NCBI RefSeq assembly: GCF_900093605.1
Contig: NZ_FLYE01000044.1
Location: 119,097 to 183,096, forward strand
DNA: 64,000 nucleotides
Direction: 5' to 3'
Source of the DNA: Candidatus Terasakiella magnetica
GTDB taxonomy: Bacteria; Pseudomonadota; Alphaproteobacteria; Rhodospirillales; Terasakiellaceae
Shown here: positions 1 through 64,000 of the stretch, piece by piece
Layout: each line of letters opens with the position of its first letter
How positions within the stretch are numbered: position 1 is the stretch's first letter
The notes under the pieces: generated by a model
What the model saw: only the letters and a program-made list of their open reading frames with translations
The model's database searches: none
Told to the model about the DNA's origin: nothing
Position numbers and translations under genes: made by a program

Positions 1-918
1 GAGGATTCTGAGCGTTTAACCACCCATATGGCAAGTATTGTGGATTTGGTACGCGAAGCTGATTATTGGTGCCGTGAAGATAAGCAATGGGTGATTTCAA
101 AAAGCCATATTGAAAAAGCGATTGATGCAAAAATCTATCGTTCTGATCGTATTCGTGAAAGGATTTTAGACGAAATCCACCGTGGCACCATCCATATTGA
201 TACGGAAGGGGAAGTGGTCGGCCAGATCAATGGCTTGGCTGTATTGCAGCTGGATCATTTCATGTTTGGCCGCCCGTCGCGCATTTCATGTACGGTGCGT
301 ATGGGCCGGGGGGAGATCGTGAATATTGAGCGTGAAGTGGCTTTATCCGGCCCGCTTCATTCCAAAGGGGTGTTGATCCTAACCTCATTTTTGGCCCATC
401 GTTTTGCCAAGGACCGTCCGTTATCTCTCACTGCCAATATCGTGTTTGAACAATCTTATTCCAATATTGATGGCGATAGCGCTTCATCAACCGAGCTTTA
501 TAGTCTGCTCTCAGCCCTTGCTGATGTGCCGATTAAACAGTCTTTGGCGGTGACCGGGTCAGTGGATCAATACGGTCATGTTCAGGCCATTGGCGGGGTG
601 AATGAGAAAATTGAAGGCTTCTTTGATGTCTGTATGGCGCGTGGCCTTAATGGTGAACAAGGGGTCTTGATCCCGCAAGATAACGTCAAACATCTCATGT
701 TGCGCGAAGATGTGGTGGAAGCTTGCGAGCGTGGTGATTTCCATATCTATCCGGTGAAAGATATCGATCAGGGCATTGAGATTCTCACAGGCGTTCCTGC
801 CGGTGAATTGGATGAACATGGTCAATATCCAATCGGCACGATTAATCGTCTCGCTGCTGTGCGGCTTATGTCCTTTACACGGCGCTGGTTTGAAATGGCG
901 CGGGTGGGGGAACATTAA
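1..918 (+). CDS. Lon-type ATP-dependent protease, C-terminal part (5' end outside window)
   Basis: The reading frame is open from base 1, so the true start lies upstream. What remains is the proteolytic domain of a Lon/LonB-family protease. Seen directly: the catalytic serine in the segment DGDSAS (codon at 478-480) and the catalytic lysine in GGVNEKIEG (codon at 607-609), 43 residues apart. That spacing matches the Ser-Lys dyad of E. coli Lon (S679/K722). The AAA+ ATPase part is not in the window. By homology it degrades cytosolic proteins in an ATP-dependent way. The sequence around the dyad looks more like the LonB-like 'Lon-related' family (COG1067) than canonical LonA, but the missing N-terminus prevents a firm choice. 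Confidence 0.85.
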   Translation, partial: EDSERLTTHMASIVDLVREADYWCREDKQWVISKSHIEKAIDAKIYRSDRIRERILDEIHRGTIHIDTEGEVVGQINGLAVLQLDHFMFGRPSRISCTVRMGRGEIVNIEREVALSGPLHSKGVLILTSFLAHRFAKDRPLSLTANIVFEQSYSNIDGDSASSTELYSLLSALADVPIKQSLAVTGSVDQYGHVQAIGGVNEKIEGFFDVCMARGLNGEQGVLIPQDNVKHLMLREDVVEACERGDFHIYPVKDIDQGIEILTGVPAGELDEHGQYPIGTINRLAAVRLMSFTRRWFEMARVGEH

Positions 919-1080
919 TTCGCAAGAATGACGCTGTAATGTTCTCCTTTCAAACAATATCCTTGCTCTTGCCCCTTGAAAGCGCTAAACGAAAGCAACA
1001 GTCGGCTTGATGCTTAGAGGCAGAGCCCTTTTGTTTGATGCTGTAAGGCAAAACACCCACTGATAAAGAGATTTACAAAC

Positions 1081-2031
1081 ATGTCTGATACTCCTGCAAT
1101 TATGATCTGTGGTCACGGTAGCCGTGATGATGGTGCTGTTGAAGAATTCAATCTGCTGGCAAAAAACCTGCGCGAACGGTTTCCCGATCGCGATGTGGAA
1201 AGCGGCTTTTTAGAATTCGCCACACCAATTATTCGCACAGGTCTTGATAAGCTGGTTGAGCGCGGGGCAAAACAGATCCTTTGTGTGCCGGGCATGTTGT
1301 TTGCTGCAGGCCATGTAAAGAACGATCTGCCCAGCGAAATTAATAATTTTGCTGCAGAACATGAAGAACTTGATGTGCGCTTTGGTCGCGAGCTTGCCAT
1401 TGATCGCCGTTTGTTAGAAGTCTGCCAGCAACGTATCGAAGAAGCTGAAGCGGCTTGTGAAGGCGAGGTTGATCGTAAAGACACTTTGTTGATGGTTGTC
1501 GGGCGCGGCACAAACGATAGTGATGCCAATTCCAACGTGCATAAAGTTATGCGCATGTTGTGGGAAGGTATGGGCTTTGGCTGGGGTGAAGTCTGTTATT
1601 CAGGCGTTGCTTTCCCGCGTGTGCCAGAAGGTCTGGAACATGCTGCCAAGCTTGGTTACAAGCGCATCATCACGATCCCTTACTTCCTGTTTACAGGTAT
1701 TCTGGTTCAACGCATTTATGATCAGACTGATGAAGTTGCGGCCCAAAATCCTGATATTGAATTTGTAAAAGCAGGCTACCTGAAAGACCATCCATTGGTG
1801 ATTGATACCTTTGTGGACCGCATTGAAGAAATGCTCAGTGGTGAGAACAATATGAACTGTCAGCTGTGTAAATATCGCGAGCAGATCATTGGTTATGAAG
1901 GTGAAGTTGGCACGGCCCAAGTTGGTCACCACCACCATGTGATGGGCATTGGTACAGATGGTGATCATGGTCATCATCACCATGATCACGGACATGGGCA
2001 TCACCATCACCACCATGGTGATGAAAAGTAA
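1081..2031 (+). CDS. cbiX: Sirohydrochlorin cobaltochelatase CbiX (long form, His-rich tail)
   Basis: Inserts Co2+ into sirohydrochlorin, the early-cobalt entry step of the oxygen-independent B12 route. The protein has 316 residues with two tandem chelatase half-domains. The first begins with the metal-binding motif GHGSRDD near residue 11; the second, near residue 140, reads VGRGTNDSD and lacks the equivalent His. A C-terminal CxxC (C260, C263) is followed by a tail with 17 histidines in the last 36 residues. Long CbiX proteins of other bacteria carry a His-rich stretch and an Fe-S centre, so these features fit the family. It is the first gene of the cob operon; the next start lies about 55 bases downstream, after a hairpin. 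Confidence 0.93.
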   Translation: MSDTPAIMICGHGSRDDGAVEEFNLLAKNLRERFPDRDVESGFLEFATPIIRTGLDKLVERGAKQILCVPGMLFAAGHVKNDLPSEINNFAAEHEELDVRFGRELAIDRRLLEVCQQRIEEAEAACEGEVDRKDTLLMVVGRGTNDSDANSNVHKVMRMLWEGMGFGWGEVCYSGVAFPRVPEGLEHAAKLGYKRIITIPYFLFTGILVQRIYDQTDEVAAQNPDIEFVKAGYLKDHPLVIDTFVDRIEEMLSGENNMNCQLCKYREQIIGYEGEVGTAQVGHHHHVMGIGTDGDHGHHHHDHGHGHHHHHHGDEK

Positions 2032-2041
2032 CTTCGTTAAA

Positions 2042-2070
2042 TGTCATCCTCGATTTCATCGGGGGTGACA
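2042..2070 (+). repeat. 13-bp stem-loop of REP-like type between cbiX and the cobH fusion
   Basis: Arms at 2042-2054 and 2058-2070 pair along all 13 positions (two G-U wobbles in RNA) around a 3-base loop TTC. The ends read TGTCATCC...GGGTGACA, the GTCA...TGAC style of dispersed palindromes common in alphaproteobacteria. It lies between the cbiX stop and the likely start of the next gene and has no T-run, so it is unlikely to be a simple terminator. It may be a processing or stabilising hairpin. Confidence 0.6.
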
Positions 2071-2085
2071 AAATGGAATGGGTCC

Positions 2086-3636
2086 ATGACCTCACTTTTT
2101 GACAGCTACATTATGGTTGACTGGTCTGCTGCCTCGACCCCAAAAACCGGGGCCGACAGCATCTGGTATTGTCTGATTGAACGCCGCGGTGGCAAGCTGG
2201 TTGAAGTCGCCCTTAACAACCCACCGACCCGCGAAGCTGCCATGAAAGACCTTGCAGATCATTTAAGTGATCTGGCGGCGCGCGGGCTTAAGGTGTTGGT
2301 GGGCTGTGATTTTGCCTTTGGTTATCCAAAAGATTTTGCCGCAAGCCTGGGCTTAAAAGATCAAAGCTGGGCAGGCGTGTGGAAAGAGCTTTTTGCGTGC
2401 ATTAAGGACGGGTCGGATAATCACAACAACCGTTTTGAAGTTGCCGCTGAGTTTAACAAGAAAATTTCCGGCACCACCGGGCCTTTTTGGGGGTGCCCAA
2501 AAGCACGCCAGACCCAGTTTTTAGAAAGCAAAAAGCCTTATATGAACCCGCTGACCAATGAGATGCGTTTGTGTGAACAACGAATTTCTGGGGTAAAGCC
2601 TGTTTGGCAATTGCTCGGTACAGGTTGTGTGGGCTCCCAAACCATGATGGGGATTGCCCATTTAGAAGGTTTGCGCCGCCATCCTTGGCTGGAAGGCCAA
2701 ATCAAGGTCTGGCCTTTTGAAACAGGACTTTCATGTGAAGCACTTGGCGAGATCACCTTGGCAGAAATATACCCCTCGCAAATTAAAGTCTCTTCGCTTG
2801 GGGATTTACCCAAAGACGGGGTTCAGGTGCGCACCATGGCACGCCATTATGGGGAGCTTGATCAAGTCGGTGAGTTAAACGATTTGTTTAAAGGGGATGA
2901 GAATTTAAGTGAGCAAGAACGCCAGCTTGTGGAAAAAGAAGAAGGCTGGGTTCTGGGTGTGGGCAAAAATGAAAAAGACCAAGCCTTAGAGTGGCTCAAT
3001 AGTTATTTGCGCCTGCCTAATGATATCTATCGCAAATCCCAGGAAATGATCGAGCAGGATATTGATGTCTCGGGCTTTGATGAGGAAATGCGCGATGTGG
3101 CCATCCGTATGATCCATGCCTGTGGTGATGTGGATGTGGGGGTGGATATCGCCTATAGTGAGGGCGCGGCGACCAAAGGACGTGCAGCACTTGAAGGCGG
3201 CTGTCCCATTTTGGTTGATGTGGAAATGGTCTCTCACGGGATTATTCGCAAACGATTAGCCCATCACAATCCGGTTGTTTGCACCCTAAATGATGCACGC
3301 ACGCCCGCCAAAGCAGAAGAGCTCGGCACGACACGTTCAGCAGCGGCTGTGGAATTTTGGGGGGAGTGGTTAGAAGGCGCTGTTGTGGTGATCGGCAATG
3401 CACCAACGGCACTTTTCCATTTGGTGCAAGGCATTTTGGATGGGCATTATGCTAAACCTGCCTTGATCATTGCTTGCCCGGTTGGTTTTGTTGGTGCGAT
3501 GGAGTCTAAAGAAACACTGATTGCCTTGGCCCAAGATATTGATGTGCCTTATATTACGCTACGCGGCAGACGCGGTGGCAGTGCCATTGCAGCCTCTGCG
3601 CTGAATGCCTTGGCAAAAAAGGGGATTACCCAATGA
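2086..3636 (+). CDS. cobH: Precorrin-8X methylmutase CobH/CbiC with a long N-terminal extra domain
   Basis: The C-terminal part, from about base 3003 (residue ~306), is a complete CobH/CbiC, which moves the methyl group from C-11 to C-12 to give hydrogenobyrinic acid or its cobalt analogue. The catalytic His is in MIHACGD (codon 3115-3117), and the glycine-rich end GRRGGSAIAASAL is typical. The first ~300 residues are a separate domain starting near MVDWSAAS and containing GCDFAFGYP. It looks RNase H-like (DUF429-like), but I cannot name its function. I prefer ATG 2086 to the in-frame ATG at 2041, because 2041 lies on the edge of a strong hairpin and has no Shine-Dalgarno sequence. The gene ends in an ATGA overlap with cobL. 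Confidence 0.88.
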   Translation: MTSLFDSYIMVDWSAASTPKTGADSIWYCLIERRGGKLVEVALNNPPTREAAMKDLADHLSDLAARGLKVLVGCDFAFGYPKDFAASLGLKDQSWAGVWKELFACIKDGSDNHNNRFEVAAEFNKKISGTTGPFWGCPKARQTQFLESKKPYMNPLTNEMRLCEQRISGVKPVWQLLGTGCVGSQTMMGIAHLEGLRRHPWLEGQIKVWPFETGLSCEALGEITLAEIYPSQIKVSSLGDLPKDGVQVRTMARHYGELDQVGELNDLFKGDENLSEQERQLVEKEEGWVLGVGKNEKDQALEWLNSYLRLPNDIYRKSQEMIEQDIDVSGFDEEMRDVAIRMIHACGDVDVGVDIAYSEGAATKGRAALEGGCPILVDVEMVSHGIIRKRLAHHNPVVCTLNDARTPAKAEELGTTRSAAAVEFWGEWLEGAVVVIGNAPTALFHLVQGILDGHYAKPALIIACPVGFVGAMESKETLIALAQDIDVPYITLRGRRGGSAIAASALNALAKKGITQ

Positions 3637-4823
3637 TCCATATCATCGGTATTGGTGAAGACGGCCTTGAGGCCCTTTCTTCAAGCCTTAAAGAACTTAT
3701 CTCAAACGCAGATATTTTGGTCGGCGGGGTGCGCCACCTTGAAATTGTAGAAAGTGAGGCGCGCAAAATTTCATGGGGTGTGGGGCTTTCCAAAGGCATT
3801 GATGAGATCAAGGCCAACCGTGAAAAGGGCGTTGTGGTCCTTGCAACGGGGGAGCCCATGTGGTTTGGCATCGGGGCAACTTTGCTTAAACATTTTGAGC
3901 CTTCTGAAGTTATGGTTCATCCTACCTGCGGGGCATTTTCCTTGGTAGCCGGGCGCATGGGCTGGGCGATTGCAGATTGTGTGACCATGACCATTCATGG
4001 TCGCCCGCTTGAAAATCTCAACCGATATGTGGCAAATGGGGCAAAAATTCTCGTGCTCAGCCGCGATGGAAAATCCCCGATTGAGGTCGCGGACCTTCTG
4101 GCAAAATATGGCTATGGCGACTCCCATATCACGGTTTTTGAACATATGGGGGGGAAGGCTGAAAAACGCCTTGAAGGCACGGCTACAGGCTGGACGGCAA
4201 AAACGGCTGATCTTAACACCATTGCCATTGAATGTATTGGCGCCCATGATGCGCGCCGCCTGCCCCAGACTTGCGGGCTTGAGGATGATCTTTTTGAACA
4301 TGATGGGCAACTTACAAAACGTGAAGTGCGCGCGGTGACCTTATCCACATTAGCGCCTCAAGCTGGCGAGCTGCTGTGGGATGTGGGGGCCGGTTGTGGC
4401 TCCATCGCCATTGAATGGATGCGCGCCCATGAAAAATGCCACGCCATTGCCATTGAACAAAATGATCACCGCCGCTCTATGATTGCCCATAACGGGGCGG
4501 CCCTAGGCGTGCCAAACCTTGAGATTGTGGATGCAAAAGCACCAGAAGGTTTAGAAGGTTTACCCACGCCGGATGCCATTTTCATTGGTGGTGGGATTTC
4601 GAAAAAAGGCCTGCTTGAAACCTGTTGGGCGGCCTTGCCTTGCGGGGGAAGGCTGGTTGCCAACACAGTAACACTTGAGGCAGAGCGCGAAATGTTGCAT
4701 TTTGCCGATAAAATTGGCGCGCGACTGACCCGCATTGCCATATCCCGAGAAGAAAGCGTTGGACGATTGTCAGCCTTAAAGCCCATGGCCCCTGTGCTGC
4801 AACTTTTTGCGATTAAGGAATAA
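3633..4823 (+). CDS. cobL: Precorrin-6Y C5,15-methyltransferase (decarboxylating) CobL (CbiE-CbiT fusion)
   Basis: Methylates C-5 and C-15 of the corrin ring and decarboxylates the C-12 acetate side chain. Residues 1-200 are a tetrapyrrole methylase domain (CbiE). Residues ~230-396 are a Rossmann SAM-dependent methyltransferase (CbiT), with the SAM motif WDVGAGCGSIAIEW followed by the acidic IAIEQN strand. At 396 residues it is the usual length of fused CobL. The start overlaps the cobH stop by four bases (ATGA), so translation is probably coupled. Confidence 0.95.
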   Translation: MIHIIGIGEDGLEALSSSLKELISNADILVGGVRHLEIVESEARKISWGVGLSKGIDEIKANREKGVVVLATGEPMWFGIGATLLKHFEPSEVMVHPTCGAFSLVAGRMGWAIADCVTMTIHGRPLENLNRYVANGAKILVLSRDGKSPIEVADLLAKYGYGDSHITVFEHMGGKAEKRLEGTATGWTAKTADLNTIAIECIGAHDARRLPQTCGLEDDLFEHDGQLTKREVRAVTLSTLAPQAGELLWDVGAGCGSIAIEWMRAHEKCHAIAIEQNDHRRSMIAHNGAALGVPNLEIVDAKAPEGLEGLPTPDAIFIGGGISKKGLLETCWAALPCGGRLVANTVTLEAEREMLHFADKIGARLTRIAISREESVGRLSALKPMAPVLQLFAIKE

Positions 4824-5534
4824 ATGAAAATGAGTGGAACACTCTATGGTCTGGGCATTGGTCCGGGCGACCCTGATCTGATTACGCTTAAGGCGCTGAA
4901 AATTATGCAGGCAGCCCCGGTGATTGCCTATCCGGCACCTGTTGGAAAGCCGAGTTTAGCGCGCTCTATCGTGGAAACTCACTTACCGGGCAATCAGCTT
5001 GAGATTAAAATTGATACCCCCATGGTGCCGGGCAAGTTTCCCGCCAATGATGTCTATGATCAATATAGTGAAGAGATCGCCAAGGAATTAGAGTTAGGCA
5101 AAGATGTTGCTGTTCTCTGTGAGGGTGATCCGTTCTTCTTTGGCTCGTTCATGTATATTTATGCGCGCCTCTCAGAACGTTTTAAAACCGTGGTGGTCCC
5201 CGGTGTCTCTTCTGCCATGGCAAGCTGTTGTCAAATCGGCGTGCCGATCACATCACGCGATGATGTGCTTAGCGTTTTACCTGCCCCGCTTCCAAGTGAA
5301 GAATTGATGAGCCGTTTGCAACAATGTGATGCAGCCATCATCATGAAGGTCGGGCGCCATTTTACCAAGGTGCGCGATGTGCTGGGGACTTTGGGCCTAA
5401 GCGAAAACGCTTTTTATATTGAACATGCCACCATGGATAATCAGAAAATCATGCCTCTGGATGAGGCGCAATTTGAAAAGGCTCCGTATTTCTCAATGAT
5501 CATAGTTCACAAACGCGGCGAGGCGTGGAAATGA
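4824..5534 (+). CDS. cobI: Precorrin-2 C20-methyltransferase CobI/CbiL
   Basis: SAM-dependent tetrapyrrole methylase that methylates C-20 of (cobalt-)precorrin-2. The N-terminal GIGPGDPDLITLKA motif and the later CEGDPFFFGSF motif are the two family signatures; the latter lines the SAM pocket. It is 236 residues, a full-length single domain. The ATG directly follows the cobL stop, with AAGGA about 8 bases upstream; a second in-frame ATG two codons on is possible. Because the operon has CbiX and CbiG, the natural substrate is probably cobalt-precorrin-2, which would make CbiL the better name. Confidence 0.94.
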   Translation: MKMSGTLYGLGIGPGDPDLITLKALKIMQAAPVIAYPAPVGKPSLARSIVETHLPGNQLEIKIDTPMVPGKFPANDVYDQYSEEIAKELELGKDVAVLCEGDPFFFGSFMYIYARLSERFKTVVVPGVSSAMASCCQIGVPITSRDDVLSVLPAPLPSEELMSRLQQCDAAIIMKVGRHFTKVRDVLGTLGLSENAFYIEHATMDNQKIMPLDEAQFEKAPYFSMIIVHKRGEAWK

Positions 5535-7345
5535 CAAATAAAACACCTGTACTTCTCTGCCTGTCACAAGGCGGTTATCAATTAGCTGGTGAGCTGGCAA
5601 CAGCCATGGACGATGTGGAAATCCACGGTCTGAAAAAACGCCTACCTGAGTGTGCGATCACCTTTGAAAACACCATTGCCCATGTGCAAAGCCTGTTTCG
5701 CCAAAGTCGCCCCATTATCGGGATTTGTGCCAGCGGTATTTTGATCCGCGCCCTTGCGCCGCTTCTCTCAGATAAATGGGTGGAGCCTCCAGTGGTGGCT
5801 GTGGCTGAAGATGCCTCTTGTGCTGTGCCTCTTTTAGGTGGTCATCATGGGGCCAATGAACTTTCGCGCTGGATTGCCGATATCTTGGAAGGTGCGGCTG
5901 CCATTACAACAGCAGGTGAGCTCAGCTTCGGCCTTGCCTTGGATGAGCCCCCACGGGGCTGGCGCATTGCCAATCCTGATCAGGCAAAAGATATTGCCGC
6001 AGCTTTGCTCAATAACGATGCGGTTGCTTTGGAAGAAGAAGCTGGTGAAAGTTCATGGTTAAAAGACAAAGGTCTTTCTTTTGAACATGAAGGTTTCCCA
6101 CGCATTCGTATTTCGGACCGCAGTGTGCAACCTGATGGTAATGAGCTTCTCTATCACCCGCCTGTCTTGGCCTTGGGTGTGGGATGTGAGCGCGATTGCC
6201 CAGCAGAACATATGATTGATCATGCACTTAAAACACTTGAGAGTGCAGGCCTTTCAAAAGAGTCTGTGGCTTGTGTGGTTTCTGTAGATGTAAAAACCGA
6301 TGAAGCCTGCGTTCATGCACTGGCTGAAATGCTGGGTGTGCCGGCGCGTTTTTTTACCCCGCAAGAATTGGATGCTCAACAGCCGCGCCTGAAAAACCCC
6401 TCTGATGTGGTTTATAAGGAAGTTGGCTGTCATGGTGTGGCAGAAGGCGCTGCGCTTGCTGCTGTTGGCGGTTTGGGTGAGTTGCTGGTTGAAAAACATA
6501 AAACCGATAAAGCAACATGCGCCATTGCACGCTCACCCGTTGATATCCAGCCCGAAGCCTTGGGCCGTGGGCAGGGCTATCTTTCTGTGATTGGGATTGG
6601 GCCGGGCTCAGATGAATGGCGTTCGCCACAATCAACCCAAGCATTGCGCGAAGCAACCGATGTGGTGGGCTATGGCCTTTACCTTGATTTGGTTGAAGAT
6701 TTAATCGTTGGTAAAGAGCGCCATGAAAGCGGCCTTGCCAATGAAGAGCGCCGTGCGCGCATTGCGCTTGACCTTGCTGCTGAAGGCAAACGGGTTTGTC
6801 TGGTTTGTTCTGGTGATGCGGGGATTTATGCCTTGGCGACACTGGCCTTTGAATTGCTTGATAAAGAAGATAAGCCTGAATGGAACCGTCTTAAAATTGA
6901 TGTGGCACCGGGTATTTCTGCTTTGCAGGCTTGTGCTGCGCGCATTGGCGCACCGATTAATCATGATTTTTGCACAATCTCTTTATCAGATTTGCTGACC
7001 CCATGGGATGATATTCAACGCCGCCTTAAGGCAGCAGCGGATGGTGATTTTGTGGTGGCATTTTATAACCCACGTTCAAAACGCCGCGTGACACAGATTG
7101 AAAAAGCCCGTGATATTTTGCTTACAGGCCGTCCGGCTTCCACACCTGTTGTGTTGGGGCGCAATTTAGGCCGCGCAACAGAAAGCATGGAAGTCATCAC
7201 CCTTGGCGAGCTAAGCTCAGACCATGCTGATATGTTGACCATGGTTCTGGTCGGTTCCAGCCAAAGCCGTGTGATTGAGCGCGGTGTGAAAAAATGGGTC
7301 TATACCCCACGTGGTTATGAAAAGAAAATGAAGGTGGCCTCATGA
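5531..7345 (+). CDS. cobJ: Fused cobalt-precorrin-5A hydrolase (CbiG) and precorrin-3B C17-methyltransferase (CobJ/CbiH)
   Basis: Two enzymes in one 604-residue chain. Residues 1 to ~340 are CbiG, which opens the delta-lactone and releases acetaldehyde in the anaerobic pathway. Visible parts are the N-terminal/mid region with GICASGILIRALAPLL and GGHHGAN, and the C-terminal domain starting LALGVGCERDCP. Residues ~350-604 are the ring-contracting methyltransferase CobJ/CbiH, with VIGIGPGSDEW and CSGDAGIYALA. I start it at ATG 5531, which overlaps the cobI stop as ATGA; a GTG two codons upstream is in frame. CbiG-CbiH fusions occur in other alphaproteobacteria. Confidence 0.93.
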   Translation: MTNKTPVLLCLSQGGYQLAGELATAMDDVEIHGLKKRLPECAITFENTIAHVQSLFRQSRPIIGICASGILIRALAPLLSDKWVEPPVVAVAEDASCAVPLLGGHHGANELSRWIADILEGAAAITTAGELSFGLALDEPPRGWRIANPDQAKDIAAALLNNDAVALEEEAGESSWLKDKGLSFEHEGFPRIRISDRSVQPDGNELLYHPPVLALGVGCERDCPAEHMIDHALKTLESAGLSKESVACVVSVDVKTDEACVHALAEMLGVPARFFTPQELDAQQPRLKNPSDVVYKEVGCHGVAEGAALAAVGGLGELLVEKHKTDKATCAIARSPVDIQPEALGRGQGYLSVIGIGPGSDEWRSPQSTQALREATDVVGYGLYLDLVEDLIVGKERHESGLANEERRARIALDLAAEGKRVCLVCSGDAGIYALATLAFELLDKEDKPEWNRLKIDVAPGISALQACAARIGAPINHDFCTISLSDLLTPWDDIQRRLKAAADGDFVVAFYNPRSKRRVTQIEKARDILLTGRPASTPVVLGRNLGRATESMEVITLGELSSDHADMLTMVLVGSSQSRVIERGVKKWVYTPRGYEKKMKVAS

Positions 7346-8106
7346 CGGTTTATTTTATCGGTGCAGGACCGGGCGCTGCGGACTTAATTACAGTGCGTGG
7401 TCTTAATATTATCAAGCAAGCCCCTGTTGTACTTTATGCAGGATCACTTGTGCCTGAAGGCATTGTTAATCAGGCTGATCAGGCCGAGGTGGTTAAAGAT
7501 ACAGCCCCCATGCATTTGGATGAGATCATTGCTGAGATTGAGATCGCCCATAAAGCAGGCCATGATGTGGCGCGCGTGCATAGTGGCGACCCATGTCTTT
7601 ACGGCGCAATTGCTGAGCAGATGCGCCGCCTTGATACATTGGATATTGATTATGAAGTGGTGCCGGGTGTTTCTGCTTATGCAGCGGCCTCAGCAGCCTT
7701 GAAAAAAGAGCTTACGTTACCGGATGTCTCACAATCCATCATTTTGACGCGCACAGCCGTGCGGTCTTCAAAAATGCCAAATAATGAAGATTTGGAAACA
7801 TTTGGCAAGTCAGGTGCAACCTTGGCAATCCATCTTTCGGTAAATAATCTCAAACATGTGGTGGATACGCTTACCCCACATTACGGGGCAGATTGCCCGG
7901 TTGTGGTGGCTTATCGTGTGTCTTGGCCGGATGAGGCCTTTATCCATGGCACACTTAGAGATATTCGTGCCAAGGTTAAAGAAAGCGGCATTACGCGCAC
8001 GGCCCTTGTGCTTGTCGGTCATGTGTTAGGCAGTGAGGATTTCACTGATAGTAAGCTTTATGATGTGGACCATACCCACGTCTTGCGTGAAAAGAACGCG
8101 TCTTAA
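7342..8106 (+). CDS. cobM: Precorrin-4 C11-methyltransferase CobM/CbiF
   Basis: Methylates C-11 of (cobalt-)precorrin-4. It is a 254-residue tetrapyrrole methylase with FIGAGPGAADLITVRG at the N-terminus and the HSGDPCLYGAI SAM-pocket motif, followed by VVPGVSAYAAASAAL. It overlaps the preceding fusion gene by four bases and is the last gene of the cob operon in the window. Its stop overlaps the stop of the convergent tag gene by four bases, leaving no room for a classical terminator between them. cbiD, cbiJ/cobK and the later amidation genes are not in the window. Confidence 0.95.
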   Translation: MTVYFIGAGPGAADLITVRGLNIIKQAPVVLYAGSLVPEGIVNQADQAEVVKDTAPMHLDEIIAEIEIAHKAGHDVARVHSGDPCLYGAIAEQMRRLDTLDIDYEVVPGVSAYAAASAALKKELTLPDVSQSIILTRTAVRSSKMPNNEDLETFGKSGATLAIHLSVNNLKHVVDTLTPHYGADCPVVVAYRVSWPDEAFIHGTLRDIRAKVKESGITRTALVLVGHVLGSEDFTDSKLYDVDHTHVLREKNAS

Positions 8107-8696
8107 GGCTTATGTTTTTTCACTTCACCTTGTAGGCGAGCTGTCTTGGTATGTTGCGGGCAGCTCACCACATGGTCATTCACCATACCAATGGCTTGTA
8201 AGTAAGCATAAACCGTGGTGGTGCCAAGGAATTTGAAACCACGTTTTTTCAAATCTTTGGCAATGGTGTTTGAAAGATCGGTTTTGCCGGGGACGTCTTT
8301 CAGGCTTGCACGCTCATGGGCGAGGGGGCTGTAGTCCACAAACGACCAGATATAATGGCTAAAGCTGCCAAACTCTTTTTGAATAGTCTGAATGGCGCTT
8401 GCATTATTAATCGTTGAGGCGATTTTTTGGCGATGGCGCACGATACCTGTAAATTGAACCAGCCGTTCAACATCGGCCTCGCCCATTTTGGCGACTTTCT
8501 CAATATCAAATTGATGAAAGGCTTCAAGGTAACCTTCACGCTTGGCAAGGATTGTGCTCCAGCTTAAGCCCGATTGAGCGCTTTCCAGCGTGAGCATCTC
8601 AAAATGTTTATGGTCTTCAAAGACCGGAACACCCCATTCATGATCATGATAGTCTAAATCACGCGGTGTTTTTGTCGCCCAAGAACAAGTCGTCAT
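8103..8696 (-). CDS. tag: DNA-3-methyladenine glycosylase I
   Basis: Base-excision repair enzyme that removes 3-methyladenine. The 197-residue protein shows the Tag hallmarks: CSW at the N-terminus, DYHDHEWG, the QSGLSW helix-hairpin-helix region, and a C-terminal NDHVVSCPQH. Together the N-terminal Cys/His and C-terminal His/Cys form the structural zinc site known in E. coli Tag. AGGATG precedes the ATG. It lies 18 bases downstream of the transporter gene on the same strand and is probably co-transcribed with it, although no functional link is evident. Confidence 0.96.
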   Translation of the reverse strand: MTTCSWATKTPRDLDYHDHEWGVPVFEDHKHFEMLTLESAQSGLSWSTILAKREGYLEAFHQFDIEKVAKMGEADVERLVQFTGIVRHRQKIASTINNASAIQTIQKEFGSFSHYIWSFVDYSPLAHERASLKDVPGKTDLSNTIAKDLKKRGFKFLGTTTVYAYLQAIGMVNDHVVSCPQHTKTARLQGEVKKHKP

Positions 8697-8714
8697 GAAA
8701 GCATCCTTTTTTAT

Positions 8715-9683
8715 TTAATCTGCTACGCAGACTTCACATTTTATGAGGGCGAGCAGGGTGCGCACCACCAAGGCGGCGATAACGATAAAGGTGATGACAT
8801 ATAACGTGGCAGCGCCATGGAGGAAAAACACCTGTCCGGTCAGCTCGCCCATCAAGTTTGTTGCCCCTGTAAAGGCAGCAAGCGGGAATGTATAGGCCCA
8901 CCAGGACATGGCAAACTTAATGCGCACCATGCGATGGGTTTGGAAAACCAGCAGCAAAAAGAAGAAAGCGGCCCAGTAATAGATCAAGCGCCCAAAAGTA
9001 TCGAGATCACCCACCAGCTGGATATAAGCCAAAAAGCCAACCGAAGGCGGTGCCAGCAGGATAAAGAGGGTTGGCAAGAGTTTATCGGGCATGGCGTTAT
9101 GAAAAACAAGTCGGTTCATAATCAAGATAAGCAGGATGACCCAGAACAACAGCCCCCATGCAAAGAAGAACCACGAAAGTTCAACAGGGGCATGTTGCAC
9201 GCCAATGACAGGCACGATGATGTTCCCCACAGCCGGGATAAACCAAGCCGGTGTACTATGGACGATTTCATAGCGGGTATGGGTAATCCAACTGTTGATA
9301 ATTGCCATGGAGAGGAAAAACTGAAAGAAACAGCCTGTGGACCATAAAAAGAATGATAGCCGCTCATTAATCGGGAAAAAGGCACTGCCCAATAAAAGCA
9401 GGCTGATGCTGGCAGCAGGAAAGAAACTGATTTTGATGGGATGATTCCAATCTGCCAGAACCGCTGCGGGATATTTTAAAGATTTCAGCGTATAGGTGGC
9501 GAGGATCGCAATATAGATGGCAAGTGTTAGATAGGCCAGGCTTGTAAAGACAAGACCGTCCCCGCCAATGACCCATTCCAGCTTTTGTGAAATGATGCTC
9601 AGGCCAGAAAGCCCCATTGTTGTGGCAAACATGGGGATGGGGAAATATTGCAGTTGGCTTGTTTGTTGTTTCTCTTCTGACAT
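8715..9683 (-). CDS. TDT/SLAC1-family membrane transporter (TehA-like)
   Basis: Polytopic inner-membrane protein of about 322 residues with roughly ten hydrophobic helices. It belongs to the tellurite-resistance/dicarboxylate transporter (TDT, SLAC1/TehA) superfamily. Early residues FPIPMFATTMGLSGLS match the family's first helix, which lines the pore, and WFIPAVGNIIVP in the middle is also typical. Members are anion channels or C4-dicarboxylate/sulfite exporters; the substrate cannot be read from the sequence. I start it at ATG 9683; a GTG at 9692 is in frame three codons upstream. The terminator of the ATP synthase operon lies about 120 bases upstream. Confidence 0.85.
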   Translation of the reverse strand: MSEEKQQTSQLQYFPIPMFATTMGLSGLSIISQKLEWVIGGDGLVFTSLAYLTLAIYIAILATYTLKSLKYPAAVLADWNHPIKISFFPAASISLLLLGSAFFPINERLSFFLWSTGCFFQFFLSMAIINSWITHTRYEIVHSTPAWFIPAVGNIIVPVIGVQHAPVELSWFFFAWGLLFWVILLILIMNRLVFHNAMPDKLLPTLFILLAPPSVGFLAYIQLVGDLDTFGRLIYYWAAFFFLLLVFQTHRMVRIKFAMSWWAYTFPLAAFTGATNLMGELTGQVFFLHGAATLYVITFIVIAALVVRTLLALIKCEVCVAD

Positions 9684-9800
9684 ATGTGTCACTCGCCTGA
9701 TTACTTAGAACAATTGAATGGTATCTCTTAGCCCCTTGATATGCAATACGCCTGTTTAGAACATTGTGAAAGATCAATCTGATATGGAAAATTAAGCCAT

Positions 9801-9838
9801 AAAAAAAAGAGCCCCCAAATAGGAGACTCTTTTTTAAG
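9801..9838 (-). terminator. Rho-independent terminator of the F0 operon
   Basis: AAAAAAGAG at 9803-9811 pairs with CTCTTTTTT at 9827-9835, enclosing a small inner GC-rich pairing. Read on the - strand the stem runs into eight T residues. It sits 26 bases after the atpF stop and should work in both directions to some extent. Confidence 0.8.
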
Positions 9839-9863
9839 ATGCGATTGTCGAAGTGACGATTGC

Positions 9864-10397
9864 TTAGTTGCTCAGTTGACCTGAGAGTTGGGCAATTGCG
9901 TCATCGATCATAGCGTTAGCCTGTGTTGCATCGATGCTGTCAGCCATAAGCTTTTCAGCAGCAGATACAGCAACATTTGTTGCAAGGGCCTGCACTTCAG
10001 CGATCGCAGTGGCTTCAGCTTGTGCAATACGAGCTTCAGCAGCAGCTTCACGACGCTTAAGAGCGTTTTCCAGATCGGTTTTCGACTTAGCTTCTAGGCG
10101 AGCTGCTTCTTCTTTCGCACGCTGCAAGATTTTAGCGGCTTCTTCTTCCGCTTCTTGCTGCTTGCGTTTGTAAGAAGCCAAGAGTTCTTGAGCTTCTTCG
10201 CGAAGTTTTTCAGCTTCGTCTAGCTGTGCTTTAATCGTATCGGCGCGATCATCCAGTGCTGTAGCCAGCATACGAGATACTGGTTTAGCAATTAAGACCA
10301 TCAAAACGATGAATGCTAAGGCAACCCAGAAAGTCGGGTCATGAAGCATACCGCCATCAGCGCCTGCGCCAGAAGCGGCGTGTGCGACACTAATCAT
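9864..10397 (-). CDS. atpF: ATP synthase F0 subunit b
   Basis: Peripheral-stalk subunit that holds the F1 alpha3beta3 head against the membrane a subunit. Of 177 residues, one transmembrane helix (PTFWVALAFIVLMVLIA, about residues 21-37) is followed by a long charged coiled coil rich in Ala, Glu, Lys and Arg. The start overlaps the b' stop by one base (TGATG). It is the last gene of the F0 operon, followed by a terminator. Confidence 0.95.
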   Translation of the reverse strand: MISVAHAASGAGADGGMLHDPTFWVALAFIVLMVLIAKPVSRMLATALDDRADTIKAQLDEAEKLREEAQELLASYKRKQQEAEEEAAKILQRAKEEAARLEAKSKTDLENALKRREAAAEARIAQAEATAIAEVQALATNVAVSAAEKLMADSIDATQANAMIDDAIAQLSGQLSN

Positions 10398-10885
10398 CAG
10401 TTAGTCTCCATTGCTTTAGCAACAGCGGCGTTAACCGCTGCATCGTCTACAGAAACACCAGTTAGTTTCTCAACAGTTGCCTTGGCAACGTCACCTGAAA
10501 CTTCATTGATGTTCGCGAGCGCCTTGTCTTTTGCTTCCGCGATGCGGGCTTCAGCTTCTGTAAGCTTAGTTTCAAGCTTCGCAGCCAGCTCATCTTGAGC
10601 TTTTGCTTGGGCAGCGTTTGCAGCATCAAGAACGACTTTAACCTCGTCTTGAGCTTTAGAACGTGCTTCAGCAAGCGAGCTTTCATAAGCAGCAGCAGCA
10701 TCTTCCGCTTCTTTTTTCAGAGCGGCAGCCTTTTCAAGGTTATCGTCGATGCGTGTTTGACGCTCTTCGAGAACCTCGGCAATGTTCGGCAGCGCCACCT
10801 TAGCCATGAGAAAATACATAGCTAAAAAGGTGATGATGAGCCATACGATTTGCGGGGCAAATAAGGTCACATCTAACTGTGGCAT
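10397..10885 (-). CDS. atpF': ATP synthase F0 subunit b' (second b-type subunit)
   Basis: Second peripheral-stalk subunit, forming a b/b' heterodimer as in photosynthetic and other alphaproteobacteria. From MPQLDVTLFAPQ it has 162 residues, one N-terminal membrane helix (IVWLIITFLAMYFLMA) and a coiled-coil tail. I chose ATG 10885 because a clear AGGAG lies a few bases upstream; the frame extends ten codons further without a better ribosome site. The b' gene precedes b, the usual alphaproteobacterial order. Confidence 0.93.
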   Translation of the reverse strand: MPQLDVTLFAPQIVWLIITFLAMYFLMAKVALPNIAEVLEERQTRIDDNLEKAAALKKEAEDAAAAYESSLAEARSKAQDEVKVVLDAANAAQAKAQDELAAKLETKLTEAEARIAEAKDKALANINEVSGDVAKATVEKLTGVSVDDAAVNAAVAKAMETN

Positions 10886-10967
10886 ATTGCGCTCCTTCCT
10901 TAAAAAAGTCTTCAAAGGTCACTGAAATAAGGATCAGTGACCCTTAGAAACTTAGATTATCTACTTC

Positions 10968-11192
10968 TTAGGTGAAGAGGATAAGGAAAGAGATAAGCAG
11001 TGCGTAAAGAGCAACCGCCTCAACAAGTGCGAAGCCGAGCATAGCAAGGCCGAAAACTTGTGAACGAGCAGCAGGGTTGCGAGCAACAGAGCCGATAAGT
11101 GAAGAGAAGATGTTACCAATACCAGCACCAACGCCTGAAAGGCCGATTACAGCCAGACCAGCACCGATCATTTTAGCAGCAGCGAGTTCCAT
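10968..11192 (-). CDS. atpE: ATP synthase F0 subunit c
   Basis: Proteolipid of the rotating c-ring, 74 residues forming two membrane helices. The polar loop R38-N39-P40 contacts gamma/epsilon. The ion-carrying carboxylate is Glu58 in [10 protein letters not shown]. The residue after it is Ala rather than the Ser/Thr used by Na+-binding rings, so I infer proton coupling. The start at 11192 (MELAAAK) matches the family's length; the frame runs 20 codons further upstream but that extension is not conserved-looking. AGGAC lies upstream. Confidence 0.96.
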
Positions 11193-11311
11193 AGATCTAA
11201 GTCCTATAAGAAAAGTAAAAATTATGACTTTTAGGGTCTCGAGCTTCGTCATTACCTGAAGTCAACGAAACCCTTAAAAGTCCGTGAAGTCCTATACTAA
11301 GTTGCTTAGGC

Positions 11312-12040
11312 TTAGTGTAGGTGAATGGAGTCGTTCAAGTAGATGCAAGTCAATACAGCAAATACGTAAGCCTGCAAGAACGCCACCAAAAACTCAAAGC
11401 CTGTCAAAGCAACGTCAATAGCAAACGGTGCCCAACCGCCGATGAAACCGAGCGGAATAATAAAGCCCGCGAATACTTTCATCATTGTGTGACCAGCAGT
11501 CATATTGGCAAACAAACGAATTGAAAGTGAAACAGGGCGAGACAGGTAAGAAATAATTTCAATCGGTACCAGAAGCGGAAGCATAACCTTCGGAACGCCC
11601 CCTGGTACGAAGAATGTAAAGAAGTGCATGCCGTGACGTGCGATACCGATCAGCGTAACACCAATAAACACAGCCATTGCCAATGTGAATGTCACGGCAA
11701 TGTGGCTTGTAAATGTGAAGCTGTAAGGCAGCAGGCCAAGGAAGTTCCCGAACAGGATGAACATGAAGAGAGTAAAGATAATCGGGAAGTACTTACGACC
11801 TTCGTTCCCAACGTTATCTCGAACCATGTCAGCGACAAAGCTGTAGCAGAGTTCTGCCATAGACTGCCAACGACCCGGTACCAATGAGCGTTTGCCCATA
11901 CCCATGATCAGGAAGATAGAAACGACGGCGACGGTTGCAACCATCATAAAGCCAGCGTTTGTGAAAGACGCATCGATACCGGCGATGTTAATTTCAGGGC
12001 CGATAGTTTTAATGTCAAATTGCGCGAGTGGTGAAGCCAC
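11312..12040 (-). CDS. atpB: ATP synthase F0 subunit a
   Basis: Stator membrane subunit that forms the proton half-channels next to the c-ring. The essential arginine is in SLSIRLFANMTAGH, and the last helix reads FLQAYVFAVLTCIYLND, both hallmarks of the family. At 242 residues it is typical for alphaproteobacteria. A gap of about 120 bases separates it from atpE, compared with ~30 to atpI. Confidence 0.97.
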   Translation of the reverse strand: MASPLAQFDIKTIGPEINIAGIDASFTNAGFMMVATVAVVSIFLIMGMGKRSLVPGRWQSMAELCYSFVADMVRDNVGNEGRKYFPIIFTLFMFILFGNFLGLLPYSFTFTSHIAVTFTLAMAVFIGVTLIGIARHGMHFFTFFVPGGVPKVMLPLLVPIEIISYLSRPVSLSIRLFANMTAGHTMMKVFAGFIIPLGFIGGWAPFAIDVALTGFEFLVAFLQAYVFAVLTCIYLNDSIHLH

Positions 12041-12071
12041 GGTGCCCTCATCTTTGCCCGAACAAGCGGGC

Positions 12072-12437
12072 CTAATCCTTTAAATTATCGTCTTTTCCGT
12101 CCGTTTCAAAAGTCTCTTTATAGCCAGCAGCCATTCCGAGCCCTTGAACCGTTCGAAAAACGTTCATCATTCCAGCAGCAGCGCCCAAGAAGAAAAACAG
12201 GACCATCAGCCACGGTTTAGTGTCGAACACATAATGGTCCAACGCGTAGCCAATTGCAACGCCAACGACGAGACCAGAAATAAGGTCCGCGCCACAGCGC
12301 AAGGCAAGTCCTAACCCTTTCGGCGGTTCGTTGGTCGCTGCCTTCAAACCGCGAGGCGCAACAGAATGTTCCTGCGCCTGCTTCAGACGGGTGTCGAACT
12401 CGTCCAGTTCAGGAGAATCTTTATCGTCTTTGCTCAT
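12072..12437 (-). CDS. atpI: ATP synthase accessory protein I (AtpI/AtpZ family)
   Basis: Small membrane protein (121 residues) encoded first in F0 operons, thought to help c-ring assembly or Mg2+ supply. It has a charged N-terminus of ~45 residues and two membrane helices: LISGLVVGVAIGYALDHY and the segment starting WLMVLFFFLGAAAGMMNVFR. GGGGAC precedes the ATG. A likely promoter is at 12525-12553. Confidence 0.88.
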   Translation of the reverse strand: MSKDDKDSPELDEFDTRLKQAQEHSVAPRGLKAATNEPPKGLGLALRCGADLISGLVVGVAIGYALDHYVFDTKPWLMVLFFFLGAAAGMMNVFRTVQGLGMAAGYKETFETDGKDDNLKD

Positions 12438-12492
12438 TTTTTTGTCCCCAAAATTACGGGGATAAAATGCGCAAGAGATAGGTGGTCCCCCC

Positions 12493-12518
12493 CACTTCTC
12501 GGCCCATTAGCCGAAGTG
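12493..12518 (-). other. Leader hairpin upstream of atpI
   Basis: CACTT + CGGC pair with GCCG + AAGTG across a six-base loop, with a two-base bulge. Placed right at the predicted start of the atpI transcript, it would form a 5'-terminal stem in the mRNA. Its function is unknown. Confidence 0.35.
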
Positions 12519-12524
12519 CGTCGC

Positions 12525-12553
12525 AACATATATAGGGACACCCCCCGTGTCAA
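12525..12553 (-). promoter_or_regulatory. Candidate sigma-70 promoter of the F0 operon
   Basis: On the - strand, TTGACA (12548-12553) is separated by exactly 17 bases from TATGTT (12525-12530, four of six matches to the -10 consensus). The -35 overlaps an inverted repeat GACAC-GGGGG-GTGTC. Transcription would begin near 12518, giving an ~80-base leader before atpI. Confidence 0.5.
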
Positions 12554-12735
12554 GGCCGGAAAAACGACTTGTAAGTCTTTGTTTTTAAAAATGAAAAAGT
12601 GGGATTACCAGTTGCTTTTTCACACCATCGGGTGGGAATCGGTAAAACAGGCTGTTTTAAGCGTGTAGATTCCTGTCTTTAAAGTGATATATTTTCAGTA
12701 ACGAAGCTCTTTTGAAATAATATTTCGCAGGCAAG
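12554..12735. other. Non-coding remainder of the atpI upstream region
   Basis: Together with the promoter and leader this belongs to a 364-base gene-free stretch (12438-12801). I see no conserved protein, tRNA or repeat in it. It is AT-rich near 12660-12730. Confidence 0.5.
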
Positions 12736-12774
12736 AAAAAAAGGGAAAGGCGCTTAAAGCCACTTCCCCTTTTA
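12736..12774 (-). terminator. Terminator of the small hypothetical gene
   Basis: On the - strand AAAAGGGGAAGTGGC pairs imperfectly with GCCTTTCCCTTTT and runs into seven T residues. It lies about 30 bases past the stop of the gene at 12802-13161. Confidence 0.75.
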
Positions 12775-12801
12775 TATCAATGTGATCAGTCGTATTTAGG
12801 C

Positions 12802-13161
12802 TTAGCTGATCCAAATGCCACAGGCTTTGGGCTTGTCTTCATCATTAAAGGTAATGGTGATGATGAAATCATTTTCGCTTACGCTAAAACGCGCCTTATA
12901 GATAAAGCCGATCTGACCATCGCGGTGAATGGTGGTCAGGAATTCTTTTTTAGCCAGCGTACCCATTGTTTTTACAATGTTTTGTTGGTTGCGCAGGAAA
13001 TCGTCTTTGGTGATATTATTTTTAAGGGCGGCTTCAAAACTCGCGCAGAAACCTTCGTAATCGCCTTCATCCTGTGCTTTGAGGATAGAATCGACAATGG
13101 GGGTGACGCGTGTGAGGGCTTCTTCTTGTGAAGTGCCAAGTTTACCGAAATAATTTTCCAT
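12802..13161 (-). CDS. Hypothetical protein, 119 residues
   Basis: I do not recognise this protein. It has no signal peptide or membrane segment. The N-terminal half is helical (EGDYEGFCASFEAALK), and the C-terminal half alternates in a way suggestive of strands (IGFIYKARFSVSENDFIITI). This layout resembles small NTF2-like or DUF3887/DUF4019-type folds, but that is only a visual guess. ATG 13161 is chosen because AAGGAAA lies just upstream; an in-frame ATG at 13179 is possible. It is monocistronic, with its own terminator. Confidence 0.6.
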   Translation of the reverse strand: MENYFGKLGTSQEEALTRVTPIVDSILKAQDEGDYEGFCASFEAALKNNITKDDFLRNQQNIVKTMGTLAKKEFLTTIHRDGQIGFIYKARFSVSENDFIITITFNDEDKPKACGIWIS

Positions 13162-13219
13162 GGGATTTCCTTTCATCATTCGTTGGCATGGCTATGGAAG
13201 GTTTTGAGATGAATTTCAA

Positions 13220-13900
13220 CTACAAAAGCGCATGGCTTTTAAAACTGTAATAGCCTTTGCGACTGACAATCACATGATCATGCAGCTCAATGGATAAGGG
13301 GCGTGCGATATTTTTAATGCGTTTTGTCATGTCTATATCGGCGCTTGAGGGTGTTGTATCCCCACTTGGGTGATTATGCACCATGATGAGGGCGGACGAT
13401 TCTAACTCTAACGCCCGCTTGATGACTTCGCGCGGATAAACCGGGGTGTGATCAATGGTGCCGCGTTGTTGAAGCTCATCTGCAATTAACACATTTTTGC
13501 GATTAAGATAAAGCACGCGAAATTGTTCAACCCCATGATAGGCCATGGAGGCCCGGCAATAATCCAGCAGCATTTGCCAGGAAGACAGAACAGGCTTGTT
13601 CAAAACCTGTTCTTGGGCAAGGCGAATGCCACTGGCCTGAGCCGTTTTTAACGAACAAACCGCAGCTTCCCCCAAACCATCCTCTAATAAAAGGGTCGTG
13701 GCGTCGGCTGAGATGACATCGGCAAAACTGCCAAATGTCTCAATCAAGCGCTTGGCCAGTGGTTTCACATCTCCACGTGGGATCGCGCCAAACAGTAAAA
13801 GTTCCAGCAGTTCATAATCATGCAAGGCGCTGCAGTCCGATTTTAAAAACCGTTCGCGCAGGCGCTTGCGATGACCAATATAATGGGGCTTCTCACTCAC
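13220..13900 (-). CDS. radC: RadC-family JAB/MPN metalloprotein (DUF2466)
   Basis: The 226-residue protein has an N-terminal helix-hairpin-helix-like region (HDYELLELLLFGAIPRGDVKPLAK) and a C-terminal JAB1/MPN domain with the metal motif HNHPSGD plus the following Asp in SSADID. Family members are annotated as DNA-repair proteins, but the role is unproven. The start is GTG 13900, with GAGG six bases upstream. That ribosome site is part of an inverted repeat (13904-13934) that could fold it away. Confidence 0.92.
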   Translation of the reverse strand: MSEKPHYIGHRKRLRERFLKSDCSALHDYELLELLLFGAIPRGDVKPLAKRLIETFGSFADVISADATTLLLEDGLGEAAVCSLKTAQASGIRLAQEQVLNKPVLSSWQMLLDYCRASMAYHGVEQFRVLYLNRKNVLIADELQQRGTIDHTPVYPREVIKRALELESSALIMVHNHPSGDTTPSSADIDMTKRIKNIARPLSIELHDHVIVSRKGYYSFKSHALL

Positions 13901-13903
13901 ATG

Positions 13904-13934
13904 AACCTCATAAGATTATCTCTAAGCTGAGGTT
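13904..13934 (-). promoter_or_regulatory. Inverted repeat covering the radC ribosome-binding site
   Basis: AACCTCA at 13904-13910 and TGAGGTT at 13928-13934 are perfect complements separated by 17 bases. On the - strand the second-transcribed arm contains the GAGG Shine-Dalgarno of radC. It could sequester the site, or be the weak end of the upstream transcript. Confidence 0.4.
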
Positions 13935-13954
13935 ATGAAAAGGCGTGAGCGATT

Positions 13955-14647
13955 TTAGATCGCTTTGATCATTTTGGAAGCTTTTTCCACCATTTTATTA
14001 AGGGCGAGTACAACGATTTTGGTGCTGTAACCAAAGATAAAGGCCAAGAGTTCAGGTGTGGCAAAGGCTATTTCTTGGTTTTGTTTTTGATCAGCCCCTT
14101 CATTGAAAAATAGAGAAATTACTACAAAAGAAACAATCACAGCTAATAGAAAGTGAATTCCAAAGCTAAGGAGTTCTACGAGAAGGTTTTTTTTCTTTTT
14201 TAGAATGTCTTCGTAAGTTTTTGTGATAAGTAGAGCAAAGGCTCCTAAAACACTAAATATGATTAGTTTCGTTTTTTCTTCGCTTTTCAGGCCAAAGAGG
14301 TCGGTATCAACAAACATTGAAGCGAAAATGATAATTACATAAAGAAAAAATAATCCCATTATTGTTTGTTTCCAAACTTCCATCGGAGACTTCATAGTAT
14401 GTTCTATTTCTAAGAACTTATCATATGTCTTCCAAAAATCAGAGGTATCATCTTTTTGATTGTGAAGCTCTTTTTTAAGTAGGATTAGCTCCTTTTGGAG
14501 CTTACGAGTTTTTTTAGAAGAAATGTTATCTTGTGATGCTTCACGTGTAATGAAAATTAGCTTATCTATTTCAGCTGATAAATCCGTTTTATTTTTGATT
14601 GGTCTAACATTTTGTTCTTGATCCGGCTTTGTATTTTCTTCAGACAT
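13955..14647 (-). CDS. Unknown membrane protein with N-terminal coiled coil, AT-rich
   Basis: I do not recognise a named family. Residues 1-90 are charged and helical, with likely coiled coil (KTRKLQKELILLKKELHNQK). Four hydrophobic helices follow: about 95-113, 127-146, 155-182 and 197-218. The last reads LLAFIFGYSTKIVVLALNK, a pattern seen at the end of several uncharacterised bacterial membrane proteins. The gene is markedly more AT-rich than its neighbours, with many AAA, TTT and ATT codons, which suggests recent acquisition. It lies between housekeeping genes radC and map on the same strand. Confidence 0.75.
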   Translation of the reverse strand: MSEENTKPDQEQNVRPIKNKTDLSAEIDKLIFITREASQDNISSKKTRKLQKELILLKKELHNQKDDTSDFWKTYDKFLEIEHTMKSPMEVWKQTIMGLFFLYVIIIFASMFVDTDLFGLKSEEKTKLIIFSVLGAFALLITKTYEDILKKKKNLLVELLSFGIHFLLAVIVSFVVISLFFNEGADQKQNQEIAFATPELLAFIFGYSTKIVVLALNKMVEKASKMIKAI

Positions 14648-14728
14648 GTCCTACCCCTAGAAACCCTTTATAAGAGCATCTGTTCATATAGAACAATCAG
14701 AGGTAGGGCAACAGTTTAAAGGTAGAAC

Positions 14729-15523
14729 CTATTGATAAGGTGGTTTATCCCAGCTTTTTTCAGACAGGGTGAAAATCTCACAACCGTCTTTGGTCACGCC
14801 GATGGAATGTTCAAACTGGGCAGAAAGGGAGCGATCACGCGTCACCGCTGTCCAGCCATCAGACAGGATTTTGATATCTAGCTTTCCGGCATTGATCATC
14901 GGCTCAATGGTGAAGAACATGCCTTCTTCCAAGATGGGGCCTTCATTGGGTTGACCATCGGCATAATGCAGCACATTTGGCGCATCATGAAAGACTTTAC
15001 CCAGACCATGACCGCAAAAATCGCGCACAACTGAATAGCGAAACGATTCGGCATAGGTCTGGATGGCATGACCGATACGGTTCAGCGGTACACCGGGTTT
15101 GACTTCTTTAATGCCCAGCATGAGGGCTTCATAGGTCACATCAACCAGCTTATTGGCTTTGACCTTGGTTTTACCCACCGGAAACATGCGCGATGTATCG
15201 CCATACCAACCATCAAGGATGGTGGTGACATCAATATTTACAATGTCGCCTTCAACCAGTTTTTTATCACCGGGAATGCCATGACAGACCACATGGTTGA
15301 TGGAGGTGCAAATCGATTTTGGAAAACCGCGATAGTTAAGCGGGGCGCAGACGGCACCATGATCAACGATAAATTCATGACAGAGCTTATCAAGTTCTTC
15401 TGTCGTCACACCCGGTTTCACGTAAGGGGTGATGAAATCCAGTGTTTGCGCAGCCAGCTTACCGGACTTTCGCATACCTTCGAAGTCTTCAGGTTTATGA
15501 ATTTTAATCGGTCCGCGGGCCAT
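14729..15523 (-). CDS. map: Methionine aminopeptidase, type I
   Basis: Removes the initiator Met from nascent proteins. The 264-residue pita-bread enzyme shows CHGIPGDKKLVEGDIVNIDVT and YGDTSRMF (the metal-binding aspartates), GHGLGKVFHDAPNV (metal His) and FFTIEPMIN (metal Glu). The start at ATG 15523 (MARGPIK) has AGAGGAAA upstream and matches the family; an in-frame start ten codons upstream is less likely. Confidence 0.97.
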   Translation of the reverse strand: MARGPIKIHKPEDFEGMRKSGKLAAQTLDFITPYVKPGVTTEELDKLCHEFIVDHGAVCAPLNYRGFPKSICTSINHVVCHGIPGDKKLVEGDIVNIDVTTILDGWYGDTSRMFPVGKTKVKANKLVDVTYEALMLGIKEVKPGVPLNRIGHAIQTYAESFRYSVVRDFCGHGLGKVFHDAPNVLHYADGQPNEGPILEEGMFFTIEPMINAGKLDIKILSDGWTAVTRDRSLSAQFEHSIGVTKDGCEIFTLSEKSWDKPPYQ

Positions 15524-15616
15524 GTGTTTTCCTCTATCTATGGGGTTCTGCAAAAACAGAAAACCTCTATTCGCTCCTTATTTTCATAAGGGAACAAAGG
15601 TTTGTTAGAGCAATTC

Positions 15617-16318
15617 TTACAAAAATGCAACTGGAACAGGGGTGGTGACTTTAATCTCGTCAATACCAACATCACATTGATAACAAATCACCTCCACCCC
15701 ACGCTTAAGGGCATTTTTCAACTCTTCATCATAGGTGGGGTCAATATCGCGTGCGATATCCATGACTTTGCAGTCAGGGCGCTGCACCAGATAGAACATG
15801 ACACTGCGATGGCCCTCTTCAACCATATCACCAAGTTCGCGCAAATGTTTTGCCCCGCGAGATGTCACGGAGTCAGGGAAATCGGCGTTATCACCACGGC
15901 GAAGCGTAACATTTTTGACTTCCACATAACATTTTGGCTTTTCATCATCTTCAAGCAGCACATCAATGCGTGAGTTTTGACCGTATTTCACTTCACGACG
16001 AAGCGAGCCATAACCTTCAAGCTCTTTGATTTGTCCAGCCAAGATGGCTTCTTCTACAATCTTATTGGGAAGGCCTGTGTTGATACCTACATTATGGCCT
16101 TCAATCTCAATAATCTCCCAAGTGAATTTCAGTTTACGCTTGGGGTTATTTGATGGTGAGAGCCACACGGTTGCACCTGTTTCTTTTACCGACAGCATAG
16201 AGCCTGAATTGGCACAATGGGCGGTAACCACATCACCGTTTTCCAATTCAACATCGGCGAGAAAACGTTTATAGCGTTTGATCAGTTTACCTTTGATCAG
16301 TTCGGTTTCAAATTTCAT
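15617..16318 (-). CDS. sfsA: SfsA family protein (sugar fermentation stimulation homologue)
   Basis: The 233-residue protein has the SfsA features: an N-terminal OB-like region (LIKRYKRFLADVELENGDVVTAHCANSGSM) and a C-terminal nuclease-like region with the acidic residue and EVKNVTL motif (IDVLLE...CYVEVKNVTLRRG). That pattern looks like a PD-(D/E)XK site. The function is poorly defined; E. coli SfsA binds DNA. Its ATG overlaps the stop of the upstream methyltransferase gene by four bases, so the two are co-transcribed. Confidence 0.92.
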   Translation of the reverse strand: MKFETELIKGKLIKRYKRFLADVELENGDVVTAHCANSGSMLSVKETGATVWLSPSNNPKRKLKFTWEIIEIEGHNVGINTGLPNKIVEEAILAGQIKELEGYGSLRREVKYGQNSRIDVLLEDDEKPKCYVEVKNVTLRRGDNADFPDSVTSRGAKHLRELGDMVEEGHRSVMFYLVQRPDCKVMDIARDIDPTYDEELKNALKRGVEVICYQCDVGIDEIKVTTPVPVAFL

Positions 16319-17244
16319 TGATCTTTTCCTGTCAAAATATGTTCCGGCACGCCCAACGCATCGGCTAGTTTTTTGGCATCTCCCGTAATGCCTGCACCGG
16401 GTTTAAGCGGTTTTTGCTGGCTGGGGTCATCTTTCCACGCGGTCATGAACATGACTTGGAAGGTGGCAGGCACACGCCCATCATCACCGGTAAATTCTTC
16501 CATATATTTCTGCATGGCCTTAAAGATCAATTCACGTTTGGTGAAGTTTTTGCGCCGCTCCAGCACTTTATTATTTTCGCCCATGCCTTTTAAATCTTTT
16601 AAAAGCTTCATGGGGTTTTCATAGCGCACATCAATGCTATCGGCATCCACCACAGGCAGGTTGAAACCTGCGCGTTGTAACAACATGCCCGCATCGCGCA
16701 CATCTGCAAAAGGCGAGATGCGCGGGCTGATGCCGCCATCAACTTCCATCTCCGTCTCATTTAAGCATTGGCGCAGCTCGCGCAAAGTTTCCGTGCCAAA
16801 CATGGTACCGATAAACAGCCCGTCAGGTTTTAGGCAACGGTTGATTTGCAGCAAGGCACCGGGCAGATCATTCGTCCAATGAAGGCTAAGGTTGGAAACG
16901 ATCAGATCAAAACTGTTGGGCGCAAAGGGCAAGAATTCTTCATCTACCACAAGGCTTGTCGCATTTTGGGCATTTGCGCGTTTGACCATTTTTTCTGATA
17001 GGTCACATTGGATGAGTTTTTTCACCTTGGGGTAATCACGCAGCACGCTGGCAACATCCCCGCCATGGCAGCCAATATCAAGGGCAAGGGGGAAATCACG
17101 CACCACATCATCAAGGCGATCACACAAACGCGCGGCCACTTCTTTATGGAGAAAATCGAAATCAGGCCAGCTTTCAGCGGCGCGATCGCGGTGTTTGCGC
17201 ACCATCTTGCGGTCAAACACATTCATGATTTCGATATCGGACAT
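16315..17244 (-). CDS. SAM-dependent methyltransferase-domain protein (BioC/NDUFAF5-like)
   Basis: The class I methyltransferase fold has motif LDIGCHGGDVASVL near residue 53 (motif I), the acidic IQCDLSEKMV strand, and the FDLIVSNLSLHWTNDLPGAL region. The opening NVFDRKMVRKHRDRAA and this core match the NDUFAF5-like/BioC-related proteins of alphaproteobacteria. NDUFAF5 hydroxylates an arginine of a complex I subunit and BioC methylates malonyl-ACP; the sequence does not decide between them. ATG 17244 is preferred (GAGG upstream); another ATG lies six codons earlier. It is divergent from comF. Confidence 0.82.
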   Translation of the reverse strand: MSDIEIMNVFDRKMVRKHRDRAAESWPDFDFLHKEVAARLCDRLDDVVRDFPLALDIGCHGGDVASVLRDYPKVKKLIQCDLSEKMVKRANAQNATSLVVDEEFLPFAPNSFDLIVSNLSLHWTNDLPGALLQINRCLKPDGLFIGTMFGTETLRELRQCLNETEMEVDGGISPRISPFADVRDAGMLLQRAGFNLPVVDADSIDVRYENPMKLLKDLKGMGENNKVLERRKNFTKRELIFKAMQKYMEEFTGDDGRVPATFQVMFMTAWKDDPSQQKPLKPGAGITGDAKKLADALGVPEHILTGKDQ

Positions 17245-17314
17245 AAAATCAGCCTCATCCATTCATAGAAGAATGAAAGACATAAAGCAGCATAGACAGG
17301 GACGTCAAACCCAA

Positions 17315-18025
17315 ATGGTACCGATTGCAAAAGTTTTAGACCTTTTATTACCCCCGCGCTGTGTTTCCTGCCAGAAAATGGTGGTGGAACATAAGACCCT
17401 GTGTCTAGACTGTTGGGAAGAAGCGAAATTTATCACAGCGCCTTTTTGCAAATGCTGCGGCCTGCCTTTTGAAATTGAGGTGGCAGAGGGGGCGATTTGT
17501 CTTCATTGTGCAAAACGCCGCCCGCCTTTTAAGGCCGCGCGCACGGTCTTTCCCTATGATGATTTTTCGCGACAATTGGTCTTGGCCTTTAAACATGGCG
17601 ATCGAACAGATCTTGCGCCAGTTTTTGCTGCATGGATGAAGCGCGCAGCCCCTGATTTAATTGAGCAAAGTGACGTGATTGTGCCAGTGCCGCTTCATTG
17701 GCGCAGGCTTGGAAAAAGGCGATATAATCAAGCAGGGCTTTTGGCAGGGGAGCTCGCAAAAATGAAGGGGATTCAGCACCAACCCCATTTGCTTAAACGT
17801 GTTCGCCACACCCCGCCCCAAGGCCTGCTTTCCAGAATGGCACGTCAAAAAAACCTGCAAGGCGCTTTTGTGGCAAGCCATGAGGTGGCTGATAAATCCA
17901 TTTTGTTAATTGATGATGTGCTGACCACAGGGGCAACAGTGCTGAATTGCACCAAGGTGTTATTACAGGCAGGCGCGCGCGATGTGCGGGTTTTGACCTT
18001 GGCACGGGTTATTCATAAAGAATAG
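17315..18025 (+). CDS. comF: ComF family phosphoribosyltransferase-like protein
   Basis: The N-terminal zinc-finger region has four CxxC pairs (CVSC, CLDC, CKCC and CLHC, spread over residues ~14-66). The C-terminal type I phosphoribosyltransferase fold has the PRPP-loop motif LLIDDVLTTGATV. ComF proteins are tied to DNA uptake in competent bacteria and possibly to repair; the activity is not established. The start is uncertain: ATG 17315 begins the conserved MVPIAKVLDLLLPPRC, and ATG 17273 is an in-frame alternative. Confidence 0.9.
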   Translation: MVPIAKVLDLLLPPRCVSCQKMVVEHKTLCLDCWEEAKFITAPFCKCCGLPFEIEVAEGAICLHCAKRRPPFKAARTVFPYDDFSRQLVLAFKHGDRTDLAPVFAAWMKRAAPDLIEQSDVIVPVPLHWRRLGKRRYNQAGLLAGELAKMKGIQHQPHLLKRVRHTPPQGLLSRMARQKNLQGAFVASHEVADKSILLIDDVLTTGATVLNCTKVLLQAGARDVRVLTLARVIHKE

Positions 18026-18095
18026 CAGGCTGGTAAAAGCATTCTTTCATGCTATATGAATAAGCAACGATGAAATGATGATAGAGTTTGAGACG

Positions 18096-18353
18096 ATGCC
18101 TAAAATTGAGATTTACACCACCCGCATCTGCCCTTATTGCCTGCGCGCAAAAGCCTTGCTTTCTGATAAAGGCGTTGGGTTTAAGGAAATTGATGTAAAT
18201 GCCGGGCCGGACTTGCGCCAAGAAATGATGAAGCGCGCAAATGGTGGTTATACCGTGCCGCAAATTTTCATCAATGAAGAACATATCGGCGGCTGTGATG
18301 ACCTTTATGCCTTGGAACGCGCCGGGCAACTCGATGGTAAGCTGGCTGTTTAA
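18096..18353 (+). CDS. grxC: Glutaredoxin 3
   Basis: The 85-residue thioredoxin-fold dithiol oxidoreductase has active site C12-P-Y-C15, the cis-proline segment YTVPQIFI and the glutathione-binding GGCDDL. It reduces disulfides using glutathione. The start at ATG 18096 gives the standard length; two ATGs further upstream (18075, 18078) would add an atypical tail. It is followed after 17 bases by the amidase gene. Confidence 0.95.
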   Translation: MPKIEIYTTRICPYCLRAKALLSDKGVGFKEIDVNAGPDLRQEMMKRANGGYTVPQIFINEEHIGGCDDLYALERAGQLDGKLAV

Positions 18354-18370
18354 GGCCAAGGATTTTTAAG

Positions 18371-19192
18371 ATGACAAAAATGAAAGCAGCCTGTGTACAG
18401 GTTAATGCCAGCAGTGACATGGATGAAAATATCGCCACAGCTTGTGAGATGGTGCGCAAGGCAGCACACGAGGATGGGGCAAACCTGATCTGTCTGCCGG
18501 AAAATGTCGCCATGATGGAATTCGGCGGTCAAAATGTCATCGCGAAATCCTTTGTGCAAAGTGAGCATCCTGCCTTGAAAGCGTTTAGGGATTTAGCGCT
18601 TGAAACAAAAGCATGGCTGCTTATCGGCTCACTCGCCATCAAGCTTAAAAATGGCAAAGTCGCTAACCGTTCTTTCTTGCTCAATGATCAAGGTGAGATC
18701 ACAGGCCAGTATGATAAAATCCACCTGTTTGATGTGGATCTTGCCGGTGGGGAAAGTTATCGCGAGTCCAACACTTTTGATGGCGGGGATAAAGCTGTTT
18801 TGGCAGAGACCCCATGGGGCGGGCTTGGCATGACAATCTGTTATGATGTGCGTTTTCCCCATCTTTATCGCGCCTATGGGCAAAAAGGCGCAGCCATCAT
18901 GACCGTACCAGCAGCCTTTACCAAACAAACCGGTGAAGCCCATTGGAAAGTTTTATTGCGCGCGCGTGCCATTGAAAATGGTTGTTTCATTATCGCACCG
19001 GGGCAATGTGGCTCTCACAAAGGCGAGCGTGAAACCTATGGTCACTCCTTAATCATTGACCCATGGGGTACTGTGTTGGCAGAAGGCGGGGATGAGCCAT
19101 GCGTGCTCAGTGCTGAGTTGGATATGACTATGGTTGAAGCCACACGCGCCAAAGTACCCTCTTTACAACATGATCGTGACTATAGCTTTTAA
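18371..19192 (+). CDS. Carbon-nitrogen hydrolase (nitrilase superfamily, Nit1/YbeM-like)
   Basis: The 273-residue enzyme has the catalytic triad visible as Glu44 (LPEN), Lys116 (YDKIHLFD) and Cys157 (ICYDVRFP). The KIHLFDVD and CYDVRFPHLYR segments match Nit1-type enzymes, whose characterised members hydrolyse deaminated glutathione. Location next to grxC supports a glutathione-related repair role, by inference. AAGG lies upstream of the ATG. Confidence 0.93.
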   Translation: MTKMKAACVQVNASSDMDENIATACEMVRKAAHEDGANLICLPENVAMMEFGGQNVIAKSFVQSEHPALKAFRDLALETKAWLLIGSLAIKLKNGKVANRSFLLNDQGEITGQYDKIHLFDVDLAGGESYRESNTFDGGDKAVLAETPWGGLGMTICYDVRFPHLYRAYGQKGAAIMTVPAAFTKQTGEAHWKVLLRARAIENGCFIIAPGQCGSHKGERETYGHSLIIDPWGTVLAEGGDEPCVLSAELDMTMVEATRAKVPSLQHDRDYSF

Positions 19193-19203
19193 GGGCCTGT
19201 GAG

Positions 19204-20289
19204 ATGAACGCCATTGAGTTTTTGGACAAAGCCATTGAACTTAACCGATTGGGGGAGTTCATCAACGCGCTTAATCCTCAAACTTCTGGTGCTTTGGAAA
19301 CGGCTAATGAATATCTTGTTTGTCTGGATTACCTCTATAAAAAAGGGGATGAAGAGAGCCTTGATAAGCTCCATGAGATTACCCGGTCTAACAGCCCGCT
19401 TTATGTGCTTAATCTGACATACCGTCCGGCAAAGCTCGCCCTTGAAGGCAAGTTGGCTGAGGCAAAAGCTGTGTTTGAGGAACTGGAAAGAGCTTATCAA
19501 ACTCATGAAAATGCCCTGACCTATGATCTTCAGGTCTATGTCAAAAAGTTCCTGCGCCAAGGCCGTATGATTGATCTTGCTTTTAAAGCACAAGACCATC
19601 AAGCCTTTGAATTTGAAATCACCACTTCGAAGTTTTCAGACCATGATTATTTTGTTCTGGCGTCATGTAATGATATTTATTTCAAGCGATTTGGTGAGGG
19701 CTTTTTAAGCTCACTTGGGGGTGAAACACCGTGCCATATTCACTTGCTTAATCCTGAAAGTGATTTTGAAGATCGTGTTGAGCAGCTTTCAAAAACCTAT
19801 CCAAATTTGCGCATCACCACGGAAGTGGTGGAACATAATGCGACCATCTATGCCTGTCGACGTTTCCAACTGGCAGGAGCTTTGATGGATCATTACGGCT
19901 TGCCTGTGTGGATTTCTGATATTGATGTGGTGCTCAGTGATCAGGTTAAAAATGCGGATATGAGCAAGAGTGACCTTGCCCTTTTTAAAGTGACAAAGAC
20001 CATCAATCCGCTTGAGATCATGCATTTATCACTTTCTTATGTGAACCAGACGGAACGGGCAAAGCGCTTTATGGATATCTTGGGGCGTTATCTCACCGCC
20101 TTTCTTGCCAGCAGCCCTGCATATGATGAGAGCTGGGGGATTGACCAGTTGGGCTATTTAACTGCTGAGACACTAAGTGGTGCGGGGGTGAGTGATTTAC
20201 ATGAGCTCTGTCAGGCAGAGCTTGCTGATTTTCAACAAAATCAGAGTTCTTCTTTTGAAGAGAAATACGACCTGCGCATGGAGGGCTAG
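19204..20289 (+). CDS. Putative TPR-like / nucleotide-sugar transferase-like protein
   Basis: The N-terminal ~130 residues are helical and TPR-like (FLDKAIELNRLGEFINAL; KLALEGKLAEAKAVFEELERAY). From about residue 150 the chain looks like a GT-A glycosyltransferase: ASCNDIYFKRFGEGFLSSL, HIHLLNPESDF, then a DxD motif at D239-I-D241 in WISDIDVVLSD, and later YDESWGIDQLGYL. The acceptor and sugar are unknown. There is no signal peptide or membrane helix, so it is probably cytosolic. It starts 11 bases after the amidase and converges on smc with two bases between stops. Confidence 0.6.
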   Translation: MNAIEFLDKAIELNRLGEFINALNPQTSGALETANEYLVCLDYLYKKGDEESLDKLHEITRSNSPLYVLNLTYRPAKLALEGKLAEAKAVFEELERAYQTHENALTYDLQVYVKKFLRQGRMIDLAFKAQDHQAFEFEITTSKFSDHDYFVLASCNDIYFKRFGEGFLSSLGGETPCHIHLLNPESDFEDRVEQLSKTYPNLRITTEVVEHNATIYACRRFQLAGALMDHYGLPVWISDIDVVLSDQVKNADMSKSDLALFKVTKTINPLEIMHLSLSYVNQTERAKRFMDILGRYLTAFLASSPAYDESWGIDQLGYLTAETLSGAGVSDLHELCQAELADFQQNQSSSFEEKYDLRMEG

Positions 20290-20291
20290 CT

Positions 20292-23200
20292 TTAGCTATC
20301 GACCATTTCTTCTGCTTTTTGCAAATCGACTGAGACCAGTTGAGACACCCCACGCTCTGTCATGGTCACACCGAATAAGCGGTGCATGCGCGCCATGGTC
20401 ATGCGGTGGTGGGTGATGATGAGAAAGCGGGTGTGACCGCTTTGGGCCATTTCTTCCAACATGGTACAAAAACGATCCACATTGGCATCATCAAGCGGGG
20501 CATCGACCTCATCAAGGACGCAAATGGGGGCCGGATTGGTCAAGAAAACCCCAAACAGCAAAGCAAGGGCGGTAAGGGCCTGTTCGCCCCCTGAAAGCAG
20601 GGAGAGGATTTGCATGCGTTTACCCGGTGGCGAGGCCATAATTTCAAGGCCAGCTTGAAGCGGGTCTTCATCTTCAATCAGCTCCAGATGGGCCTGACCA
20701 CCGCCAAACAGGCGGGTAAACAGGTCTTGGAAATGCTGGTTGACCTCGTTAAAGGAGGTTAGCAGGCGATCACGTCCCTCACGGTTAAGCTCATTAATGC
20801 CTTGGCGCAATTTATCAATGGCTTTAAGCAGGTCATCGCGCTCTGAATTCATGGTCTGGACTTGCTCGGTCAGCTCTTCCAGTTCTGTTTCAGCGCGCAA
20901 ATTTACAGGCCCCATGGTGTCGCGCTCGCGATGGAGGCGGTCTACGCGTTTTTCAGCTGTTTCCACATCGGGCAGTTCTGAGCCTTCATCAATCTCAGCA
21001 ATGTCAGAAAGTTCTTCAGGCTTGCAATCAAGGCGCTCGCGGATACGCTCAGCAAGGGATTGGCACAGTTGTTTGCCTTGTTCTACGTGGGATTCAAAAC
21101 GCACACGTTCTTCACGGCATTTTGCCAGCTCGGTTTCGGCTTGGCGCGCATGGCTATCCACATCGCGCAGGTGGCCTTCCGCCTCAGCCAGTTTATCGGC
21201 GCAGAATTTGCGTTTTTCTTCTGAGCGTTCAATGCCTTCAAACAAGGCTTGGCGTTTTTCTTCAATCTCTTGGGGGCGCTCAGCAAGGGTTTCTAATTCT
21301 TCAATCAGAGTTTCTTTGCGCAAAACCAAATCTTCAATATGGCGCACGGCCCGCTCAGAGCGTTTTTTCCAAGACTCAATTTCGTCACCAATTTCACTTA
21401 GGCGGCGTTTGCGGTTTTCTGCATCACGTGCGATACGCTCAAAAGCGCTTTGATGATCCAGCAACAGATTGCGTTTTTCAGCCAGTTCTTCGCGCAATAA
21501 GGCAAGCTGCTCACGGCCCTCATCACCAACGGGCAGCTCTTCTAACTGCTCGCTGGTTTCTTCATAGGCTTCTTGAACTTCTTCGCCCTCTTGAAGGCAG
21601 CGCTCAAGGCTTTCATTGATATTTTCAAGCTTGGCTTCAAAACTGGCCAGCTTATTTTGCAAGGTGCTTAGCTGGTTTTGTGCATCTTTCACCTGAGAGT
21701 TGGTCTGGCGCAATTCTTCGCGCAGCTGTTTTTCAGCCTCGTTGCTTTGTGCTTCGCTCTCTTTGGCAAGCTCTAGACGTTCTTGGGCAACATCGCCTTT
21801 GATGCGCGCATCTTCCCATTGGCTGCGAATTTCAGCTAAGCGGTTTTTCTGTTTTAGGCGAATGGCTGCTGCGCTTGGTGCACCGGGCAAGCTGATAAAT
21901 CCATCCCAACGCCACATCCCCCCTTCTTTTGAGACAATGCGCTGGCCTTGTTGCAGGCTGGCTTGTAAGGCATGAGCCTCATTTGCGGTATCAACCACAC
22001 CGATTTGGGCAAGGCGGCGTTTAAGCTCGCTTGGACCTTTGGCAAATTCTGAAAGAAAGGCCATACCAGAAGGGAGCAAGATGGGAGATTTTAGCGCAGG
22101 TAATTCTTCCCAATGAAGGGTTGCTTCTTTATCGCGCGATGCAGAAAGATCATCACCAAGGGCTGAACCAAGCGCTGCTTCATAGCCGGGCTCCACACTC
22201 ACATCATCCAAGATGGGTTTACCGGCCTCTTCGCTTTGTGGGTCAAGCAGCTCAGCCAGTGCATCTTCTTCGGCTTCTAGTTTGGCAAGGACGGCTTCGC
22301 ATTCACGTAAATGTTCAAGCGCTGTTTGTACCGCTTGGCGGGCCTCAACGCGTTTTTGCTCAGCCTGTTCAATGGCTTCTTCTTGTAAGGCTTGGCGCTC
22401 ACGGCTTTCTTCCATGCGCGCTTCAGCTTGCATCAAATCATCTTGTGAAATGCGCGTGGCTTCAAGCTCGTTTTTTTGACGTTGCAAATCATCCTTGCGC
22501 ACTTGAAGCTTTGAAAGTTGGCTGGCAAGCTCATTAAGGCGGTTTTTCAGGCTGTTGCGCTTGGCCTCACTTTGGGCAACTTCTTCGGTGAGCTCATTGA
22601 TGCGCTCTTCGCGGTTTGCCACTTCTTCCTTGATGATCTCAAGGCGCTCTAGGGCCTCTTCGCGCAGCATGTCATCATCTTCACCTTGAACGAGGATGTT
22701 TTCACGTTCATTTTCAAGACGGGTATGGGCGGCTTGGGCATCTTTGGAAAAATCCGTTTCGCGCTCAAGGTCCTGCTCGGCTTGATGAAGGCGGCGTTGC
22801 AGTTCAAGTTTTACTTCAGAAAGGCGCTTTTCATCGCCATCAAGCTGTTCGCGTGCAATCGACAGGCGATGGAGCTCAGCCCCGGCTGCGGCTTCTGCTT
22901 CGCGCAAGGCAGGTAAGTGGGTTGAGGCTTCGGCCTGAACTTTTGAGGCCTCAGCTGCACGCGACGTTAGCTCATTAACGCGGGTCTCTGCCTCTTTATA
23001 AGATTTGCGCGCTTTATCCATTTCATCAAGCGCATCGCCCCAACGCATGTGAAAAAGCAGGCTTTCAGCCTTGCGGATACGATCAGAAATGGTGCGATAA
23101 CGGCTGGCTTGGCGGGCTTGTTTTTGGAGGTTTTTCTGCTGGGTTTCCAGTGTGATCAATACATCATCAAGGCGACCAAGGTTGGTTTCAGCCCCGCGCA

Positions 23201-23753
23201 GACGTAATTCCGCCTCATGTCGGCGTGAATGTAGCCCTGTGATCCCGGCGGCTTCTTCCAAGATCATGCGGCGTTGTTGGGGTTTGGCACTGATAATCGC
23301 GCCAATTTTACCTTGGCTCACCATGGCGGTGGAACGCGCACCTGTGGCGGCATCGGCAAAAAGAAGCTGCACATCGCGTGCGCGCACATCATTGCCGTTT
23401 ACTTTGTAGTTAGAACCTTTTTGACGTTCAATACGTCGTGTGACTTGAAGCTCAGCCTCATTGTTAAAAAGCGCTGGGGCTGTTCGATCAGAATTATCCA
23501 GCACAAGGCCGACTTCTGCCACATTGCGCGCCGGGCGGTTGCCACTGCCAGCAAAGATGACGTCATCCATCTCGCCACCGCGCATCTGTTTGGCAGAGGT
23601 TTCCCCCATGACCCAGCGTAGCGCTTCAACCAGATTGGATTTGCCACAGCCGTTCGGCCCGACCACACCGGTCAAACCGGAATTGATCAGGAGCTCAGAA
23701 TGATCCACAAAAGATTTAAACCCCGTCAGGCGGAGTTTCTTGAATTGAATCAA
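20292..23753 (-). CDS. smc: Chromosome segregation ATPase SMC
   Basis: Condensin subunit of 1153 residues that organises newly replicated chromosomes. The N-terminal head has Walker A GPNGCGKSNL (residues ~33-42). Two very long coiled coils flank a hinge around residues 500-640. The C-terminal head has the ABC signature LLSGGEQALTALALLF and Walker B ICVLDEVDAPLDD. The only usable start in frame is TTG 23753 (IQFKKLRLTGFKSF), since a stop lies four codons upstream. The scpA/scpB partners are not in the window. Confidence 0.97.
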   Translation of the reverse strand: MIQFKKLRLTGFKSFVDHSELLINSGLTGVVGPNGCGKSNLVEALRWVMGETSAKQMRGGEMDDVIFAGSGNRPARNVAEVGLVLDNSDRTAPALFNNEAELQVTRRIERQKGSNYKVNGNDVRARDVQLLFADAATGARSTAMVSQGKIGAIISAKPQQRRMILEEAAGITGLHSRRHEAELRLRGAETNLGRLDDVLITLETQQKNLQKQARQASRYRTISDRIRKAESLLFHMRWGDALDEMDKARKSYKEAETRVNELTSRAAEASKVQAEASTHLPALREAEAAAGAELHRLSIAREQLDGDEKRLSEVKLELQRRLHQAEQDLERETDFSKDAQAAHTRLENERENILVQGEDDDMLREEALERLEIIKEEVANREERINELTEEVAQSEAKRNSLKNRLNELASQLSKLQVRKDDLQRQKNELEATRISQDDLMQAEARMEESRERQALQEEAIEQAEQKRVEARQAVQTALEHLRECEAVLAKLEAEEDALAELLDPQSEEAGKPILDDVSVEPGYEAALGSALGDDLSASRDKEATLHWEELPALKSPILLPSGMAFLSEFAKGPSELKRRLAQIGVVDTANEAHALQASLQQGQRIVSKEGGMWRWDGFISLPGAPSAAAIRLKQKNRLAEIRSQWEDARIKGDVAQERLELAKESEAQSNEAEKQLREELRQTNSQVKDAQNQLSTLQNKLASFEAKLENINESLERCLQEGEEVQEAYEETSEQLEELPVGDEGREQLALLREELAEKRNLLLDHQSAFERIARDAENRKRRLSEIGDEIESWKKRSERAVRHIEDLVLRKETLIEELETLAERPQEIEEKRQALFEGIERSEEKRKFCADKLAEAEGHLRDVDSHARQAETELAKCREERVRFESHVEQGKQLCQSLAERIRERLDCKPEELSDIAEIDEGSELPDVETAEKRVDRLHRERDTMGPVNLRAETELEELTEQVQTMNSERDDLLKAIDKLRQGINELNREGRDRLLTSFNEVNQHFQDLFTRLFGGGQAHLELIEDEDPLQAGLEIMASPPGKRMQILSLLSGGEQALTALALLFGVFLTNPAPICVLDEVDAPLDDANVDRFCTMLEEMAQSGHTRFLIITHHRMTMARMHRLFGVTMTERGVSQLVSVDLQKAEEMVDS

Positions 23754-23774
23754 GGCGTGTAACTACCCTAGAAA

Positions 23775-23812
23775 TAAAAAAACGCACCGGATATTAGAGG
23801 TGCGTTTTTCTA
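23775..23812 (-). terminator. Terminator between dsbA and smc
   Basis: AAAAACGCACC (23778-23788) and GGTGCGTTTTT (23799-23809) form a perfect 11-bp stem with a 10-base loop and a T-run. It ends the dsbA transcript, so smc, 22 bases further on, needs a promoter of its own or read-through. Confidence 0.9.
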
Positions 23813-23838
23813 AAGGCAATTTTAAACTGAGAAGAAGC

Positions 23839-24429
23839 TTACTTGAGCTTGCTTTCAATGATGTTCTTGAACTTGGTATATTCACCGCCACCAACGACTT
23901 TTTCGCCATTAATCAGGAAGCTGGGTGTAGAATTGAAACCGTGAACATCCATGGCTTCTTTGCGCACAGCGATGATTTTATCGAGCAATTTTTCATTTGC
24001 GAGACACGAATCGATCTTGTCTTGAGACATACCAGCCAGTTTTGCCAATTTGAAAAGGCCTGCCAGCGGGTTGGTTTGGCTGACCCATTGTTGCTGTTGC
24101 TTCATCAAAAGGTCGCTAAATCCTGCAAAACGTTGCGGGTCCACACAGCGCGACAACATGGCGGCTGTTGCACCTACACGCTCAAACGGGAAGTCGCGGA
24201 AAATGACTTTTACTTTACCTGTTTCAATAAAGTCTTTTTTGATCTGAGGCAGGGTTTTGCTGTGGAAGTCTGCACAATGTGAGCAGGTGTAAGAGGCATA
24301 TTCAATCATGGTGACAGGGGCGTTTGGATCACCAATCACCTGTTCAGTATATTGAACCTCAGCCTTGGCAGTGAAGCTTGCAGTGGCAAGTGCAACAGTT
24401 AGGGCAATAAAACGGGCAATTTTTTTCAC
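23839..24429 (-). CDS. Periplasmic DsbA-like thiol oxidoreductase
   Basis: The 196-residue thioredoxin-fold protein has a signal peptide ending in FTAKA, then GDPNAPVTMIEYASYTCSHC with the redox pair C49/C52, and the cis-Pro segment GFNSTPSFLINGEKVVGG near the end. This is the DsbA/BdbD-like DSBA family that usually follows the DUF721 gene in alphaproteobacteria. It likely introduces disulfides in periplasmic proteins; CSHC instead of CPHC suggests a different redox potential. The start is GTG 24429, with GGAG upstream; a TTG five codons earlier lacks a good site. Confidence 0.92.
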   Translation of the reverse strand: MKKIARFIALTVALATASFTAKAEVQYTEQVIGDPNAPVTMIEYASYTCSHCADFHSKTLPQIKKDFIETGKVKVIFRDFPFERVGATAAMLSRCVDPQRFAGFSDLLMKQQQQWVSQTNPLAGLFKLAKLAGMSQDKIDSCLANEKLLDKIIAVRKEAMDVHGFNSTPSFLINGEKVVGGGEYTKFKNIIESKLK

Positions 24430-24548
24430 GGGAAAGCTCCACAATAAGAAAGGTATATTTTGTTAATGCAGAGGCTAGAGAGCGATTGTGGCAAAAAAAG
24501 GATACTCTCTTGAAAAAATATAATTTAGACTTGCCTAGTATGACGTAA

Positions 24549-25478
24549 TTACCCGTTTCGCGCCTTAATCAGTTTGCCTAATTCTTCAAAGGCTTTTTTC
24601 ATTTCTTTGTCTTTGATCTGATTAACCAGCTTTGCGGTTTGGGGATTTAGCTCATTGGCAGGCTGGATGCGCGCGGCCAAGACGTTATGGGCGATTTTTT
24701 CACCTGTTGTTGAACTTTCATCATAATAGCGTTTTGAAATGCGCACCTCTGTAATGGCTTTAAAACCAAAATGGCTGTTGATGCGAAAAACGATCTGGTT
24801 GCTGTTATGTTGAATGATGGTGTTAAAACCTTGACGTGCTTTAATAAACAGTGTGCCGTTTGTGCGCCCTTTTGGGGGGAACGTCACCCGCTCAGGCCGT
24901 GTGTTTTGGGCAAGGGCACTGCCGACAATCTTATCCCAATTGCGCAAGATATTGGCGCCCACAAGGCCAAGCTGGTTTAAGCCCGGTTCAATCACATCAA
25001 AGGTGAGTTCTTCCACCCCTTTGGCAAAGGCGTGGCGCACCGGGCGAATACGGGTTTTTGAGGCATCCCTATAATCATCGGGCAACAGGTGAGGGTTGGC
25101 ACGTGCAAAGGCTTTTTCCGCATCAAGGCGGGCCATTTCTTTGGCCTCATCAGTTTGCCCGATCAGAATGGCTTTTTGATAAGGCTGGCCTCTATCTGAG
25201 CTGAGCCAATCTTCAAAGGCCTGTTTAAATTGTTTAAGTGATTTTTTGCGTTTGGCATCTTGGCGCTTATAGGCATCATCGGCCTTATAGGCTTCTTCTG
25301 CTTTTTTTAAGAGCTGGACAGCTGTGCTTTCCCCGCCTGATTTTGCCAAGGCGCGTTCAAGTTTTTCAATTTGGTTTTGGGCTTTTTCAGAAGAGAGCCA
25401 TGCGCGAAAACGCTTAGACAGGCTGCGATTGCGCCGTCTTTCTTCGCGGGTGAGGAAATCTTCTAGGTTTGGTGACAT
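24549..25478 (-). CDS. DUF721 / DciA-like protein with long N-terminal extension
   Basis: The C-terminal third (around residues 175-250: NWDKIVGSALAQNTRPERV, TLFIKARQGFNTIIQHNSNQIVFRIN split by a short gap) matches the DUF721/DciA domain. In other bacteria this domain recruits or loads the replicative helicase DnaB. The first ~130 residues are an additional highly charged helical part with two similar segments (SKRFRAWLSSEKAQ and FKQAFEDWLSSDRGQ). At 309 residues it is much longer than usual single-domain members. It is divergent from mutY, as in many alphaproteobacteria. Confidence 0.75.
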   Translation of the reverse strand: MSPNLEDFLTREERRRNRSLSKRFRAWLSSEKAQNQIEKLERALAKSGGESTAVQLLKKAEEAYKADDAYKRQDAKRKKSLKQFKQAFEDWLSSDRGQPYQKAILIGQTDEAKEMARLDAEKAFARANPHLLPDDYRDASKTRIRPVRHAFAKGVEELTFDVIEPGLNQLGLVGANILRNWDKIVGSALAQNTRPERVTFPPKGRTNGTLFIKARQGFNTIIQHNSNQIVFRINSHFGFKAITEVRISKRYYDESSTTGEKIAHNVLAARIQPANELNPQTAKLVNQIKDKEMKKAFEELGKLIKARNG

Positions 25479-25545
25479 GAAAGGCCCTTGTCATTTTGTT
25501 AAACAGAGAATACTCCTATCTGCAGGAAAATCACAGTAGGTATTT

Positions 25546-26589
25546 ATGAGCACACGCGCACAGCAACTTCTGGACTGGTATGATCGTGAAAGACGCGATC
25601 TTCCCTGGCGGATGGCACCGGGCAAAAAGGCCGATCCCTATAAGGTCTGGATGAGTGAGATCATGTTGCAACAAACCACTGTGGCAACGGTGAAATCCTA
25701 TTATAGGGATTTCTTGCAAAAATGGCCTACTGTGCAGGATTTAGCTGGGGCTGATCTGGATGAAGTGCTCCATGCATGGCAGGGTCTTGGCTATTATGCG
25801 CGCGCAAGAAACCTGCATAAATGTGCATCTGTGGTAACGCGCGAATATAACGGGCGTTTCCCTGAAGAAGAAAAACGTCTTTTAGAGCTCCCCGGCATTG
25901 GGCCTTATACCGCAGCAGCCATTGCCTCTATCGCCTTTGGGGCAAAAGCAACGCCTGTTGATGGCAATGTGGAACGTGTGGTCTCGCGCCTGTTTCAGGT
26001 GGAAGAAAAAATGCCCAAGGCCAAAAAGCAATTGGCTGAACTGGCAAGCACGCTTACACCAGAAAAACGCGCAGGTGATTTTGCCCAAGCCATGATGGAT
26101 TTGGGCGCAACTGTTTGTTCCCCTAAAAAAGCAGCTTGTGGCATTTGCCCTTGGATGGAAGGCTGTGAGGCCCGCCTAAAGGCAGAACCGACCGATTATC
26201 CCAAGAAAGAAGCGAAAAAACCAAAACCCACACGCAAAGCGTATGTTTTTTGGCTCACGCGCAAAGATGGCGCTGTGTTGTTGCGCCGTCGCCCTGAAAA
26301 AGGCCTGCTTGGCGGGATGATGGAAATTCCGTCAAGTGAATGGAGTGAGGCCGATATCACCAAACAAGAAGCGCTTCGCCATAGTCCGGCGTCGGCCTTG
26401 TTAAAAGAGCTTGAAGGGGGCGTGCGCCATACATTTACGCATTTTCATCTGGAGCTCACGGTTTTAAGCGGGCGGGTCAATGGTAACCCACCTGTAAATG
26501 GTGTGTGGGTTTTGCCAGAAGATTTAAAAGATCATGCTTTACCCACGCTCATGAAAAAAGTCTCTAAACATGCCCTAACAACAGGATAG
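25546..26589 (+). CDS. mutY: A/G-specific adenine DNA glycosylase MutY
   Basis: Removes adenine mispaired with 8-oxoguanine. The helix-hairpin-helix reads LPGIGPYTAAAIASIAFG, with the catalytic Asp in PVDGNVERV. The [4Fe-4S] cysteines are C191, C198, C201 and C207 (C-X6-C-X2-C-X5-C). The C-terminal NUDIX-like domain, from ~residue 230, recognises 8-oxoG. Length is 347 residues. It is the first gene of a + strand series. Confidence 0.97.
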   Translation: MSTRAQQLLDWYDRERRDLPWRMAPGKKADPYKVWMSEIMLQQTTVATVKSYYRDFLQKWPTVQDLAGADLDEVLHAWQGLGYYARARNLHKCASVVTREYNGRFPEEEKRLLELPGIGPYTAAAIASIAFGAKATPVDGNVERVVSRLFQVEEKMPKAKKQLAELASTLTPEKRAGDFAQAMMDLGATVCSPKKAACGICPWMEGCEARLKAEPTDYPKKEAKKPKPTRKAYVFWLTRKDGAVLLRRRPEKGLLGGMMEIPSSEWSEADITKQEALRHSPASALLKELEGGVRHTFTHFHLELTVLSGRVNGNPPVNGVWVLPEDLKDHALPTLMKKVSKHALTTG

Positions 26590-26650
26590 CTTATTGAAAG
26601 TTGCATAAGTTTCTGTAAGATGCTTTTTTACGGACTTTGTAAAAGGGTAG

Positions 26651-27460
26651 ATGATGCGTTTTTTCATTTTAATGATGGTTGGTTTTGTCGTGACGGCCTG
26701 TCAGCCGCAAACTTTGCGCATGGTTCATGCCCCGCCACTTGTTGCTGAAAACCCCCAACAAATTCGTCCTTTGGCCATGCGCGCAGAAAGTTATTCTAAA
26801 GCTCATGGCGCGCCGATGAATCTTTCAAAATATGATTTTTTCACCGCCAATAGTTTTGGGCGCAACTGGTTAAAACAGCGCAATCACAAAGTCATTACCA
26901 TCGGTCACCCAAAAGACTGCGCCACCTTTAACGGACGCTGGCGCCATGGTAATCTTTTTGAAGCCATGGAAAGGTCCATGAACCAATGTTTAAACCGGGT
27001 GAAAGTCTTTTCTGAAATTACAGGTAAGAAATGCGGCTGTCGTTATGCTGCAATCAATAATGCAATTTTGATGAAGCCAGAAGAATTGCCCTTTCGGGTA
27101 AATGTGCCTGCAATTGCATTGGTGAAAGACGCCAAAGGCAGAAAAGAAATTCTTGGCTATGCCTCTACAACCGGGCGCACAGGTAAAAATCAGGCGATGA
27201 ATTTTCATACCTCATCTGGGCGCAAAGTCTGTGACGGGCATTATAATATTGGCACCATTGCCTTTAAAGGCGATGCCTATCTCAATTGTTTTGATGGGCG
27301 TATCAAAGGGCCAGCCGTTTTTAAAGTCCATGGTTTTCGCGAAGGGATTTCCTATGGCACAGCCTTGGTGAATGCAGGTGAAAACAAGTTGATTTTGGTT
27401 TATGGTTTACCCACAAAAGAATTTGAAAAACGTCGATCTGAATTGTTGGGTGAATGGTAA
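26651..27460 (+). CDS. Unknown lipoprotein coupled to the caspase-like gene
   Basis: I do not recognise the family. The N-terminal signal ends in the lipobox VTAC, predicting lipid-anchored Cys17 (ATG 26651) and an outer-membrane or inner-membrane location. The mature part contains a cysteine cluster (KKCGCRYAAI), RVNVPAIALVKD, a segment like YASTTGRTGKNQ, and a Gly-rich end. Its last seven bases overlap the start of the caspase-like gene, which implies coupled translation and stoichiometric expression. Its role may be as partner or substrate of that protease (inference only). Confidence 0.75.
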   Translation: MMRFFILMMVGFVVTACQPQTLRMVHAPPLVAENPQQIRPLAMRAESYSKAHGAPMNLSKYDFFTANSFGRNWLKQRNHKVITIGHPKDCATFNGRWRHGNLFEAMERSMNQCLNRVKVFSEITGKKCGCRYAAINNAILMKPEELPFRVNVPAIALVKDAKGRKEILGYASTTGRTGKNQAMNFHTSSGRKVCDGHYNIGTIAFKGDAYLNCFDGRIKGPAVFKVHGFREGISYGTALVNAGENKLILVYGLPTKEFEKRRSELLGEW

Positions 27461-28476
27461 AATACGCACTTATATTGGCAGGCCTTCTGTGCCTTGGCTC
27501 ACCCCCCGCTTTTGCCCAAACCAGTTTTATGGACCTCTGGTGTGAATATGGGGGCAAAGGATGTGTGGAACAGCCCAAAGGTCTAAAACCCGCAGCCCAG
27601 CCCGCACAGAAACTGCCTAGCGTGGTAAAACCCGTTCAGGCGCGCCCTGTTCCCAAACCAGTTGCCAAACCACAACGCGTAAGCACGCCGTTGATTAAAA
27701 GAAATGCCTCGCTTGCCCAGTCAAAAGGGGTCAAGTTTGGGCGCTATTACGCATTGGTTATTGGCAATAATAAATATCCTCATATGGATAATTTAAAAAC
27801 GGCTGTGGGTGATGCCAAGGAAGTTGCGCGCGTACTGAAACAGTCTTACGGCTTTTCTGTCACATCCCTGATTAATGCCACGCGCGATCAAATTATTGCC
27901 TCGCTGGATGAATATCGCAAAGTCTTGCGCAAAGAAGATAACCTGCTGATTTATTATGCTGGTCATGGCTGGCTGGATAAAGAAAGTGAGCGCGGCTATT
28001 GGCTGCCTGTGGATGCGGCTAAAGATACCCGCGCGCGCTGGGTGTCAAACGCCGATATTACTGATACGCTTAAAGCCTTAAAAGCGCGCCATGTGATGGT
28101 GGTGGCTGATAGCTGTTATGCAGGCACTTTGACCCGTTCAGCCGAGGGTGGGCTTGGGCAAACGCGCGGGCTTAAACTGACAGAACGTCCCGCAGGTTAC
28201 CTTGAAACCTTGGTTGGGCGCAAATCGCGCACTGTGCTGGCCTCTGGCGCATTAGAGCCTGTGAGTGACCAAGGCGGGGGGAAACATTCTGTCTTTGCCT
28301 ATGCCTTTTTGAAAAGCCTGCAAAGCAACAAAGGCATGATTGATGGCACGCAGCTTTTTGGTAATGTGCGCCAGCAGGTTTTGTTAAATGCGCGCCAGAC
28401 CCCGCAATATTCCAACATCCGTTTTGCAGGCCATGATGTGGGTGGGGATTTCGTTTTCTTGCGAAGAGACCGATAA
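27454..28476 (+). CDS. Exported caspase-like (C14) cysteine protease domain protein
   Basis: The signal peptide ends SPPAFA (residues 1-21), followed by a Pro/Lys-rich linker to about residue 85. A peptidase C14 (p20-like) domain then begins RYYALVIGNNKYPHMDNL. The catalytic dyad is His171 (YYAGHGW) and Cys221 (ADSCYAGT), both intact. Bacterial caspase-like proteins include arginine/lysine-specific metacaspase relatives and periplasmic forms of unknown role. Export suggests an envelope function rather than cytosolic cell death. It overlaps the upstream lipoprotein gene by seven bases; msrB follows after 32 bases. Confidence 0.9.
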   Translation: MVKYALILAGLLCLGSPPAFAQTSFMDLWCEYGGKGCVEQPKGLKPAAQPAQKLPSVVKPVQARPVPKPVAKPQRVSTPLIKRNASLAQSKGVKFGRYYALVIGNNKYPHMDNLKTAVGDAKEVARVLKQSYGFSVTSLINATRDQIIASLDEYRKVLRKEDNLLIYYAGHGWLDKESERGYWLPVDAAKDTRARWVSNADITDTLKALKARHVMVVADSCYAGTLTRSAEGGLGQTRGLKLTERPAGYLETLVGRKSRTVLASGALEPVSDQGGGKHSVFAYAFLKSLQSNKGMIDGTQLFGNVRQQVLLNARQTPQYSNIRFAGHDVGGDFVFLRRDR

Positions 28477-28508
28477 ATGCTTACCTTCTTTGTAAAAGGA
28501 GATAAGCC

Positions 28509-28904
28509 ATGAGTGATAAAATAACCAAAACAGATGAAGAATGGCGCAGCCAGCTCAGCCGTGAAGAATATGTGGTGTGCCGTGAACAAGGAACCGAGCG
28601 TGCTTTTACAGGGCGCTATTGGGATGAAAAAAAATCCGGCACCTATCATTGTAACGGCTGTGGCGAAGCACTCTTTGCCTCAGATACAAAATATGACTCA
28701 GGCAGTGGCTGGCCGAGCTTTTATCAGCCCATAAATGAGGCTAGCGTTGAAGAAAATCGCGATACATCCCACGCTATGGTGCGTGTGGAAGTTCATTGTG
28801 CGAAATGTGACACCCACTTGGGCCATGTGTTTGAAGATGGGCCAGAACCCACAGGCTTGCGCTATTGCATTAATTCGCTCTCGCTAAAGCTTGAAGAAGA
28901 TTAA
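28509..28904 (+). CDS. msrB: Peptide-methionine (R)-S-oxide reductase MsrB
   Basis: Repairs methionine-R-sulfoxide in proteins. The 131-residue protein has two zinc CxxC pairs (CNGCGEALF and [12 protein letters not shown]) and the catalytic Cys in [21 protein letters not shown] is diagnostic. AAAGGAG precedes the ATG by a few bases. There is no signal peptide, so it acts in the cytosol. Confidence 0.97.
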
Positions 28905-28909
28905 CCCCC

Positions 28910-30205
28910 GTGGCCTCCATCTGGGCCTTGGCCTTACCCATCATTCTTTCCAACATCACCATCCCTTTGTTGGGTGCGGTGGATGCGGCTGTTATGGGCC
29001 ATATGGAAAGTGCGGCCTATTTAGGCGCGGTGGCTATTGGCGGCTTGATCTTTGATTATATCTACTGGGGTTTTGGTTTTTTACGCCTCAGCACAACCGG
29101 GCTTGCCGCCCAAGCCATGGGGGCAGGGGATGGCGCAGCAGCGCGTGCGGTTATGGGGCGTGCAACGCTTATTGCCCTTGTCGGGGCCATGGTCTTATGG
29201 CTTGTGCAGGGCTATATTTTTCAAGCCGCAGCCTTTGTGATTGAGGCTAGTGATGAAGTGGAAGTACTGGCCCAAACCTATTTTGAAATCCGCATTTGGT
29301 CTGCACCTGCGGCCTTGATGAATTATGCACTTATGGGCTGGATACTGGCTTGTAAGGATACAAAAGGCGTGCTGATCCAGCAGGTGATCACCAATGTGGT
29401 TAATGTGGTGCTGGATTTATGGTTTGTGATGGGGCTGGGCTATGGCGTTGAAGGGGTGGCTGTGGCAACTGTGATCGCCCAATATTGCGGCCTTGGCATT
29501 GGGCTTTTGGTTTTGCGCAAAAATATGGCACGCCATGAGGGGCAATGGGAGCGTGCGCGCATTTTCCAGCTTGATAAAATCAAGCAACTTTTATCCATGA
29601 ATATGGACCTGTTTATTCGCACTGTCTGCCTGCTCAGTGCTTTTGCTTGGTTTACGGCCCAAGGGGCCAAGCTTGGCGATGTGGTCTTGGCGGCAAATGC
29701 AATATTGCTCCAGTTTCAGCAATTTACGTCTTATGCGCTGGATGGGTTTGCCCATGCGGTTGAGGTATTAAGTGCCCATAGCGTTGGGGCAAAAAAGCGC
29801 GATGAGTTTAAGAAAAATGTAAAAGCCTCCACTCAATTGGCCTTTGTTTTTGCCGCTGGTTTTTCACTTATTTACATTTTGTTTGATAGCCAGTTTATTG
29901 CCTTTTTCACCGATATCGAAGAGGTGTTGGTCATGGCGCAGGATTATATATTCTGGGTTGCTCTTTTGCCGTTGGTCTCGGTTTGGAGTTTTCAACTTGA
30001 CGGGATTTATTTTGGCCTGACCCAAACTAGAATATTGCGAAATATGATGGTGGTTTCCCTTGTTTTTTATATCCCGTTGAGCCTGTGGATGATGCAAACA
30101 TATAATAATCACGGGTTATGGGCGGCGTTAACAATTTTTATGGGATTGCGCGCTATAACATTGGGAATAACCTTTCCAAAAGTTAGTCAAAGAGCTTTTC
30201 AATGA
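28910..30205 (+). CDS. MATE family efflux transporter (DinF-like)
   Basis: Multidrug and toxin extrusion family; 431 residues with about twelve membrane helices, cation-coupled export. The N-terminal helix reads LALPIILSNITIPLLGAVDAAVMGH, the usual MATE opening, and both six-helix halves are present. The only start is GTG 28910, because an in-frame stop lies six codons upstream, so translation probably depends on msrB five bases away. DinF-like members export oxidised compounds, which would suit an msrB neighbour, but the substrate is unknown. Confidence 0.9.
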   Translation: MASIWALALPIILSNITIPLLGAVDAAVMGHMESAAYLGAVAIGGLIFDYIYWGFGFLRLSTTGLAAQAMGAGDGAAARAVMGRATLIALVGAMVLWLVQGYIFQAAAFVIEASDEVEVLAQTYFEIRIWSAPAALMNYALMGWILACKDTKGVLIQQVITNVVNVVLDLWFVMGLGYGVEGVAVATVIAQYCGLGIGLLVLRKNMARHEGQWERARIFQLDKIKQLLSMNMDLFIRTVCLLSAFAWFTAQGAKLGDVVLAANAILLQFQQFTSYALDGFAHAVEVLSAHSVGAKKRDEFKKNVKASTQLAFVFAAGFSLIYILFDSQFIAFFTDIEEVLVMAQDYIFWVALLPLVSVWSFQLDGIYFGLTQTRILRNMMVVSLVFYIPLSLWMMQTYNNHGLWAALTIFMGLRAITLGITFPKVSQRAFQ

Positions 30206-31362
30206 TTTCACGTCGAACTTTTCTTGCTGGATGTTTACCCGCTGCCCTATGTGCCTGTTCCTCAGCTGAGATTGTGCGCACCATTGAAGCTGCATCAAGG
30301 GGTGGTTCCTTAAGTGGGGCGGTGCGCTCGGTTGCCACTTCAAAGGCGCGTAGTTGGGCGAGTAATCCGAAATCATTTTTAAGTGATATTCGCCGTTTTG
30401 AAGATGTGGCACAGGATTTCGTCCATGATGTTGTGGATGTTTGGGGTAAAGATAACGCCACTGCCCCGTCTGAACAGGTCTATGTCAAATATAGTGATGA
30501 CTATAAAAGCCGTGGCATTATTGATTTTCAACGTTCCATCGTGCGTGTGGAAACCTTGGTGCCCACTCATTTAAAACAGGCCATTGTCACCACGGTTTTA
30601 TCGCCAAGTGACCCACGTGGGGTTGATCTGTTTTCTGCCAAACCTGTGAAACTGGGGAGTGAGCCCTTTTTATATAAACAGGTGGTGGACCATGAAGCCA
30701 AAGATATCCGATGGCAATGGCGGGCAAACCGTTTTGCCGATTACCTGATTGCCCATAAACGCCAGAGCCGTGAAGTCACACTCAATAGTGGGGAGCGTAA
30801 AACTCAAAGCTTTGTTGAGTTTGCCTTGGTGCGCAATCACACGGCAACGCGCTCTAATAAATATGGTGATCTGGTTAATCGCTATGCGGCGAAATACCGA
30901 TTAGAGCGCGCCCTTGTCTATGCCATCATCCAGACAGAGAGCAACTTTAATCCTTATGCAGTGAGCTGGGTGCCAGCTTATGGGCTCATGCAAATCGTGC
31001 CAAAAACCGCAGGGCGCGATGCTTTTGAGGTCGTCCATGGACGCCCCGGTACACCCAGTCGGGATTATCTTTTTAATGTGGAAAATAATATCCGCATGGG
31101 CTGTGCTTACTTACATATTTTGCAAACCCGTTATCTGGCAAAAGTCAGCAACCCGACCACGCGCGAATATTGCATCATTGCGGCCTATAATGGGGGGGCA
31201 GGTAATGTGCTGCGCAGTTTTCATTCAAACCGCGACACTGCCTTTGCCATGATTAACCGTTCCTCCCCCAATGCGGTATACAACCGCCTTCGCGCAAAAA
31301 TGCCAACGGAAAGCCAGCATTATTTGCACAAGGTAACAACGGCGAAAAGGAAGTATGCTTAA
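30202..31362 (+). CDS. MltC-like membrane-bound lytic murein transglycosylase
   Basis: Cleaves peptidoglycan to 1,6-anhydro products. The N-terminal signal ISRRTFLAG carries a twin-arginine-like motif and possible lipobox cysteines (C11 or C19). An MltC-type domain of ~190 residues is followed by a goose-type SLT domain with catalytic Glu in IIQTESNFNP, then YGLMQIVPKTAG and IAAYNGGAGNV. The start overlaps the MATE stop by four bases. Its stop overlaps that of the convergent chemoreceptor gene. Confidence 0.93.
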   Translation: MISRRTFLAGCLPAALCACSSAEIVRTIEAASRGGSLSGAVRSVATSKARSWASNPKSFLSDIRRFEDVAQDFVHDVVDVWGKDNATAPSEQVYVKYSDDYKSRGIIDFQRSIVRVETLVPTHLKQAIVTTVLSPSDPRGVDLFSAKPVKLGSEPFLYKQVVDHEAKDIRWQWRANRFADYLIAHKRQSREVTLNSGERKTQSFVEFALVRNHTATRSNKYGDLVNRYAAKYRLERALVYAIIQTESNFNPYAVSWVPAYGLMQIVPKTAGRDAFEVVHGRPGTPSRDYLFNVENNIRMGCAYLHILQTRYLAKVSNPTTREYCIIAAYNGGAGNVLRSFHSNRDTAFAMINRSSPNAVYNRLRAKMPTESQHYLHKVTTAKRKYA

Positions 31363-33032
31363 GCTGCTTTTACTTTAGAAATGAACTGTTCAATTTCATT
31401 TTTCAGCTGATCAGAATGCACCCCTAAAGTACGTGCGGCTTGTAAAACTTCTTGTGAGGCATTACCCGTTTCATTTGCCGCATTGCTGACATCTGAGATA
31501 TTGCTCGTTACAGCTGTTGTGCCTTGAGATGCCTCATCAATGTTTCTGGCAATTTCCAGTGTTGCACTACTTTGTTCTTCTACAGCAGAAGCGATTGTAG
31601 CTGAGATTTGTTGAATTTCACGGATGATATTAATAACCCCATCCATAGAGGACGCTGCCTGTTGCGTTGCTGATTGCACATCTCTGATCTGCATACCGAT
31701 TTCATCTGTTGCCTTTGCCGTTTGATTGGCAAGGTTTTTCACCTCACTGGCAACAACGGCAAAACCTTTACCTGCATCACCTGCGCGCGCAGCTTCGATT
31801 GTGGCGTTTAAGGCCAGCAGGTTGGTTTGGTCCGCAATATCATTGATCAGCTTAATCACTTCACCAATGCGTTGGGAGCTTTGGGTTAAACGATCAATTT
31901 CGGTTGCGGCCTCATCAGCTTCTGCGACGGCCTTATTTGCCACGTCTGTTGATAATGTGACTTGCGAGGCAATTTCGTTGATGGAACCTGTCAATTCTTC
32001 TGAGGCTGCAGCAACAGTTTGAACGTTTGATGAGGCTTGAATAGCCGCACTATTGACGGTTTCTGCACGTTCACTTGTGCGGCTTGCTGTTGAGGTCATG
32101 CTCTGGGCGTTGCCATCCATCTGCACCGCTGCGGAGCCCACAGACTCCAGAATCTGTGTGACAGAAAGGTCAAAATCATTTGCCACATTTTCAATCGTTG
32201 TGGCACGTTTTTGCTGTTCTTCCTGACGTTTAACGTCTTCTTGTGCCATTGTGTCAGCATCAACAAGGCTTTTGCGGAAATCTTCCACGTTATGGGCCAT
32301 CGCACCGATTTCATCCTTGCGCTCAAGGCCGGGAATAGGGCTTTGTTTTTCGCCTTCTTTCAAACTGAGCATACGTTGGCTCAAAGCTTGAATCGGCTTT
32401 TTGATGCTGGCTGTGATTAACCATGCAATAATGATCCCGATGGCAATTGAGGCTACGATAAGGACAATGGCCTGCATCTTGATTGTGTCACGTGTCTCAC
32501 CCGCTTTTTTCATAAAACCATCGGCTTTGTTGAAGGCAAAGTTGGTTAAGTAATCAATGCTGTTGTTGATTTTTTTAACAACCTTTGCACCTTTTCCTTT
32601 TGTGATTTCAGCAGCCTCAAGGCGACGGCCTTCACGCATTAAGGCAATGACCTCATCGCGAACAACTTTCCAGTCGATTACAGCTTGTTTTAGTTCATTT
32701 ACTTTTGCTTTATCGCCAAGGAAACGCTCATTAATGATGTTAAAATACCCAAGAACTTCTTCTTCAAGCAGGTCGACTTTTTTAGATGCTGCTGTGATGC
32801 CTTCGTCATTTTTTGCTAAGGCAACATCTTTCATGCCACGGTGCATTGCGATGATCCCGGCTTTCACTTGCAGGACTTTTGTACTTACCGCAAAGGGGTG
32901 TTTATAAAGTTTTTCTGTCAGACCGCTAAGGGTGTTGAGGCTGTTAACAGACACAACTCCTAAAATTAGAGTCAGCAAAAGAATAATCGCAAAGCCTGAA
33001 AATAATCGGACTCCAATTTTCATGTTGGACAT
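31359..33032 (-). CDS. Methyl-accepting chemotaxis protein
   Basis: The 557-residue transmembrane receptor has TM1 at residues ~10-30, a periplasmic four-helix-bundle (4HB_MCP-like) sensor to ~185, TM2 IVLIVASIAIGIIIAWLI, then HAMP. The long cytoplasmic signalling helix hairpin has its conserved tip around DQTNLLALNATIEAARAG. There is no C-terminal CheR-docking pentapeptide. The ligand cannot be predicted. AGGTGGGG precedes the ATG. Confidence 0.94.
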   Translation of the reverse strand: MSNMKIGVRLFSGFAIILLLTLILGVVSVNSLNTLSGLTEKLYKHPFAVSTKVLQVKAGIIAMHRGMKDVALAKNDEGITAASKKVDLLEEEVLGYFNIINERFLGDKAKVNELKQAVIDWKVVRDEVIALMREGRRLEAAEITKGKGAKVVKKINNSIDYLTNFAFNKADGFMKKAGETRDTIKMQAIVLIVASIAIGIIIAWLITASIKKPIQALSQRMLSLKEGEKQSPIPGLERKDEIGAMAHNVEDFRKSLVDADTMAQEDVKRQEEQQKRATTIENVANDFDLSVTQILESVGSAAVQMDGNAQSMTSTASRTSERAETVNSAAIQASSNVQTVAAASEELTGSINEIASQVTLSTDVANKAVAEADEAATEIDRLTQSSQRIGEVIKLINDIADQTNLLALNATIEAARAGDAGKGFAVVASEVKNLANQTAKATDEIGMQIRDVQSATQQAASSMDGVINIIREIQQISATIASAVEEQSSATLEIARNIDEASQGTTAVTSNISDVSNAANETGNASQEVLQAARTLGVHSDQLKNEIEQFISKVKAA

Positions 33033-33304
33033 GGTCTACCCCACCTAGAATTGCCAGTTTATTTTAGGCTATTTCAGTCTAATTTCTGCGAATAGAGCTG
33101 GCCCAAAAGGATTTTTAACTAGACTCGTCTCTATAGAGGATAGATTACCTTCACAAGCAGTTTATATGAATTAACATCAAGTTTGCTGTTGATTATTATC
33201 CAATTGGCAGGTTGGTGTGGGGTATAATCAATCGGAGGTTAATTATTGCATGAACATTAGAATTTTATGTTAAAAACTTAAACGAATCTAATTCTTAACA
33301 GCAG
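33033..33304. other. AT-rich intergenic region between the chemoreceptor and pepN
   Basis: It holds no recognisable gene, repeat or strong terminator. It must contain the chemoreceptor promoter and the pepN 3' end, but I could not identify convincing -35/-10 boxes. Confidence 0.5.
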
Positions 33305-35905
33305 TTAATTGAGTGATTTGCTCGCCATTTCAAACGTATCATTTGACAGACCATCGGTGTCAATAATGCGTTGCAGTTGGGCTTTCATGAGGTCTTGGCG
33401 CATGGTGTCAAAGCGGCGCCATTTACCCAGTGGGGCAACCATGCGCGCAGCAATCTGCGGGTTGATTTTATCCAGTTCCAAAATGCGGCTGGTATGAAAC
33501 TCATAACCTGATCCATCTGCACGGTGAAAATTCAGCTGGTTGGCATGGGCAAACACACCGATGAGGGAGCGCACCTTATTTGGGTTTTTGATGGAAAAAG
33601 CGTCATGTTCCATCAAAGACTTTACCGTATCCAATGTGGTGGGTAGGGACGACATGGCTTGCACAGCCAACCATTTATCCACCACCAGCGGATCATTTTT
33701 ATAACGGCTGTAGAAATCGCTTAAGGCTTCTTCGCGCGCGCTTACATCTTTGTTGGATAGAATGCCAAGGGCAGCCATGCGATCTGTCATATTATCGCCG
33801 TTGTGATATTGCGCGGTGATGAGCCCCATACAGGCCGGATCATCCAGCTCAGAAAGATAGGCCAGACAGATGTTTTTCAAAGAACGCAAACCGGCGGATT
33901 TAGCATCGGGGGAATAAGGCGCATCACTGCGAAGATTCCTAAAGGTTTCAAGAAGGTCATCTTGCAGGTCAGTTGCGATAAAACCACGCAAGGCTTCGCG
34001 CGCTGCATGGATAGCCTCAACATCAATGACGTCCATCTGTTCAGCCAGATAGCTTTCAACAGGCAGCTGGAGGCAAAGGGCGATGAATTCAGCATCAAGA
34101 TTTTCGTTATGTAAGGTCTTGCGCAAGGCTTCAATGAAGGGGGCATCTTTTTCAAAAGCACGACCTTCTTGATGGGCCTTGATCATATCAAGCAATAAAA
34201 GGGTGCCATAAGATTGCGCCGCTTCCCAACGGGCAAAATCATCGCTGTCATGGGCCATTAAAAAGGCAAGCTCTTCACGGCTATAGTCCGCTTTAAATTT
34301 AATCGGTGCAGAAAAACCACGGTTGAGGGACACAACAGGTTTTGAGGCGATTTCTTTAAACGTGAAAGTCTGCTCAGCCTGAGTAAGCGAAAGTACATCG
34401 CTCACCATATCTTCACCGTCAGGACCAATGAGCCCGATGGAGATCGGCATATGCATGGTCTCTTTTGTCTCTTGGCCCGGTGTTGCGCCAAGATGTTGGC
34501 TAAGGGTGAGATCAAACTGTTTGGCAGCTTCATCATAAGCCCAGCTTGCGCTCACATCTGGGGTGCCAGCTTGTGAATACCAGAGCTTAAATTGGGTAAG
34601 ATCAATGTTTGAGGCATCTTGCATGGCAGCGGCGAAATCATCGCATGTAACCGCTTCCCCATCATGGCGCTCAAAATAAAGGTCCATGCCTTTGCGAAAA
34701 TTTTCTTCACCCAACAGGGTGTGCATCATGCGGATCACTTCAGAGCCTTTGTTATAGACGGTGGCTGTATAGAAGTTATCAATGGCGATGTAGCTTTCTG
34801 GGCGCACGGGGTGGGCCAGTGGGCCGCCATCTTCAGGGAACTGGCCTGCGCGTAAGACTTTTACGTTTGAAATGCGCTCACAAGCACGCGAGCGCATGTC
34901 TGATGAAAATTCCTGATCGCGAAAAACGGTGAGCCCTTCTTTTAGGGAAAGCTGGAACCAGTCACGGCATGTGACCCGGTTGCCTGTCCAGTTATGGAAA
35001 TATTCATGGGCGATAACCGCTTCAATCCCGGCATAATCCTGATCAGTTGCCGTATCGGATTTTGCCAATACATATTTGGTGTTAAACACATTGAGCGATT
35101 TATTTTCCATGGCACCCATGTTGAAGTCTGAAACCGCAACGATATTGTATAGATCAAGGTCATATTCCAGACCAAAACGCTCTTCATCCCACTTCATGGA
35201 GGCTTTAAGGCTTTCCATCGCCCACGAACAACGGTCTTCATTGCCATGTTCAACAAAAATGCGCAAATCAACATCACGCCCGGATGAGGTTTTATAGGTA
35301 TCTTCAACCATGGCGAGGTCACCAGCAACGAGCGCAAAGAGGTAGCTTGGTTTTGGAAACGGGTCTTCCCATACAGCTGCATGTTGGGTTTCATCAAGAT
35401 CGCTTTGATCAATCAGGTTGCCGTTAGACAGCATCACAGGGCAGGCTGTTTTATCGGCAATGATGGTGACGTTATATCTCGCCATCACATCAGGGCGGTC
35501 CTGAAAATAAGTGATGCGGCGAAAACCTTGGGCCTCACATTGGGTGCAATAGTTGCCACTAGATTGATAAAGCCCGCTAAGCTGGGTGTTGCCCTTGGGG
35601 TTAATCTCGGTCTCAATCACCAGCTCAAAACGTTCTGGCAGGTCTGTTAAGGTCAGTTGGTTATTTTCAATGCTGTATTCAGTCTCACCTAACGTGCGCC
35701 CATCAAGGGCGATGTTTAACAGCGTGAGGTCCTCACCATCGAGCACCAAGGGCGCGCCCTCATCATTAGCCGCATAATAGGTTGTCGCACATAAAACGCG
35801 CGTGCTTTCTGGTTCCAGATCAAAGACCAAATCCACATTATCCACCAGATAATCAGGCGCGCGGTAGTCTTCCAAACGAATGGATTGGGGTTGGTCGGTT
35901 TTCAT
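33305..35905 (-). CDS. pepN: Aminopeptidase N (M1 zinc metallopeptidase)
   Basis: The broad-specificity aminopeptidase has 866 residues, the length of E. coli-type PepN. Substrate motif GAMEN is present in FNMGAMENKSL. The zinc site is H300-E301-x-x-H304 in HEYFHNWTGNR with the downstream Glu in LKEGLTVFRDQEF. The start at ATG 35905 (MKTDQPQSIRLEDY) matches the family; the frame extends 30 codons upstream into the preceding gene, which is implausible. Confidence 0.97.
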   Translation of the reverse strand: MKTDQPQSIRLEDYRAPDYLVDNVDLVFDLEPESTRVLCATTYYAANDEGAPLVLDGEDLTLLNIALDGRTLGETEYSIENNQLTLTDLPERFELVIETEINPKGNTQLSGLYQSSGNYCTQCEAQGFRRITYFQDRPDVMARYNVTIIADKTACPVMLSNGNLIDQSDLDETQHAAVWEDPFPKPSYLFALVAGDLAMVEDTYKTSSGRDVDLRIFVEHGNEDRCSWAMESLKASMKWDEERFGLEYDLDLYNIVAVSDFNMGAMENKSLNVFNTKYVLAKSDTATDQDYAGIEAVIAHEYFHNWTGNRVTCRDWFQLSLKEGLTVFRDQEFSSDMRSRACERISNVKVLRAGQFPEDGGPLAHPVRPESYIAIDNFYTATVYNKGSEVIRMMHTLLGEENFRKGMDLYFERHDGEAVTCDDFAAAMQDASNIDLTQFKLWYSQAGTPDVSASWAYDEAAKQFDLTLSQHLGATPGQETKETMHMPISIGLIGPDGEDMVSDVLSLTQAEQTFTFKEIASKPVVSLNRGFSAPIKFKADYSREELAFLMAHDSDDFARWEAAQSYGTLLLLDMIKAHQEGRAFEKDAPFIEALRKTLHNENLDAEFIALCLQLPVESYLAEQMDVIDVEAIHAAREALRGFIATDLQDDLLETFRNLRSDAPYSPDAKSAGLRSLKNICLAYLSELDDPACMGLITAQYHNGDNMTDRMAALGILSNKDVSAREEALSDFYSRYKNDPLVVDKWLAVQAMSSLPTTLDTVKSLMEHDAFSIKNPNKVRSLIGVFAHANQLNFHRADGSGYEFHTSRILELDKINPQIAARMVAPLGKWRRFDTMRQDLMKAQLQRIIDTDGLSNDTFEMASKSLN

Positions 35906-35934
35906 GAAAAGGGGAACTTTCTTATATTTATTAT

Positions 35935-36699
35935 TTATCGGGTGATATGGGCGCGGATGAGTTCTTTTTGCCCATAGGAAGACAGTAAAACGCAACTGTC
36001 ATGTTCGCTAAGCTGTTCAACCTCGGCCTGAACGGAATCATCTAGGGTACATTCATTTCTAAAGACGATATCAAGCGCACTGGGTTGGAAAGGGTGACGC
36101 ACATTTTCTGTGGCTGCGCTTAAGGCCCATTCAATCAGCTTGGTGTTATTAACGTGATTATAAAGATCAATATCGCCAAGGCGGGGCTTAAAGGGTTCTC
36201 GTGGAATGCCTAAAAGCGGTTTTTCAATGGTGCGGCGTTGAAAATCAAGTGGCTTTGGGCCAGCTTCTGGCATGCGGGCTTGCACAAATTCCGGCCATTC
36301 AGCAATTTTTCGCTCATTTAAATCAAACAGGGCAAAGGTGGACAGGGCGGTTGCAATCACCATGTTATTTTCATCGCGAAAACGATAAAAACGGTTGCCA
36401 AATTTGCCATTTATTCCGGCATACCATGTCTCAACCGCCACCGCGTCGCCTTTATGGGGATAGTGGCGCACGAAAATGGCAAGGCGTGCAAGCACCCAAG
36501 CAAGGGATGTCCCGTTTAAGGCTTCCATACCTAAATTCAGCAGGGATGAATTGCGAAAGGCGCTTTCTTGTAAATATTCAGCCATCGAGCAGATGGAGAA
36601 CAGCCCATTGGGGCAAATCTCCGAAATACGGACGTGATAAATTTCTTGGCCCAGTGTTGGCGGGGCCACGGCGCTATCGACTTTTGCCCAATCAATCAT
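35935..36699 (-). CDS. Acyl-ACP thioesterase-like protein
   Basis: The 254-residue double hot-dog protein of the FatA/FatB-like family hydrolyses acyl-ACP to free fatty acid. Visible features are EIYHVRISEICPNG at the N-terminus, SLAWVLARLAIFVRHYP, and the second hot-dog with DIDLYNHVNNTKLIEWAL. The latter carries the Asn/His region used in catalysis by this family. AGGAAAG lies upstream of the ATG. It is divergent from osmC and is followed after 29 bases by pepN. Confidence 0.88.
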   Translation of the reverse strand: MIDWAKVDSAVAPPTLGQEIYHVRISEICPNGLFSICSMAEYLQESAFRNSSLLNLGMEALNGTSLAWVLARLAIFVRHYPHKGDAVAVETWYAGINGKFGNRFYRFRDENNMVIATALSTFALFDLNERKIAEWPEFVQARMPEAGPKPLDFQRRTIEKPLLGIPREPFKPRLGDIDLYNHVNNTKLIEWALSAATENVRHPFQPSALDIVFRNECTLDDSVQAEVEQLSEHDSCVLLSSYGQKELIRAHITR

Positions 36700-36766
36700 A
36701 CAGCTTTCCTTTTTTTTTCTTTATGTTATGTAGAAACGAGTTTGATTTCAAGTCAAGGATGAAGCG

Positions 36767-37183
36767 ATGACAACACGTGTTAAATGGGTAGAAGACCGCA
36801 TTTTTGTGGGAACAAGTGGTAGTGGGCACGGTGTTGTCATGGAAGCCAAAGGCCCCGGTGAAGGAAGTGTGGGCCCGAGTCCCATGGAAATGTTACTGCT
36901 CGGCATGGGCGGGTGCACGACGTTTGATGTGGTGCATATCTTGGGTCGTATGCGCGAAAATGTAGAAGATTGCGAAGTTGAAATTGATGCAACGCGCGCA
37001 GATGAGGACCCAAAGGTCTATACCAAAATCCATGCTCATTTTAAGGTGACAGGACGCGGCTTAAAAGAAAATAAAGTCAAACAGGCTGTTGAAATGTCAG
37101 CGGAGAAATATTGTTCAGCCTCAATCATGTTGGGCGAAACAGCCGAAATCACGCACGATTTTGAAGTGATTGAGCTCGATTAA
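36767..37183 (+). CDS. OsmC family peroxidase-like protein
   Basis: The 138-residue protein resembles the YhfA branch of OsmC/Ohr. The two redox cysteines are in GGCTTFDVV and EKYCSAS, typical of thiol-dependent peroxidases that detoxify organic hydroperoxides. SPMEMLLLGMGGC is the family core. AAGGATGAAG precedes the ATG. Confidence 0.93.
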   Translation: MTTRVKWVEDRIFVGTSGSGHGVVMEAKGPGEGSVGPSPMEMLLLGMGGCTTFDVVHILGRMRENVEDCEVEIDATRADEDPKVYTKIHAHFKVTGRGLKENKVKQAVEMSAEKYCSASIMLGETAEITHDFEVIELD

Positions 37184-37211
37184 GCTACGTTATTTTTAGC
37201 CATTGGCCTTA

Positions 37212-37238
37212 GTCATTCTGGCAAAGACCAAAATCTAC
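37212..37238. repeat. Degenerate REP-like palindrome
   Basis: GTCATTCTGG, a five-base spacer, then ACCAAAATCTAC: the same layout as the element at 39693-39718 (GTCACTCTGG ... CCAGAGTCTA). One arm has decayed. It lies between osmC and the small gene at 37262. Confidence 0.45.
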
Positions 37239-37261
37239 AGGCGGGATTACTTTTTAGTGCG

Positions 37262-37492
37262 TTAGCGCAGTCCCGCTTGCACCTGTTTGATATCAGTCTG
37301 GCCCATTTTGCTGATTTCACTGCCAATCAGTTGCCATTCATTGCGCATCTGCTCATTTTTAGCTGCGCTGATATAGCCTGCAACAGTATCAAGCGCGCGT
37401 AGGTAACCTTGCATCTCATATAATTGAGTTGCAATAACGCGCGGGTCATCCATATCGATTTCATCTGTGAATGTGAGCCGTGTCGCACACAT
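37262..37492 (-). CDS. Small hypothetical protein, 76 residues
   Basis: I do not recognise this protein. It is soluble and helical (VIATQLYEMQGYLRALDTVAGYISAAKNEQMRNEW split at domain midpoint) with no Cys pairs apart from one N-terminal Cys. A good AGGGA lies nine bases before ATG 37492, which supports it as a real gene. It lies downstream of ligA on the same strand but is separated from it by a perfect palindrome. Confidence 0.55.
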   Translation of the reverse strand: MCATRLTFTDEIDMDDPRVIATQLYEMQGYLRALDTVAGYISAAKNEQMRNEWQLIGSEISKMGQTDIKQVQAGLR

Positions 37493-37563
37493 CTATCTAT
37501 TCCCTATTATACCATTGGAAATTAGGTCTTATAGGAAAGGATAATGAAGATTTCGTCATAAAG

Positions 37564-37583
37564 CCTCACCCATATGGGTGAGG
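37564..37583. terminator. Perfect 20-base palindrome downstream of ligA
   Basis: CCTCACCCAT (37564-37573) is followed directly by its exact complement ATGGGTGAGG (37574-37583). On the - strand it is followed by CTTTAT, so it may be a weak terminator for ligA; the missing T-run leaves a protein-binding site as the alternative. Confidence 0.5.
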
Positions 37584-37590
37584 ATTAACG

Positions 37591-39749
<2,159 letters not shown>

Positions 39750-39756
39750 AAGAGAA

Positions 39757-41421
39757 TTAAACCGCATTAAGTAATGTATCAGCCGCTGCGCGGGCCTCGG
39801 TCGTGACTTGCTCACCTGAGATCATGCGGGCGATTTCTTCGGTGCGCTCGTTATCATCAAGGGGGCGGATGGTGGAGATGACTTTACCGCCATTTTCAGC
39901 CTTTGAAACCCGCAAATGATGATTACCACGTGCCCCAACCTGTGGGGAGTGTGTGACCACAAGTACTTGAACTTCTTGTGCCAGATTGCCCAAACGTTCG
40001 CCAACAGCGGCTGCCGTTGCCCCGCCAATCCCGGCATCGACCTCATCAAAAACAAGGGTGGGGATGGGGTCGGCTTGGGCCAGAACTACTTTTAGGGCGA
40101 GCATGAAACGCGAAAGTTCACCCCCTGAGGCCACTTTGGCAATGGGGCCAAGCGGGGCACCGGGGTTGGTGGAAATTTCAAAAGCGATTTTATCACAGCC
40201 CGTTTCATTCCAATCGGCCTGTTCCAGCTTATGAAAGGAGGTGCCAAATGTTGCGCCACCAAGCTTAAGCGGGCCGAGCTCATCATTCACGGCGCGGTCC
40301 ATGCCTTTGGCCGTTTTGCGGCGTTTATCACCAAGCTTTTCTGCAAATTCAATATAGCTATTGCGGGCTTTTTCTTCTTTTTCACGCAAAGCCTGCAAGG
40401 CGCTATCACCTGCCTCAACCGCATTAAGCTGGGCTTCGAATTTATCTTTTAAGCTTGGCAATTCCGTGACCGGCACATCATGTTTGCGCGCGGCTGCACG
40501 AAGGGCAAAGAGGCGCTCTTCAATAGCTTCAAGCTGGCGCGGGTCAAGGTCAACATCATTGCTTGCGCGCTCAAGAAGCTGGATGCCTTGGGCAGTATAT
40601 TCTGAGGCTTTATCTAATGTCTCAATCACCCCATCAAGGCGACCTTCGGCTTTTTCAGCGATGCGCTCTAGATGGCGCAGTGCATTGCGCATCATGATTT
40701 CCACGCCCTTGTGGGAAGAAAGCTCGCCATGGGCTTGTTTGAGCCCTTCAAGTAACTTTTCACCATGCATCATCATTTGGCGTTGGGAGGCAAGGTCTTC
40801 TTCTTCCCCTTCTTGGGGGGCAAGGGCTGTAAGCTCTTCGACCATATGGCGCAAATATTCTTCATCTGCGCGGGCTTTTTCTAAGGCTTGTTCGGCGTTA
40901 AGACGTTCTTTTTCCAGCTGTTTCCAGTTATGGAAAAGGACTTTTGTACTAGAAGCCATGGAGGTGAGGTTACCAAAAGCATCAAGCAGGCCGCGATGGG
41001 TGATCGGGTTTAACAGGCCTTGGGTATCAAACTGTCCATGGATTTCCACCAAGGCAGCACCTGCTTGTTTGAGCAGGGAGACGCTTACAGGCTGGTCGTT
41101 AATATAAGCGCGCGAGCGTCCATCGGCATTAACCACACGGCGCAAGACCAAGCTGTCTTCGCGCGAAATATCAGCTTCAACGAGCAGGTCCCAGAAAGGA
41201 TGGTCATGAGGCAGGTCAAATTCAGCACTCACAGAGCCTTTATCACTGCCATGGCGCACAAGGGCGCTATCAGCACGTGCGCCAAGGGCAAGGCCAAGAC
41301 TATCGAGCAAAATGGATTTACCCGCGCCTGTTTCACCCGTGAGAACACAGAGCCCATTTTTGAAATCCACATTGAGCTTGTCAATGAGGACAATATCGCG
41401 AATGCTAAGTCGGTGAAGCAT
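39757..41421 (-). CDS. recN: DNA repair protein RecN
   Basis: SMC-like ATPase in double-strand break repair, 554 residues. Walker A TGETGAGKSILLDSL lies near residue 30, a mid-chain coiled coil spans ~155-370, the ABC signature is SGGELSRFMLALK and Walker B is TLVFDEVDAGIGG. It lies 12 bases after bamD on the same strand. Confidence 0.97.
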   Translation of the reverse strand: MLHRLSIRDIVLIDKLNVDFKNGLCVLTGETGAGKSILLDSLGLALGARADSALVRHGSDKGSVSAEFDLPHDHPFWDLLVEADISREDSLVLRRVVNADGRSRAYINDQPVSVSLLKQAGAALVEIHGQFDTQGLLNPITHRGLLDAFGNLTSMASSTKVLFHNWKQLEKERLNAEQALEKARADEEYLRHMVEELTALAPQEGEEEDLASQRQMMMHGEKLLEGLKQAHGELSSHKGVEIMMRNALRHLERIAEKAEGRLDGVIETLDKASEYTAQGIQLLERASNDVDLDPRQLEAIEERLFALRAAARKHDVPVTELPSLKDKFEAQLNAVEAGDSALQALREKEEKARNSYIEFAEKLGDKRRKTAKGMDRAVNDELGPLKLGGATFGTSFHKLEQADWNETGCDKIAFEISTNPGAPLGPIAKVASGGELSRFMLALKVVLAQADPIPTLVFDEVDAGIGGATAAAVGERLGNLAQEVQVLVVTHSPQVGARGNHHLRVSKAENGGKVISTIRPLDDNERTEEIARMISGEQVTTEARAAADTLLNAV

Positions 41422-41433
41422 TGTGTCGGCCTG

Positions 41434-42366
41434 TTAATCCCAGAAATTATACCAAGATTTATCTTCTTTTGCGGGCTCGAGCGCTTCTTCATCAGGACGC
41501 GCATCTTCAGCTTTTAGGCCGTCTTGTTCTTCCAAGACTTCAAGGGCGTCTTTTTCTTCAAAAGGCCAGTACCAGCTTGGTGCTTCTTTATCTTTGACGC
41601 GTTTGCGCTCAACAATCTGATAAGAATCGATATACCAATCTGAACCGGGGAAGTTATGGCCTAAAATCGCAGCGGTGCGGCGCGCTTCATCATCCAGACC
41701 CAGCTGTAAGTAACATTCGATCATACGGTGCAGCGCTTCTGGTACGTGGGTCGTTGTATCATATTTTTGCACAACGGTTTTAAAACGTGATAGGGCGGCA
41801 ATACATTGGTTACGAGACGTATAATAACGCCCAATTTCCATTTCTTTACCTGCCAAATGGTCAAAGGTCAGGTCAAGTTTAAGGCGGGCATCGCGGGAAT
41901 ATTTACTGGTCGGGTAGCGTTTGATCAGCTCACGAAATGTCTTTTGCGCCAGATCAGTCATCATCTGGTCACGGCCCACATCAGAGATTTGCTCATAATA
42001 GGACAGACCTTTTAGGTAAGTCGCATAAGGCACATCTTTATTGGAAGGGTGAAGCTGGATGAAACGATCAAGGGCGATGACGGCCTCGTCATATTCTTCA
42101 TTCTCGTAATTGGCATAAGCGGCCATTAATTGAGATTTTGTTGCCCAGATGGAATAGGGATGCTGGCGTTCAACTTCATCGAATTTTTTCGCCGCTTCTT
42201 CATATTCACCGGCAAGCATGTTGTTATGAGCATCATTATAGAGCTGCTCAACAGGACTTTCCTGATAATCTTCAGCCTGATCTGTACCTGAACAGGCACT
42301 AAGCGCTGCAAACATCATGAGGGGTGCAGCAAGGCGAAGGATGGTTTTTTTCTTAATCTGTTTCAT
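41434..42366 (-). CDS. bamD: Outer membrane assembly lipoprotein BamD
   Basis: Essential lipoprotein of the BAM complex that inserts beta-barrels. From MKQIKKKTILRLAAP it has a signal peptide with lipobox LSAC, then five TPR-like repeats (for example AGEYEEAAKKFDEVERQHPYS and EEYDEAVIALDRFIQLHP). A C-terminal tail of ~55 residues is acidic and ends with the aromatic motif SWYNFWD. The start at ATG 42366 puts the signal at the N-terminus; the frame is open 25 codons further upstream. Confidence 0.94.
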   Translation of the reverse strand: MKQIKKKTILRLAAPLMMFAALSACSGTDQAEDYQESPVEQLYNDAHNNMLAGEYEEAAKKFDEVERQHPYSIWATKSQLMAAYANYENEEYDEAVIALDRFIQLHPSNKDVPYATYLKGLSYYEQISDVGRDQMMTDLAQKTFRELIKRYPTSKYSRDARLKLDLTFDHLAGKEMEIGRYYTSRNQCIAALSRFKTVVQKYDTTTHVPEALHRMIECYLQLGLDDEARRTAAILGHNFPGSDWYIDSYQIVERKRVKDKEAPSWYWPFEEKDALEVLEEQDGLKAEDARPDEEALEPAKEDKSWYNFWD

Positions 42367-42530
42367 AGAAGTTCTGTCAGTCTCAATATGAACGCGTATA
42401 GCGCAGACTATACCAAGAATGGGGCTTTTGTCTCTATGCAATTCTCAGATTTTTTTTCGAAGAGCCTGTTCATAACTCTGGATTGATCTCATTGAGAAAA
42501 GGTTGGCGTAAAATTATGGTCTGATGTGCC

Positions 42531-42567
42531 TAAAAAAGAAAACCCCGCATTCCTAAAATACGGGGTT
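42531..42567 (-). terminator. Terminator of lpxC
   Basis: On the - strand AACCCCGTATT pairs with AATGCGGGGTT (one mismatch) around TTAGG, followed by TTCTTTTTT. It lies about 45 bases after the lpxC stop and separates it from bamD. Confidence 0.85.
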
Positions 42568-42610
42568 CGCAAAGTCTTGGATTTGACTTTTATGGATTAG
42601 ATAAGAGTGC

Positions 42611-43561
42611 TTAAGCAGATTTAGCGGCTTTGCGCTGTTCTGTATAAGCTGCATCAAGGTCATCAGCTGTCATAGGGACAATTGACCATGCATCCTGATT
42701 AGCCATTAGTGCGTGTAAAAGCTGGTTGTTCAGGTAGTGACCAGAACAAATACCTGTGTAGCGACCGATGATTGGCAGGCCTGCTAAAGAAATGTCACCA
42801 ACCGCATCAAGGATTTTATGGCGCACAAATTCATTTTGGAAACGAAGGCCTTCTTCGTTCATCACGCCATCAGCACTGACCACAACGGCGTTATCAAGGG
42901 AGCCACCACGAGCTAAACCATTGGCGCGCATATATTCAACTTCATGGAGGAAGCCGAAGGTACGTGCGCGCGACAGCTCGTCTTTAAAGACACCACGACC
43001 CATGTGAACAGTGTGTTCTTGGCGGGCAACTGCAGGGTTGTCAAAATCAATGGTGAAATCGTAAATGCTGCCTTCGCAAGGTTGGAAACCTGCAAAACGC
43101 TCTGTATCTTCAACACTGACAGGCTTTTCAATGCGGATGGCTTTGCGCGGTGCGTCTTGTTCAACAATGCCTGCACATTCAATAAGGAAAACAAACGGGG
43201 CAGAGCTGCCATCCATAACCGGCATTTCCGGTCCGTTGATTTCAACCAACAGGTTGTCAATTGCGCTGCCTGCAATGGCGGCCATGATATGTTCGATTGT
43301 GGCAACGGTTACACCGTCTTTATTGCCAATTTTTGTACAAAGTGTGGTTTCAACAACATTGTCATAAGTCGCTTTGATCTCAGCGCCTTTACCTGCAATA
43401 TCCACACGTTTGAAAATGATGCCTGTATCGGCTTGGGCTGGCTTGAGGGTGATGGAGACTTTTTCGCCAGAATGCAGCGCAATGCCGGAGCAGTTGATTG
43501 TCGTCTTCAAGGTTTTTTGACGAAGAGCTTTTGTTGCTTTCTGGTTTTTAATATTTGTCAT
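42611..43561 (-). CDS. lpxC: UDP-3-O-acyl-N-acetylglucosamine deacetylase LpxC
   Basis: First committed step of lipid A synthesis; a zinc amidase of 316 residues. The zinc ligands and catalytic residues are visible in VATIEHIMAAI (His) and RHKILDAVGDI (His, Asp), with the late His in GHYLNNQLLHAL. PVMDGSSAPF is also diagnostic. ATG 43561 is preferred (AGAGGC seven bases upstream) to the ATG six codons earlier. Strong terminators on both sides make it a single-gene transcript, so its promoter lies in 43562-43705. Confidence 0.97.
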   Translation of the reverse strand: MTNIKNQKATKALRQKTLKTTINCSGIALHSGEKVSITLKPAQADTGIIFKRVDIAGKGAEIKATYDNVVETTLCTKIGNKDGVTVATIEHIMAAIAGSAIDNLLVEINGPEMPVMDGSSAPFVFLIECAGIVEQDAPRKAIRIEKPVSVEDTERFAGFQPCEGSIYDFTIDFDNPAVARQEHTVHMGRGVFKDELSRARTFGFLHEVEYMRANGLARGGSLDNAVVVSADGVMNEEGLRFQNEFVRHKILDAVGDISLAGLPIIGRYTGICSGHYLNNQLLHALMANQDAWSIVPMTADDLDAAYTEQRKAAKSA

Positions 43562-43705
43562 AACGCCTCTATTACCCATTTTACTTAGGGGTGATCCCCT
43601 AGTTCATATTTCCTAGGTTGAATTATTACGCTCTTGTTGCACAGAATTCAAATCAACCTTTGTTACGTTTTGTTACAATGCAGCATATGTGTAAGCGCTT
43701 GAAAT

Positions 43706-43758
43706 AAAAGCCGATCTCACGGGTTGCATTGTGTGTTGCAACCAATGAGACCGGCTTT
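43706..43758 (-). terminator. Strong terminator of the dcw cluster after ftsZ
   Basis: Arms of about 22 bases (43706-43728 and 43737-43758; two small mismatch zones) with AAAGCCGGTCTCA at the base and GGTTGCA at the top on the - strand, then TTTATTT. It lies about 60 bases after the ftsZ stop. Confidence 0.9.
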
Positions 43759-43818
43759 CAAGTCACGTTGTTTAAGTAGCAGGGCAGCTACTTGGTCTGA
43801 TAAGGCAAGAATCAGACC

Positions 43819-45426
43819 TTAGTTTGCTTGACGGCGCAGGAATGCGGGAATGTCAAGCAAGTCGTCTTCACCAGCATGTTGAGACGTTACCGGACGATCG
43901 GCCGGTGAAATATCAAGGCTTGGCTGTGACATTTCATGGATCTCTGCTGTTTCTTTGGCTTTGGCTGCGCGGGCTACGCGGCCCGTGATGCGACCAAACA
44001 GGGAAGGGGTTGCAGCTGGTTCTTCTTCAACTACTGTTTCTTCCACAACTTCCTCAAGCTTTTGGGCAAAAGGGTTTGGTGCTGTTACGGGTTCCTCAGG
44101 CTGGCTGACCTGTGTGGCCGCCGGTGGGATAAAAGGGGCACGTTCTTGTTGCACCGCCTGTACTTCTTGAGGTTCACGCAGGGAGTTCTGAATACGTTTT
44201 GCAACTTGTTCAGCACTTGTTGCCGGGTTTTCCTGAACGGCTTGGGCAGCTTGTGCTACTGGCTCAGCTTGGGCAACAGGTTGTTGAGGTTGTGCAACAG
44301 ACTGCATGGACAAAACGCGCGAAGCAACATTTTGCGCCATTGTTGGGGCTTGTTCAGCCGCAGGTGCAGGTGTTGGCTGTGGTGCCATTTGCGGTTTTGT
44401 AATTTCTGGTGCGGCATCAAGAACACGTGGTGTTGGCTGTTTGGCTTCCATGGCGTCAATACCTGTTGAAACAACAGAAACGCGCATTTTACCTTCAAGA
44501 GTTTCATCCAGTGTCGTACCGAAGATGATGTTGGCATCTGCGTCAACTTCTTCACGGATACGGTTTGCAGCTTCATCAACTTCAAAGAGGGAGATATCCA
44601 TACCGCCTGTGATGTTGATAAGAACGCCTTTGGCACCCTTCATTGTGCTGTCATCAAGTAGTGGGTTAGAGATCGCTGCTTCTGCGGCCTCTGTTGCACG
44701 GCGTTCGCCTTCGGCCTCGCCTGTACCCATCATGGCTTTACCCATTTCCATCATGACAGTCTTAATGTCAGAGAAATCAAGGTTGATCATACCCGGGCGG
44801 ACCATCAAGTCGGTCACACCGCGCACGCCAGAATGCAGCACTTCATCAGCCATTTGGAAGGCTTCTGCAAATGTTGTGTTTTCAGTAGCGATGCGGAATA
44901 AATTCTGGTTTGGGATCACAATCAATGTGTCCACGTATTTTTGCATTTCTTCAATGCCCGCTTCAGCAAGGCGCATACGGTGCACACCTTCAAACTGGAA
45001 CGGTTTGGTTACAACACCCACAGTCAGGATACCAGCTTCACGTGCAGCATGTGCAATAACAGGGGCTGCACCTGTGCCTGTACCACCGCCCATACCGGCA
45101 GTGATAAAGACCATGTTTGATCCTGTGATCTGTTGCATGATGTCGTCAATTGATTCTAATGCCGCATCACGACCCACATCTGGTTTAGAACCCGCACCCA
45201 AACCGGATGTCAACTGTGCGCCCAGTTGAATACGGTGGTCTGATTTGGATTGTGTCAATGCTTGCGCATCTGTGTTTGCAACAACGAATTCCACACCTTC
45301 AAGTGAAGATTGGATCATGTTGTTAACGGCGTTACCGCCTGCACCACCAACACCAATTACGCTGATGCGTGGCCCTGTTTGCACAGGTACCGGCTGATGT
45401 TCCGGTGCTTGAAAATTAATAGCCAT
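43819..45426 (-). CDS. ftsZ: Cell division GTPase FtsZ
   Basis: Tubulin homologue that forms the Z-ring. From [11 protein letters not shown] it has 535 residues. [13 protein letters not shown] opens the nucleotide-binding domain, [10 protein letters not shown] is the tubulin signature, and FSDIKTVM and [14 protein letters not shown] follow. A long Ala/Gln/Pro/Glu-rich linker spans about residues 320-515, then the conserved C-terminal peptide [14 protein letters not shown] binds FtsA and other partners. The start at ATG 45426 has AGGGCAG upstream; the 19-codon N-terminal extension of the frame is unlikely. Confidence 0.98.
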
Positions 45427-45537
45427 TTTATCTGCCCTTTCGACTAAACAACTTGTGACTTGCCTTGTTATCGCTCTAACCATCCCAACTTTTTTTATGT
45501 CGGTTATGGCCTTATTTTTGTAGTTTACTCGTTAAAT

Positions 45538-46797
45538 CTAAAAATTTTGTTTAAACCAGACACCTAATTTACCAAAAAGGCTATTTGGGTCTGGCCCTGT
45601 TTGGGCGGGGCCTGTGGGCCACACGCCTTGTTTTTCGTGTGCATATTTCAAGAGACCGATGCATGTAGAAAACTCCGGTCCGCTTGTTGCGTCTGCCAAC
45701 CCTTGCAAATGCTGGGGGCGGGCGAGACGAATTCTTTTAGAAAGGATGCGCGCGGCCAGCTCTTGTACACCGCGCAGCTGAGAGGCACCACCAGTTAACA
45801 CCACTTGGCGACCGATGGCTTTATCAAAGCCGGAATGTTCAAGGCGCTCGCGCACCAGTTCAAATGTTTCTTCAAGGCGCGGCTGAATGATGCTGACTAA
45901 TGTGGAGCGGGACTCAGTGGTCCCTTCTGCATCATCTTCTTCACCCAAAACAGGTACGCGCAAAATTTCATGATCATCGCTTGGTGCTGGTAAGCAGCTG
46001 CCAAATTTTGTTTTCATGCGCTCTGCATGGGCAACAGGGGTGTTAAGCCCGCGCGAAATATCGTTTGTGACTTGGGAGCCACCAACCGGAATGCTATCCA
46101 CATGCACTAATGAGCCATCAATAAAGACAGCAAGATCCGTTGTGCCACCGCCCATATCCACAACGCAGCAGCCCAAGTTCATTTCATCTTCAACCAAGCA
46201 ACCAAGGCCACTGGCATAAGCGCCAACGACTTCTTCTTCAACATCAAGATGGCAACGCTCAAGACAAGTCTTGAGGTTTTGCACGGTGCTGGAATTGGCT
46301 GAGACCAAATTCATACGTACACCAAGGCGATCGCCTGCCATACCGCGTGGGTCGCGCACACCGCTTTCGCCATTGATGACAAATTCAGTTGGAAGGGTGT
46401 GAAGTAGAATATGGTCTTCTGGTAACTGACCTTGGGCGCGGGCCTGATTAAACAGACGCATCACGTCCGGGTCTTCGATCTTGGCGGTGTGAACGTTGGT
46501 TTCAACATTATGCAGGTTGGCTGCAGGATGGCCGCCTGACAAAGAGACGATCACGCGCTCAATCGTATCATCAGCCATTTCTTCAGCCACATGGACGGCG
46601 CTACGGATCGATTTTTCAGCGGCTTCCATATCCACAATTACACCACGGCGCAGGCCGTTCGCAATTTGATGGGAAAGGCCGATGATTTCCAAATCCTGAT
46701 CCTTGGTGGCGCGCGCAACGAAGCAGGACACTTTTGTAGTGCCAATATCCAGGGCGGCAATAAGGCCATTTCTGGTTTTCTTCGTCACGTTTTGCAT
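45538..46797 (-). CDS. ftsA: Cell division protein FtsA
   Basis: Actin-like ATPase that tethers FtsZ to the membrane; 419 residues. The phosphate-1 motif is ALDIGTTKVSCFVA, phosphate-2 is VVDMGGGTTDLAVF and the adenosine motif is VLTGGASQLRGVQELA. The C-terminal amphipathic helix ends LGVWFKQNF. No good ribosome site is seen, so ATG 46797 is the best guess; a TTG four codons upstream is in frame. Confidence 0.96.
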   Translation of the reverse strand: MQNVTKKTRNGLIAALDIGTTKVSCFVARATKDQDLEIIGLSHQIANGLRRGVIVDMEAAEKSIRSAVHVAEEMADDTIERVIVSLSGGHPAANLHNVETNVHTAKIEDPDVMRLFNQARAQGQLPEDHILLHTLPTEFVINGESGVRDPRGMAGDRLGVRMNLVSANSSTVQNLKTCLERCHLDVEEEVVGAYASGLGCLVEDEMNLGCCVVDMGGGTTDLAVFIDGSLVHVDSIPVGGSQVTNDISRGLNTPVAHAERMKTKFGSCLPAPSDDHEILRVPVLGEEDDAEGTTESRSTLVSIIQPRLEETFELVRERLEHSGFDKAIGRQVVLTGGASQLRGVQELAARILSKRIRLARPQHLQGLADATSGPEFSTCIGLLKYAHEKQGVWPTGPAQTGPDPNSLFGKLGVWFKQNF

Positions 46798-46836
46798 TCC
46801 ATTTTTCAAAATAAATTGAGCTTTTAAAGGCTCGCT

Positions 46837-47685
46837 TTATGTATCTTGCCCCACAAGTGGTTTACGAATCGTTTCCAAACCTTCAGTTTTTACTAAAATT
46901 CTGTCTGGAAGACGCATATCTACACTTTCCAGCTTCTTTTTAAAGAGTTCATGTTCTTTGTTGTAGATCGCCAGACGCGACCATGCTTTTTCCGGATGGT
47001 CTTCAGGCAGGCGAATAAACATGCCGTTTTCCATCGCGATATCCCAACGACGCTCAGAGACACGCACGGCAGCTTTTACTTTTTTACCTAAGTCTGGTTC
47101 AGAACGTAAAATCGCCAAAACCTTATCAGCATGGGCGGGCGCGCCTTTACCTACAACGAGGGGAAGGTGAGAAAATACCTTGATATCGTCCCCGCCTGTT
47201 AAGATGACTTCACCCTCTTTATTAATAAGAGAGAAAGTTCCATCATGCTGCCACATGGCGGTTGGGCGATGTTCATTGAGCTTGATATGGATGATATCAG
47301 GCAATTGACGCTCAACTGAAGCCGTTGCCACCCAAGGCAGAGCTTCAATACGCGTGCGCAGTTTGTTTGGATCAATATTTAAAATCGGTTGATCAAGGGA
47401 AAGGTTTACCACTGCGCGCAAGTCTTTAGCCGGTGTGTTTTCACGACCTTCGACCAAAACATCCTTTAAGATAAAACCCGAACCAGCCGTGGCATCAATC
47501 GCTGCTGTTTCCACGCGCAAGGTGGCAAGATCAGCCAGTCCTGTTTTTACTGCATAGGTCATCAAGGCTGCGACCACCCCCATGAGTGAGGCAAAAGCAA
47601 GCGGGCGAAAGGCTGGTTTTTTCCACAAAGCTGTGGCGCGTTTGCGGTTCACATTAGGCTTTGCATTTGTGTTTAGCTGTCGCAT
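46837..47685 (-). CDS. ftsQ: Cell division protein FtsQ
   Basis: Bitopic divisome protein of 282 residues: a basic cytoplasmic N-terminus (NRKRATALWKKP), one membrane helix (LAFASLMGVVAALMTYAV), a POTRA domain starting FILKDVLVEGRENT, and a FtsQ-type beta domain (SVERQLPDIIHIKLNEHRP). AGGAGGCACA upstream is a near-perfect ribosome site inside ddl, which it overlaps by 13 bases. Confidence 0.95.
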   Translation of the reverse strand: MRQLNTNAKPNVNRKRATALWKKPAFRPLAFASLMGVVAALMTYAVKTGLADLATLRVETAAIDATAGSGFILKDVLVEGRENTPAKDLRAVVNLSLDQPILNIDPNKLRTRIEALPWVATASVERQLPDIIHIKLNEHRPTAMWQHDGTFSLINKEGEVILTGGDDIKVFSHLPLVVGKGAPAHADKVLAILRSEPDLGKKVKAAVRVSERRWDIAMENGMFIRLPEDHPEKAWSRLAIYNKEHELFKKKLESVDMRLPDRILVKTEGLETIRKPLVGQDT

Positions 47686-48584
47686 TGTGCCTCCTCAACC
47701 ATCCAGGCCACCAATTTTGGAAAAGAAATATCAGCAGCAGCGGCTTGTTCTGGCACCAGTGAGGTGGGTGTCATGCCGGGCTGGGTGTTAATTTCAAGGA
47801 TGTAAAGCTCACCTTTTTCTTCGTCATAGCGAAAATCAGCGCGCGATACCCCGCGACAGCCCAATGTATTGTGGGCAATCTCAGAGAGTTTTTTGACACG
47901 CTCTTCAATATCGGCTGGAATTTTCGCAGGTACTTCATGCCAAGACCCGCCATCGGCGTATTTCGCATCATAGTCATAAAATTTATGATCTGTGCCAATC
48001 TCGGTCACGCCTAGAGCGCCTTGATCACCCATCACCGCAACAGTGAGTTCGCGACCAGCAATGAATTGTTCAACCATAACCGTTTCGCCATAAGGCCAGT
48101 CATCATGGCTAAAGGGAGGTTCATCGCCTTCAAAGACGACCTTGACCCCGACGCTTGAGCCTTCATTGGCAGGCTTGATCACATAGGGGCGTTCCATCAC
48201 ATCACCTGCCAAAACCTCATCGCGTTTGGCAATGACATGTTTGGCACAAGGAATACCCGCTTCTTCAAACAGGCGTTTTGCCATGGGCTTATCCATGGCG
48301 ATGCTGGAAGCCAGCACACCGGAATGGGTGTAAGGCACATTAATAATGTTAAGAAAGCCCTGAATGCAGCCGTCTTCACCATAAGGGCCGTGCAGCGCAT
48401 TGAAAATCACATCAGGTTTGGGATAAAGACGGGTTAGTAGAGAGCCCATATCGCGCTGGATATCAACTGTTGTGACACTATAGCCCGCTTCTTGTAAGCC
48501 TTTGGCACAAGCTGCCCCGCTTACCAAGGATACTTCACGTTCAGAGGACCATCCGCCCATGAGGACTGCAACATGTGTGCTCAT
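47673..48584 (-). CDS. ddl: D-alanine--D-alanine ligase
   Basis: Makes the D-Ala-D-Ala dipeptide for lipid II. The 303-residue ATP-grasp enzyme has HGPYGEDGCIQGFL near the N-terminus, PYVIKPANEGSSVGVKVV, and the metal-binding end YILEINTQPGMTPTSLVPEQA. It overlaps murB by four bases and ftsQ by 13. Confidence 0.97.
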   Translation of the reverse strand: MSTHVAVLMGGWSSEREVSLVSGAACAKGLQEAGYSVTTVDIQRDMGSLLTRLYPKPDVIFNALHGPYGEDGCIQGFLNIINVPYTHSGVLASSIAMDKPMAKRLFEEAGIPCAKHVIAKRDEVLAGDVMERPYVIKPANEGSSVGVKVVFEGDEPPFSHDDWPYGETVMVEQFIAGRELTVAVMGDQGALGVTEIGTDHKFYDYDAKYADGGSWHEVPAKIPADIEERVKKLSEIAHNTLGCRGVSRADFRYDEEKGELYILEINTQPGMTPTSLVPEQAAAADISFPKLVAWMVEEAQCDS

Positions 48585-49516
48585 GCGTCTTCTCCCTTTT
48601 CAATGCCGATACGTTTAATTTCCCAACGAAGCTCAACGCCGCTGGTTTCTTTAACGCGCGTGCGGACTTCTTCGCCAAGACCTTCAAGATCAGCCGCTGT
48701 GGCTTCACCAGTGTTAATCAAGAAATTACAATGTTGTTGTGATACTTGCGCACCACCTCGCTTTAGGCCGCGACAGCCTGCTTCATCAACCAACTGCCAT
48801 GCTTTATGGCCTTCTGGGTTGGCAAAGGTCGACCCACCCGTTCTGGAACGGATCGGCTGGCTTTCACCGCGTGCATCTTGAATGCGTTGCATTTCTGCTG
48901 CGATGGTTTCTTTTGGGGACGGGGTGGCTTTCATGCGGGTGGAAACAAAGGTCCAGCCTGCATCACCAAGATCACAATGGCGATAGGAATAGCCCATCTC
49001 ATTGAGGTTTAATGTTTTAAGCTCACCTTGTGGTGAAATTGCTTGGGCTTCAACCAGCACGTCTTTCATCTCCCGACCATAGGCTCCCGCGTTCATTCGC
49101 AAGGCACCACCTATTGTGCCGGGAATACCACTAAGAAATTCTAAACCACCTAAAGAATTTTCAAGTGCGACTTTTGCCACATTGCCATCAAGGGCGCCTG
49201 CACCTGCACTTATACAGTCACCATCAACACTGATATTGGCAAAATTGCGCCCCAAACGCACCACAACACCGGGAATGCCACCATCACGAATGAGAAGGTT
49301 GGAACCTACCCCGATAAAGGTTACATCCACATCAAGGGGTTTGTTCTTGATGAAATCAGCAAGGTCTTGGGCATCTTGGGGTCTAAACATAACTTCTGCT
49401 GGCCCGCCCACGCGAAACCATGTCACCTTATTCAAAGGCGCATTGGCACTAAGGCGACCACGCACGGGCGGGAGCCTATCCAATAAACCTTCTTTGAATG
49501 AAACGACAGAAGTCAC
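48581..49516 (-). CDS. murB: UDP-N-acetylenolpyruvoylglucosamine reductase
   Basis: FAD/NADPH enzyme that converts UDP-GlcNAc-enolpyruvate to UDP-MurNAc. The 311-residue type I MurB has TWFRVGGPAEV, GVGSNLLIRDGG, GIPGTIGGALRMNAGAYG and the catalytic Ser/Glu region GGSTFANPEGHKAW. The start is GTG 49516, with GAGGG nine bases upstream. It is four bases from murC. Confidence 0.97.
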   Translation of the reverse strand: MTSVVSFKEGLLDRLPPVRGRLSANAPLNKVTWFRVGGPAEVMFRPQDAQDLADFIKNKPLDVDVTFIGVGSNLLIRDGGIPGVVVRLGRNFANISVDGDCISAGAGALDGNVAKVALENSLGGLEFLSGIPGTIGGALRMNAGAYGREMKDVLVEAQAISPQGELKTLNLNEMGYSYRHCDLGDAGWTFVSTRMKATPSPKETIAAEMQRIQDARGESQPIRSRTGGSTFANPEGHKAWQLVDEAGCRGLKRGGAQVSQQHCNFLINTGEATAADLEGLGEEVRTRVKETSGVELRWEIKRIGIEKGEDA

Positions 49517-49520
49517 GAAA

Positions 49521-50933
49521 TTAACCCTCTTTTACTTTTGTAAGTTGATCAGGAAGCGCATAAGCCCATGCTGAAATATTGCCTGCACCACAGCAAACCA
49601 CATAATCACCCGGGCCTGCGATGTCGTTGATCACACCTGCAAGGGCGTCTTGGCTTTCAAGGGCAATTACATGGCGATGACCATGGGAAATCAGGCTTTC
49701 AGACAGGCTGTTTTTATCAATACCTTCAAGGGGTTGTTCACCTGCGGGGAACACATCAGCCACAATCACAGTGTCGGCATCGTTAAAGCAGGTGGAAAAT
49801 TCTTCAAAAAGATCACGCAGACGTGTGTAGCGGTGAGGCTGCACAACAGCATGCACCTTGCCACGCCCTGCGCCGCGCGCCGCTTTTAAGACAGAGGAAA
49901 TTTCAACAGGGTGATGGGCATAATCATCAATTACCGTGATGCCATCAATTTCACCAGTCTTTGTGAAACGACGTTTTACACCGCTAAAATCTGAAAGGCC
50001 TTTGCGAATGGTCGCATCACTCATGCCCAGCTCAAGCCCGACACAAACAGCAGCCAAACTGTTTTGAACGTTATGTTCCCCCAGCATTGGGAAGTGCAGC
50101 CCCTCAATGGTGCGGGCTTCACCCTCACCACGTGGGGTGATGGTCACATCAAAACGCACGCCATCTGCGCCCATATCCACGTTGGTTGCGCGCACATCTG
50201 CTTGGGGAGAAAAGCCATAGGTGATGATTTTGCGATCAGACACCCGTGGGATCATGGCTTGAACTTCAGCATGATCAATACATAGGGCGGCAAAACCGTA
50301 AAACGGGATATTTTGAACAAAGGTATCAAACGCTGCGCGCAAGGTATCAAAATCACCATAGTGATCAAGATGCTCAGGATCGATGTTGGTGACAACGGCA
50401 CATGCTGCAGGCAGTTTAATAAAGGTACCATCAGACTCATCGGCTTCAGCTACCAACCAATCACCTTCACCCAAACGTGCGTTGGTGCCATAGGCATTGA
50501 TGATCCCGCCATTAATGACCGTCGGGTCCATTTCTGCGGCATCAAGCAAGGTGGCGATAATGGTGGTTGTAGTGGTTTTACCATGGGTGCCGCCCACCGC
50601 GATGGAGGCTTTAAGACGCATGAGTTCAGCCAGCATTTCAGCACGGCGCACAACTGGGATGAGGTTATGACGGGCATGAACCACTTCTGGGTTATCTGCC
50701 TTAACCGCTGATGAGATAACAACGACTTGGGCGTCTTTGGCATTTTCTTCAGCATGACCGACAAAGACCTTGATGCCAAGTTCGCGCAAGCGCTGGACAT
50801 TGGCGTTATCATTAAGGTCACTACCTTGAACGCTATAGCCGAGGTTATGGAGAATTTCGGCAATGCCGCTCATACCGATACCGCCGATACCGACAAAATG
50901 TAGGGTGCCAATGGAAAGAGGGAGTGATTTCAT
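49521..50933 (-). CDS. murC: UDP-N-acetylmuramate--L-alanine ligase
   Basis: Adds L-Ala to UDP-MurNAc. The 470-residue Mur ligase opens with [17 protein letters not shown], has the P-loop [13 protein letters not shown], and later [12 protein letters not shown] and [10 protein letters not shown]. Length is standard. Confidence 0.98.
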
Positions 50934-50944
50934 AAGTTTTCTCT

Positions 50945-52048
50945 TTAAACCTCGATTAATTCTTCAACAGCATCTGCCAAACGTGATGCCGCATCTGGGC
51001 GACCGGCGTTCAGGCTTGCTGCTGCGGTGTTGTTAAGTGTTTGGGGTTCGCTAAATAGGGCTTCCAAGCGATCAGCCAGAATGTCTGCATCAAAGGCTTC
51101 TTGGGGCATGAGCCAGCCTGCGCCTGCTTCATCAATGGCATGAGCATTGCGTGACTGATGATCATCAATCGCATAAGGGTAGGGCACCAAAATAGACGGG
51201 CGACCCACCGCTGTGACTTCAGCGCAGGTGGAGGCACCTGAGCGCGCAATCAGCAAATGGGTTTTTGCCAAACGTTCAGGCACATCATCAAAGAAGCTTT
51301 CAAGCGTGGCTTTCATGCCATTGCGCTTATAAGCTTTGCGGGTATCATCTAAAAGTTCTGGGCGACATTGCTGGGTAATGTGCAAACGCTCGCGCATATT
51401 TGGCGGCAGTTTGGCAAAACTTTCTGGCAACACATCACTAAAGACCTGCGCGCCTTGGGATCCACCAAGAATGAGCACTTCAATGGGGGAGCTTTCATCA
51501 AGGCTTGTATAGGCCGTGGAACGTAGCGCAAGGATGTTCTCACGAACAGGCATACCTGTGAACGTGACCTTATCAGCACCAACTTCACCAATATGATCGA
51601 CATGTTCAAATGAGGTGCAAATACGTTTCACCTTTGGTGCGAGCAATCGATTGGCACGACCAAGTACCGCATTTTGTTCATGGATCATGGAGGCAAAACC
51701 ACCAATGGAAGCGGCAATCATGGTCGGAACAGAGGCATAGCCGCCAAAGCCAACAACCACACTTGGCCCCATTTTACCGAGCAAGCGTTTGGCTTGAAAC
51801 GTACCATAAGCCAGTGACAGGGCAGAGCGAACCTTGCCAAAGAAACCACGACCAGCCACACCCCCTGCGGAAATGTGTTTTGTTTCCAGCCCGCCAAGAA
51901 CGCCGCTGTAGTTACCACCGCGCTTATCTGTAAATAAAGCCAGACGATAGCCGCGTTTTTGCAGCTCGCTTGCCAGACTTTCAGCCGGGAAAACATGCCC
52001 GCCTGTACCGCCTGCGGCTAAAATTACAAGTGGCTTGGTATCGCTCAT
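50945..52048 (-). CDS. murG: UDP-GlcNAc transferase MurG (lipid II synthesis)
   Basis: Adds GlcNAc to lipid I at the inner face of the membrane. The 367-residue GT-B enzyme has [16 protein letters not shown] (G-loop 1), [11 protein letters not shown] and [12 protein letters not shown], with [10 protein letters not shown] starting the C-terminal half. GGAGGTGAC upstream is a strong ribosome site. It overlaps ftsW by four bases. Confidence 0.98.
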
Positions 52049-53163
52049 AAGTCACCTCCGGCGCGACGTCGTGTTAAAGAAAGCAGCATGCCCATGCCAA
52101 GGGCCAAGGATAAAAGGGACGAGCCGCCATAAGAGATAAACGGCAATGTCATGCCCTTGGTGGGCATCAAATGTGTGGTCGAGGCCATATTAATCACCGC
52201 TTGCAAGCCAAACTGGGTAACCAGCCCGCCAACAGCAAGCAGGACAAACAGGTTGTCTTCGCGAAACATGCGTGAAAAACCGCGCAAGACAACAGTTGCA
52301 AACAGGCCAATGATAAACAGGCAAGCGATCAGGCCGAACTCTTCACCAGCCACGGCAAAGATGAAATCCGTATGGGCATCGGGAAGCACATGTTTGATAT
52401 CGCCTTCACCCGGGCCTGTACCAAACAGCCCGCCATTTTGAAAAGCTTCAAGGGAGCGGGTGATTTGATAATTATCACCACTGGCAGGATCAAGAAAACG
52501 ATCAACCCGGCTTTTAACGTGATCGACTGTCAGATATGCGATCATGGAGCCCGACATGAAGACAAAGGCAACCAGCACGACAAAGAAGACAGGTAAGCCT
52601 GCCAAGAAGAATTGCATGCCCCAAACCGCTGAGATCACTGCTGTCATGCCGAAATCGGGTTGGGTAACAAGTAGGGCGGCAACCATCACAAACAGGGCAA
52701 CGCAGATATAATGACCGGGGAAGTTATTGTCTTTTCGCCATTCAGAAAACATCCATGCAGCCACAACTGCAAAAGTCGGTTTTAAAAATTCAGAAGGCTG
52801 AATGGTAAAGCCTGCAAAAGATATCCAACGCGAGGCCCCTTTGATCTCAGCCCCGAGGAAATGAGTGCTGATGGTTAAGGCGATAAAGCAGATAAAGGCT
52901 AATGTTGCTAAACGCCTGATCATGACGGGTTCCATAAGGGAAACCACAATCATGGTGAGCAAGGCCAAAGGCAAGTAAGCAAACTGACGAATGGCAAAGT
53001 GATAGGTGCCCAGATCAAGGCGTGCAGCCACAGGCGGGCTGGCGGCCAATGTTAAAATCGCACCACAGGCTACAATCAATAAAATAGAAGTCAGCAACCA
53101 GCGATCGACCGTCCACCACCAGCGGCTCATAATACTTGTATCTACACGAGAGAAGATGACCAT
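52045..53163 (-). CDS. ftsW: Peptidoglycan glycosyltransferase FtsW
   Basis: SEDS-family septal peptidoglycan polymerase; 372 residues with about ten membrane helices. Family segments include GASRWISFAGFTIQPSEF, GEGDIKHVLPDAHTDFIFAV and the end TKGMTLPFISYGGSSLL. The ATG lies directly next to the murD stop, and the protein works with FtsI encoded in the same cluster. Confidence 0.97.
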   Translation of the reverse strand: MVIFSRVDTSIMSRWWWTVDRWLLTSILLIVACGAILTLAASPPVAARLDLGTYHFAIRQFAYLPLALLTMIVVSLMEPVMIRRLATLAFICFIALTISTHFLGAEIKGASRWISFAGFTIQPSEFLKPTFAVVAAWMFSEWRKDNNFPGHYICVALFVMVAALLVTQPDFGMTAVISAVWGMQFFLAGLPVFFVVLVAFVFMSGSMIAYLTVDHVKSRVDRFLDPASGDNYQITRSLEAFQNGGLFGTGPGEGDIKHVLPDAHTDFIFAVAGEEFGLIACLFIIGLFATVVLRGFSRMFREDNLFVLLAVGGLVTQFGLQAVINMASTTHLMPTKGMTLPFISYGGSSLLSLALGMGMLLSLTRRRAGGDL

Positions 53164-54519
53164 TTACGCAGCCTCCCCTTCTTGAATTTGGGCAACGATT
53201 TCTTTAAAGGCATCGCCGCGCGCTTCAAAACTTTTAAACTGGTCCCAAGAGGCACAGGCTGGTGAGAGTAAAATCACACCACCGTTTTCTTTGGCATCTG
53301 CGAAAGCCGCTTTTGTTGCCACGTCCAATGTCTGGCATGTTTGATACTTAAGCTGGCCTTCTAAGGTTTTGGCAAAATCTTTTTCTGCTTCACCAATGAG
53401 ATAGGCTTTTTTAATACCGCCAAGCTCACTTAAAAGCTGCTCAATCCCGCCTTCTTTGGCCTGACCGCCTGCAATCCAGTAAATATCTTCATATGCGCCC
53501 AAGGCTTTGGATGTAGCGTCCGCATTGGTGGCTTTGCTGTCATTGATGAACAAGACACCGTTCACAGTTGTGACGATTTCTTGGCGATGTTCAAGACCGG
53601 GGAAACTGGCAATACCGCGCACGATCCATTCAGGGGCAGCCCCAACGCCAACGCAGGCTGCATAAGCAGTTGCGGCATTTTGCTGGTTATGACGCCCTTG
53701 CAGGGTGCGAACAGAAGAAAGGTCCATGACCTGTTCCCCATCTTCACAAAAAGCTTCATCAATTAAGACATCTTCATCGCTGAAAATACCGTCATCAACC
53801 GGACCAGTTGCTGAAATGGCAATGCGTTTTGCTTTTGTAAGCTCTGCCTCATTAAAGACAGCGGCGCTATGCTCATCATCGATACCGATGATGGCGAACT
53901 GTTCGCTGCTTTGGTTGGCAAAGATGTTTTTCTTGGCTGCAATATAGCCTTCAAGCCCACCGTGGCGATCCAGATGGTCTGCACTGATGTTGAGCCAAAC
54001 AGCCACATCGGCACAAAGCGAAGGCGTGCGTTCTAACTGATAAGAGGAAAGCTCCAGCACATAAACACCATCTTCATCCAAGGCTTCCAGATCAAGCGCG
54101 GGAATGCCAAGATTGCCGCCCACTTCCACATCAAGGCCTGCCACATCTAAAATATGGGCGATCAGTGCGGTGGTGGTTGATTTACCGTTTGTGCCGGTAA
54201 TGGCAATATATTTGGCTTGGGGTTGGGCCTGAATGAGCAATTCCACATCACAGACAATTGCCACATTATGGGCGCGTGCCAGTTCTGCCACCGGATGTGG
54301 GGTGGGGAAGGTGTGGGGGATGCCCGGGCTCATGACCAAGAGGTCGATTGTGTTCCAGTCTGCTTTGGTCAGATCAATCAGATCATCACGCTCAGATGTA
54401 TCATCCCATGCTAAAACAGTTGCGCCGGCTTCTTTAAGCGCGCGCATGGCTGAAAGGCCGGATTTACCAAGCCCTAAAACAGCAACAGTTTTGCCTTTAT
54501 ATGTGGTGGGAATGATCAC
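53164..54519 (-). CDS. murD: UDP-N-acetylmuramoyl-L-alanine--D-glutamate ligase
   Basis: Adds D-Glu. The 451-residue Mur ligase has the N-terminal GLGKSGLSAMRAL, P-loop ITGTNGKSTTTALIAH, NISADHLDRHGG and the late LLSPACASWDQFKSFEARG, which is diagnostic for MurD. The start is GTG 54519, with AGGAAG about ten bases upstream. Confidence 0.97.
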   Translation of the reverse strand: MIIPTTYKGKTVAVLGLGKSGLSAMRALKEAGATVLAWDDTSERDDLIDLTKADWNTIDLLVMSPGIPHTFPTPHPVAELARAHNVAIVCDVELLIQAQPQAKYIAITGTNGKSTTTALIAHILDVAGLDVEVGGNLGIPALDLEALDEDGVYVLELSSYQLERTPSLCADVAVWLNISADHLDRHGGLEGYIAAKKNIFANQSSEQFAIIGIDDEHSAAVFNEAELTKAKRIAISATGPVDDGIFSDEDVLIDEAFCEDGEQVMDLSSVRTLQGRHNQQNAATAYAACVGVGAAPEWIVRGIASFPGLEHRQEIVTTVNGVLFINDSKATNADATSKALGAYEDIYWIAGGQAKEGGIEQLLSELGGIKKAYLIGEAEKDFAKTLEGQLKYQTCQTLDVATKAAFADAKENGGVILLSPACASWDQFKSFEARGDAFKEIVAQIQEGEAA

Positions 54520-54532
54520 GTGAGTTACTTCC

Positions 54533-55618
54533 TTAACGCAGCTTCAATGTGGCAAGGCCAATGAGGCCCAAAATCAAAGCGATAATCCAAAAACGAATAA
54601 CAATGGTGGGTTCTTGCCAGCCCTTTTTTTCATAATGGTGATGTAGCGGCGCCATCTTAAAGACGCGCTTGCCCGTGAGTTTGAAGGAGGCCACCTGAAC
54701 AATGACTGAAACGGTTTCTAAAACAAACAGGCCGCCCACGATGGCGAGGACCAATTCGTGTTTAACCACAACGGCGATGGACCCAAGGGTGCCCCCAAGG
54801 GCAAGTGAGCCCGTATCGCCCATAAACACCATGGCAGGCGGGGCATTAAACCAGAGAAAGCCGATACAACCGCCAATGACAGCCGCGCAAATGATGGCAA
54901 GCTCACCTGCACCCGGCACGTGATGGATTTGCAGATAGCTTGAGAAAACGAAGTGACCCACCAGATAAGAGATAATGGCAAAAACGCCCGTGGCAATAAT
55001 CACCGGAACCGTTGCCAAACCGTCAAGCCCGTCTGTTAGGTTGACCGCATTGGAAGAACCGATCATCACGACGATGGCAAAAACAGGGAAGAACCAACCA
55101 AAATTAAGCAACACATCTTTAAAAAATGGCAAAGCCAGATGGGTGTTGAGTGTTTCAGGTTGAACACTTGCAATGATGACAGAAGCAATGCCGGCAAAGA
55201 CAAGCTGGCCTAAAAGCTTCATTTTACCGGGCAGGCCCTTGGTGTTTTTCTTTGAAACTTTAAGGTAATCATCGGCAAAACCAATAAGCCCATAGCCCAA
55301 TGTCACCAGCATCACCGACCAGATATAAGGGTTGGACAGGTCAGCCCATAATAAAACAGAAATCGACATGGAAGACAGGATCATGATCCCGCCCATGGTG
55401 GGTGTGCCTTGTTTTTTAAGGTGGCTTTCTGGCCCATCATCACGAATCGGCTGGCCTTGGCCCTGCCATTGACGCAACCAATGGATCATTTTTGGACCGA
55501 TGATAAAAGCAATAATCATTGCTGTCATAACCGCACCGCCTGTTCTGAATGTCAGATAGCGAAACAGGTTAAAGACCGGAATTTGATCGGCCAAAGGAAA
55601 GAGGAGGTGATATAGCAT
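54533..55618 (-). CDS. mraY: Phospho-N-acetylmuramoyl-pentapeptide transferase
   Basis: Makes lipid I from UDP-MurNAc-pentapeptide and undecaprenyl phosphate. The 361-residue protein has ten helices. [11 protein letters not shown], the aspartates in [26 protein letters not shown] and [10 protein letters not shown] are all present. ATG 55618 ([11 protein letters not shown]) is the family start; the frame runs eight codons further. Confidence 0.97.
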
Positions 55619-55638
55619 GTGTTTAAGTCTCTTTCTTC

Positions 55639-57030
55639 TCAAGTCCTATTGGGTTGCAAATCTAGCAAAGCATCAAGCACCAGATCGGTGCGAGAGCCGC
55701 GCGAACTTTTAATACTGATCACATCACCGGGCTGGACAGCTTGAAGAACCAGCGGGGCAAGGTGATCGGCACTTGTGGCATGAGCGCCGCGTTTATTTTG
55801 GGCAAGCGCATCATGTAAATGTTTCATCAAGGGGCCACAGGTGAAAACCAGATCAATGTTTTCACAGGCATCAATCAGCCCATGGTGGATCGCAATTTCA
55901 TCAGGGCCGAGTTCTAACATGTCGCCAAGCACAGCGATGCGGCGACCTTCTTGATGGGAAAGCACATCAAGGGCTGCGCGCATGGAGGCATCATTTGCAT
56001 TATAACTTTCATCAATAATGCGGATGGAACCACCGGATAAATCAACATTATGAACTGCGCCGCGCCCTTTCAGTTGGGTGAGGTGGGCCAGATCATGGGC
56101 GGCCTTTTCAATATCCCCATCAAGGGCGCAAACACTTGCCAGTACAGCGAGGCTGTTAGATACCCAATGGGTGCCATCATGGGCAATGGTGTAATCAATC
56201 AGCTTGCCATGAAGGTCCGCTTTAATATGCGTGCCGCTTCCATTTTGGTTTTTCTCTGCTTTAATCACGGTGAAATCACCATGGTCCTGACCAAAGGAAT
56301 AAATGTTGCCTGCGCCATGTTTAATAGAGGACTGCATCATGCGGGAATGAAATTCGTTGTCTGCATTAATGACTGCACAACCGCCTTTTTTAAGGCCTGT
56401 GAAAATTTCGCATTTCGCATCGGCAATATCAGCAATGGATTTGAAATTTTCCAGATGAGCGGGTGCAATCGTTGTAATGACGGCAACATCGGGTTCAGCC
56501 ATTTCAGAAAGAACGCTGAGTTCACCTGCGTGGTTCATGCCCAGTTCCAAAACGGCGAAATCACAATCGCGCGCCATTCGGGCCAAGGTAAGCGGCAGGC
56601 CGAAATGGTTGTTTAAATTGCCAAGGGTCGCATGGGTTTTACCTTGTTTGGAAAGCACGCTGGCAAGGGCTTCTTTCACGCCTGTTTTGCCGACACTGCC
56701 TGTGACAGCAACAATTTTTGCATCGCTTCTGGAACGTGCCACATAGCCTAAATCTTCTAAGGCCTTTGTGGTGTCTTTTACCAGTAGGAGATTCTCGTCT
56801 TCACGGCAATCATTTGGGACTTGCGAAACGATTGCGGCTGCTGCACCTGCTTTAAGGGCATTGCGCACGAACTTATGACCATCAAAGCTTGGACCTTTAA
56901 GGGCAATAAATAGATCGCCTTTTTCAATGTTGCGACTATCAATTGAAATGCCTGTACATTCCCAATCGCCAAAAGGCGTACCATCTGTTGCAAGGGCGGC
57001 TTCTTGTGCTGTCCAAAGGATATCAGCCAT
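55639..57030 (-). CDS. murF: UDP-MurNAc-tripeptide--D-alanyl-D-alanine ligase
   Basis: Adds D-Ala-D-Ala. The 463-residue Mur ligase has [20 protein letters not shown], the P-loop [14 protein letters not shown], and [11 protein letters not shown]. An almost perfect AAAGGAGGT lies upstream, inside the 3' end of murE, and the genes overlap by eight bases. Confidence 0.97.
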
Positions 57031-58444
57031 TTATGACCTCCTTTGCAAGCGCACGGTCATCAAAAGGAAGCACTTTATCACCAACGATCTGGCCCGTTTC
57101 ATGGCCTTTACCCGCGATTAAAAGAACATCGCCTTCATTTAAATTGGCAATGGCTTGGCTAATGGCGTCTTTGCGATCACCAATTTCATGGGCCGTTGGG
57201 CAAGCAGGCATGATCTCAGCACGAATGCTGGCGGCATCTTCGCCACGCGGGTTGTCGTCTGTGACATAAATGATATCGGCATTTTCAGTGGCAATGCGAC
57301 CCATTTCAGGGCGCTTCCCACGATCACGATCGCCACCACAGCCAAAGACAACACACAGTTTACCATCCGTATGGGGGCGCAGTGCTTTTAGGACCGTTTG
57401 AAGGGCATCCGGTGTGTGGGCATAATCTACATAGACGCCCTTGCCGATCAATTCCATGCGACCGGGCACGCCTTCAAGCTTTTCAAGCAAAGGCACACAA
57501 TCAGCGGCATTTGCGCCTGAAGCCATCACAACGCCGAGTGAACAAAGCGCGTTTTCAGCTTGAAAATATCCTGCCAGTGGCAAGGTGAGGGTGTAGGTCT
57601 CACCGTCAATTTCAAGGCTGAGTTTTTGACCCTCAGGGCAAGGGGTGGCCTCTTTTAAACAGATGGTTTCGCCTTTTTTGCCATAGGAAATGACTTTTTG
57701 GCTATAGCCGTCCAGTTCGTCAACCAGCTCATCAAACTCTGGCGCATCTGCATTTAAAACAGCCTTGCCACCCGGGCGCAATAGCTCGCTGAAAAGACGT
57801 TTTTTCGCTGCCAAATAGCTTGCCATATCGCCATGGTAATCCAGATGGTCACGGCTGAGGTTAGTAAAGGCGGCAATGCGTACATTCACCCCATCCATGC
57901 GGAACTGATCAAGCCCATGGCTTGAGGCTTCCATAGCCAGATGGGTGACGCCGAGTTTTGCAATTTCATCAAGGCGTTCATGCAGGCCTGCCGGATCAGG
58001 TGTGGTTAAGCCACCTGAAATATCAAGCCCGGGTGCCGTGATGCCAAGGGTGCCGATACTGGCGGCTTGCTCACCCAGCATAGACCACATCTGGCGCACA
58101 AAAGTCACACAAGAACTTTTGCCATTTGTACCTGTAATTGCCGCGGTCATTCTGGGTTGTTTTTCATAAAAACTCGCCGCGATATCTGCAAAGCGCAGGC
58201 GCGGGTTTTTATCATAAACAAAAATAACGCCCTCAATGGCTTCCATCTCACCGTCGTCCCGGTTTACCAGAACCACACGGGCGCCATTTTCAACGGCCTG
58301 TGGAATAAAGCTGCGTCCATCAACGTTGGAACCGGGAAGGGCAGCAAAAAGAAAGCCGGGTTTTACTTTTCTGGAATCAACCGTGATACCGGTGATTTCC
58401 ATATTCTCTTCAAGTTCAGGGATGAGGTTATCAAGCATGACCAT
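57023..58444 (-). CDS. murE: UDP-MurNAc-L-Ala-D-Glu--meso-diaminopimelate ligase
   Basis: Adds the third stem-peptide residue. The 473-residue protein has TVDSRKVKPGFLFAALPG, ITGTNGKSSCVTFV and the motif DNPRGED; DNPR indicates meso-diaminopimelate rather than lysine specificity. AAGGA lies eight bases before ATG 58444. A second ATG two codons on is also possible. Confidence 0.97.
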   Translation of the reverse strand: MVMLDNLIPELEENMEITGITVDSRKVKPGFLFAALPGSNVDGRSFIPQAVENGARVVLVNRDDGEMEAIEGVIFVYDKNPRLRFADIAASFYEKQPRMTAAITGTNGKSSCVTFVRQMWSMLGEQAASIGTLGITAPGLDISGGLTTPDPAGLHERLDEIAKLGVTHLAMEASSHGLDQFRMDGVNVRIAAFTNLSRDHLDYHGDMASYLAAKKRLFSELLRPGGKAVLNADAPEFDELVDELDGYSQKVISYGKKGETICLKEATPCPEGQKLSLEIDGETYTLTLPLAGYFQAENALCSLGVVMASGANAADCVPLLEKLEGVPGRMELIGKGVYVDYAHTPDALQTVLKALRPHTDGKLCVVFGCGGDRDRGKRPEMGRIATENADIIYVTDDNPRGEDAASIRAEIMPACPTAHEIGDRKDAISQAIANLNEGDVLLIAGKGHETGQIVGDKVLPFDDRALAKEVING

Positions 58445-58448
58445 GTCT

Positions 58449-60140
58449 TTATCCTTTCACACGAATAAAGAGAGGGTCGCCGGGTTTATAGGCTTCCTCA
58501 TCAACGTTTGAGGGTTGCAGGCCAAGCATGGGGCCAATGCGGTCTACAACTTTTTTAATAACAGGGGCTGCAACCCAGCCCGCAGTGGCATAACCAAATG
58601 TCTTTTTATTGCCAACGGGTTCATCCACCATGGCAAGTACGGCATATTTTGGATTTTCCATCGGGAAAACAGCGGCAAAGGATGAAATGCGCGAACGGCG
58701 GTTATAGGTGCCGTTTTGTTGCTTATCCGCTGTGCCCGTTTTTCCGCCTACACGATAGAATTTAGAATTGGCTTTTTTACCGGAGCCTTGCAAGACCACA
58801 AGACGCATGAGTTTGCGCATCTGATCTGAGGTCGCTTTAGAAATTACGCGCTGGCCCTCAATGCGGTCTTCCTCATTTTCCAGCTTTAACAATGTCGGTT
58901 GATGTAACAAGCCACCATTGGCAACCGCGCCCACTGCACTGGTGAGTTGCAGCGGGGTAATGGCAATGCCGTGACCATAAGCAATGGTCATGGTGTTGGC
59001 CTTGCGCCATGTGGCGGGATAAAGCGGTGCGCCCACTTCAGGGATTTCCAGTGAAGACGCATTGAGCAGGCCGAAACGCCCAAGATAATCACGTTGTAGG
59101 CGCGTGCCAGCTTGTACGGCAATTTGGGCTGAGCCGATATTGGAAGAGAAAACCAGAATTTCAGGGACGCTTAAATGACGGTTTTTGGCATGGAAGTCCC
59201 GAATTTGGAAGCGACCGATTTTTAACGGCTTGGTCGCATCAAAGCTATCTTTTAGATTAACCACACCGCTATCAAGGGCCATGGCTGTGTTAAACAGCTT
59301 GAAGATGGAGCCCATTTCATAAACGCCTTTTGTGGCGCGGTTAAAGCTGGTGTTATCTTTTAATGAACTGGTGTTGTTGGGGTCAAAGTCTGGCAAAGAG
59401 ACGAGCGAGAGAAGCTCCCCTGTTTGAATGTCCATAACCACACCGGCCCCGCCGATGGCTTTAAATTCATCAATGGCATCTTGCAAGGCATTGCGCATCA
59501 CCGATTGGACACGCACATCAATAGCAAGGTCTAACGTGCCGCCCGGGCTTGTCAGTTGATGGTTAAAGCTTTTTTCAATTCCTGAAATGCCGCGACCATC
59601 CACATCAGTAAAACCAAGAACATGGGCCATTGTCGGGCCGTGTGGATAGGTGCGACGTTCTTCGCGCTGGTAATCTAGACCGGGAATGCCAAGCTGGTTG
59701 ACTTGGTGTTTCTGGTTAGGCGTTAAGGTGCGTACCAGATAATCAAAACGCTTACCTGAGTTTAGCTTTTTAACGGTCTTGCCGATGCTGAGTTCTGGTA
59801 AGATACGGGCAAGTTTGATAGCGGCTTCTGTTGGGTCTTCTCCCGCATTTAAAAAGGCTTTTGAATCCACAATCAGGGAGTCTGTGGGTAAAGAAGTGGC
59901 GATTAAAACACCGTTGCGATCAACGATATTTGCGCGCACCGCATCGACATTTTCACTTTCAGGGCTGTGAACCAGCTTGGGTTCTTGATGACCACTAAGC
60001 AGAGAAAGGTCAACCACGCGACCTGCCAAAACAACAAACAGCACAGCAAAAATCGCACCAGCAACAAGCGTGCGGTTATGCCCTGTATCAATAGCGCGTT
60101 TATTGCGCAGTTGCTTGACCCTAGCCCCCCTAAGTTCCAT
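58449..60140 (-). CDS. ftsI: Septal transpeptidase FtsI (PBP3, class B)
   Basis: Cross-links septal peptidoglycan. One N-terminal membrane helix (TLVAGAIFAVLFVVLAGRVV), a PBP dimer/pedestal domain, then the transpeptidase domain with S278-I-F-K281, the S332-S-N triad and K467-T-G. All three active-site motifs are intact. Length is 563 residues, four bases from murE and close to ftsL. Confidence 0.97.
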   Translation of the reverse strand: MELRGARVKQLRNKRAIDTGHNRTLVAGAIFAVLFVVLAGRVVDLSLLSGHQEPKLVHSPESENVDAVRANIVDRNGVLIATSLPTDSLIVDSKAFLNAGEDPTEAAIKLARILPELSIGKTVKKLNSGKRFDYLVRTLTPNQKHQVNQLGIPGLDYQREERRTYPHGPTMAHVLGFTDVDGRGISGIEKSFNHQLTSPGGTLDLAIDVRVQSVMRNALQDAIDEFKAIGGAGVVMDIQTGELLSLVSLPDFDPNNTSSLKDNTSFNRATKGVYEMGSIFKLFNTAMALDSGVVNLKDSFDATKPLKIGRFQIRDFHAKNRHLSVPEILVFSSNIGSAQIAVQAGTRLQRDYLGRFGLLNASSLEIPEVGAPLYPATWRKANTMTIAYGHGIAITPLQLTSAVGAVANGGLLHQPTLLKLENEEDRIEGQRVISKATSDQMRKLMRLVVLQGSGKKANSKFYRVGGKTGTADKQQNGTYNRRSRISSFAAVFPMENPKYAVLAMVDEPVGNKKTFGYATAGWVAAPVIKKVVDRIGPMLGLQPSNVDEEAYKPGDPLFIRVKG

Positions 60141-60143
60141 GTG

Positions 60144-60464
60144 CTATCGCTCCACCTTTGTCGGTTGAACTTTAGGATCAGGCGTTAGAACCTGCTTATC
60201 AAACATATCCATATTGATGAGTTGCTCACCGCGCATTTCCTCAAGCCCGAGGTAGCGCTTAGCAAGGTCTTCCAAGCGGCTTGGATCGTTTAGGTAGCTC
60301 CATTCCGCTTTTAAGATATGGATGGTTTCTTGTTCTTGCAAAATCTCTTTGTTAAGGGCGCGTAGCTCTTTTTCCAAGGCATCGACCTGATAAGTGATGC
60401 GAAAGACACCAATGGAAAGAACAATGGCTAAAACGACAGTAAGGGCGATGGTCAAACGTGTCAT
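60144..60464 (-). CDS. ftsL: Cell division protein FtsL
   Basis: Small bitopic divisome protein (106 residues): a membrane helix at residues ~3-20 (LTIALTVVLAIVLSIGVF), then a leucine-zipper-like coiled coil (LEKELRALNKEILQEQETI) and the LNDPSRLEDLAKRYLGL segment conserved in FtsL. ATG 60464 has AGGAGAGG upstream and overlaps the rsmH stop by four bases. The family is recognised mainly by position and topology. Confidence 0.9.
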   Translation of the reverse strand: MTRLTIALTVVLAIVLSIGVFRITYQVDALEKELRALNKEILQEQETIHILKAEWSYLNDPSRLEDLAKRYLGLEEMRGEQLINMDMFDKQVLTPDPKVQPTKVER

Positions 60465-61402
60465 GCGGCCTCTCCTGTCCAAGTTGGCGCTTCTGTGCGC
60501 AAGCCCGCGCGCAGTTTTGAAGAGCGTGCGCGTGGGTTTTCACGGCATTCTTCCTCACTTGGTGCAACCGGTTTGCGGTTGATGATTTTAAAGGTTGCTT
60601 GCGGGCCCGTATCACCGCCATCAGGCATGTAACGGTTGGTGCGTGCATTACCGCCACTGCGCTCTTTGAAGAATTTTTTCACAATGCGATCTTCCAAGGA
60701 ATGGAAGGTCACCACAACCAGACGACCACCGGGCAAAAGCAGCTCTTCAGCAGCTGCCAAGCCACGCATCAACTCACCTAATTCATCATTTACATAAATG
60801 CGCAAACCTTGAAAAGTGCGTGTAGCGGGATCAATCTTGTCTTTGGCTTGCCACACAACAGAGCGCACAATTTTTGCCAATTGGCCTGTGGTGGTGATTT
60901 TTTCTTCACGGCGCGCTTCAACAATGGCTTTTGCCACGCGGCGCGAATGACGCTCTTCACCATATTTATAAATGATGTCAGCGAGTTCTTTTTCTTCGTA
61001 AGTATTCACCACGTCGGCTGCGCTTTCCCCGCTTTGGGCCATGCGCATATCAAGGGGGCCATCTTCGCGAAATGAAAAACCGCGATCAGCCTCATCGATC
61101 TGAAAGGAAGAGACTCCTATATCCAGAACGACGGCGTTCACCTTTTGATTCACAAGGGCCGCCATGTCGCCATAGCAGCCCTCAAACATTTCCAGCCGGT
61201 TATCCAGCGTTTTGGATAAGGCTTTTCCCCGCTCAATTGCATCGGGGTCGCGATCAATGCCAAAGACCCGGCAACGTGCACCGTCCAGTATGGCTTTGGT
61301 GTAGCCGCCACCACCAAAAGTGCCATCAATGATGATGTCATCATCTTGAGGGGCCACGGCTTCAACAATTTCTTTTAAAAGGACAGGGATGTGACCACTC
61401 AT
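60461..61402 (-). CDS. rsmH: 16S rRNA (cytosine1402-N4)-methyltransferase
   Basis: The 313-residue SAM-dependent enzyme (MraW) opens HIPVLLKEIVEAV, then GTFGGGGYTKAIL (motif I). Later come VVLDIGVSSFQID, a helical insert, FQGLRIYVNDELGEL and VVVTFHSLEDRIVKKFFK. It overlaps mraZ by four bases. Confidence 0.98.
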   Translation of the reverse strand: MSGHIPVLLKEIVEAVAPQDDDIIIDGTFGGGGYTKAILDGARCRVFGIDRDPDAIERGKALSKTLDNRLEMFEGCYGDMAALVNQKVNAVVLDIGVSSFQIDEADRGFSFREDGPLDMRMAQSGESAADVVNTYEEKELADIIYKYGEERHSRRVAKAIVEARREEKITTTGQLAKIVRSVVWQAKDKIDPATRTFQGLRIYVNDELGELMRGLAAAEELLLPGGRLVVVTFHSLEDRIVKKFFKERSGGNARTNRYMPDGGDTGPQATFKIINRKPVAPSEEECRENPRARSSKLRAGLRTEAPTWTGEAA

Positions 61403-61866
61403 GTTTCATCTCCCTTTACTTTTATCTTTAAAGTGCGTTTGGCTGCTTTTGCACGGCTGAAGGCTTCTTTAGCATGGGCTTCATAAGCATTTGGTTCCCA
61501 AATGAAAATCTCGCGCCCCCGCCCGACAAACAGGGCTTGGTCTGTAATACCGGCATGTTCAAGAAGCTCTTGAGGGATAATCACACGGCCTTCCGTATCA
61601 AAAGAAAGCTGGTTGGCGTTTTCTAAAATAACAGCTGCTAAATCGTCTTGATCATCAGAGAAAAAGTCGGTTTCAGCAGTCAGGCTGTCAGATAAAAGGG
61701 TCATGAACTCTTCGCCGCAAGCGGCAATCGCGGGGAATTTAAAGGATGGGTAGGCATACATCCCGCGAAAAGATTGGGTCTCAAAAGACGCGCGGAAAGG
61801 CTTAGGAACGGAAGTGCGCCCCTTTTTATCTATTTTATTTAGATGCCTTCCGACAAACAGTGCCAT
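61399..61866 (-). CDS. mraZ: Transcriptional regulator MraZ
   Basis: The 155-residue AbrB-like protein with two swapped-hairpin halves heads the dcw cluster. The first half has HLNKIDKKGRTSVPKPFR, the second LSFDTEGRVIIPQELLEHAGI, both typical. It binds repeats upstream of its own gene and represses the cluster in E. coli. Four tightly phased ATGGGA boxes and two outliers lie 110-185 bases upstream. The ribosome site is poor, and ATG 61866 is the family start. Confidence 0.96.
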   Translation of the reverse strand: MALFVGRHLNKIDKKGRTSVPKPFRASFETQSFRGMYAYPSFKFPAIAACGEEFMTLLSDSLTAETDFFSDDQDDLAAVILENANQLSFDTEGRVIIPQELLEHAGITDQALFVGRGREIFIWEPNAYEAHAKEAFSRAKAAKRTLKIKVKGDET

Positions 61867-61973
61867 GGTGGCTTATGCCTATATCTAATAAGAGTTCCAA
61901 ACCATTCCCATTGAAAAATACTGCGCTTATCGGTTAGAAACCGAGGTTGTGCGGGAAAGACCATTGTTAACGG

Positions 61974-62051
61974 ATGGGCTGACCCTATTATTCGATGGGA
62001 TAATATGGGATACCATGGGATTTAATGGGAGGTCAACGCAAAATGATGGGA
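61974..62051. promoter_or_regulatory. Array of ATGGG boxes, probable MraZ operator
   Basis: ATGGGA occurs at 61995, 62005, 62015 and 62025 (start positions), exactly 10 bases apart. It is flanked at 21 bases on either side by ATGGGC (61974) and ATGGGA (62046). TGGGA-type repeats separated by five bases are the known MraZ target in E. coli. The boxes are on the + strand, opposite to the mraZ coding strand. Confidence 0.75.
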
Positions 62052-62427
62052 AAAGCCGCAGAAAATAAGGGGCTATAGGAAGGCTTAAAACAATATCTAG
62101 GGTAAAGAAATTATATTAGCACTATATATGGGCGCAGGCATTCCTGCTTATATGTATAACCTTTAGAAAAAGTGAACGAGATCAAAGGTTTCTTATGGTT
62201 TGCTCAAAAAGTGGCAAAAGTATTAGAAAAAAGAAGCTCGAGAGCTTGGGTTTAAAGCTGTCCTTTTTATGAGCGGGAGAAGTAGGAGCGAGCAACTCAT
62301 TTTAAGCTGAAGAAATGAAGCCTTTGCATGGATTCTATTTTCTCAAGATAGGAAGTTATTTCTTGCCTTGACCTCTTGGATTAAATGTTCGACTATCAAA
62401 CAAAATCAAGAGTGGGAGAAAGTATCT
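62052..62427. other. AT-rich gap between the MraZ boxes and the SDR gene
   Basis: I see no gene, tRNA or long repeat. Near 62360 TTGACC could be a -35 box for the SDR gene, but no good -10 follows at the right distance. Confidence 0.45.
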
Positions 62428-63210
62428 ATGCTTTCAGGTAAGACAGCAATTGTAACGGGTTCAACAAGCGGGATCGGTTTGGGCATTGCCACATCATTGT
62501 GTGAGCAAAATTGTAATGTGGTCATTAATGGGCGCAAGCAGACAGAACAGACAGATAAAATCTGTGCGGACCTAGATAAGTTGGGTTCGGGCAAAGTGCT
62601 GTTCCAAGCCGCTGACCTCTCGAAGCTTGACCATATTGAAACCATGATGAGTAATACCAAGCAGGAATTTGGTAGTGTTGATATTGTGGTGAATAATGCC
62701 GGTATGCAGCATGTTTCACCCATTGAAGATTTTGACCCTGAAAAATGGGACCTACTGCTTTCCCTTAACCTAAGCGCCGCTTTTCATGTGATGCGTTTGG
62801 CTTTGCCTGATATGAAGGCGAAGAATTGGGGCCGTGTGATCAATGTCTCATCTGCTCATGGGCAGGTGGCTTCGGTGAATAAATCGGCCTATGTGGCGAG
62901 CAAACATGGCTTGATCGGTCTAACCAAGGTCTGCGCTTTGGAAACGGCTGAAACAGGTATTACGGCCAATACGATTTGCCCGGGCTGGGTGCGCACGCCG
63001 CTTGTGGAAGACCAAATTGTAATGCGCGCTGATAAATCAGGACGCACGGTTGAAGAAGAGGCAAAAGATCTTTTGTCTGAAAAACAACCCTCAAAAGAGT
63101 TTGTCACACCCAAGCAGCTTGGCGATACGGCGGTTTATCTTTGTTCAGATGCGGCAAGTCAGATGACAGGCACAACCCTGACATTGGATGGCGGCTGGAC
63201 AGCGCAATAA
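62428..63210 (+). CDS. 3-hydroxybutyrate dehydrogenase-like short-chain dehydrogenase
   Basis: The 260-residue Rossmann SDR has the cofactor loop TGSTSGIGLGIA, NNAG in VVNNAGMQHVSP, and the catalytic tetrad Asn/Ser/Tyr/Lys in INVSSAHGQVAS and SAYVASKHG. CPGWVRTPLVEDQI and the C-terminal DGGWTAQ match D-3-hydroxybutyrate dehydrogenases, which oxidise 3-hydroxybutyrate to acetoacetate in polyhydroxybutyrate/ketone-body use. ATG 62428 gives the standard length; the frame extends 20 codons further upstream. Confidence 0.9.
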   Translation: MLSGKTAIVTGSTSGIGLGIATSLCEQNCNVVINGRKQTEQTDKICADLDKLGSGKVLFQAADLSKLDHIETMMSNTKQEFGSVDIVVNNAGMQHVSPIEDFDPEKWDLLLSLNLSAAFHVMRLALPDMKAKNWGRVINVSSAHGQVASVNKSAYVASKHGLIGLTKVCALETAETGITANTICPGWVRTPLVEDQIVMRADKSGRTVEEEAKDLLSEKQPSKEFVTPKQLGDTAVYLCSDAASQMTGTTLTLDGGWTAQ

Positions 63211-63220
63211 GAAAAGCAAA

Positions 63221-63252
63221 ACACCATTCCTGAGTAAGTTCGGGAATGGTGT
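63221..63252. terminator. Bidirectional terminator between the SDR and hydrolase genes
   Basis: ACACCATTCC (63221-63230) pairs perfectly with GGAATGGTGT (63243-63252) around a 12-base loop, with T-rich sequence after it on the + strand and TTTTGC-type sequence on the other. It lies between convergent stops. Confidence 0.85.
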
Positions 63253-63257
63253 GCGTT

Positions 63258-64000
63258 TTATTTCTTGGAGAATTCCAGTAAATCCTGAATGAAACGTTCC
63301 GGCTGTTTGAGGTGCGGGGAATGGTCCGCATCTTCATATAAATGGAGCGTACTATCGCCAATGGAATTATGGACAAATTCAGCTGTTGATTTGCCGTAAT
63401 AATTGCTCTTTTCCCCATAGATTAGCAGGGTGGGGATTTTAAGCTCAGTGAGCAGCGTGCGAAAATCAGATTCAGTAAGCTCTTTCCAAATCTCGATTAG
63501 CGGCTTTGGGTCGTAGGCTTTTAAGAGGTTACGTGTCGCCTTAATGCCTTTGGTATCTTCGGCATATTTTTTACGTGTGGCATGGTTATGACCAAAAGCG
63601 GCGAGTTTAAGCACGCATTCTGAAAAATCTTCCTGCATGGAAAACATGAAAATACGGTTGTCGCGCTCGTTAAAGCGCCCGTAAATACCATATTCCCATG
63701 TGTCATCGGTGACCAGTTTTGGCGTCTGGTCAATGATGCCGATTTTGGAAACATTATCCTGACCGTATTTTTCCAGATACTTCCACATGATAAAGGCGCC
63801 CATGGAATGGCCGACGATCATGGGTTTTACCAGATTGTTTTCGCTGATGAGATCATTGAGGTCATCTGCCAAATGCTCCAGCGTGTAGGGCGGCTTTGAG
63901 GTGAGTTGTGAGCGACCGTGCCCACGTGCATCCCATGCATAAACCGTAAAGTGTTTTGAAAGTTCGGGCATGAGTTTTGCCCATTCCAAGTGAGAACCGC
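63258..64000 (-). CDS. Alpha/beta hydrolase, N-terminus outside the window
   Basis: The frame remains open to base 64000 on the - strand (GSHLEWAKL at the edge), so the start lies beyond. Visible features are the nucleophile elbow VGHSMGAF (Ser), the acidic region after LLIYGEKSNY, and the catalytic His in DADHSPHL. YAWDARGHGRS is the strand/loop before the elbow. The fold is clear but the substrate is not; its position next to a 3-hydroxybutyrate dehydrogenase hints at ester or polyester metabolism only weakly. Confidence 0.85.
   Translation of the reverse strand, partial: GSHLEWAKLMPELSKHFTVYAWDARGHGRSQLTSKPPYTLEHLADDLNDLISENNLVKPMIVGHSMGAFIMWKYLEKYGQDNVSKIGIIDQTPKLVTDDTWEYGIYGRFNERDNRIFMFSMQEDFSECVLKLAAFGHNHATRKKYAEDTKGIKATRNLLKAYDPKPLIEIWKELTESDFRTLLTELKIPTLLIYGEKSNYYGKSTAEFVHNSIGDSTLHLYEDADHSPHLKQPERFIQDLLEFSKK

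Follow-up and report, generated by a model that had tools for sequence, protein, structure and literature searches.

A lipoprotein gene paired with an exported caspase-like protease in Terasakiella, and a candidate N-terminal tag that may dock the protease in the envelope

Why does a predicted exported caspase-like protease of Candidatus Terasakiella magnetica share overlapping reading frames with a lipoprotein that belongs to no described family? We addressed this question in a window of 64,000 nucleotides (the whole stretch of DNA that was analyzed). A preliminary description of this DNA had proposed a joint role of both proteins in the envelope, with the lipoprotein, here called X, as an anchor, an inhibitor, or a substrate of the protease. 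Our reading is that the two genes encode a co-translated pair in which X would dock a short tag of a probably Arg/Lys-specific protease and hold it in the envelope, with release at a PLI[KT]R motif as a further possibility; we give this reading a probability of roughly 45%. The locus comprises the following elements:

26594..26621, forward strand: weak sigma-70-like promoter match upstream of X (9 of 12).
26651..27460, forward strand: X, a lipoprotein gene without a described family (open reading frame of 269 aa, stop codon TAA at 27458-27460).
27454..27460, forward strand: 7-base overlap of X and the C14 gene (reading-frame coordinates).
27454..28476, forward strand: predicted exported C14 caspase-like protease (340 aa, ATG at 27454, PF00656 match with E 1.2e-28).

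The overlap of 7 bases, on which the idea of coupling had been built, was confirmed from these coordinates. X and the caspase are both present in all six Terasakiella genomes (the window's own counted), where their genes are adjacent and on one strand. They overlap by 7, 4, 4, and 4 bases in four of these genomes; depending on the chosen start, the fifth has a 1-base overlap or an 11-base gap and the sixth a 17- or 23-base gap. The exact overlap thus varies among Terasakiella, and it is the close spacing that is kept, not the overlap itself. In the window the pair is flanked by mutY and msrB-MATE-mltC, and the order mutY-X-C14-msrB-MATE-mltC is the same in the five Terasakiella relatives. Of the suggested envelope-stress set of msrB, the MATE exporter, and the lytic transglycosylase, the gene order therefore stood as conserved, and a shared stress function found no support. 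The genes for the MATE exporter and the MltC-type lytic transglycosylase also overlap (4 bases, window 30202-30205), which shows that genes of this block are often tightly spaced. X diverges faster than the caspase within Terasakiella, with identities to the window protein of 40-68% for X against 72-84% for the caspase. The promoter match before X is not significant, since the region holds four sigma-70-like matches and shuffled sequences average 2.9.

The protease was then read by regions:

27517..27564, forward strand: mature N-terminal tag QTSFMDLWCEYGGKGC, whose two Cys are residues 9 and 16 when Q is residue 1.
27565..27687, forward strand: variable Pro-rich linker, residues 38-78 (22.8% mean pairwise identity).
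27688..27708, forward strand: PLI[KT]R[ND]A motif, residues 79-85 (identity of 86.7%, with variable sequence on either side).
27736..28467, forward strand: caspase (p20-like) domain, residues 95-338 (profile match, alignment, and model).
27964-27966, forward strand: H171, invariant in 6/6 Terasakiella.
28114-28116, forward strand: C221, invariant in 6/6 Terasakiella.

Its assignment to C14 held, with residues 99-321 matching Peptidase_C14 (PF00656) at 100.8 bits (cut-off 21.4), and His171 and Cys221 are intact as had been reported. In an alignment of 45 caspases (40 of 48 caspase domain stretches plus five Terasakiella sequences), the catalytic positions hold His in 43 and Cys in 40. The start of the protein is signal-peptide-like, with a cut placed by eye between AFA and QTS, in agreement with the earlier claim of export. 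The structural model (mean pLDDT 83.5) is of low-to-middling confidence to about residue 80 and confident thereafter except for a loop at about 230-241; its best Foldseek matches are a metacaspase (E 5e-12) and MALT1, and MALT1 is also matched by sequence (E 2.8e-9). In the match to MALT1, D120 falls on an Asp; D219 lies two residues before C221, and each of these columns holds Asp in 44 of the 45 aligned caspases; by analogy with MALT1, we take both as candidate acidic pocket residues. Judged by the active site and this candidate pocket, the enzyme probably cuts after Arg or Lys. According to the review PMC5756287, those C14 members that have been characterised, caspases aside, prefer Arg/Lys, and orthocaspases made in E. 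coli process themselves. At the PLI[KT]R column, Arg is found in 5 of the 45 aligned caspases, all five being those of Terasakiella, and R83 of this motif is a possible self-cleavage site, the cut being predicted after R83. Elsewhere in the window's genome, a second gene exceeds the Peptidase_C14 cut-off (G000:C47:118073-118807, in a 624-codon frame), and a weaker protein-level C14 match lies at G000:C22:224922-225344 (439-codon frame, E 7.8e-5).

The start of the mature protease behaves differently from its surroundings. Among the six Terasakiella genomes, residues 21-37 reach a mean pairwise identity of 94.5%, compared with 83% for the caspase domain and 16% for the signal peptide. Because residues 21-37 are nearly identical and the signal peptide and linker stand at around 20%, this stretch is constrained apart from the fold. 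Its consensus is QT[ST]FMDLWCEYGGK[GE]C, and the protease starts after the predicted cut as AQTSFMDLWCEYGGKGC. A search of the window's genome with the pattern WC...GC matched the caspase only, a reversed control also giving one match.

X was characterized through its signal and its predicted fold:

26690..26701, forward strand: lipobox V-T-A-C17 of X (lipobox-like Cys in 6/6 Terasakiella).
27089..27409, forward strand: C-terminal beta-barrel-like domain of X, residues 147-253 (AlphaFold2 model).

The VTAC lipobox of the preliminary description is present, and X has the marks of a bacterial lipoprotein, a lipobox Cys after a hydrophobic signal, with processing predicted. Lipoprotein sorting, by the rule from E. 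coli, depends on the residue after the lipobox Cys; in X this residue is Q in five of the six Terasakiella. We consider that X is lipid-anchored in Terasakiella, the membrane probably being the outer one. Apart from the lipobox Cys, six cysteines (C90, C113, C128, C130, C194, and C213) are invariant in 12/12 aligned relatives. X also remains unrecognised: Pfam, NCBIfam, and PADLOC gave no match at E<=1, a family match was likewise absent at E<=10, and its relatives returned only insignificant single-member family matches at E<=10. Against PDB chains, the best sequence match has an E of 0.47. The model of X, built from five sequences (mean pLDDT 79.2), combines a C-terminal barrel with a small alpha/beta part; Foldseek found no PDB match for X, and a fold search of viral libraries found none either, both at E<=0.001. 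The barrel aligns best with small designed beta barrels (Z 8.7, rmsd 3.3, 97 aligned).

We then considered how far X and its neighbors extend beyond Terasakiella. With X alone as query, a scan of genome contigs found no relative. The genus profile detected X in 8/199 genomes of the order, namely the six Terasakiella, G068, and, for the C-terminal part, G107, and in 6/385 genomes of the class, where a wider profile yielded 8/385, one of them weak. The G107 match (L036:1228-1875) is a short lipoprotein-like protein with only the C-terminal domain of X. In f96, another alphaproteobacterial family, X was found over most of the profile in 62/75 genomes and a second gene, its partner, in the same 62. 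Profile comparison (hhalign) of f96 X with Terasakiella X gave 98.7% with an E of 4.2e-16 over 178 columns, which argues firmly for homology. The partner lies on the same contig and strand in 62 of 63 f96 X loci, with 1-47 bases between the matches in 61 of those 62; at the sole locus without it, only 30 bases of contig follow X. These counts leave out one 30-position partner fragment (G627) and six partial X matches (G643:C50, G629:C11, G614:C236, G627:C212, G631:C566, and G625:C147), so that G625 is counted as lacking X. Such partial matches, seen in several f96 genomes, resemble that of G107. The joint absence of X and partner from 13/75 f96 genomes may partly reflect loss, or assembly gaps hitting both.

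Three further X genes stand in other surroundings. By names read by eye, the next gene is hldE-like in G068 and sulfate adenylyltransferase-like in G505; in G254 it is a DUF1499 gene. Within 13-14 kb round X in these three genomes, neither the caspase nor the partner profile matched at E<=0.01. Conversely, X was found in 0 of 48 non-Terasakiella caspase loci (E<=1). The expectation that the lipoprotein family always neighbors a C14 gene thus holds in all six Terasakiella and fails elsewhere, including f96, G068, G254, and G505. Since X is not bound to caspases, the occurrence of the lipoprotein without a caspase neighbor, which the preliminary description had set against its own proposal, was half borne out. 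X as a caspase-specific partner has to be given up, as f96 relatives adjoin a non-C14 exported protein (62/75) and the three solitary genes lack a caspase; a caspase-bound lipoprotein family is rejected, X relatives adjoining other genes. That X might descend from the anchoring part of a caspase that once anchored itself stays no more than a thought: X is absent from the 48 loci, although about half of 50 related caspase reading frames contain a lipobox-like Cys.

The solitary genes also bear on whether X might be a substrate, cut by the caspase after a conserved Arg (R149 of LPFR, R164, R176, or R261-R262). These Arg are invariant in the six Terasakiella sequences, and the Arg/Lys preference stated for non-caspase C14 members in the accessible text of PMC5756287 would suit such cuts. 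The R149 column, however, is also Arg in G068 and G254, where X has no adjoining caspase match, and this explanation leaves the tag of the protease unexplained. We regard it as very unlikely.

The f96 partner has a signal-peptide-like start. PG_binding_1 is matched at E<=1 by eight of the 11 members that were aligned, with a best E of 2.4e-7; the match of the first member, at E 8.9e-4, does not reach Pfam's cut-off. None of the 11 scanned members matched a C14 model, and no Pfam protease family was matched by the 11; the partners are homologous to one another in the C-terminal part. X in f96 mostly has a plain signal peptide without a lipobox in the loci read (VMAC in G647 could be one), so anchoring cannot be the general role of the X family. 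These observations weigh on the alternative in which X would inhibit or activate the caspase through the tag or the active site. Tight gene spacing is usual for regulator-enzyme pairs, and that of X and the caspase would fit; such a role would also work with a soluble X and has a precedent in LbcA-CtpA, as far as the accessible account of that system goes. Against it stands an f96 partner that matches a peptidoglycan-binding family and no protease family, which makes a pure protease inhibitor unlikely. Regulation of the caspase by X, in either sense, seems to us rather unlikely.

What the two kinds of partner have in common is their start. After the predicted cut, f96 partners begin as in AQSAGEVERCFQNPAGC (an example from genus g151) or AQTAPELECVWKGTC (an example from g249), followed by a Pro- or Gly-rich linker. 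Both partner kinds begin with AQ[ST]..., followed by two Cys with a spacing of 5-6 residues and by a Pro-rich linker. In g151, the main f96 genus, 30 loci were fetched, one of which ends 30 bases after X; Q...CX6C is found at the partner start in all 29 with downstream sequence, the Cys lying at 9 and 16 from Q in 28, just as in Terasakiella, and at 10 and 17 in one. Among other f96 partners, CX6C occurs in G646 and CX5C in G382, G647, and G649; the partner of G648 is matched from profile position 61 onward, which places the tag region outside the match.

Two controls were used to gauge this pattern. CX6C within the first 26 mature residues was found in 17/119 SPI-like proteins, all 17 being X partners; the loci behind this set had themselves been selected for X or a caspase. 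CX5-6C was found in 1/78 exported-type proteins of 400-kb samples of G003 and G263, that is, one Terasakiella and one f96 genome. The one match is a very Cys/Pro-rich Terasakiella protein with NPCAAK/NPCA repeats (L186:16281-17117). The exported-protein finder is crude, since from 14 partner loci it returned 13 exported-type proteins and detected 7 tags. A narrower signature, CFQNPxxC, was rejected: it occurs in 6/385 genomes, and only three of the matches are X partners. In the remaining three (G253, G486, and G407) the motif is preceded in its frame by <=16 residues, and a signal peptide is absent. When the surroundings of the solitary X genes were scanned loosely for the tag, a single match came up, an L074 frame about 5 kb from X that lacks a signal peptide by eye.

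Alternatively, X and the caspase could merely be neighbors in a housekeeping cluster without interacting, the tag serving folding, peptidoglycan, or another receptor and X having a ligand of its own. The existence of X relatives without a tagged neighbor and the conservation also of mutY, msrB, MATE, and mltC beside the pair would be expected in that case. A tagged exported protein nevertheless lies directly after X in two lineages that differ in flanking genes and partner domains, and we find mere proximity unlikely. The docking reading meets difficulties too: 13-14 kb around the X relatives of G068, G254, and G505 contain neither a partner match nor a caspase match, and the tag rule is post hoc. 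The pattern was noticed after the fact, it is common to Terasakiella and f96 tags without a clear alignment between them, and it amounts to about two independent cases because the second family counts as one lineage.

Under the docking reading, which we prefer, the argument starts from export signals, catalytic residues, a conserved pairing, a conserved tag, and same-pattern starts in other X partners, all read from sequence. The earlier claim that the pair works together in the envelope gains support from the 6/6 synteny in Terasakiella and from the family rule elsewhere. Anchor, inhibitor, and substrate are indistinguishable by sequence, and among them an anchoring or docking role appears to fit best. 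X and the caspase would be made as a co-translated envelope pair, X being a lipid-anchored docking or control protein and the caspase an exported soluble protein with its mature N-terminal tag on a Pro-rich tether. X would bind the tag of the protein encoded next to it; since Terasakiella X is predicted to be lipid-anchored and the caspase soluble, this binding would place the protease at the membrane and hold it in the envelope. The protease may then free itself by cutting at PLI[KT]R, the tag being left behind. In f96, where X mostly lacks a lipobox, X would be a soluble partner. What we infer here are the recognition of the tag by X, the disulfides, the cleavage specificity, the release step, and the process that the pair serves.

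A wider, tentative possibility is that X belongs to a modular docking system of the alphaproteobacterial envelope. X-family receptors, exported or lipid-anchored, would bind short N-terminal Cys-pair tags. Each receptor would go with a single tagged exported protein, and the working domain of that protein would differ by lineage (caspase-like, peptidoglycan-binding, or unnamed); the Terasakiella caspase would be held on a leash that it can cut itself. The distant X relatives beside other secreted proteins with a similar Cys start hint at such a reusable way of holding proteins in the envelope. Among the open-access papers listed, we found no earlier description. For a bacterial caspase homologue outside the cytoplasm, the locus supplies a fixed, testable partner together with predictions of where it docks and where it is released, and this in a genus whose named species include sequenced ones. 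Should the tag rule hold, it would give access to a protein family so far undescribed and to the way in which alphaproteobacterial envelopes hold exported proteins.

Several known systems resemble parts of this locus. The protease shares with orthocaspases and prokaryotic metacaspases the C14 domain, the His-Cys dyad, and the candidate acidic pocket residues. From the accessible texts, orthocaspases are those without a p10 domain and metacaspases those with one (PMC6426788), and likely export signals have already been reported in some members (PMC3501461). The Terasakiella form differs from orthocaspases in being short and in its conserved mature N-terminal tag, Pro-rich linker, and coupled lipoprotein gene; 47 of 50 related caspase reading frames (in 47 loci) exceed 450 aa. 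A lipobox-like Cys of their own is found in 24/50 of these frames under a strict rule and 28/50 under a relaxed one, which makes attachment to the membrane a recurrent feature of the wider family. Many gammaproteobacterial caspase relatives (L090-L110 and others) are lipoprotein-like and have a common N-terminal VDCLLPGQ-R-LG stretch. In two Thermoanaerobaculia genomes, C14 genes stand in tandem with a 4-base overlap, stop codon counted (L111:4867-8393 and L114:4870-8519), and the first gene of each tandem begins serine/threonine-kinase-like by eye.

Bacterial gasdermin pairs also place a membrane-acting partner beside a caspase-like protease, and these pairs act in the cytoplasm. X differs from them in its lipobox signal peptide and in having no significant match in Pfam, NCBIfam, or PADLOC; a gasdermin-type or defence pair found no support from these libraries on the side of X. 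TbpB-type surface lipoproteins are similar in that their barrels can be superposed on the C-terminal barrel of lipoprotein X (106 aligned, rmsd 3.2, Z at best 7.8, in the range of a common arrangement), and the likeness of the modeled X barrel to small barrels and TbpB may reflect only such an arrangement. The fold of LbcA from Pseudomonas aeruginosa consists of helical repeats. The protein is called spiral-shaped in the accessible account, a shape that the model of X, with its alpha/beta part and beta barrel, does not have, and the protease of that pair is of a different family. According to the same account, LbcA is an outer-membrane lipoprotein that partners and activates the periplasmic protease CtpA, and the likeness to X would lie in a lipoprotein serving an envelope protease.
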